This document shows positions 1-29,396 of a stretch of 29,396 nt of DNA, one piece after another. Location of the stretch: the IMG/VR virus record IMGVR_UViG_3300042154_000371, positions 1 through 29,396 of that record, one strand, 5' to 3'. The DNA is from a virus. The notes beneath the pieces were generated by a model that was given only the letters and a program-made list of their open reading frames with translations, made no database searches and was not told where the DNA came from. Positions within the stretch are counted from its first letter, which is position 1, and each line of letters opens with the position of its first letter. A program made the translations under genes and the position numbers.

Positions 1-850
1 TGAAATTCCTGATAACTTCCGTACTTTACCTGGTATCAAGTACAAAACTAAAATTGGTACAGTTACTTTTGGTTCTGGCTTACTAGCTACTAGCCCTTGT
101 AACTTCCCTAACCTTAACACTGATGACTTAAGCTCTCATGAAGTAGACGTATGTGCTCTTTCTGCTATGGCTCAGGTTTGTCAATTTGACCTAGAGCAGT
201 CTTTTGTATCTTTACAAATGGCAGCAGGATCTAATGGTGATTTCACTGTAGCTTCTTTCTTTAGCTTCTACTGGTCTGAAATGGCAAACGCTATTGCTGG
301 ACAAATTGAGGCATTAAGATGGCAAGGTGATGTATTATCTGTAAACCCACAGCTTGCTTTGTGTGATGGTTATGAGAAACAATTAGCTGCTTCTGAGTTA
401 GCTGGTGATGTTATCAATGGTGGTGGTGGTGCTATCACTACATTCTCAGGTGTTGGTGGATTAGGTGCAAAATTAGAAGCTGCTTTTGCTTTGGTTCCTG
501 CAGCTATTGCTTCACGTACTGCTGACTTGCGTATCTACATGCCTACTCAATTGGTTAATATCTACCGTTTAGGTGTAGCTTCAGGTAACACTAATGCATA
601 CATCACTCAGGATTTAGCTTTGACTTACTTAGGTATCAAAATAGTTCTTTGTCCAGGGATGAGCAATAACAAATTTGTGATTACTTTGAAAGACAACCTT
701 ATCTATGCATTTGATGGTGAAGGTGATTCTTCTGACTTACGTGCTGTGAACTTAGCTGACACTGTAGCTGAGCCAGTTATCAGAACACGTGCTAACATGA
801 AAGTAGGTTTCAGCTTTGTTAACCCTACAGATATCGTTTACTACGCTTAA
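1..850 (+). CDS. Major capsid protein, 5'-truncated by the window edge
   Basis: This is the C-terminal part of the major capsid protein; complete codons begin at base 2 and the stop is TAA at 848-850. Joining the 5' part from 28996 gives a protein of 314 residues. I assign it from position directly after the protease/scaffold gene, from its size, and from its alanine/glycine-rich character, which fit an HK97-fold capsid subunit; no short diagnostic motif exists for this fold. The ATG at 167 is internal, because the frame stays open to the window edge and matches the full-length copy at the other end. Arginine is mostly CGT here, whereas neighbouring genes mostly use AGA/AGG, which suggests selection for high expression. 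The gene is followed by a GC-rich hairpin and the tail-tube candidate. Confidence 0.8.
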   Translation, partial: EIPDNFRTLPGIKYKTKIGTVTFGSGLLATSPCNFPNLNTDDLSSHEVDVCALSAMAQVCQFDLEQSFVSLQMAAGSNGDFTVASFFSFYWSEMANAIAGQIEALRWQGDVLSVNPQLALCDGYEKQLAASELAGDVINGGGGAITTFSGVGGLGAKLEAAFALVPAAIASRTADLRIYMPTQLVNIYRLGVASGNTNAYITQDLALTYLGIKIVLCPGMSNNKFVITLKDNLIYAFDGEGDSSDLRAVNLADTVAEPVIRTRANMKVGFSFVNPTDIVYYA

Positions 851-861
851 TATTAACTCAT

Positions 862-881
862 AGAGGGGGGCAACCCCCTTT
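862..881 (+). terminator. GC hairpin with GCAA tetraloop after the capsid gene
   Basis: Five G residues (865-869) pair with five C residues (874-878) around a GCAA loop, which is a GNRA-type tetraloop; A864-T879 and outer weaker pairs extend the stem. Only three T residues follow before the sequence becomes TATATAAAA, so it is a weak intrinsic terminator. It could be a partial terminator, or a 3'-end stabiliser that sets the ratio of capsid to tail transcripts. Confidence 0.55.
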
Positions 882-899
882 ATATAAAACATATAAATC

Positions 900-1445
900 A
901 TGCCAACAACATGCCAGGCCCTAGAGGCTATTTTAAAAAGTTGCGACAATAATTCAGGGGGTATCTATGGTATATGGATTAACACTCAGGATAACATTGA
1001 CTCTATCACTCCTACAGATCCATCTGCAGGTGCAGGATGGGATATCACAGGTATCACTTTAGTAGCTCTTGCTCCATTATTTGAGAACTATTACATCCGT
1101 AGAAATACATCTAGCTTTACAGAAGAGGCTGCTATAGATTTAATCAATGGTTCATCTTATGTTACTTCTACTATTAACTTAATGTTTCAACGCAGAGAAG
1201 CTGATAAGTCAAGAGCTATCAAAATTTTAGGATCAGGACAGCAGTATCTTACTGCAGTAGTATTAGATGCAAATGGTAAGTATTGGTACTTCCCTTACTT
1301 GCAAGTTACAGGCGTAGCTGAAGGCTCGGGAACAGCTAGAGCAGATGGTTCTAAATATGCCGTTACTTTGCTAGGAGAAAATGAATATTTGGCCTATGAG
1401 GTTAATATGACTCCTGTAGCTTTAGCTGCTATCGGAATACAATAA
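900..1445 (+). CDS. Probable major tail (tube) protein
   Basis: A 181-residue protein encoded just after the capsid gene and ended by a strong terminator, a typical place for another abundant structural protein. The sequence is rich in beta-forming residues. The second half holds an alternating hydrophobic stretch (LTAVVLDANGKYWYFPYLQV, about residues 117-136) followed by a glycine/threonine segment and a final strand, as in tail-tube proteins. It has no signal peptide or membrane segment. The assignment rests on size, position and composition rather than a diagnostic motif; a head decoration protein is the main alternative. Confidence 0.5.
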   Translation: MPTTCQALEAILKSCDNNSGGIYGIWINTQDNIDSITPTDPSAGAGWDITGITLVALAPLFENYYIRRNTSSFTEEAAIDLINGSSYVTSTINLMFQRREADKSRAIKILGSGQQYLTAVVLDANGKYWYFPYLQVTGVAEGSGTARADGSKYAVTLLGENEYLAYEVNMTPVALAAIGIQ

Positions 1446-1467
1446 TACTCTTAACAAGCTTAAAACT

Positions 1468-1494
1468 AGCCCTGCATATTGTGGGGCTTTTTTT
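1468..1494 (+). terminator. Intrinsic terminator after the tail-tube gene
   Basis: AGCCCT (1468-1473) pairs with GGGGCT (1483-1488) around a nine-base loop, and the stem is followed by a run of T to 1494. It closes the capsid/tail-tube transcript, and a new promoter-like box begins 25 bases later. Confidence 0.85.
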
Positions 1495-1519
1495 ATTTCT
1501 AAACATTTTGAAGTAAACA

Positions 1520-1531
1520 TATAATATAGGT
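1520..1531 (+). promoter_or_regulatory. Late promoter-like box, copy 1
   Basis: TATAATATAGGT lies directly against the ATG at 1532. The TATAAT hexamer sits at -12 to -7 relative to the A of the ATG, so a canonical -10 element would start transcription at the start codon. AAACATTTTG lies upstream at 1501-1510. The same box precedes genes at 16307, 25572 and 28024. Confidence 0.6.
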
Positions 1532-1882
1532 ATGATATACATTGAACAGGGGGTGATTAACCAGGTAGTGCTAACCTTAACAGAGGTTACTACTGTATCT
1601 ACCCCTCACTATCTCTTTGCTTTTACTAATGAAATGAATACTACTAGTGTACCTCAGTTATTTACTACTGCAGATACTAGCTTATGGCCTGAAAGGTACA
1701 ATCTTTTTGTACTTAATGAGCCTGTAGATATTACTTTGTTACAAGGGCAGTTTATATATCAAATTTATGAGAGCTCAGTACCCTATGTTTTACCTTTAAC
1801 TATTGCACAAACCACAGGTGTGGTAATAGAAGAGGGTAGAATGGTGGTAAGTGGGCCAGTAGGCACCTCAATATACGATTAA
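1532..1882 (+). CDS. Small structural protein, function unknown
   Basis: A 116-residue protein encoded between the tail-tube terminator and the portal gene, and the first gene after a late promoter-like box. It is beta-rich with many threonine, valine and tyrosine residues and has no membrane segment or signal peptide. It looks like a small virion or assembly protein. I do not recognise a named family with certainty. The start abuts the TATAATATAGGT box, so its mRNA may have essentially no 5' leader. The next gene starts two bases after its stop. Confidence 0.6.
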   Translation: MIYIEQGVINQVVLTLTEVTTVSTPHYLFAFTNEMNTTSVPQLFTTADTSLWPERYNLFVLNEPVDITLLQGQFIYQIYESSVPYVLPLTIAQTTGVVIEEGRMVVSGPVGTSIYD

Positions 1883-1884
1883 CT

Positions 1885-3222
1885 ATGGCATGGTATAATA
1901 ATTTTTTTAAGAAAGAAAGCACAGGGCCAGAAATGGTGGAAGGATATCAATCTTTCAGCACTCCATTCCTACCGGTAGGTAAAGGTGATTTATCCCTGCC
2001 CTATGTTAATGGTAGATATGCCACTAATATGTGGGTGAGATTTGGTAATGATAACCTATACCCTCAGCTCCTTAACCAGATGTACTTTTCTAGTCCCTTA
2101 CATGGTGCCATAGTAGATTATAAGACTAATGCAGTGATAGGTGGTGGCTTTGCTTTGGCTACTGACAAACTAACTACCCCTGAGAAACTAGAGCTTTATA
2201 TGTTTGAAAGGAAAACTAAATTAAAGCATATAGTTAAAGCTGTTACACGTCAATTAATTGTGCACAATAGAATTTATTTTAAACTTTATTTTGACAGCAC
2301 TAAGAAATTAGTTAAGATAGAAAATGTATCACCTGAGAAAGTAAGGATATCTAGATTTAAAGATATGTACTATCTATGTGAGGACTGGTCCACAAATATA
2401 GATGTAAAAGAAATTAAACCTTATCACGTAGCATGCTCTGATTATGAGCAGTTATATTGCTATGAGATTAAATCACTAGGGCAGGATTACTACTCACTAC
2501 CACAATACACCTCAGCTCTTAACTTTGCTTTCTTATCAGGTGAGCTTAGCTACTTTGCTAAATCTAATATCCAAAATAGTGTTTTTCCTAGCTTTGCTAT
2601 GATGTTTCCTAAGAGACCGCAGTCTGAGGAGGAGAAGCACATGATTAAAGAAACTATTGATAGAATGAAAGGTGCTGCTAATGCCGGTAAAGCTGTTGCA
2701 TTTTTTGCTAACTCACAGGATCAGTTACCTAAGATAGAAAGCTTACCTACCAATGGTAATGATAGTCTATTTCAGGAAGCCTCACAGCTTAACACAGAAC
2801 AGATTTGCTTTGCTCACACTATAGATCCTATCTTAATGGGAGTACGTACTACAGGTAGCTTAGGAGGTGGTGCAGATATTAAGCAGGCTTATGTGATATT
2901 TGAAAAGAATGTAGTAATGGAGTTAAGAGGATGTGTTATGGCTATCTTTAATGAGCTATTAACCATCTCCAAAATCCCTGCAGAATTTACTATCAATAAC
3001 TTCCAGATAATTAATGAGAATATAGTAGAGCTAGAGGGTGATACATCCAAAACTAATGATGCACTTAACTCACTTAGTCCATTGGTAGCTACTAAAGTAT
3101 TAGAGACAATGACTATCAATGAGGTGAGAGCTTTAGCTTCCCTTCCTCCTATAGAGGGTGGTGATGTAACACAAAGAGCAGCAGATGCTATAGTAGTAAC
3201 CGAAACAACAACCCCTGTATAA
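1885..3222 (+). CDS. Phage portal protein
   Basis: A 445-residue protein of the size of a siphovirus portal, the ring at the capsid vertex through which DNA enters and leaves. The N-terminal half has the portal-like pattern GNDNLYPQLLNQMYFSSPLHG (split here as GNDNLYPQ and SSPLHG, around residues 53-75), then a beta-rich stretch where residues around 140-165 set reference values (KIENVSPEKVRISRF). The C-terminal half includes a long helical segment and the conserved-looking ILMGVRTTGSLGGGADIKQA near residue 316, typical of portals that select on D/N-terminal residues in this region. The stop overlaps the next start (TAATG), indicating translational coupling with the connector gene. The C-terminus ends in a threonine-rich tail. 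Confidence 0.85.
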   Translation: MAWYNNFFKKESTGPEMVEGYQSFSTPFLPVGKGDLSLPYVNGRYATNMWVRFGNDNLYPQLLNQMYFSSPLHGAIVDYKTNAVIGGGFALATDKLTTPEKLELYMFERKTKLKHIVKAVTRQLIVHNRIYFKLYFDSTKKLVKIENVSPEKVRISRFKDMYYLCEDWSTNIDVKEIKPYHVACSDYEQLYCYEIKSLGQDYYSLPQYTSALNFAFLSGELSYFAKSNIQNSVFPSFAMMFPKRPQSEEEKHMIKETIDRMKGAANAGKAVAFFANSQDQLPKIESLPTNGNDSLFQEASQLNTEQICFAHTIDPILMGVRTTGSLGGGADIKQAYVIFEKNVVMELRGCVMAIFNELLTISKIPAEFTINNFQIINENIVELEGDTSKTNDALNSLSPLVATKVLETMTINEVRALASLPPIEGGDVTQRAADAIVVTETTTPV

Positions 3223-3788
3223 TGCTATACTTCATAACAGAAACATACTTAAAAGTTAATACACCTATTACTGCTAATGTGGATGTAACAGATGTTACCC
3301 CTTACATAGCTACTCAGGCAGCACTAAGAGTACAGCCTATTTTAGGCACCACTTTTTACAATCACATGCTAACAGCTTACAATGCTCAGACGCTTACACC
3401 TGATGAGATAGATCTAGTGGAGTTTATACAGCCAGTGATAGCTTGGAGATCTGCAGAGGATGCAGTTTTTGGATTAACCTACCAACTTAAAAACAAGGGA
3501 TTACAAACACAATCAGGAGATTACTCTGCTAGTGTATCTAGATCAGAGGTAGCCTTTGGGATGGAGCACTATGCACAGAAAGCTAGCTTTTTTGAGCAGA
3601 GACTTATCAGATGGCTACTAGCTAACAAAAATCTATTCCCTATATTCATATCTACCACTAACATGGATACTGATCTACGGCCTATGTTCAACAACTGTAG
3701 CTGTATCACTCAATGGCAAAATGTATGCACTGGTATGTGTGGTAACCTTAGAGAGAATGGCTATAATAACAGCATACTAATACTATGA
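3222..3788 (+). CDS. Head-tail connector protein (DUF6712-like)
   Basis: A 188-residue protein starting inside the portal stop codon. It is largely helical (for example PYIATQAALRVQPILGT near residue 27 and EFIQPVIAWRSAEDAVFGL near residue 67), a pattern that resembles adaptor/connector proteins seen next to portals in Bacteroidetes phages. The C-terminus carries several cysteines (CSCITQW, CTGMCGN), which is unusual for this role and might support disulfides or a metal site. The last codons overlap the holin start at 3785. The role is inferred mainly from position and helical character. Confidence 0.6.
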   Translation: MLYFITETYLKVNTPITANVDVTDVTPYIATQAALRVQPILGTTFYNHMLTAYNAQTLTPDEIDLVEFIQPVIAWRSAEDAVFGLTYQLKNKGLQTQSGDYSASVSRSEVAFGMEHYAQKASFFEQRLIRWLLANKNLFPIFISTTNMDTDLRPMFNNCSCITQWQNVCTGMCGNLRENGYNNSILIL

Positions 3789-4276
3789 GACTACAGCTAG
3801 CCATCTTATTAACCACAATTAAACAATCAATAACACAATTACTAACAGTGATAGGAGCTTTCTTTTTACCTATATCAGGGATACTATTTTTAATTGGTTT
3901 TGCTATAGTGGTAGATACCATCACAGGGATATGGAAGGCTAAGAAACTTAAGATTAAAATAACATCTAGGAAGCTATCCACTATCATATCCAAAATGATG
4001 CTTTATGAGGTGGCTGTAATTGGTTTCTATCTTATAGACTTTTGGATACTTAATGATATCATCATGAAATTCTTTTCTGTACCATTAATGCTCACAAAAA
4101 TCTTATCCCTAGTGCTTTGTAGTATAGAGGTTATCTCCATTAATGAGAACATAAAAGCTGTAAAAGGCATCGACATATGGTCCGCTTTTAAGCAGTTACT
4201 ACAAAGATCTAAAGAAATTAAAACCGATATAGATGGAGTTAGATATAACAAAGATAATACAACACCGATTATCTAA
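3785..4276 (+). CDS. Holin
   Basis: A 163-residue protein with about three membrane segments (roughly residues 18-46, 70-88 and 98-118). The segment IVVDTITGIWKAKKLK followed by ITSRKLS is typical of a widespread phage holin family, which forms holes in the inner membrane to release or activate the endolysin. The C-terminal 40 residues are charged and cytoplasmic in character. The gene overlaps both the connector stop and the amidase start, so holin, amidase and spanin form one tightly coupled lysis cassette. Confidence 0.75.
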   Translation: MRLQLAILLTTIKQSITQLLTVIGAFFLPISGILFLIGFAIVVDTITGIWKAKKLKIKITSRKLSTIISKMMLYEVAVIGFYLIDFWILNDIIMKFFSVPLMLTKILSLVLCSIEVISINENIKAVKGIDIWSAFKQLLQRSKEIKTDIDGVRYNKDNTTPII

Positions 4277-4880
4277 AGATCAATACGTAGATGAGCTTAC
4301 TGACAAGAGACAAATCTATTTGCACCATACTGCAGGTGGACCAGATGCCCTATCTGTAGCTAAATTCTTTAATCAGAAAGTAGGTAAGGTAGCAACTGCT
4401 TTTATCATAGGTTCCAAAGGTACAATAGTGCAGTGCTTCAGCTCCAAAAATTGGGCTTACCACCTAGGATTAAAACAGGAAGTATTTAGTGAGGTAGGAG
4501 TAACTTACAGAGGCTTAGATAGATTATCTGTAGGGATAGAGATCTGCAACTATGGCCCATTAACTAAAAGAAACGGCTACTACTATAACTATGTAGGTGG
4601 CAAAGTAGATTATACTCAGATAACAATCTTAGACAAACCATACAAAGGGCATATCTATTGGCAGGCTTACACAGATGCACAAATAGAGAGCACTAGACAG
4701 CTTCTAGTATACCTTTGTGATCAGTATAATATCCCTAGAGATTACTATGCTAGCATCTTTGATATTGATAAACGTGCTTTGAGGGGAGAAAATGGTATAT
4801 TTACACACAATAGTGTGAGAAAAGATAAGAGTGATATATATCCCTGCCCACGTATGATAGCAATGCTACAGAATTTATGA
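4233..4880 (+). CDS. N-acetylmuramoyl-L-alanine amidase (endolysin)
   Basis: A 215-residue Amidase_2-type enzyme that cuts the bond between muramic acid and the peptide stem of peptidoglycan. The first zinc ligand lies in YLHHTAGG (residues 29-36). A conserved glutamate region follows (SVGIEICNYG, near residue 100). The second zinc histidine is H192 in FTHNSVR, and the third ligand is probably D201 in SDIYPCP. There is no signal peptide, so export depends on the holin. The start at 4233 overlaps the holin by 44 bases; it is the only ATG upstream of the zinc motif in this frame. Its stop overlaps the spanin start at 4877. Confidence 0.88.
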   Translation: MELDITKIIQHRLSKDQYVDELTDKRQIYLHHTAGGPDALSVAKFFNQKVGKVATAFIIGSKGTIVQCFSSKNWAYHLGLKQEVFSEVGVTYRGLDRLSVGIEICNYGPLTKRNGYYYNYVGGKVDYTQITILDKPYKGHIYWQAYTDAQIESTRQLLVYLCDQYNIPRDYYASIFDIDKRALRGENGIFTHNSVRKDKSDIYPCPRMIAMLQNL

Positions 4881-5332
4881 GATACATCCTACCAATTATA
4901 GCACTATGCCTATTAGGCTCCTGCTCTGATGCTAAAAAAGCACAGTATCACTATAAGAAAGCTGTGAGATTTGGGCTAAGCATAGCAAATGATACCATAA
5001 AGATTAACACTATAGATAGTGTGGCTGTAATAGTTAATGATACTATTGTATGGGAGAAATTTATCACCACTAAAGATACTATTATTCAGATCCTAGAGAT
5101 GCCTAAGACCAGGTATCAGACCAGGATAGAATATAGATATAAAACTAAGGTATTAAAGCAGGATGTGCTTAAGTATAAGTACATATATAAGGAAGCTAAA
5201 GAGCAGCGTAAAGAGGTACAGCTAACTAAGGCTAAGACCAGCTGGAGATTATTCTTTATAGGATTTGGCTGTGGGATAGCTCTATTCTTTATTCTTAGAT
5301 TACTAGATAAACTATACAACCCCTTTAAATAA
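4877..5332 (+). CDS. Candidate unimolecular spanin lipoprotein
   Basis: A 151-residue protein with a lipoprotein signal peptide (lipobox LLGSC, acylated cysteine C16) and a single C-terminal membrane segment (about residues 124-143, FFIGFGCGIALFFI). Between them lies a periplasmic region with beta-prone and charged helical stretches. This N-terminal lipid anchor plus C-terminal transmembrane helix is the architecture of unimolecular spanins such as T1 gp11, which link the two membranes and fuse them in the last step of lysis. The position directly after holin and amidase supports this. No separate Rz/Rz1 pair is visible. The family is too divergent to confirm by motif. Confidence 0.65.
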   Translation: MRYILPIIALCLLGSCSDAKKAQYHYKKAVRFGLSIANDTIKINTIDSVAVIVNDTIVWEKFITTKDTIIQILEMPKTRYQTRIEYRYKTKVLKQDVLKYKYIYKEAKEQRKEVQLTKAKTSWRLFFIGFGCGIALFFILRLLDKLYNPFK

Positions 5333-5336
5333 CTTT

Positions 5337-6209
5337 ATGATTAGACATGGTAAGAATGTTCACGAACTTGTGTTGGCAGGTAGTGAAGTAAAAGTAGCTA
5401 TTCTTAGTGATTTGCACTGGGATAATCCTCACACTGATAGAGATCTAATTAAGAGGCACCTGGACTATTGCCTAAAAGAGGAGATACCTGTGATGATTAA
5501 TGGTGATATGTTCTGCTTAATGCAGGGGAGAGGTGATAACAGGAGGAATAAATCTGATATAAGACCTGAGCACAATAATGCTAGGTATTTAGATAGCATA
5601 GTAGAGACAGCTGTAGAGTGGTTCCTACCATACGCTCACATCATTAAGCTAATAGGATACGGTAACCATGAAACTGCTATAATTAAATTTCAAGAGACTG
5701 ATATCCTGCAGAGATTTGTAGATATCCTAAACTTTAAAGCAGGATCTAATGTGCAGGTAGGTGGTTATGGTGGATGGCTAATAATAAAGCAATCATTAGA
5801 AAGCACTACCTCATCTTTTTGCACTAAGATTAAATACTTCCATGGATCAGGTGGTGGTGGTATAGTTACCAAAGGTGCTATCAATTTAACTAGGGCATTA
5901 GAACTATATGAAGGGTTTGATGTATTCGTGATGGGACATATCCATGAGAACAGCTGTAGAAATGATGTAAGAGATACAGTAGAAAGCCATCCTGCATCTG
6001 GATACACACTTAAGCAGAAGCAATTACACCTCATGCTAACAGGTACCTACAAAGAGGAGTACGGTGATGGATCTCATGGATGGCATGTAGAGAGAGGTGC
6101 ACCCATTAAGCCATTAGGTGGTAGGATACTTACCATTAAATGTGTGAGAGACTCTACTAAAGAAAGAAAAACTACCAAATATATAGATAGTATCAAATTT
6201 AATATGTAA
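5337..6209 (+). CDS. Calcineurin-like metallophosphoesterase
   Basis: A 290-residue protein with the whole metallophosphoesterase signature: D25-L-H27 in ILSDLHWDN, GD at 56-57 (NGDMF), GNHE at 109-112, H169 in KYFHGSGGGG, and GHIH at 200-203. The family uses two metal ions to hydrolyse phosphomono- or diesters; the substrate cannot be told from sequence. It has no signal peptide and is probably cytoplasmic. It is the last gene of the connector/lysis operon, four bases after the spanin stop, and is followed by a strong terminator. Possible roles include nucleotide or nucleic-acid processing; an anti-defence role is conceivable but unproven. Confidence 0.85.
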   Translation: MIRHGKNVHELVLAGSEVKVAILSDLHWDNPHTDRDLIKRHLDYCLKEEIPVMINGDMFCLMQGRGDNRRNKSDIRPEHNNARYLDSIVETAVEWFLPYAHIIKLIGYGNHETAIIKFQETDILQRFVDILNFKAGSNVQVGGYGGWLIIKQSLESTTSSFCTKIKYFHGSGGGGIVTKGAINLTRALELYEGFDVFVMGHIHENSCRNDVRDTVESHPASGYTLKQKQLHLMLTGTYKEEYGDGSHGWHVERGAPIKPLGGRILTIKCVRDSTKERKTTKYIDSIKFNM

Positions 6210-6244
6210 TTTTGCACTAGGTCAATACGCCCAATGTGTTACCT

Positions 6245-6287
6245 AAGCCCTCTGCACCTTTGGTTAGTTTAGCAGGGGGTTTTTTTT
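6245..6287 (+). terminator. Strong intrinsic terminator after the lysis operon
   Basis: CCCTCTGC (6248-6255) pairs with GCAGGGGG (6272-6279) with one T-G wobble, around a loop of 16 bases, followed by eight T residues (6280-6287). The outer AAG pairs with the start of the T tract. It separates late lysis genes from the early control region. Confidence 0.9.
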
Positions 6288-6555
6288 GTCACAAATCTTT
6301 GTAGAATTGTACCTACTTATTTTACTTTGTTGGTTATAACTAACATAGTAGCTATAATAATGTCTTAATGTAAGATATAACTAACATATTAACCACTTTT
6401 TGTAAAGTATATTTAAGGTTATATCCTGCTATAAGGGCAACTTTTATAAGGTTTTACCCTTATTCCTTATTTAGAATGATTATTGATAACGCAAAAGTTG
6501 TATACAATTAATTGTTTGTTCGTATATTTGCTTCACTAATTAAAACTAACCAATT
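6288..6555. promoter_or_regulatory. Repeat-rich early control region
   Basis: No gene is seen here. It holds a 13-base direct repeat TATAACTAACATA at 6335-6347 and 6376-6388 (41 bases apart), two TATAAGG copies (6430-6436, 6445-6451) followed by two inverted CCTTAT copies (6458-6463, 6465-6470), the perfect palindrome TTGTATACAA (6498-6507), the palindrome CAATTAATTG (6505-6514), and a Bacteroidetes-type promoter. It precedes the early operon and probably binds regulators. Confidence 0.6.
6498..6530 (+). promoter_or_regulatory. Early promoter (Bacteroidetes type)
   Basis: TATATTTG (6523-6530) matches the Bacteroidetes -7 consensus TAnnTTTG. A TTG at 6498-6500 lies 22 bases upstream and may be the -33 element; the spacing is slightly long. 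That TTG is part of the palindrome TTGTATACAA, so a dimeric repressor bound there would block the promoter. The leader AACTAACCAA (6544-6553) then precedes the ATG at 6556. Confidence 0.65.
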
Positions 6556-6735
6556 ATGAACGATCAAAATCTAACAGCTGTTGAGTACCTACTCCAGCAA
6601 ATTAACTCAGGCACATCCTTTACAGAAGAGAAATGGAAGCTGATCTGCGATGTGGCTCTAGCCATGGAGAAATCACAAACAATCCAAGCAGAAATTAAAG
6701 CAATTGATAACCTTTACAAAATTCAAAAGAAATGA
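6556..6735 (+). CDS. Small early protein, unknown
   Basis: A 59-residue soluble, helical protein (starts MNDQNLTAVEYLLQQI, ends LYKIQKK). It is the first gene after the early promoter and shares the AACTAACCAA leader with the primase and ERF genes. It has no cysteines beyond one and no membrane segment. I do not recognise a family. Its TGA overlaps the ATG of the next gene (ATGA), showing coupling. Being the first early gene, it is a candidate host-takeover or anti-defence factor, but this is only inference. Confidence 0.65.
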   Translation: MNDQNLTAVEYLLQQINSGTSFTEEKWKLICDVALAMEKSQTIQAEIKAIDNLYKIQKK

Positions 6736-6869
6736 GAAAGAAACTATCCGACCTTGTGTATTACTTTACACCCCTCACAGATGAGCATAGAGACATTTTA
6801 AGCACCTCTGCTGTGTTTATATTGTTTTGGGTGAGTGTTTATACCTTAGCTTACATTACTAACCTTTAA
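6732..6869 (+). CDS. Small single-pass membrane protein
   Basis: A 45-residue protein with a charged N-terminus (MRKKLSDLVYYF) and one hydrophobic segment near residues 26-44 (STSAVFILFWVSVYTLAYIT), probably an inner-membrane helix. It starts within the stop of the preceding gene. I recognise no family. Confidence 0.55.
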   Translation: MRKKLSDLVYYFTPLTDEHRDILSTSAVFILFWVSVYTLAYITNL

Positions 6870-6880
6870 AACGCTTTAAA

Positions 6881-7213
6881 ATGGACTTAAGAGATTTAGA
6901 AGTACAGAAGTACACAGCATCCTTATGGTATGAGATTGACCACATTGAATTTATCTTAGATTTTGAGTGGAATTTTGTATCCTATGACATGGAGACAGGT
7001 GAGTGTGTAGTAGATGTATCCCTGGAGAAAGGTGAGCAGTGGTGTAATAACGTATGCCATCCCTTCACTCCTAACAAAGATGAGCTAAAAGAAATAATAA
7101 CAGCTATTGAGGATTATATCCTAGAGGATCCTGAGAGATTTAATGTATTAGAATGGGAGGAAGACAACAAAGATTATTGGAACGAACTAAATAATGATAG
7201 AGATGACTACTGA
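6881..7213 (+). CDS. Acidic early protein, unknown
   Basis: A 110-residue, strongly acidic and tryptophan-rich protein (ends NDRDDY) with alternating hydrophobic strands in the first half (IEFILDFEWNFVSYD) and a helix in the second (KDELKEIITAIEDYI). There is no membrane segment. The high negative charge resembles DNA-mimic and other small inhibitor proteins of phages, but this resemblance is compositional only. It overlaps the next small gene by 11 bases in another frame. Confidence 0.6.
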   Translation: MDLRDLEVQKYTASLWYEIDHIEFILDFEWNFVSYDMETGECVVDVSLEKGEQWCNNVCHPFTPNKDELKEIITAIEDYILEDPERFNVLEWEEDNKDYWNELNNDRDDY

Positions 7214-7370
7214 AACTACACCTACACCTACGCACTTTAGCCTACAGGCTAAGATGGACTGGTGGAAAAATAAAAAGAGTGAGGGTGATAAAGGGGGGAG
7301 CTTTAACTTACAATTATACCTAGACTACCTCAGCACATTAGATAATAACCCTATAAAAAAAGACAAATGA
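7203..7370 (+). CDS. Small early protein, unknown
   Basis: A 55-residue soluble protein beginning MTTETTPTPTHFSLQAKMDWW with a lysine- and glycine-rich middle. It overlaps the previous gene by 11 bases and its TGA overlaps the next ATG (ATGA at 7367). The tight coupling on both sides supports it as a real gene. I recognise no family. Confidence 0.5.
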   Translation: MTTETTPTPTHFSLQAKMDWWKNKKSEGDKGGSFNLQLYLDYLSTLDNNPIKKDK

Positions 7371-7630
7371 AAGAAACAGCAGTAGAGTGGCTTAGAGAAA
7401 AGCTAAGATTAGAATTTGGATTTGTATTTAGTGATAACATATTAGAACAAGCCAAAGAAATGGAGAAGGAGCAGATGAAAGATTCATATAAACAAGGCTT
7501 TGCTTATCGAGATACTTGGAATTGGGAACTTGACGTAGATTGGTATGAAGACTCAACACAAGAAAACAATCAAGAATTTGAACAATACTACAACGAAACC
7601 TTTAAATCTGAGAGCAATGAATCAGTATAG
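7367..7630 (+). CDS. Acidic early protein, unknown
   Basis: An 87-residue soluble protein, helical in the first half (EWLREKLRLEFGF) and very acidic in the second, ending FKSESNESV. The pattern AVEWLREKL...FSDNILEQAKEMEKEQ resembles short hypothetical proteins frequent in Bacteroidetes and their phages. It overlaps the HTH gene by 14 bases. Confidence 0.6.
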   Translation: MKETAVEWLREKLRLEFGFVFSDNILEQAKEMEKEQMKDSYKQGFAYRDTWNWELDVDWYEDSTQENNQEFEQYYNETFKSESNESV

Positions 7631-7814
7631 GATGATGAGAGTAATAAAACTAATACAGTTTTTACAGGTTAAGCCTAGGCCTATTCACTCAATGGCTAGA
7701 TATTTAGGCATCAGCACTAGATCAGTTTACAGATACTTAAAGATGTATGAAAAGATTGGTTATGATGTGCAGAAAGATGATAACTACAAATACTATATCA
7801 ATGAAACGCTTTAA
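7617..7814 (+). CDS. Small helix-turn-helix protein
   Basis: A 65-residue protein made almost wholly of a helix-turn-helix (about residues 10-45: IKLIQFLQVKPRPIHSMARY followed by LGISTRSVYRYLKMYEKIGY), resembling the HTH_11/DeoR-like domain. It probably binds DNA and may regulate phage promoters such as the palindromic region at 6498-6514. The frame is open from 7545, but I choose ATG 7617 because it starts just before the stop of the preceding gene, fitting the overlapping-gene style here. The stop overlaps the next start at 7801. Confidence 0.65.
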   Translation: MNQYRMMRVIKLIQFLQVKPRPIHSMARYLGISTRSVYRYLKMYEKIGYDVQKDDNYKYYINETL

Positions 7815-7956
7815 AGTAACCTATAACTATTTTGATGGTGGTAAAAAGAGGATAGCTGTCAGAATACTAGAAGCCCTGGATAGAGATCACGCAATAATGT
7901 TAATGGCTATGTGGCCAAAACTAATACTAAAAGTAGAACAGTATGAAAAAATATAG
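7801..7956 (+). CDS. Small early protein, unknown
   Basis: A 51-residue protein beginning MKRFKVTYNYFDGGKKRIAV, with two predicted strands and a helix. ATG 7801 is preferred over 7747 because it begins near the end of the HTH gene and gives a protein-like N-terminus. It overlaps the next gene at 7943. Family unknown. Confidence 0.5.
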   Translation: MKRFKVTYNYFDGGKKRIAVRILEALDRDHAIMLMAMWPKLILKVEQYEKI

Positions 7957-8113
7957 AGTATGGCTAGAGGATAGCGTAGAGCCTGAAGGTGGCTTTTGGT
8001 GGGAGTGCTTCCTAGGTAAAGATGGTAAGCTGCATGATTACATCTACACAGATGAGCAAGCAGATACACCACAGTGGTATATTGATAATGGCTATAAAGT
8101 AGAAGAGCTATGA
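7943..8113 (+). CDS. Small early protein, unknown
   Basis: A 56-residue acidic protein (MKKYRVWLEDSVEPEGGFWW..., ending GYKVEEL). It overlaps its neighbours on both sides, including an ATGA junction with the HNH gene at 8110. It has no membrane segment or motif I can name. Confidence 0.5.
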   Translation: MKKYRVWLEDSVEPEGGFWWECFLGKDGKLHDYIYTDEQADTPQWYIDNGYKVEEL

Positions 8114-8724
8114 TAGCAGAAGTAATTAGAAGGTACCCATTTGAAAGCACTGCTCTAATAGCTAAGGATTTAGGAATAAGTAGAAGCAAGGTATATAATA
8201 TAGCCTACAGATATAAGCTGCTAAAAGATCCTGTATATCTTAAGACTGCAGCAAGTGGTAGATACAAAGAGGGTATGAGAAATGGTGAGGCCTTCCAATT
8301 TAAGCCAGGGCACACTCCATACAATAAGGGTAAGCAGATGCCTGCAGAAACTTATGAGAAGGTAAAAAAGGCAATGTTTAAACAAGGGCACAAGCCACAT
8401 AACACAAAGCCTGTAGGAACCATCCATGTAAGAGCAGATAAAACAGGTAGGTTCTACCAATATGTAAAGATTAAAGATAGCCACTGGGAGTTATTACAAC
8501 GGCATGTATGGACTCAGGCAAATGGGGAGATACCAAAAGGATGTGTTATTAATTTTATAGATGGTAACTACCTGAATTGTGAGCTCAGCAATTTGCAAGT
8601 AAAGACCAGGGGAGAAATGGCAGTAATGAATAGCATACACAGATACCCTGCAGAGGTTAGGGATCTAATTAAATTAAACAATAAACTAAAAGCAAAAACA
8701 AATGGCAAACAACAAACTAAGTGA
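8110..8724 (+). CDS. HNH-endonuclease-like protein with N-terminal HTH
   Basis: A 204-residue protein. Residues 1-40 form an HTH (LIAKDLGISRSKVYNIAYRY). A basic segment with FKPGHTPYNKGK (64-75) and FKQGHKPHN (90-98) follows, typical of phage HNH homing-type nucleases. The HNH core is RHVW (131-134), VINFIDGN (146-153) and SNLQ (160-163). In relatives the central motif usually reads H-x-DGN-like (VxHxDGN); here the position of the general-base histidine appears to be asparagine (N148), so activity may be lost or altered. It may be a DNA-binding or resident homing enzyme of the early operon. Its end overlaps the next gene by 23 bases. Confidence 0.75.
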   Translation: MIAEVIRRYPFESTALIAKDLGISRSKVYNIAYRYKLLKDPVYLKTAASGRYKEGMRNGEAFQFKPGHTPYNKGKQMPAETYEKVKKAMFKQGHKPHNTKPVGTIHVRADKTGRFYQYVKIKDSHWELLQRHVWTQANGEIPKGCVINFIDGNYLNCELSNLQVKTRGEMAVMNSIHRYPAEVRDLIKLNNKLKAKTNGKQQTK

Positions 8725-8944
8725 TCTAAGAGATCATATTTTCATGGCATTAGAAAGATTAAGTGATGAGGGATTAACAACAGAGCAGGTAATACAAGAG
8801 GTGGATAAGGCAAAAGCAATAGCACAACTCAGTGCTTCTATCATAGCCAGTGCTAAGGTAGAGATAGATTATATAAATGCAGTAGGATTAGTGGATAGTC
8901 AAAGTGAGCTATTCAAATCAGTTAACCCTAAGCTATTATCATGA
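8702..8944 (+). CDS. Conserved small helical phage protein
   Basis: An 80-residue helical protein (DLRDHIFMALERL... KAKAIAQLSASIIASAKVEIDY). This pattern is common in small phage proteins found close to HNH and replication genes, with no known activity to my knowledge. It overlaps the HNH gene by 23 bases and its stop overlaps the start of the DnaA-like gene (ATGA at 8941). Confidence 0.65.
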   Translation: MANNKLSDLRDHIFMALERLSDEGLTTEQVIQEVDKAKAIAQLSASIIASAKVEIDYINAVGLVDSQSELFKSVNPKLLS

Positions 8945-9303
8945 CTAGACTAGAAGAGGTACAATACATCATAGATAAATTTGATCTTAAAGAAAAATGC
9001 AGGTATATGCCTATACTATATCGGAGATATTACCTATATCATGTACTCCAAAAGGATGGCATGACACTATCTCAGATAGGTAGGCTGTTTAATCAGAGCC
9101 ATGCAACAGTTATCAATGGTATGACTAAGCACAATATATACACAAAGCAAAAAGATCCTGCTTATATGCTGCACACAAAAGAGCTCAGAGAGCAGTTTGT
9201 ACTACCACAATATTATAAGCCACTTAAACAGCGTGTTTTGGAGTGCTACACTATTGATAAATTAGAGAAACTTAAAGAGCAGATCAGATGCAATTACTAT
9301 TAA
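8941..9303 (+). CDS. DnaA domain IV-like DNA-binding protein
   Basis: A 120-residue protein. Residues 39-66 (DGMTLSQIGRLFNQSHATVINGMTKHN, quoted by parts: LSQIGRLF and SHATVINGMTKH) match the pattern of DnaA domain IV, in which a helix-turn-helix is followed by the DHxTVxxAxxK signature that contacts the DnaA box. The ATPase domain of DnaA is absent. The gene directly precedes the repeat-bearing intergenic region and the primase-helicase, so it may be an origin-binding initiator or a regulator of that region. The match is by eye; a generic HTH is the alternative. Confidence 0.65.
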   Translation: MTRLEEVQYIIDKFDLKEKCRYMPILYRRYYLYHVLQKDGMTLSQIGRLFNQSHATVINGMTKHNIYTKQKDPAYMLHTKELREQFVLPQYYKPLKQRVLECYTIDKLEKLKEQIRCNYY

Positions 9304-9392
9304 AAAATGACGCTATGACAAATTCTCTTATTAGGGGAGGTTGGGAAACATTTGAAAATTCAAATAATTTTTTTCGTTTTATTTCTCGTCAT

Positions 9393-9499
9393 CTTGTCAT
9401 AAAATCGCTAATACTCAATAGCAGTGCGGATTTTGCTAAAAAAAACTTGTCATAAACTTGTCATAAACCCGTCATAAAATACCCTAAACTTGTCATGAT
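9393..9499 (+). repeat. Iteron-like repeats, CTTGTCATAAA
   Basis: Copies of the 11-base unit are at 9393-9403, 9446-9456 and 9457-9467. Variants are CCCGTCATAAA at 9468-9478 and CTTGTCATGAT at 9489-9499. The middle three are in perfect tandem, one helical turn apart, and the last lies two units (21 bases) further. A reverse-oriented TTGTCATA is at 9314-9321, and a partial TCTCGTCAT at 9384-9392. The last copy contains the TTG of the primase promoter -33 element. Confidence 0.85.
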
Positions 9500-9521
9500 T
9501 AAGAATAAATGTGTATATTTA
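9490..9521 (+). promoter_or_regulatory. Promoter of the primase-helicase operon
   Basis: TATATTTA (9514-9521) differs by one base from the TAnnTTTG element, and TTG at 9490-9492 lies 21 bases upstream within the last iteron-like repeat. The leader AACTAACCAA (9529-9538) follows, then the ATG at 9542. A protein bound to the repeats would probably repress or control this promoter. Confidence 0.6.
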
Positions 9522-9541
9522 CAGCCTAAACTAACCAATAT

Positions 9542-11866
9542 ATGAACATATCAGTATTTAAATCCCTCTTCAATTCTAAAGAAACACCCTACACTCAAGA
9601 TGTGGTGGATGTGTACAATAGAATTAAGGAAGGGTACCCAGAATTAATAGAAAAGATTACAGCCCTTAGAGGGATGGATGAGGATGATCCTGCATACAGC
9701 AGCTTAAAGAATAGCCTAAGAGCTATCATGTTTAATGGCACCTTTAATGAACGTAATGATAACGGCCTAATAGAGCACTCAGGGCTTTGTATCTTAGATT
9801 TTGATGATTACCCTAGCGCTGAGGTGATGGAAGCTGAGAAGGTAAGGCTAATGAACTGTACTAATGTCTTTATGATATTTGTATCACCATCAGGTAAAGG
9901 CTTAAAGTGCGTGATTAAGATACCACCATCTGATAAATTCACCCATAAGAGAAGGTTTAAAGCTTTTGAGGAGTTTATTGATAGTGATTACTTTGATGCA
10001 TCCAGCTGTAATGTTAGCAGGGTATGTTTTGAGTCCTACGATCCTACTGCTTATATCAATTTAGATGCTGAGGTATTTAATCTTATAGAAGAGGAGAAAG
10101 GGCATAGCTCTTTTGAGAGAGTGCCAGTGCTACCCATGACTAATGAAGGTAAGATTATTGAGAACATCATGAAGTTTAATCATGGAGATATATCTAATGG
10201 TAGAAATAATTGGGTATTTAAAGTAGCTAGCTGTTTTGCGGAGTATGGCATAAGTGAGAATACTGCTAAATTCTATTTACATCAGTACAGTGATAAAGAC
10301 TTCACTCAGATAGAAATTAATACCTGTGTAGGATCTGCATACAAACGAAGTGATAAGGGCACTAAATACTTTGAGGATAAAGAGACCATCTTAAAGGTGA
10401 AATCTAAACTTAAGGAAGGGATAACACCAGGTGATATCTCTAAGCAATTAGACATTAAGCCTGATGTGGTAGAGGATGTAAAAAAAGAGGTAGCTAATAG
10501 TGAGGATACATTCTGGGCTATTAGTGATAAGAAAGTTATCTCTGTGGATCCTATGAAGTATAGAGATTTCCTGAATAAATACGGCTTCCAAAAATACTAC
10601 CCTGAAAGAGCAGAACGTTCTACATTTGTGAGGGTGGTAGAGAACAAAGTTAACCTCAGCTCAGTGGATCAGATAAAGGATTTTGTGCTAGGGCATCTAA
10701 TGAAGCAGAAGCAGGTGGATGTATGGAACTACTGTAGCAAATCACCCTACCTCTTTACAGATGGGCACCTTTCAATGCTAGATCCTATTGAGCTAATGAT
10801 GCTACAGGATACTAAGGATGTGAGCTTTATCCCTTATCGTAATGGAGTAGTTAAGATTACTAAGAATAAGGTGGATATAGTACCGTACATAGATATAGAT
10901 GGTTATATCTGGGATAGGCAAATTATAGACAGGAACTATAAGCCAACTAAGACCATTCAAAATGATTTCAAGAGCTTTGTATCCAAAGTATCTGCAGATG
11001 ATGAGCAGAGGGTAAACGCTTTAGAGACTACCCTAGGTTATTTACTGCATACCTACAAAGATAAAACAGATCAGAAGGCAATAATCTTTAATGATCAGGA
11101 GATAGATGATAATCCTAATGGAGGTAGTGGTAAGAGCTTAGTGCTAACTGCTATTGGTAAGATTAGAAATATAGTAAAGATAGATGGTAAGAGCTTCAAC
11201 CCACAGAAGAGTGATTTCGTATATCAGAGGGTAAATTTAGATAGTCAGATCCTAGCCTTTGATGATGTAAAAAAGAATTTTGATTTTGAGCAGTTATTCT
11301 CACTGATCTCAGAAGGAATTACAGTGAATAGAAAAAACAAAGATGAGATCTTTATCCCATTTGAACGCTCCCCTAAGATTGTGATTACTACCAACTATGT
11401 GATAAGTGGTGCAGGTGGTAGCCATGATAGGAGAAGGCATGAGATAGAGTTTAATCAGTACTTTAATGCTCAGAGGAGCCCACTAGATGAGTATGGGAGG
11501 TTATTATTTGATCACTGGACTGCATTAGATTGGTTAATCTTTGATAATTACATGATAAGTAACCTGCAGAAATTCCTTTCAATGGGCTTAGTTAAATCAA
11601 TAGCTATCAATGCTGATCACAAAAGGTTTATTTCAGCTACTAACAAGGAGTTTTATGATTACGCTATAGAGGGTAATATCACAAATGATGTGGTACACTA
11701 TAACAATGCATCCATTCAGGACTTTCAGGCTTACACAGGTGGATGGAGTGATCTTAATGCTCAGACTTATCTACGTATGATTAGTGAGTACTGTAAGTTT
11801 AAGAAATTCAAATTAGAGAAGGGTAGAAGTGCAGGAGGGAGGTATTTTAAAATTACTAAGGTATGA
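9542..11866 (+). CDS. Primase-helicase (VirE/BT4734 N-domain plus SF3 helicase)
   Basis: A 774-residue replication protein. The N-terminal part resembles the VirE/BT4734 N-terminal domain, with LCILDFDDY (near residue 82) and SPSGKGLKCVIKIP (near 116). A helical segment around 200-280 resembles linkers seen in primase-helicases. The C-terminal domain is a superfamily 3/D5-like helicase: Walker A GGSGKS (near 527), Walker B ILAFDDV (near 570) and motif C KIVITTNY (near 611), followed by an arginine-rich stretch (HDRRRHEIEF). It probably unwinds and may prime phage DNA at the adjacent repeat region. Whether the N-terminal domain is an active primase cannot be seen. Its stop overlaps the next gene by four bases. 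Confidence 0.85.
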   Translation: MNISVFKSLFNSKETPYTQDVVDVYNRIKEGYPELIEKITALRGMDEDDPAYSSLKNSLRAIMFNGTFNERNDNGLIEHSGLCILDFDDYPSAEVMEAEKVRLMNCTNVFMIFVSPSGKGLKCVIKIPPSDKFTHKRRFKAFEEFIDSDYFDASSCNVSRVCFESYDPTAYINLDAEVFNLIEEEKGHSSFERVPVLPMTNEGKIIENIMKFNHGDISNGRNNWVFKVASCFAEYGISENTAKFYLHQYSDKDFTQIEINTCVGSAYKRSDKGTKYFEDKETILKVKSKLKEGITPGDISKQLDIKPDVVEDVKKEVANSEDTFWAISDKKVISVDPMKYRDFLNKYGFQKYYPERAERSTFVRVVENKVNLSSVDQIKDFVLGHLMKQKQVDVWNYCSKSPYLFTDGHLSMLDPIELMMLQDTKDVSFIPYRNGVVKITKNKVDIVPYIDIDGYIWDRQIIDRNYKPTKTIQNDFKSFVSKVSADDEQRVNALETTLGYLLHTYKDKTDQKAIIFNDQEIDDNPNGGSGKSLVLTAIGKIRNIVKIDGKSFNPQKSDFVYQRVNLDSQILAFDDVKKNFDFEQLFSLISEGITVNRKNKDEIFIPFERSPKIVITTNYVISGAGGSHDRRRHEIEFNQYFNAQRSPLDEYGRLLFDHWTALDWLIFDNYMISNLQKFLSMGLVKSIAINADHKRFISATNKEFYDYAIEGNITNDVVHYNNASIQDFQAYTGGWSDLNAQTYLRMISEYCKFKKFKLEKGRSAGGRYFKITKV

Positions 11867-12603
11867 TACAGATACAATATGCTTTTAAAGATGGCATCAG
11901 ATATGATATTAACGATCCACTGGTAGAGACAGGGCAAAGGTATTTATTGATAGATGGTGCAATTGAATATCAAGTATATCCTGCAAAAGGTGATAAAAAT
12001 AATCATCACTTTAGATCAATGCCAGGTGAACTAATAGAAGTTGATAGAATTTTTCATTTGAACTGCCAGTACTATATTCAGGATAATAAAAAAGTAGAGC
12101 TAGATAATTTAACAATTAAATGTGATAAGGTATTGCTAGAAGCTGAGGCTGCTAGATATATAAAAGTAAAGATACCTGATTACTCTATGAGACCTGATTG
12201 TTTATTTTTAGATAGTGATGGTGAGATCATGTGCATAGTGGAGGTAAATGTAACACATGCAAAAAGTTATGAGGATATAGAAAAAATTGAACAGTATAAA
12301 ATACCAACTATAGAACTAACATATGGAAAAAGAAAAGATAATTATAAGCAACCTATCAGAACTGAATGGTTATATTTTAGAGAAGAAGAAAGCTACGAAA
12401 TTGAGATTAGAAACCGAATTGCAGCAGGTCATATATCAATACAACAAGCATATGCTAAATACAAAGAAACTGATAAACACATACGAGCTTTTAACACCAG
12501 AGTTAGACCAAGCAGAACTATTGAACAGCTTAGAGAACAAATTGATTTTACTACAGGAAGAATTAAATTCATTGATGCCTGCTTTCAAGAAGTATTGGGA
12601 TAA
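11863..12603 (+). CDS. CoiA-like nuclease-fold protein
   Basis: A 246-residue protein translationally coupled to the primase-helicase (ATGA). Residues 109-135 (MRPDCLFLDSDGEIMCIVEV then NVTHAKS) have the PD-(D/E)xK pattern: D112 in a PD pair, then a strand and E127-V-N129. The lysine of the usual ExK is asparagine, much as CoiA-like proteins carry ExQ. The region CDKVLLEAEAARYIKVKIPDY upstream (quoted by parts) suits the helix before the core. It may process DNA ends or bind DNA without cutting. Its last 281 bases are also open in another frame as the 12323-12676 gene candidate, which raises doubt about where the real C-terminus lies. Confidence 0.6.
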   Translation: MIQIQYAFKDGIRYDINDPLVETGQRYLLIDGAIEYQVYPAKGDKNNHHFRSMPGELIEVDRIFHLNCQYYIQDNKKVELDNLTIKCDKVLLEAEAARYIKVKIPDYSMRPDCLFLDSDGEIMCIVEVNVTHAKSYEDIEKIEQYKIPTIELTYGKRKDNYKQPIRTEWLYFREEESYEIEIRNRIAAGHISIQQAYAKYKETDKHIRAFNTRVRPSRTIEQLREQIDFTTGRIKFIDACFQEVLG

Positions 12604-12676
12604 TCCTAAAAGACAACTTAAATATTCAGAACATATAAAACAGAAAAATGAACAAAGAAAACAAACAACGACTTAA
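12323..12676 (+). CDS. Possible overprinted coiled-coil gene
   Basis: A 117-residue reading frame (MEKEKIIISNLSELNGYIL...) overlapping the CoiA-like gene by 281 bases in another frame and the VRR-NUC gene by 29. It is leucine-, glutamate- and lysine-rich with long helical, coiled-coil-like stretches (LNSLENKLILLQEELNSL). Its codons look normal for this phage (TTA, GAA, AAA). Both frames look protein-like in the overlap, so it may be a true overprinted gene or a chance open frame. No special start signal is visible. Confidence 0.42.
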   Translation: MEKEKIIISNLSELNGYILEKKKATKLRLETELQQVIYQYNKHMLNTKKLINTYELLTPELDQAELLNSLENKLILLQEELNSLMPAFKKYWDNPKRQLKYSEHIKQKNEQRKQTTT

Positions 12677-13106
12677 GGACCTAGAGGAAAAGTACATGTC
12701 CTACAGGTACCCTTCAGCACCAGGGCACATTATCCCCTTCACCAAGTACTCAGATGCTACGGCTAATGGGCTTACTAAATGTGTTAAGGACTTCCTAAAC
12801 TTCTCACAGCATCAAGCTGAAAGAATTAATACAATGGGAGTATTCAGGCAGTCATATAGAACAGATGGCACTAAGACTGCAGGGCAGTGGACCAAGAGCA
12901 CAGGCACTCCAGGATCTGCAGATATCTCTGCTACTATTTATGGGAGATCTGTAAAGATAGAGGTAAAGATTGGGAAGGATAAGCAGTCAGTGGTGCAGAA
13001 AGAATATCAGCAGATGATAGAAGCTGCAGGAGGAGTATATATAATTACTAAGACCTTTGATGATTTCGTAATCTGGTATGATAACTTTTGCCTGGATAAA
13101 GTATAG
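12648..13106 (+). CDS. VRR-NUC-like PD-(D/E)xK nuclease
   Basis: A 152-residue protein. The C-terminal half holds the nuclease core: GTPGSADISATIYG (86-99, D92), then KIEVKIGKDKQS (103-114, E105 and K107), then QKEYQQMIEAAGGVYIITKT (117-136) with the glutamines and the final strand of VRR-NUC/Holliday-resolvase-like enzymes. It probably cuts branched or nicked DNA during phage recombination or packaging. It lies in the replication/recombination operon between the CoiA-like and ERF genes. The N-terminal 50 residues are basic and may contact DNA. Confidence 0.8.
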   Translation: MNKENKQRLKDLEEKYMSYRYPSAPGHIIPFTKYSDATANGLTKCVKDFLNFSQHQAERINTMGVFRQSYRTDGTKTAGQWTKSTGTPGSADISATIYGRSVKIEVKIGKDKQSVVQKEYQQMIEAAGGVYIITKTFDDFVIWYDNFCLDKV

Positions 13107-13151
13107 AATGACAAATTGATAAAGGATAAGGGGTAAAAGTTACCACATATA

Positions 13152-13370
13152 ATGAATAGAAATGATATGAAAGCAAAACTAATATTTAACCTACCTGAGG
13201 ACCAGGAGAACTTTAACCACGCTAACAATGGCTTCAACTATTACATGGCACTTGTGGAGATGGATCAGTGGCTAAGAGCTGAGTACAAATACAATGGTAA
13301 AGAGAATATGTATGAGGTAAGGGAGATGCTAAGACAAATAATTTTAGATAATAATGTTAAAATAGATTAA
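13152..13370 (+). CDS. Conserved small phage protein
   Basis: A 72-residue protein whose core KLIFNLPEDQENFNHANNG and MALVEMDQWLRAE matches a small protein widespread in siphophage replication regions, with no known activity. ATG 13152 and ATG 13167 are both possible; the second gives MKAKLIFNLPEDQ, the more usual N-terminus for such proteins. A short non-coding stretch of 45 bases separates it from the VRR-NUC gene, and a promoter lies just after its stop. Confidence 0.7.
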   Translation: MNRNDMKAKLIFNLPEDQENFNHANNGFNYYMALVEMDQWLRAEYKYNGKENMYEVREMLRQIILDNNVKID

Positions 13371-13377
13371 TAAGTAG

Positions 13378-13406
13378 TATATTTGTAAACAATTAATAAC
13401 TAACCA
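13378..13406 (+). promoter_or_regulatory. Promoter and leader of the recombination genes
   Basis: TATATTTG (13378-13385) matches the Bacteroidetes -7 element. The leader AACTAACCA (13398-13406) abuts the ATG at 13407. I see no good TTG at -33, so the promoter may be weak or activator-dependent. Confidence 0.6.
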
Positions 13407-13958
13407 ATGGAAAAAACAACTACAAGGGCTGCAAAGCCTAAGGAGGTTGAGCAGCAGCCTGCTCCCTTCTATGTGAGGCTTCACCAAGCTAAACAACTTA
13501 TCGGTAAAGTACATAAGAATGCTACTAACCCCCATTTTAAAAAGTCCTATGCAGATATCAATAGTATCTTAGAAACTGTTGAGCCTATTTTATTACAGCA
13601 TGATCTACTTTTGCTACAGCCTATAGAAGGTGGTAGTGTGTGTACTCAGATTGTATGCATATACACTGGCTTTAGTATCTCTAGCTGTATGACTTTAGAT
13701 CTTAGCTTGGATGCTCAGAAGCAGGGCTCACAGATTAGCTACTTCAGAAGGTACACTATTCAAAGCTTACTTACTTTACAAGCTACAGATGATGATGGGC
13801 ATATAGCAGCAACTGCAAAGCCTAAGATGGATAACAAAAGATTTGCTGAGGCAGTGAAAGCTATAGCAGATGGTAAGTATACTGTAGATAAGTTAAAGGA
13901 TAGCTTTGATCTTACAGATGTGCAGATTAATTCACTACTATTAATACCTGTAATATGA
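13407..13958 (+). CDS. erf: ERF-family single-strand annealing protein
   Basis: A 183-residue ERF-type recombinase, which anneals complementary single strands during phage recombination. The diagnostic parts are NPHFKKSYADINSILETVEP (41-60) and GSQISYFRRYTIQSLL...DDDG (107-131, quoted by parts), both matching the ERF core. The C-terminal 45 residues are helical and variable, as in the family. It overlaps the exonuclease gene by four bases, the classical exonuclease-annealase pairing. Transcription probably starts at the TATATTTG promoter immediately upstream. Confidence 0.9.
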   Translation: MEKTTTRAAKPKEVEQQPAPFYVRLHQAKQLIGKVHKNATNPHFKKSYADINSILETVEPILLQHDLLLLQPIEGGSVCTQIVCIYTGFSISSCMTLDLSLDAQKQGSQISYFRRYTIQSLLTLQATDDDGHIAATAKPKMDNKRFAEAVKAIADGKYTVDKLKDSFDLTDVQINSLLLIPVI

Positions 13959-14626
13959 AAATAAGATGTTCAGCTATAGGTAAGATAATGACTTCACCCA
14001 AAACTAAAGGGGAGGTGCTATCACAAACAACAAAAACGTATATCCAGGGCCTAGCCCTGGCACACGTTTATGGGATACGTAAAGAGTTCACTAGTAAGTA
14101 TACTGATAAGGGTAATGAGTGTGAGGATATGTGCCTCAGCTTTGTAATGGATGTAATTGATAAGGGCTTCCTGTTTAAGAATGAGGAGAACTTTAGTAAT
14201 GAATGGCTAACAGGTACTCCCGATGTAATTACAGACCAGGTGCTAGTGGATGTTAAGAACTCATGGAGTGGCAGCACGTTCCCATGGTTCGATACTGAGT
14301 GCCCTAATAAAGATTACTACTATCAGTTGCAAGGGTATATGTTTTTATGTGATAAGCAAGAGGCACTGTTATGTTACTGCCTTACCAATACACCACATGC
14401 CATAGTAGAGCAGGAGGTAAAGAGTGCACACTACAAGCTAGGACTAATGGAGGAGAGCCTGGACTTAAGAGACCAGGTGCAGAAGCAACACAGCTTTGAC
14501 CACATCCCTGATGCTAAGAGAGTGAAGACCTTTGTAATCAAAAGAGATGAGGAGGTGATAGAGCAGATCAAGGTGAGGGTAGAACAATGTAGGGAGTATT
14601 TTAACCAATTAATAACACAGTTATGA
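13955..14626 (+). CDS. Lambda Exo/YqaJ-like exonuclease
   Basis: A 223-residue PD-(D/E)xK exonuclease. Visible catalytic parts are the acidic helix KGNECEDMC (52-60), TPD (88-90, D90), VLVDVKNSW (96-104, D99 and K101), and YYYQLQGYMF (121-130) with the conserved glutamine and tyrosine of the YqaJ/lambda Exo group. It would resect double-stranded ends to feed single strands to the ERF protein encoded just upstream. The two start/stop codons overlap (ATGA), as do those with the next gene. Confidence 0.85.
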   Translation: MKIRCSAIGKIMTSPKTKGEVLSQTTKTYIQGLALAHVYGIRKEFTSKYTDKGNECEDMCLSFVMDVIDKGFLFKNEENFSNEWLTGTPDVITDQVLVDVKNSWSGSTFPWFDTECPNKDYYYQLQGYMFLCDKQEALLCYCLTNTPHAIVEQEVKSAHYKLGLMEESLDLRDQVQKQHSFDHIPDAKRVKTFVIKRDEEVIEQIKVRVEQCREYFNQLITQL

Positions 14627-14835
14627 GCGCAAAAGAGAAAGCAAAGGAGTTAATCGAAAAATATCAAAAACTTGATATTGAAATAGGTGGTCAATATGAT
14701 GGCTATCTTACAATGAAAATACACGATGCTAAACAATGTGCTTTGATTGCAGTAGATGAATTATTGCTTTTAATTACTTATCAACCTACTATAGATTATT
14801 GGAATGAAGTTAAACAAGAAATAAATAAACTATGA
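14623..14835 (+). CDS. Small helical protein, Bacteroidetes-type hypothetical
   Basis: A 70-residue protein with the pattern KEKAKELIEKY...AKQCALIAVDELL...YWNEVKQEINKL. I recognise this arrangement from many short hypothetical proteins of Bacteroidetes phages and mobile elements; no function is known to me. It overlaps the exonuclease stop and the next start by four bases each. Confidence 0.65.
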   Translation: MSAKEKAKELIEKYQKLDIEIGGQYDGYLTMKIHDAKQCALIAVDELLLLITYQPTIDYWNEVKQEINKL

Positions 14836-15011
14836 ACAGAATACAATTTAAACATGAGGCGGCTATAACTGCTATGAATGCACTTATGGTACATAACCCT
14901 AGTACATCTAAACTATATATAGCTAAAGAGGCTGTACAGATGGCTGAGATATTATCTAATGAGGTGTATGGTGAAGAGATTAAATGGCCTAAAGAGGATC
15001 TTACGTTATGA
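14832..15011 (+). CDS. Small helical protein, unknown
   Basis: A 59-residue protein (MNRIQFKHEAAITAMNALMV...). It is helical with no membrane segment. It starts at an ATGA junction with the preceding gene and ends at another with the next, which supports real translation. Family unknown. Confidence 0.55.
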   Translation: MNRIQFKHEAAITAMNALMVHNPSTSKLYIAKEAVQMAEILSNEVYGEEIKWPKEDLTL

Positions 15012-15103
15012 TCATCCTAATATCAATACTACTAGCCCCTGCGATTGTGTGGGGGTGGTGGTGCACTATAATGTATTTATTAACAATTTTAAACAATAAG
15101 TAA
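15008..15103 (+). CDS. Tiny membrane peptide
   Basis: A 31-residue peptide, hydrophobic almost throughout (MIILISILLAPAIVWGWWCT...LTILNNK), probably a single membrane helix. It starts at an ATGA junction and ends two bases before the SSB-like gene. Its position between recombination genes gives no clear role. Confidence 0.4.
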   Translation: MIILISILLAPAIVWGWWCTIMYLLTILNNK

Positions 15104-15105
15104 CA

Positions 15106-15351
15106 ATGGAAACAAAGAATAATTCAGGAGCTATCTTTAAAAATGATAAAAAGACAAGCGAAACTCACCCCGACTACAAAGGGAAGGTAAACGTTAATGG
15201 TAAAGAGATGGAGGTAGCTCTATGGCTTAAAACATCACAGGCAGGTATGAAGTATTTCAGTGCTACTTTTCAAGAGCCTTATGTTAAGCCAGCAGTACTA
15301 TCACCACCTGCAGAACCATTCAAGTCAGAGGATGATGATTTGCCATTCTAA
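15106..15351 (+). CDS. SSB-like protein with acidic C-terminal tip
   Basis: An 81-residue protein. Residues 7-56 (SGAIFKND..., HPDYKGKVNVNGKEMEVALW, MKYFSATFQ) follow the strand pattern of a small OB-fold/DUF736-like protein. The end, SEDDDLPF, closely resembles the acidic tip of bacterial SSB (DDDIPF), which recruits host repair and replication enzymes. It probably coats single-stranded DNA together with the ERF and exonuclease proteins. It is shorter than host SSB, with only a brief proline-rich linker between the fold and the tip. Confidence 0.7.
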   Translation: METKNNSGAIFKNDKKTSETHPDYKGKVNVNGKEMEVALWLKTSQAGMKYFSATFQEPYVKPAVLSPPAEPFKSEDDDLPF

Positions 15352-15368
15352 TTAAATTACTATATTTG
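15340..15368 (+). promoter_or_regulatory. Promoter before the 15373 gene
   Basis: TATATTTG (15361-15368) has a TTG at 15340-15342, 18 bases upstream. Relative to the ATG at 15373, TTG is at -33 and the box at -12 to -5. This is a good Bacteroidetes-type promoter whose transcript would begin at or near the start codon. Confidence 0.6.
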
Positions 15369-15372
15369 AGCT

Positions 15373-15621
15373 ATGATATTACTAGCTCTTATTCCTTTAG
15401 CGTGGTGGTTTGTTAATTTTGAGCCTTTACAGGCAACTATAGATTATCTATTCAAGTATAAACCACATAGCACAATAGCCATACATATACACTCTGCACT
15501 GGGCTGTATTAAATGTGTGGCTTTTTGGCTTACTATAATTTGTACCTTTGATTTTATCCTGGCTTGTCAGGCTGCACTACTTGCTTATATACTAGATGAA
15601 TGTTTACAGAAGCTGAGATAA
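15373..15621 (+). CDS. Small membrane protein
   Basis: An 82-residue protein with two hydrophobic segments (residues 1-13, and about 45-75: CVAFWLTIICTFDFILACQA). A CxxC-like pair lies in the loop (CIKC, near residues 45-48), which may bind a metal or form a disulfide. Such short proteins are frequent in Bacteroidetes phages next to sigma-like genes. Transcription probably begins at the promoter just upstream. It overlaps the next gene by 22 bases. Confidence 0.55.
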   Translation: MILLALIPLAWWFVNFEPLQATIDYLFKYKPHSTIAIHIHSALGCIKCVAFWLTIICTFDFILACQAALLAYILDECLQKLR

Positions 15622-15815
15622 AACTAATAGATGAGATAGAGTTACTACCTGAGAATATCAGGTACTCTAAGCACTCATGCGTAGCTATGCTAAAGATTAG
15701 GATTAAATATGAAGGGGTGCAACCTAGGGAGTGCTTCTGTGCATCTGTTAGGAGGAGGATATGGTACAAAGATTTTATGATATGGTATGAAAAGGCTCTT
15801 AGATCAGTACATTAG
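15600..15815 (+). CDS. Conserved small phage protein
   Basis: A 71-residue protein (EIELLPENIRYSKHSCVAML, VQPRECFCASVRRRIWYKDF). The cysteine/arginine-rich middle (ECFCASVRRR) suggests nucleic-acid or metal binding. It overlaps the genes on both sides (22 and 29 bases), and the next gene is sigma-factor-like, so the two may act together. I cannot name a family. Confidence 0.6.
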   Translation: MFTEAEIKLIDEIELLPENIRYSKHSCVAMLKIRIKYEGVQPRECFCASVRRRIWYKDFMIWYEKALRSVH

Positions 15816-16329
15816 CAGGGCTTATCCCGAAGTAAGAGCTTATACAGCTTATTTTCTATCTAAGATGGGGCTGTACATAGACGCTGATACAGTCATAAAT
15901 AACAGTTACCTACATGTGCTTACCATTAATGATTATGTAGCAGATGAGGATAAGGTCAAAAGCTACCTTTTAAACACTATTAAATATCAAATCCTATGGA
16001 GTACATCAAAGAGCCATAAAGATGACCGCATAACGGCTATAATTGATAACTCAGGGGATAGGATAGAGGATGATGAACTAGCAGATAAGATAAGGGAGGA
16101 TAAGATGTACTCTTTTAACAAGGGATTAATAGAAATTTATAGATCAGAGATAAAAGACCAGGTACAAAAGATAGTATTCGAGGCGTTTATTGATAAGGGG
16201 TACACTACCAGCAGGGCAATGGCTACTTATTTCGATATTACTCACACCTCAGCTTACTACCTGATCAAAGATTTAAAACAAAACTTAAACAAATTACAAT
16301 ATAGGTATGAAGTGGAGCCATGTTATTAG
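15787..16329 (+). CDS. Sigma-factor-like protein
   Basis: A 180-residue basic/helical protein with the layout of a small group 4 (ECF-type) sigma factor. Residues about 30-72 (DADTVINNSYLHVLTINDYV, KVKSYLLNTIKYQILW) resemble region 2, and residues 139-168 (YTTSRAMATYFDITHTSAYY) form an HTH like region 4. It could direct RNA polymerase to phage late promoters. It lies at the end of the replication region, and its last codons contain a late promoter-like box for the terminase operon. The match is by pattern and is not strong; another HTH regulator is possible. Confidence 0.5.
   Translation: MKRLLDQYISRAYPEVRAYTAYFLSKMGLYIDADTVINNSYLHVLTINDYVADEDKVKSYLLNTIKYQILWSTSKSHKDDRITAIIDNSGDRIEDDELADKIREDKMYSFNKGLIEIYRSEIKDQVQKIVFEAFIDKGYTTSRAMATYFDITHTSAYYLIKDLKQNLNKLQYRYEVEPCY
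16295..16306 (+). promoter_or_regulatory. Late promoter-like box, copy 2
   Basis: TACAATATAGGT lies inside the sigma-like gene and directly against the ATG at 16307, matching the boxes at 1520 and 28012 in all but one base. It would start the transcript that includes the terminase genes. Confidence 0.55.
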
Positions 16330-16471
16330 TATCTTTACCCTATTAATTGCTTTGAGCTGTGGCTTAGCTTTGTTTACTCTAGATTATGAGTGGGCTAGTA
16401 GGGCAGCAGGATTATGGATAGCATTTTATTACACCTTTTTAATTATAACCGAATATGAAAACAAAAACTGA
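16307..16471 (+). CDS. Small two-helix membrane protein
   Basis: A 54-residue protein with hydrophobic segments at about residues 5-22 (HVISIFTLLIALSCGLALF) and 32-48 (AAGLWIAFYYTFLIIT). It starts within the sigma-like gene, directly after a late promoter-like box, and overlaps the next gene by 17 bases. It could be a holin-like or superinfection-related membrane protein; nothing in the sequence decides this. Confidence 0.5.
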   Translation: MKWSHVISIFTLLIALSCGLALFTLDYEWASRAAGLWIAFYYTFLIITEYENKN

Positions 16472-16643
16472 ACACCTAGGAAAGTATATTACTATGTATA
16501 ATGGTAATTTTGAGACCAGCTTTACAGTAACAGAAGAGACTGCTAAGGATCATGTGTATTATACCTCTAAAGGATTAGGATATCTATTTGAAGAGAGCAC
16601 TCCTAAAGCAAAGTATAAAGGGGTAGAGAACGAGGAGAAATGA
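16455..16643 (+). CDS. Small soluble protein, unknown
   Basis: A 62-residue protein (HLGKYITMYNGNFETSFTVT..., ending GVENEEK) encoded just before the small terminase gene, with which it shares an ATGA junction. It has strands and charged ends but no known motif. Coupling with the terminase genes suggests packaging or assembly use, but this is weak. Confidence 0.5.
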   Translation: MKTKTEHLGKYITMYNGNFETSFTVTEETAKDHVYYTSKGLGYLFEESTPKAKYKGVENEEK

Positions 16644-17050
16644 GACCTAAGCACATAGAAACCCCTGAGAAAATGTGGGAGCTATTTGAGGGATATAGAA
16701 CGTGGTGTAAATCTACACCTAGATATTCTTACAGCTTATCTACTAAAACAGGAGAGGCTACAGCTATCCCTTTAGAGAGACCTTTAACTCAGGTAGGTTT
16801 TAGAACTTATGCTGCTGATAAAGAGTGTAGTGTGCAGGATTACTTTGCTAATACGGGGGGTAGATATTCTGACTATACGACAATCTGCTCACGCATAGAG
16901 GAAGCAATTAGAATGGATCAGATAGAGGGTGGAATGGTGGGGCAGTATAATGCATCCATCACCCAAAGATTAAACGCACTGAAAGAACACACAGATGTTA
17001 CCAGTGGTGATGAAAAGATATCTGCTATAACTGTTACTATAGTTAAGTAG
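16640..17050 (+). CDS. terS: Terminase small subunit
   Basis: A 136-residue protein with features of phage small terminases found in Bacteroidetes phages: RPKHIETPEKMWELFEGYRT at the N-terminus, then RPLTQVGFRTYA, YFANTGGRYSDYTTICSRI and MDQIEGGMVGQYNASITQRL. It recognises viral DNA and delivers it to the large subunit encoded 50 bases downstream. The HTH-like N-terminal region would contact DNA at the packaging site. It follows the small 62-residue gene with overlapping start and stop. Confidence 0.85.
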   Translation: MRPKHIETPEKMWELFEGYRTWCKSTPRYSYSLSTKTGEATAIPLERPLTQVGFRTYAADKECSVQDYFANTGGRYSDYTTICSRIEEAIRMDQIEGGMVGQYNASITQRLNALKEHTDVTSGDEKISAITVTIVK

Positions 17051-17100
17051 TATAATAATAATAATAACTATATAGTATCTAACTAGGTACTAGCTTTGCT
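17051..17100. other. AT-rich spacer between terminase genes
   Basis: This 50-base gap has an ATA/TAA triplet run (about 17052-17067) and then the near-palindromic ACTAGGTACTAG (17082-17093). TATAAT at 17051-17056 could serve as a -10 element for the large subunit gene. The run could also be part of a packaging site; nothing here is decisive. Confidence 0.3.
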
Positions 17101-18249
17101 ATGGATATAAAAGCGACTGCCATCTTTGAGAAAAACTATGATGCCATCTTAGGAGATAGGAGATTCATTATTAATGAGGGTGGTAGTAGAAGCTCTAAGA
17201 CCTACAGCCTCTGTCAGCTCATGATCATCTACTGCCTGCAGAACAACAACAAGGTGGTGTCAGTGATACGCAAGACCTTCCCTGCCCTACGTGCTACAGT
17301 GCTCAGGGACTTCATAGAGATCCTCAAAGATATAGGGCTGTATAAGGATGAGAACCATAACAAGAGTGAACAGATCTACACCTTTGCCAATGGTAGTATG
17401 GTAGAGTTTTTCTCAGTAGATAATGAGCAGAAAATAAGGGGTAGGAAAAGGGATATAGCCTGGTGTAATGAAGCTAATGAGCTGTACTTTGATGACTTCA
17501 CCCAGCTTAACATGAGAACAGAGGATAAGCTTATCTTTGACTACAACCCATCAGATAGTGCATCATGGCTGTATGAGTTACCTGCAGATGAGAGCGTAAA
17601 GATAAAGAGCACATACAGGGATAACCCCTTCCTACCTGAAAGCATTAAGGCACAGATAGAGGATCTAGCTAGAACAGATGAGGCACTGTATCAGATCTAT
17701 GCCCTAGGTGAGAAGGCTATCTCTAAGAGTAACATCTACAGCAACTGGTCCTTTGTAGCTCATAGGCCTGCTAAGTTTGTTAAGTACGTGTATGGCTTAG
17801 ATTTCGGTTACAATCACCCCACAGCTTTGATGAGGGTATACTACTGTGATAATGATATCTACATAGAGCCTGTGATATATGAGAGCTACCTCACCACTAC
17901 TATGCTCATAGAGAAGCTAGGCACCCTAGGGATAGAACAAACGGTTACCATCCTAGCAGATTACTCTAGGCCTGAGATTATACAGGAGATGAACATAGCA
18001 GGGTATGATGTCCAGAACGCAAACAAGGTGGTGAAGAAAGGGATAGACAACCTTAAGACCTTTGGCGTAATATGTCAAGATGATAAGGCAGTCAAGAGAG
18101 AGTATGAAAACTACAAATGGAAAAAGATAGGGGACTTCATAACAGATGAGCCTGTCAAATTATTTGATGATGCCATGGATGCAATAAGATACGCCACTAC
18201 TCACATAAGGCAGGAGTATTACACTGATGATAGTTACTATGCATTCTGA
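17101..18249 (+). CDS. terL: Terminase large subunit
   Basis: A 382-residue packaging motor of the Terminase_3/PBSX type. The ATPase has Walker A GGSRSSKT (residues 27-34) and Walker B DIAWCNEANE (about 118-127), then FDYNPSD near 155 as the coupling motif. The nuclease domain shows GLDFGYNHP (near 233), ILADYSRPE (near 284) and LFDDAMDAIRYA (near 354), which supply the metal-binding aspartates. It pumps DNA into the prohead through the portal. The length is slightly short, but all motifs are present. It overlaps the following small gene by 11-23 bases. Confidence 0.95.
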   Translation: MDIKATAIFEKNYDAILGDRRFIINEGGSRSSKTYSLCQLMIIYCLQNNNKVVSVIRKTFPALRATVLRDFIEILKDIGLYKDENHNKSEQIYTFANGSMVEFFSVDNEQKIRGRKRDIAWCNEANELYFDDFTQLNMRTEDKLIFDYNPSDSASWLYELPADESVKIKSTYRDNPFLPESIKAQIEDLARTDEALYQIYALGEKAISKSNIYSNWSFVAHRPAKFVKYVYGLDFGYNHPTALMRVYYCDNDIYIEPVIYESYLTTTMLIEKLGTLGIEQTVTILADYSRPEIIQEMNIAGYDVQNANKVVKKGIDNLKTFGVICQDDKAVKREYENYKWKKIGDFITDEPVKLFDDAMDAIRYATTHIRQEYYTDDSYYAF

Positions 18250-18439
18250 TACGCTACATAAGATACAGGTGGTGCAGGCATACATCCACCATAAGACCGG
18301 CAAGAGTGTACGGATAGTATTCAATAGACCTGACAGGATGCAACAGCATATGGCCATGTTAGATCATGCCTACCTCATAGCTATGGGTGGCTTTAAAAAC
18401 AATAATAGTAATGACACTAATATAGGTAAAGACAAGTAA
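18239..18439 (+). CDS. Small basic protein, unknown
   Basis: A 66-residue protein from ATG 18239 (MHSDTLHKIQVVQAYIHHKT...), or 70 residues from ATG 18227. I prefer the later start because it leaves less overlap with the terminase stop at 18249. It is rich in histidine and lysine and ends in an asparagine-rich tail, with no membrane segment. Its stop overlaps the next start. Family unknown. Confidence 0.5.
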   Translation: MHSDTLHKIQVVQAYIHHKTGKSVRIVFNRPDRMQQHMAMLDHAYLIAMGGFKNNNSNDTNIGKDK

Positions 18440-19914
18440 TGGCATTAGTAGCACAAGCAACCCCACAAGTAATAGTTCCTGCATACAACCCTGTTAAGTA
18501 CATCTACAGCAGTAGCAATGTTAACCTGCAGGGCTTCAAGTTTATCTATGATATATATCAGAGTGGTACCCTAAATAAGATAGCAGAGTACAGGGTGCTC
18601 CCAACTTATGGCACTGGCTTTGGTGAGATAGATCTATCGAAGCTGTTACAGGCTAAGGTAAGCTATGACCTGAACTTGAATAACACCTCAGTATATAACG
18701 CTACTAACAGCCACTACAAATATGATGTAAGGATAGGGGAGGAATACTTGACTACCACTTTGTACACTGCAGCACTTACTCAATGGGTAACAGCTCCCTA
18801 TGCAGGAAGGGTGAGAATAAACGTAGCTAATACATTTTTGTTAGGTGATCAGATTAACATTACACAAGCAGATCTAGGTGTAGCCAACCCAAACCTTGAA
18901 GGGCTCTTCACTGTGCTAGTAGCTAACCCTGCTTACATAGTGGTTAATAGCTTATGGTCTTTGGTAACCAATGCTAATATAGATGGTGCCATCACCTATG
19001 CAGATGGGAGAAAGACAGTCAACAGAAACCTAGCCTCAGTGCTAAACAGATACGTGTTTAATGGTGCTATCAAATGGAGTGAGTGGCCTAGCTATAACTT
19101 TCAGGATTATATGCTTAATGGTGTATTCGATAGGTTCCTGACTAACTACCCTGCAGGTAACAAAAATATGTACGCTACCCTATCTCAGGATATGTGGGTG
19201 AACTGCATAGCTAATGGATCCCCAACGGCACCAGATACCATGGTGTTTGCTAATGATGGTGGTAACATCTTTGAAAAGAACGTCACAGCTGCAGACCATC
19301 TTAGTGGTGTATCAGTAGGGCCTAACAACTTTGGGGTGCTTACCCTGGTCTTTGGATCAGGTAACTTGATAGAGCCTACCACTGAGTACTATGACTTCCA
19401 CTATGAACGTAATGGGGTGATAAGCTCAGCAAGATACAGGGTAACCCTAGATAGAAGGATCCGCACCACTGAGTACAGCATCTTATTCCTAGACAAGCTA
19501 GGCTCATGGAACAGCTTTGCCTTTAGCCTTAACAGCTATGAGAAAGGTAACGTAACACGTGAGCAATTTAATCAGGATGTGCCGGGCTTTATCAATGGTA
19601 GTAACCACTGGGACTATGCCCTCACTGAGAGAGGTATGACAAACACCTATGTGAGCACTGAGACTACCCTAGATCTAGCCACTAACTTCATGACTATGGA
19701 CATGGCTAACTACTTCACTGAGCTCATCAGCTCACCCTTCACATATGTTAAGCTAAGCTCTTATGCAAATGATTGTGATGTGCCTGTGAGTGAGGAGTAT
19801 ATCAGCTGTAACATCATGACATCAGACTACCAGGTGTACAACCAAAGGAATAAGAATTTAATTAAGCAGAACGTAACTATTAAGCTAGCTAATAACAATA
19901 TCGTAAATGGTTAA
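18439..19914 (+). CDS. Tail-associated structural protein
   Basis: A 491-residue beta-rich protein at the head of the tail block. Residues 1-60 (QVIVPAYNPVKYIYSSSNVN, LQGFKFIYDIYQSGTLNKIA) resemble conserved proteins encoded by tailed phages of Bacteroidetes, which are presumed virion parts. The rest is rich in asparagine, threonine and aromatic residues with no catalytic motif. It overlaps the following 961-residue gene by eight bases. A distal-tail or baseplate role is plausible from position only. Confidence 0.6.
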   Translation: MALVAQATPQVIVPAYNPVKYIYSSSNVNLQGFKFIYDIYQSGTLNKIAEYRVLPTYGTGFGEIDLSKLLQAKVSYDLNLNNTSVYNATNSHYKYDVRIGEEYLTTTLYTAALTQWVTAPYAGRVRINVANTFLLGDQINITQADLGVANPNLEGLFTVLVANPAYIVVNSLWSLVTNANIDGAITYADGRKTVNRNLASVLNRYVFNGAIKWSEWPSYNFQDYMLNGVFDRFLTNYPAGNKNMYATLSQDMWVNCIANGSPTAPDTMVFANDGGNIFEKNVTAADHLSGVSVGPNNFGVLTLVFGSGNLIEPTTEYYDFHYERNGVISSARYRVTLDRRIRTTEYSILFLDKLGSWNSFAFSLNSYEKGNVTREQFNQDVPGFINGSNHWDYALTERGMTNTYVSTETTLDLATNFMTMDMANYFTELISSPFTYVKLSSYANDCDVPVSEEYISCNIMTSDYQVYNQRNKNLIKQNVTIKLANNNIVNG

Positions 19915-22792
19915 GATACAACTCGCAACAGGCTTCCTAGATGTACAGGAGGGCACTGCCTTCCCTTTGAATTTTCAGGTAGGAGATATCAGGGATATAA
20001 GCCAAAGGAAGGGTAACTTCTCTAAGACCATCACGCTCACTGGTAGTAAGAATAACAACAACCTACTAAACCACTACTATGATGTGAATATAGTGGAGGG
20101 CACCTTCAACATTAATGCTCTCACTACCTGTGCAGTTATACAGGATGGCATACCAATAATGGAGGACTGCTCTATGCAGTTAACAGGGGTAGTAAAGACT
20201 CAGCTCACAGATGGATATGAAGAGCACGTAACCTATGAGGTATTAGTTAAGGATAGCAAAGCAGATTTCTTTACAGCCATAGCTAACAAGGAACTAACTG
20301 ATATAGACTTCTCAGACCTTAACCATGTATACAATGCATTCAATGTAGTTAATAGATTTAGTAACACTGTAGTAGATGGCTTTAAATACTTTCTCCCTGC
20401 TTCTACTAATGGTGTATATAGTACTCAAGAGTTTAAGCCTGCTATCTTTGCTAAGACTTATTTTGATAGGATCTTTGAGGATGCTGGCTTTACCTACACA
20501 TGGCCTACCATGGGCTATGATAGATTTGAAAAGCTTTTCATACCTTACAATGGAGGGGTAGATAATTTAGACTATCAGGACTGGCTAGTCAAAGCAGAAA
20601 AGACAGCACCCACTACTATCAATGGAGCTAACAACTGGGCAGGATTTAGTAACATAGCCTCAATAGCTACCACACAAACACCTGCTACTAAGATTAACTT
20701 AACAGGGTGGACTGAGCTAGATGATATACAAGGGCAGTTTGATCCTATTACAGGTGTATATTCTACACCATTTTTTAACATAAGTGCAGCCAATGCTCAG
20801 AGCTATGACTATAGTATTACTATGACGTATAGCTTAAACCTGGTGAATACATCAGGAGGTACTTTGTATGGTAGTGCTGGTGGTTCAGCTGCTAATGTAT
20901 ATTACAAGCCTGCTGTAGGTGTAGGAATACCAGGACTGCCTATTATCTTTAGTAATTTATTTACTAACACATCACCTAATGCTACTTTGTTTGGGGTGCC
21001 TAATGCAGTGCAATGTCCTTTAACTATACCTGTAGGTACTACAAATATATTAACACAAACAGTGCAAACTACTATACCACTTAGTTACACTATAATAGGC
21101 TTAGGATCATCTGCTACTTTGGGTATAAATGTAAGCCAACAATATGCTACAATAGGTAACGTTGCATCAGTAAGAAACTGGAGGAAAACTTCCCCATCAG
21201 GATTAGCTCCTGCATCAGGGCAAGTGGTTATACAGGCTGTAATATCTAATATATTAATTAGCATAGTACCTAGCAGTAATATAAATGCTATAGCATCCTC
21301 AGCTGTAATAGAGGTTAATGATTATGTACCTAAAAAGATAAAGCAGAGCGACTTCATTAAGGGCATCTTTAACATGTATAACATCTATGCTCAAGTAGAT
21401 AGCACCCAACCTAACAAGCTACTCCTACAAAATAGGGATGACTTCTACGATAGTGGGGTGGAGGTAGACTGGACTGCTAAGCTAGCCAAAGACCAGGAGC
21501 AGAACTTATCATTTCTCCCTGAGCTCACCTCTAAGAAAATAATACTAACATACGCTGAGGATAAGGATAACCCAAACACAACCTATACCAACGCTACTAA
21601 TAATATCTATGGACAAGCTGAGGTTATCTTTGATAATGAATATGTAAAGGATGTAGATACTAAGGATGTACTCTTTAGCCCTACTCCTGTAATCAAAACT
21701 CAATTTGGTGCCTATGTACCCATGATAGCAGGTGCAGCACCTGAGACTAATATACGTATCCTATATGATAAGACTACAGCAGGACAGCCACTAGCTACCT
21801 GTGGACAATTCTACATATATGACTATGGATCTTTGGGGCAAATTAACTTAACAAGCTATCCATTGGTAGGCCACTTTGATGATCCACTCACCCCTACCTT
21901 TGATATTAACTTTGCCATCTGTGATTACTACTACTACCAACCTACTAGCCTAACAGAGAATAACCTGTACAATAGATACTGGAGGCGTACAATGGGCCAG
22001 ATTAATAATGGTAAGATGCTCACTGCTATGTTTAATCTTAAGGAGCCTGACATCCAGGCCATGAAATTAAATGATAAGATTAGGATAGATAACTCATGGT
22101 GGAACATTAACAAGGTAATTGATTACGATGCCAACGCTAACAAGCTCACTAAGGTAGAGCTCATCAGTATTGATAGTGAGATTAACTTCACACCCTTCAT
22201 GGGACCTAGTGGCCCTAACATACCAACCCCTCCGGCAGGGATAGGACCAATACAAATGATGGCCATGAGTAATATCAATACTACTAGGATGGTGAACTCT
22301 AATGTGTTTGGTGATCAGGCTACTGCTACTGTAATGGGTAGGGGTAATGTGATAGTGGGTGGCACTAGATCTGTGATAGTGGGAGATGATCGTATCATCA
22401 GTGAGAATACTTTGGCAGCAGATAGCTTAATGGTTAGCAGTTTAAATGGAGTAGCTACAGGTATAGTGCCATTAATATATATAGCTAACTTAACTCAGGC
22501 AGGATTAACAGATCCTATAGCACAAGTTAAAAATGATAGCTTAGGAGGTGTTACCTGGACTAGAACAGGGGTAGGTACTTATGAGGGATACTTGGATGGC
22601 TTTGAGCCTTCATATATCTCTAGCACTAATGTGCCTACTATCATGATTAACAACGTGAACTTTGACGGGGTGATCTCAGCACAATACTCCACAAGCTCTA
22701 ACACTGTATCAGTTACTACCACTCAAATAGGTATAGGCTTTGTAGATGGATACTTAGACGGCACCACAATAGAAATTAAATACTACATATAA
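19907..22792 (+). CDS. Large tail/baseplate protein
   Basis: A 961-residue virion protein. The N-terminus (LNFQVGDIRDISQRKGNFSK) begins a region typical of large structural proteins of Bacteroidetes phages. A long threonine/asparagine/glycine-rich beta region follows (about residues 250-460). Near residues 800-850, GDQATATVMGRGNVIVGGTR and SVIVGDDRI give repeated small beta-turn units resembling solenoid or fibre tips. It probably belongs to the tail tip or baseplate, with the C-terminus exposed. It is followed after one base by the tape-measure gene. Confidence 0.6.
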   Translation: MVKIQLATGFLDVQEGTAFPLNFQVGDIRDISQRKGNFSKTITLTGSKNNNNLLNHYYDVNIVEGTFNINALTTCAVIQDGIPIMEDCSMQLTGVVKTQLTDGYEEHVTYEVLVKDSKADFFTAIANKELTDIDFSDLNHVYNAFNVVNRFSNTVVDGFKYFLPASTNGVYSTQEFKPAIFAKTYFDRIFEDAGFTYTWPTMGYDRFEKLFIPYNGGVDNLDYQDWLVKAEKTAPTTINGANNWAGFSNIASIATTQTPATKINLTGWTELDDIQGQFDPITGVYSTPFFNISAANAQSYDYSITMTYSLNLVNTSGGTLYGSAGGSAANVYYKPAVGVGIPGLPIIFSNLFTNTSPNATLFGVPNAVQCPLTIPVGTTNILTQTVQTTIPLSYTIIGLGSSATLGINVSQQYATIGNVASVRNWRKTSPSGLAPASGQVVIQAVISNILISIVPSSNINAIASSAVIEVNDYVPKKIKQSDFIKGIFNMYNIYAQVDSTQPNKLLLQNRDDFYDSGVEVDWTAKLAKDQEQNLSFLPELTSKKIILTYAEDKDNPNTTYTNATNNIYGQAEVIFDNEYVKDVDTKDVLFSPTPVIKTQFGAYVPMIAGAAPETNIRILYDKTTAGQPLATCGQFYIYDYGSLGQINLTSYPLVGHFDDPLTPTFDINFAICDYYYYQPTSLTENNLYNRYWRRTMGQINNGKMLTAMFNLKEPDIQAMKLNDKIRIDNSWWNINKVIDYDANANKLTKVELISIDSEINFTPFMGPSGPNIPTPPAGIGPIQMMAMSNINTTRMVNSNVFGDQATATVMGRGNVIVGGTRSVIVGDDRIISENTLAADSLMVSSLNGVATGIVPLIYIANLTQAGLTDPIAQVKNDSLGGVTWTRTGVGTYEGYLDGFEPSYISSTNVPTIMINNVNFDGVISAQYSTSSNTVSVTTTQIGIGFVDGYLDGTTIEIKYYI

Positions 22793-22793
22793 A

Positions 22794-25109
22794 ATGAACG
22801 AAGTAGAAATACCCATAAAAGTCTCTGGCCTCGGTGCCATTAAAGCAGAACTTAAAGCACTCAAAGGTGAGATAGCTAATGCTACAGATCCTGCAGATAT
22901 TGCTAGGCTGTCTCAGGAAGCAGGGGTACTTAAGGATAAGATAGCAGATGCTAATGAGGCAGTAAATGTATTTGCTACGGGCTCAAAGTTTGAGCAGGTT
23001 AGTAATGGTATAGGTGGTATTAAGGATAGCTTAATGAGCCTTGACTTTGAGGAAGCATCCACTAAGGCATCCACACTAGCCACTACTATGGGCAAACTTA
23101 ACCCCAAAGAAATACTAGGGGGTATGGGTAACTTTGTTAAGATGCTAGGAACTCTAGGCAGTGCCTTTGTAAAGCTAGGAGTACAGATACTTATGAATCC
23201 TTTATTCTTATTGGTAGTAACTATTATAGCTATTGTAGCTGCTGTTGGTTTCTTCCTAGATAAGATAGGGGTGTTGGGAGTTGTGTTAGATTTTATAATG
23301 ATACCTATTAATGCTGTGATAGATGCACTTAAATGGCTAGGAGATGCATTAGGTTTAACATCATTTGCAGAAGATGAGGCGGCTGCACAAGCAAAGAAAA
23401 ATTCAGAGGCTACACTAGCAGAAATCAAAGCAGAAACAGAAGCAAGAGATAGAAGCTTTGAAAGAAGGAAGAAAGTGTACACCGATGCAGATGATGCAAT
23501 GGGCAGGCAAATTAAGCTCATGAAGGCACAGGGTAAGGATACTACCAGCTTAGAAAGAGCAAGACTAAAGGCAGCCATATCATATCAGGCAGGACTAGTA
23601 AATGAAACCTATGCTATTCAGCAACAACTAAAAGCTAAAAATGAGTTAACAGTAGCTGAGCTTAGAGCAAGTGCTTTGCAAACAGGTGACTATACTGCAT
23701 GGAATAAATTTGAGAAAGAGATGGCGGCCACAATGGCGGCTAATGCCAAGGCTAATGCTGCTGCCAATACTGCTAGACTAAACTCGATAAATGATTTGGC
23801 TGTCTTTGAGCAGGAGCTAATAAATGATAAAAAAAAGGCAGCTGATGATGAAGCAAAAGAGGCAGCAAAAAATAGAGAGAAAGCTAACAACGATAGTAAA
23901 GCGGCTAATGCAACTAATGCAGCGGATAGATTAGCAGCTGCTAGAAAGATTAGAGATGGAGAGATAGCTATAATGGCCGAAGGTTTAGCTAAAGAGGAAG
24001 CTATAATACAGGAGAAATTCAAAAGAGAAAGAGAGGATATAGCATCTAATACTAAATTAAAAACAAAAGAGAAAACAACTTTAACTGATCAAGCAAATAA
24101 AGAAGAGGAAGCACAACTTGAAGCAAAAAGAATAGCTATTAAAGATGCTGAAAAAAAGAACTTGATAGCAGTAGAGAGTGAACTAGCACAGCTTAGATTA
24201 GATGCCATGGCAGAAGGTGCAGAGAAAGAATTGATACTACAAAATGAGAAGTATCAAAAGCTAAGGGATGCTGCCAACGCTGATACTAGATTAACTCAAG
24301 AGCAACTAAAAGAGAAGCTAGATCTATATAACACTATGCAGATACAGGAGGAAACTGCTAGGATGAAAGACAAGGTTAAGGCTGCAAGTGATTTACTTAC
24401 TGAACTTACTACCACAGAAGAGGAAAAAAGAATAGCAGAAATAGAGGCTAAGTATCTTAAGGATCAAGAGCTAGCAATGGGTAACCAAAAGGCTCTGGAG
24501 ATACTAGAAGCTAACCACAAAAAAGCTCTAGCAGATATCAATAAAGAGGCCACATTAAAACAAATAGAAGAGGATCAGAAAGCAAGGGATGCAAAGCTAG
24601 CTCTAGCAGAAGATATTGCTAAGGGTATTACTGATATAGGTGGTATGCTAATTAAAGACCAGGAGAAGCTAGCTAAATTTAACAAGGCCAGTGCTCTTAT
24701 TCAAATAGGTATAGATACTGCTAAGGCTATCAGTGCTTTGGTAGCTAACTCACAGGCTAACCCTATGAATAGTTTAACAGCAGGTGCAGCAGGTATTGCA
24801 CAATTTGCTACAGGAATTATTCAGATTGCAACAAACGTAGCTAAGGCAAAGCAGATACTTACATCACCAGGCACAACTCCTAGCGGAGGTGGTGGAGGTG
24901 GAGGTGCTACAGGAGGTGGAGGTACATCAGCTGCCACAGTACTCCCTCAATCTGCTCAACTATTTGGCAGTGCTAACACAGGTGGAACCATGAGTGCAGG
25001 GGGTGGATCTAGTAGCTCATCTATGACTGTAACAGCTGTAGTATCTGAGACTCAAGTAACATCCACACAACAGAAAATAAACCGTATAAATAAATCAGCA
25101 GAACTATGA
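22794..25109 (+). CDS. Tape measure protein
   Basis: A 771-residue protein that sets tail length and probably passes through the tail tube. It begins with a charged helical region, has a hydrophobic segment near residues 136-170 (PLFLLVVTIIAIVAAVGFFL, then VLGVVLDFIMIP), and continues as a very long alanine/lysine/glutamate-rich coiled coil (about 195-620). A second hydrophobic patch lies near 635-685, then a glycine-rich linker (SGGGGGGGATGGGG, near 700). Known tape measures suggest about 1.5 angstrom per residue, so a tail of roughly 100-120 nm is inferred. The stop overlaps the next start (ATGA at 25106). Confidence 0.9.
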   Translation: MNEVEIPIKVSGLGAIKAELKALKGEIANATDPADIARLSQEAGVLKDKIADANEAVNVFATGSKFEQVSNGIGGIKDSLMSLDFEEASTKASTLATTMGKLNPKEILGGMGNFVKMLGTLGSAFVKLGVQILMNPLFLLVVTIIAIVAAVGFFLDKIGVLGVVLDFIMIPINAVIDALKWLGDALGLTSFAEDEAAAQAKKNSEATLAEIKAETEARDRSFERRKKVYTDADDAMGRQIKLMKAQGKDTTSLERARLKAAISYQAGLVNETYAIQQQLKAKNELTVAELRASALQTGDYTAWNKFEKEMAATMAANAKANAAANTARLNSINDLAVFEQELINDKKKAADDEAKEAAKNREKANNDSKAANATNAADRLAAARKIRDGEIAIMAEGLAKEEAIIQEKFKREREDIASNTKLKTKEKTTLTDQANKEEEAQLEAKRIAIKDAEKKNLIAVESELAQLRLDAMAEGAEKELILQNEKYQKLRDAANADTRLTQEQLKEKLDLYNTMQIQEETARMKDKVKAASDLLTELTTTEEEKRIAEIEAKYLKDQELAMGNQKALEILEANHKKALADINKEATLKQIEEDQKARDAKLALAEDIAKGITDIGGMLIKDQEKLAKFNKASALIQIGIDTAKAISALVANSQANPMNSLTAGAAGIAQFATGIIQIATNVAKAKQILTSPGTTPSGGGGGGGATGGGGTSAATVLPQSAQLFGSANTGGTMSAGGGSSSSSMTVTAVVSETQVTSTQQKINRINKSAEL

Positions 25110-25540
25110 ACAGTTTACAAGCCATAACAAACCACATCACAGCTTTCTATACAGCACATAAGCAAGTATTCAAAGTGGGTAGTGATTTTAAAGAACAGCT
25201 TTACAACTTTGCTACTCAGGATGAGAAGTATCCCCTGGTGTATATTGTGCCTAGTGGAGTGATCCCAACTGAGAATACTACAGAGTTTAGCTTTGATATA
25301 TTCTGTTATGATATCATCCAAAAGGATAGAGCTAACATCATAACTATTCTAAGTGATACGCAACAGATCCTAAATGATTTGTACATCTATTACATGGATA
25401 GCACTGACTACAGCTTTGATGTGGTAGGAGTGCCTACCTTTACACCTTTGAATAATGATCTACTAGATTATGCTGCAGGATACCAGATGTCTATCACTCT
25501 TACAGTTAATGACTGGACAGATTGTGCTGTGCCGATTTAA
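25106..25540 (+). CDS. Tail completion/minor tail protein, tentative
   Basis: A 144-residue soluble protein translationally coupled to the tape measure. The pattern (FKVGSDFKEQLYNFATQDEK, YPLVYIVPSG, FSFDIFCYDI, LNDLYIYYMD) has the helix-strand order of small tail-completion or tube-terminator proteins. I see no specific motif. The gene is followed by a new late promoter-like box, so it ends the transcript that began with the tail block. Confidence 0.5.
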   Translation: MNSLQAITNHITAFYTAHKQVFKVGSDFKEQLYNFATQDEKYPLVYIVPSGVIPTENTTEFSFDIFCYDIIQKDRANIITILSDTQQILNDLYIYYMDSTDYSFDVVGVPTFTPLNNDLLDYAAGYQMSITLTVNDWTDCAVPI

Positions 25541-25557
25541 ACATTTGAGATTAATAA

Positions 25558-25569
25558 TATAATATAGGT
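25558..25569 (+). promoter_or_regulatory. Late promoter-like box, copy 3
   Basis: TATAATATAGGT is followed by AT and then the ATG at 25572. AAACATTTG (25539-25547) upstream matches the AAACATTTTG found before copy 1. If the start point is fixed relative to the box, the mRNA leader would be only about two bases. Confidence 0.6.
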
Positions 25570-25571
25570 AT

Positions 25572-26285
25572 ATGGCTAATGGATGGTGGGGCTCATGGAG
25601 ACCTAATCTACCTGCTCACACAGGAGACTTACAGGCAACAGATTTGATAGAGTGTACTTCCATTATAGGAGGGCTTCCAGTCAATACTGCTATTACAGGC
25701 ACTCAAATAATAAACGCTGCTAGTGGTGGTAGTGCTGTATGGGGAGGTATTACAGGAACTCTATCTGCTCAGACTGATTTGCAAACGGCATTGAATGCTA
25801 AGCAGAATAATCCGATACTATATTGCTCATCTGCTGTAACAGTAGTAACAGGTACAACTAATGAAACTTTGATAGCTTCTGTGCCTATACCTACCACAAT
25901 AAGTAATGCAATGCTTCGCTCATCTTTTACTGTAAGAGTAGTTACATTAGGTGGTGCTTCTCCTAGGAGTAGAATAAGAATAGGTACATTTGCTTCTCCT
26001 ACACTTGCACAAATAACAGCCTCCACTATTATAGCAACTAATGCTATAGGTAGTTTAGGAATGGCATCAATCTATAGGACTATGCCTGTAATAGGAGGCG
26101 CTTTAGGAAGTATAAAAGCTTTTGCTACAGGAAGCAATGCTAATGCTGACTATGGACAATTGGCTGCCTTTGATGTAATTCCAAAAGATTTTACTACTCA
26201 GCAGTATCTATATTTCACAATTACTAATAATACACTAACAGCAGTAACTCAGAGCTATGGGGTGCTAGTAGAAAACATACAATAA
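25572..26285 (+). CDS. Tail-fibre-like protein
   Basis: A 237-residue protein. The N-terminus has WGGITGTLSAQTDLQTALNAKQN (residues 57-79, quoted here only as WGGITGTLS and QTDLQTALNAKQ), a motif widespread in phage tail fibres and receptor-binding proteins, where it joins the particle-binding part to the tip. The remaining 155 residues are beta-rich, threonine- and serine-rich, as in a fibre tip or host-binding domain. It is the first gene after late promoter-like box 3. Its stop touches the next ATG (26285). Confidence 0.65.
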   Translation: MANGWWGSWRPNLPAHTGDLQATDLIECTSIIGGLPVNTAITGTQIINAASGGSAVWGGITGTLSAQTDLQTALNAKQNNPILYCSSAVTVVTGTTNETLIASVPIPTTISNAMLRSSFTVRVVTLGGASPRSRIRIGTFASPTLAQITASTIIATNAIGSLGMASIYRTMPVIGGALGSIKAFATGSNANADYGQLAAFDVIPKDFTTQQYLYFTITNNTLTAVTQSYGVLVENIQ

Positions 26286-26737
26286 TGGGAAGATACGCAA
26301 ACACAGGAGAATTTAATGTGCTATATCCTACTAGGAGAAGGATGGCTACTATATTGAAACGGATACTTAAGAATGATATAGTAGATGGTGAAGGTACCCT
26401 AGTAGAAAGTATCAGGATCAATGCTAAGATTACAGGCTTTGAAAAGCTAGAGATACAGATAATAGCTATGTATTATTTTATCTTTTTAAATAACGGTGCT
26501 TTCTTATGGAATGGTGGAGTAATTACTCCTAGAGATTATGTAGCACAATTCACAGCTGAGCTAAACTCTGCAGGGATTACTGCTGAGATATACTCCCAAT
26601 ATACTGAGTGGTTATCTAAAAGATTTCCTATACTAGATGTGGTGGAAGTATTAGAAAAAAACCAAAGGATAGTTTATACATTTGAAGCACTAGATCCTCC
26701 TGCAGGATTTACTCCAGGCTTCCCTCTAGATGTCTAA
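26285..26737 (+). CDS. Small protein at the end of the tail block, unknown
   Basis: A 150-residue soluble protein (MGRYANTGEFNVLYPTRRRM..., ending TPGFPLDV). It has a mixed helix-strand character and aromatic residues, with no motif I recognise; it may be a virion or fibre-assembly protein. Its 3' end overlaps the end of the convergent minus-strand gene by 12 bases, so the two transcripts run into each other with no terminator between them. Confidence 0.55.
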   Translation: MGRYANTGEFNVLYPTRRRMATILKRILKNDIVDGEGTLVESIRINAKITGFEKLEIQIIAMYYFIFLNNGAFLWNGGVITPRDYVAQFTAELNSAGITAEIYSQYTEWLSKRFPILDVVEVLEKNQRIVYTFEALDPPAGFTPGFPLDV

Positions 26738-27463
26738 CTCTTTTTTCATACCCATCATATTGAATACGTAGGTAAGGGGTAGCCCTCCTATCTTATCAGA
26801 CTTAGTTAGATCATTATTGCATAGGCCGTATATCATACGCTCCCAGCTCCACTTACTATCTTTCTTACTATCCTCCTCATCTTTCAGCTCCTCAGGTGTG
26901 AGCTCTGCTTTCTCTTCTGGTGTTAGCTCAGGTAGCTCCTCACCTTGGAATAAGTTTTGGTAGGTCTTTAGAAAATTATCTCTGAACTTTAGAAACTCAC
27001 TAATGATACCATACACATCTGTGATTGGTAGATCTAAGAACTTATCTGCTCTGATAGTACAGTCATATTCATACGGCTCTATTATCTCCTCACCCCACTC
27101 ATTAACTTTGCTTTGCCTGTATAAGATACCACAGATATTAGCTAAGTTAGTTATATAGTTATTAGTGAAATAATAATCTAGATCTATGTACTCATATAGG
27201 CACAGCTTATTAAAGGGCTTAACTTTCATACCTAGAAGCTCTGATTTATAATTATTAGATGGCTGTGAGAGTGCCCATTTGCACTGCTTAACTATCTTTA
27301 CCATATCATCCACATCTATATCATCTATCACCTCAGTAGACTCATTACAAATGATAGATAGTATCTCAGTATTATAGTAGTAGGATCCCTGTGATTTATC
27401 TATCTCAGATATCTCTATGAACTGCTCTACAGTTATCTCACTCCACTGCTTCGGTAGATACAT
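26726..27463 (-). CDS. Possible tail-assembly chaperone, second protein
   Basis: A 245-residue acidic protein on the minus strand. The start (PKQWSEITVEQFIEISEID) parallels that of the upstream protein (IEELTIEQFEAITDIN), suggesting related N-terminal domains. The C-terminus has an acidic linker (PELTPEEKAELTPEELKDEE) and then a helical ending (WSWERMIYGLCNNDLTKSDK). Paired genes of this kind beside tape measures are often chaperones for the tape measure. The ATG overlaps the upstream gene by 26 bases in another frame; a TAG lies two codons before it, so ordinary frameshifting from upstream is not obvious. The chaperone role is tentative. Confidence 0.45.
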   Translation of the reverse strand: MYLPKQWSEITVEQFIEISEIDKSQGSYYYNTEILSIICNESTEVIDDIDVDDMVKIVKQCKWALSQPSNNYKSELLGMKVKPFNKLCLYEYIDLDYYFTNNYITNLANICGILYRQSKVNEWGEEIIEPYEYDCTIRADKFLDLPITDVYGIISEFLKFRDNFLKTYQNLFQGEELPELTPEEKAELTPEELKDEEDSKKDSKWSWERMIYGLCNNDLTKSDKIGGLPLTYVFNMMGMKKELDI

Positions 27464-27980
27464 TCTCTACTTGGTTTTTTACCTTGTTAGCCACAAACAT
27501 AATGTAAGGGATGCAGATCTCTGCTTTCAATTTTCTTATGTGCTTAGACTTTAACTTAAGGTGAGCCTCAGAATAATGCTCTGCAGTAGTTAGGTGATCT
27601 GCTTTAAACATTACTGCCATCATATCTGAGATGTATCCCTTCTGCTTATGGATGGCAATTTTTTCTATTAGCTTAGTTTCTCTTACTGTTAGTTTTAACT
27701 CTGCTGTATATGTAAAGCCATCTAGCTCTAGTGTACCTACAGGCTCCATGTTATTAGTAAGCTCTGGTGCTGTATTAAACTCTTTAACAATATCAATAAA
27801 ATCTGAGATATCAAAATCAAAAAACTCCTTTTCAGGGATGCCTAAGTACTCAAAGATTTGCAGATGCCTGTCCACAGGATCTATCTCTTTATTATTGTTA
27901 ATATCTGTAATTGCTTCAAACTGCTCAATAGTCAGTTCCTCAATTTTGTTGGGAATCTCCCTTCCTAAAATAGTTACCAT
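27438..27980 (-). CDS. Possible tail-assembly chaperone, first protein
   Basis: A 180-residue protein on the minus strand with a helical N-terminal segment (IEELTIEQFEAITDINNNKE), a middle strand region (GTLELDGFTYTAELKLTV) and a long basic helical C-terminus. It precedes the related 245-residue gene with overlapping ends. Genes placed like this next to tape measures are usually chaperones that coat the tape measure before tail assembly. Here the pair is inverted, lying 1.6 kb after the tape-measure gene. A TATATTTG element on the minus strand (27996-28003) lies just upstream and probably drives it. Confidence 0.45.
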   Translation of the reverse strand: MVTILGREIPNKIEELTIEQFEAITDINNNKEIDPVDRHLQIFEYLGIPEKEFFDFDISDFIDIVKEFNTAPELTNNMEPVGTLELDGFTYTAELKLTVRETKLIEKIAIHKQKGYISDMMAVMFKADHLTTAEHYSEAHLKLKSKHIRKLKAEICIPYIMFVANKVKNQVENVSTEAVE

Positions 27981-27995
27981 AGTTTATTTTTTTTA

Positions 27996-28003
27996 CAAAT
28001 ATA
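27996..28003 (-). promoter_or_regulatory. Minus-strand promoter element for the inverted pair
   Basis: On the minus strand this reads TATATTTG, the Bacteroidetes -7 element, 15 bases upstream of the ATG at 27980. No well-spaced TTG is visible. It overlaps the upstream part of the plus-strand late box region, so this 43-base gap holds two divergent promoters. Confidence 0.5.
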
Positions 28004-28011
28004 TGAATAAT

Positions 28012-28023
28012 TATAATATAGGT
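28012..28023 (+). promoter_or_regulatory. Late promoter-like box, copy 4
   Basis: TATAATATAGGT lies directly against the ATG at 28024, exactly as in copy 1. It would drive the protease/scaffold, capsid and tail-tube genes. A divergent minus-strand element lies only eight bases away. Confidence 0.6.
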
Positions 28024-28980
28024 ATGGCAAAAGATAAACTACCTGTTTACAAGATAACTATAGATCCTGAATACTCTGAAAATGGGGAGGACTTAGGCAT
28101 TGAACAAATTGCTTTTACATCCACTCCTGCTATCAAAGTAATGGGTATGGCTTTCAATAGCCAGGTTAAGCCTATGATATTTACAGATGATCTTAAGTAT
28201 CGCATAGTAGCACCTGCTCTTATCCCTATGGAGATCTATAGGAAGGATGATGAGGATGGTAAAGAGTACTATGTTAAATTTTCTATTGAGGAGATAGAGA
28301 AGATACATTCAAAGTTCATGCGAGACATGTCTAATAAAGACTTGTTTAACCTAGAGCATGATACTGAGAAGACTGTACCTGCTTATGTACTTGAGGCATG
28401 GATAGTAGATACACCCAAAGAGGATAAGGCTTATTCTAGTTTTGGCATTGAGGTACCTGAGGGCACACTAATGGTTACAGCTCAGGTAACAGATAAAGAA
28501 TACTATGCTCAATTGGTAGCAGATGGGCAGGTAGGTTTCAGCATAGAAGGATATCTAGGCATGAAGCTCAAAGAACAGCAACAACTTAAACTAAATAATA
28601 TGAATAAATTACCTGATGGTGAACACTTAATTGACGGCAAAATCTACGTTGTAGTTGATGGTGAGATCACTGAAATTAGAGAAAAAGAAGAGGAAGTAGT
28701 AGTAGAAGAAGAGGCAATGTCTGATACTGTTGTAGAAGAGGAAGTAGTAGAAGAAGAAGAAATGGCTGTAGATCCTGCATTAGATGCAGAGGCTATCTTA
28801 GAGATAGTACGACCATTAATTACTGAGCAAGTAGATGCACTTGTGGCTATGATAGCTGATTTGAAAAATCAATTAGAAGAGTCGCTAGTTACTGAAACAG
28901 AAGAGGAGACAATGGAAGAGGCTGTAAAGATGAGCGTACAGCAAAAATTAAGTAAATTCAATAAATTTAACAACCAATAA
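28024..28980 (+). CDS. Prohead protease-scaffold protein (XkdF-like)
   Basis: A 318-residue protein. Residues 1-180 resemble XkdF-type putative prohead serine proteases: H112 in FNLEHD, a strand region VPAYVLEAWIVD, and S173 in GFSIEG as the likely catalytic pair. The C-terminal third is extremely acidic (poly-Glu/Val from about 224 to 252) with helical stretches, as in scaffolds. The frame is open upstream to 27631, but ATG 28024 is chosen because it abuts the promoter-like box and because the upstream part is antisense to the minus-strand gene. A second in-frame ATG at 28600 could give a separate 126-residue scaffold. The capsid gene follows after 15 bases. Confidence 0.75.
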   Translation: MAKDKLPVYKITIDPEYSENGEDLGIEQIAFTSTPAIKVMGMAFNSQVKPMIFTDDLKYRIVAPALIPMEIYRKDDEDGKEYYVKFSIEEIEKIHSKFMRDMSNKDLFNLEHDTEKTVPAYVLEAWIVDTPKEDKAYSSFGIEVPEGTLMVTAQVTDKEYYAQLVADGQVGFSIEGYLGMKLKEQQQLKLNNMNKLPDGEHLIDGKIYVVVDGEITEIREKEEEVVVEEEAMSDTVVEEEVVEEEEMAVDPALDAEAILEIVRPLITEQVDALVAMIADLKNQLEESLVTETEEETMEEAVKMSVQQKLSKFNKFNNQ

Positions 28981-28995
28981 AAACAAACAAACACA

Positions 28996-29396
28996 ATGAG
29001 AAAACTAAGATTTGATTTAAACATTGATGCTTCTGCATTATTAGCACCAAACGCTGATGCGTTTTACGCTCAAGCTTACCTTTCAGGTAGTGAAATTCCT
29101 GATAACTTCCGTACTTTACCTGGTATCAAGTACAAAACTAAAATTGGTACAGTTACTTTTGGTTCTGGCTTACTAGCTACTAGCCCTTGTAACTTCCCTA
29201 ACCTTAACACTGATGATTTAAGCTCTCATGAAGTAGACGTATGTGCTCTTTCTGCTATGGCTCAGGTTTGTCAGTTTGACTTAGAGCAGTCTTTTGTTTC
29301 TTTGCAAATGGCAGCAGGATCTAATGGTGATTTCACAGTAGCTTCTTTCTTTAGCTTCTACTGGTCTGAGATGGCTAACGCTATTGCTGGACAAAT
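28996..29396 (+). CDS. Major capsid protein, 3'-truncated by the window edge
   Basis: The 5' end of the capsid gene, starting MRKLRFDLNIDASALLAPNA. It encodes 133 residues before the window ends. From 29091 it matches the sequence at the start of the window, with eight differences after base 126, all synonymous. Joined in a circle the protein has 314 residues. It directly follows the protease/scaffold gene. The leader AAAAACAAACAAACACA has no Shine-Dalgarno sequence. Confidence 0.85.
   Translation, partial: MRKLRFDLNIDASALLAPNADAFYAQAYLSGSEIPDNFRTLPGIKYKTKIGTVTFGSGLLATSPCNFPNLNTDDLSSHEVDVCALSAMAQVCQFDLEQSFVSLQMAAGSNGDFTVASFFSFYWSEMANAIAGQ
29091..29396. repeat. Terminal near-repeat with bases 1-306
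   Basis: The 306 bases match bases 1-306 with eight substitutions (equivalent to positions 127, 184, 191, 208, 214, 247, 280 and 286) and no gaps. All eight are silent in the capsid frame. The first 126 bases are identical. This indicates a circular molecule joined at the capsid gene with two alleles at the ends, rather than an exact terminal redundancy. Confidence 0.9.

Follow-up and report, generated by a model that had tools for sequence, protein, structure and literature searches.

We propose that a short antisense RNA, encoded immediately upstream of the repeat-rich region that precedes the early operon of a phage, acts in trans to block translation of early genes, and that the repeats themselves are operator modules. 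We give this reading a probability of about 0.72. Four computational observations carry it: a two-hairpin RNA structure, covariation in its stems, exact complementarity between its terminator loop and sites at three early gene starts, and a joint change of loop and leaders in one subclade of relatives.

The window, by which we mean the whole stretch analysed, is the 29,396-base virus record IMGVR_UViG_3300042154_000371. It carries genes for a portal, a terminase, a tail tape measure protein and an endolysin, and also for an Erf-like annealing protein, an exonuclease and a primase-like protein. That the phage infects Bacteroidota is suggested by its TATATTTG promoters and by a BT4734-like domain in the primase. 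Within the subset of ORF proteins that was scanned, no integrase or phage repressor was named. Megablast of window positions 1-24000 against named phages gave no match, and tblastn with the metallophosphoesterase found just two records. With so few matches in named phages, relatives were taken from IMG/VR as the contigs matched by the primase and the metallophosphoesterase (best 80 per query). Among the matches listed, these gave at least 58 distinct intergenic regions, including one with the same sequence as in the window. One contig, IMGVR_UViG_3300027754_000223 (L012, L013, L105 and L107), holds two primase and two metallophosphoesterase matches in 37,405 bases. The members of each pair are spaced 27,842 bases apart, so this is probably a genome of about 28 kb whose assembly runs past its own start.

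A predicted small RNA with two hairpins

The proposed RNA and its parts are as follows.

6207 to 6214, + strand: -7 box TAATTTTG (TAnnTTTG), with the predicted start at A6219, the first base of P1
6219 to 6285, + strand: proposed antisense small RNA of about 67 nt, adjoining the repeats on their upstream side; the apparent terminator of the preceding operon
6219 to 6244, + strand: hairpin P1, which forms in 39/39 distinct sequences
6246 to 6281, + strand: terminator hairpin P2, with a 16-nt loop at 6256 to 6271 and then a T run; forms in 39/39
6260 to 6270, + strand: antisense seed TTGGTTAGTTT, within the P2 loop, with the core GGUUAGUU

The Bacteroidota -7 box spans -12 to -5 according to the passages of PMC9723704 cited here, which places the start for a box at 6207-6214 at A6219; we infer that the RNA is transcribed from this position. 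The TAnnTTTG box was kept in 63 of 65 distinct 148-nt segments that had been selected by their loop (62 found by a pattern script, and L049 by inspection), the exceptions being L151 and the L006/L169 contig, which carry TAnnTTTA. It was also kept in a variant about 12 nt longer, where it is displaced from the stop codon, and in L018 and L196 it stands behind a different upstream ORF and not behind the metallophosphoesterase. A TTG at -33 is absent from this promoter in the window. The ORF that precedes the small RNA in those two contigs (L018:4394-5188 and L196:2120-2926) is unrelated, and its stop TAA begins the -7 box.

Folded alone, the window RNA forms two hairpins. The 39 distinct sequences have 24 different predicted P1 stems, some of which differ in length alone. 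Since MAFFT mis-registered P1 in the 39-sequence alignment, pairs were counted on an alignment fitted to the structural model. In that structure-fitted alignment of 37 distinct rows, both sides had changed in 10 of 17 stem pairs (6 of 6 model pairs in P1 and 4 of 11 in P2), and 95.7% of cells were paired, as against 52-59% for slid partners. The arms of P1 had a mean of -6.9 with their own partner versus -2.0 across sequences (21 of the 24 stems entered). The P2 loop contains UUGGUUAGUUU; in minimum-energy folds part of the seed is paired within the loop, and 4-6 of 8 bases stay unpaired.

A covariance model matched the window at 6215-6286 with an E of 1.2e-10. Model R1 matched 64 of 66 sources, which were chosen for having the loop, once each, and missed L049 and L151; L050 and L284 are missed as well, and L151 appears at E 0.4. 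Searched at E up to 1 against 72 distant loci, of which many are short and may lack the region, the model found nothing. A pattern that placed no constraint on the loop matched at 28 places; the loop there was the standard one in 25 and a variant in 3. Rfam 15 gave 0 matches in the window at gathering score; below that threshold there were nine matches up to E 10 within 6150-6600, the best with E 0.4. By its predicted structure, consisting of P1 and P2, both of which covary, the region would be a discrete structured RNA that ends in a terminator. A search for a host or prophage copy, using a pattern of the loop plus GCAGGGG (one stem type), returned a single stretch in the genome collection, inside a coding region of a Denitrovibrio MAG; it was judged a chance match.

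Complementarity between the terminator loop and early leaders

The promoters and predicted leaders of the three genes concerned are given below.

6498 to 6530, + strand: early promoter, with TTG at 6498-6500, -7 box TATATTTG at 6523-6530 and a spacer of 22
6535 to 6555, + strand: predicted early leader, 21 nt, with the target AAACTAACCAA at 6543-6553, before ATG 6556
9514 to 9521, + strand: primase promoter box TATATTTA, leader to 9541, target at 9528-9538, before ATG 9542
13378 to 13385, + strand: Erf-like promoter box TATATTTG, leader to 13407, target at 13398-13407, overlapping ATG 13407

With its TAnnTTTG -7 box and -33 TTG, the early promoter has both elements of the Bacteroidota sigma-A consensus, as set out in the cited parts of PMC9723704 and PMC6847099. 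The 32 bases preceding its TATATTTG come in 28 versions among the 58 listed regions. Predicted leaders are 21, 16 and 17 nt long for the early, primase and Erf-like mRNAs, and their folding energies are 0, -0.7 and 0 kcal/mol. Flavobacterium initiates translation without Shine-Dalgarno pairing, and structure and adenines at the start region tune the process (PMC6847099, in the sections cited). Upstream of the primase promoter, AAACTTGTCAT is found at 9443, 9454 and 9486 and AAACCCGTCAT at 9465, with an 11-bp tandem period over 9443-9496, and the last AAACTTGTCAT copy (9486) contains the TTG of the promoter at 9490. To judge from their sequence, these tandem copies look like a phased activator or repressor array.

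The seed TTGGTTAGTTT at 6260-6270 is the exact reverse complement of AAACTAACCAA at 6543-6553. The shared 10-mer AACTAACCAA occurs exactly four times in the window, once in the terminator loop (- strand) and three times at early gene starts (+ strand): before ATG 6556, at 9529 before ATG 9542, and at 13398 over ATG 13407. When the loop was paired with all 52 ORF starts, ORF 6556, the primase (9542) and the Erf-like gene (13407) had the longest pairing (12, 11 and 10; next 8), and the same three had the best duplex energy (-13.5 or lower; next -10.8). None of 2000 shuffled loops paired over at least 10 with all three leaders (best 9); 31 of them formed at least 7 pairs with each of the three. 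If one mismatch is tolerated, four matches to AACTAACCAA are unremarkable (mean 2.85; 31 of 100 shuffles reach 4); all four sites are exact, and the share of positions as near as this to an ORF start is 1.2%. By energy, several places away from start codons (one is 21467, at -18.1) equal or surpass these sites in binding the loop, and the antisense argument therefore rests on position and conservation.

This complementarity was conserved among the relatives. For the early leader, with starts picked from the promoter block and two early regions lacking a readable start, all 34 of 34 distinct readable loop/leader pairs had at least 7 Watson-Crick pairs and 32 had at least 10. Pairing over at least 7 was found in 27 of 28 distinct combinations for the primase, the L049 primase having no site (4 bp), and in 29 of 29 for Erf. 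Among rows with all three leaders, 19 of 22 passed 7 bp, and the failing rows fit L049 plus two with a mis-picked early start (L202 and L161, 3 bp). In several relatives, such as L114, L141 and L145, the target is duplicated within one early leader (ACTAACCAAT...AACTAACCAATG); two copies in a single leader would double the pairing site.

Loop and leaders also change together. One subclade, represented by 4 contigs of the viral collection, has the variant loop TTAGTGGTTTGG, and an early leader with AAAACAAACCA was found in exactly these 4 contigs. The Erf leader ACTACAAACCAATGG occurs in 7 contigs, three of them among the 4 with the variant loop. As for the remaining ones, L310 looks unrelated by its flanks, and three further contigs have no metallophosphoesterase match in the record and an unreadable loop. 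In L049 the loop, the early leader and the Erf leader are all changed in one contig (about 5.6 kb). Since L049, L050 and L284 share one 148-nt segment and L151 alone differs, the variant loop is probably the product of one evolutionary event, yet two separate targets changed in step with it. The exposed seed is matched at three of 52 starts and shows compensatory change, namely the joint change in L049. In a more distant group (L068, L070 and L062) the early and Erf leaders are AAACTAAACAA-like, and a search for a second antisense RNA found no complementary loop near a terminator in the loci examined. As such leaders occur in these distant relatives with no loop to match, the motif may be older than the RNA.

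We considered three other accounts of the same sites. In one, AACTAACCAA would be a repressor operator downstream of three early promoters, and the terminator copy a further site or a coincidence. In the predicted transcripts the sites do fall at about +3 to +19, where operators can sit, and a changed repressor could shift all of them together, as in L049. An operator would leave unexplained, however, why the complement occupies a 16-nt loop that is flanked by covarying stems and preceded by a conserved -7 box. The position of the site, moreover, follows the start codon, from which it is 0-3 nt distant, and not the -7 box, from which it is 6-13 nt distant, so that we hold this account to be very improbable. 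It is also unlikely that leader pairing by the small RNA serves to activate or stabilise the early mRNAs. Complementarity and covariation by themselves give no sign, and leader pairing can protect 5' ends; the 16-21-nt leaders are unstructured, though, so there is no inhibitory structure to relieve, and pairing that spans most of the leader up to or over the AUG leaves little room for a ribosome. The third account takes AACTAACC as a general leader or initiation signal and the complementary loop as chance or as a cis-acting terminator feature. It would accommodate the distant relatives with AAACTAAACAA leaders and no matching loop, and it agrees with the finding that A-rich leaders favour initiation in Flavobacterium (PMC6847099, in the sections cited). 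We nevertheless find it hard to believe, given that exact copies occur at three starts only, that their register to the AUG varies, and that in the L049 subclade the loop has changed along with the leader.

Repeats, palindromes and modules before the early promoter

Between the terminator and the early promoter we distinguish the following elements.

6283 to 6309: module c, about 25 bp, inverted at the same place in L099, L100 and L068 (reverse-strand match)
6328 to 6391: module d, with both TATAACTAACATA copies; proposed operator pair
6335 to 6347 and 6376 to 6388: direct repeat TATAACTAACATA, 13 bp, copies 41 bp apart
6400 to 6427: module e, TATATTTAAGGTTAT plus flank; pattern in 37/58 listed regions
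6430 to 6470: block with TATAAGG units at 6430 and 6445 and CCTTAT units at 6458 and 6465
6465 to 6491: module h, CCTTATTTAGAATGATTAT...; core pattern in 56/58 listed regions
6498 to 6507 and 6505 to 6514: palindromes TTGTATACAA and CAATTAATTG, 10 bp each

The original prediction had described dense repeats and palindromes at 6335-6530, with one palindrome taking in the TTG of the early promoter. Every repeat and palindrome that it named is present where it was placed, and TTGTATACAA indeed contains TTG 6498. The claim of unusual density held for the direct repeat, since one of at least 13 arose in 1 of 1000 dinucleotide shuffles of 6335-6530, but not for the palindromes, since two or more of 10 bp arose in 178 of 1000 such shuffles and are, within the window sequence alone, no more than chance would give. 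Alignment with relatives, which had been proposed as a check, also gave a divided answer. Exact repeats are absent in most: TATAACTAACATA occurs at least once in 22 of the 58 listed regions and as an exact pair in 10 of 58. The 41-bp module, in contrast, is kept, as a repeat pair with up to 3 mismatches per copy stands at exactly 41 bp in 44 of 58 listed regions; the remaining 14 of 58 have no such pair at spacings of 36-45 bp. Of the other elements, TTGTATACAA is found in 17/58, CAATTAATTG in 10/58, TATAAGG in 7/58 and CCTTAT in 48/58 listed regions.

In relatives, the stretch from the terminator to the early promoter has conserved ends and a middle that is a mosaic of present, absent or inverted modules. 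Over ten scored patterns, the 58 listed regions showed 29 patterns of module presence (one pattern, d1, was too strict and matched none of the 58). Module c, scored by pattern, has its reverse form in 36/58 and its forward form in 13/58 listed regions. Module d also precedes a different early promoter in L068, whose primase is 63% identical. No consensus RNA fold of the repeat module was found in 42 distinct sequences, aligned by cutting at the fixed 41-bp spacing; the shuffle control was also about zero and so contributes little. Given the fixed 41-bp spacing, the lack of a consensus RNA fold and the swappable nature of the module, the direct repeat is best read as an operator array that acts at the DNA level. 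The pair behaves like protein sites about four helical turns apart, and from this behaviour we infer protein binding. The ORF at 7545-7814, in the early operon, encodes a protein of 89 aa whose HTH_11 match barely reaches the curated cut-off (25.2 versus 25 bits); this protein is a candidate for the repeat binder.

The earlier suggestion that the structure reflects either binding proteins or a small RNA is partly borne out, on both sides, in that the repeats behave as DNA sites and a predicted small RNA, for which the computational case is good, sits upstream of them, at 6219-6285. A small RNA within the repeats is not what we see: the predicted RNA lies outside them, and its predicted targets are the early leaders rather than the repeats. 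The repeats contain AACTAAC, and we tried a reading of them as decoys for the loop. It was rejected, as relatives substitute GCCAAC, ACCAAC or GCTAAC for this motif and the early promoter is located downstream of the repeats. We also think it improbable that this AT-rich region is a replication origin with the repeats as initiator sites. Its 24% GC, its direct repeats and the adjacent early genes would suit an origin, whereas the repeat has two copies only, the 41-bp pair is missing in 14 of 58 listed relatives, and cumulative GC skew shows no reversal there.

Proposed mechanism and known systems

In the antisense reading that we favour, the small RNA would start at its own -7 box, fold into P1 and the terminator hairpin, and display the seed, with its GGUUAGUU core, in the terminator loop. 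The seed would then pair in trans with the 16-21-nt leaders of the ORF 6556, primase and Erf-like mRNAs, just before or over the AUG. As the duplex would cover most of the leader, initiation should be blocked, and the most likely way is that a covered leader stops ribosome binding. The predicted outcome is a brake on early, replication and recombination genes, which could be applied through rising template dosage or late-gene takeover. Separately, the repeats and palindromes at 6335-6530 would provide the early promoter with operator modules, which relatives exchange as cassettes.

A bolder version, which we offer tentatively and regard as doubtful, is that the 67-nt RNA is the master brake of this phage, for which no protein repressor was named, and that one loop silences three early genes at once. 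If true, such an RNA would give a dosage-dependent shut-off of replication or an RNA-based immunity against related incoming phages, and loop and leaders together would make up an RNA immunity code that evolves, with two or more natural specificities.

Few small RNAs of phages are known to have defined targets in the phage itself. For the present candidate a structure and three targets are predicted and a compensatory variant exists in nature, so that it can be tested directly with reporters. If the antisense reading is true, the early programme would be under post-transcriptional control in a group of phages that has been widely sampled and whose hosts initiate without Shine-Dalgarno pairing. 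It would also mean that an apparent terminator can conceal a regulator where its loop is unusually large and invariant.

Among the matches listed in our literature search, there was no phage antisense RNA of such design and no small RNA with defined phage targets in a Bacteroidota phage. Several known systems are comparable in part. The C4 RNAs of P1 and P7 and the CI RNA of P4 pair with phage transcripts and control early or antirepressor functions and immunity. The predicted RNA resembles them as a small RNA that pairs with phage transcripts, but it belongs to another host phylum, uses a single loop as its seed, has replication and recombination genes as its targets, and gave no Rfam match at threshold. 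T4-type phages have mobile regulatory cassettes, small control modules that are exchanged between genes. The modules described here are likewise small and exchangeable, but they are short DNA modules stacked in one intergenic region upstream of an early promoter.

The sar RNA of P22, likewise small and antisense, base-pairs with an mRNA of the phage and hinders translation initiation (PMC12197685, in the passages cited), and the likeness lies in antisense pairing directed against a translation start. In those passages sar has one described target, ant, whereas the prediction here is of one terminator loop that acts in trans on three different early mRNAs. The OOP RNA of lambda, also treated in the cited passages of PMC12197685, is a short phage RNA antisense to the mRNA of the cII regulator and thus again an antisense RNA acting on a phage mRNA; it is described there as antisense to cII, while in the window two of the three predicted targets lie far from the place that encodes the RNA. 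For Rfp18 of Flavobacterium psychrophilum, one stem-loop region is predicted to pair with several mRNAs (PMC9723704, in the parts cited). The predicted phage RNA shares with this flavobacterial small RNA the use of a single stem-loop for several predicted mRNAs, and differs from it in that Rfp18, as presented there, is chromosomal and has host proteases as its predicted targets.
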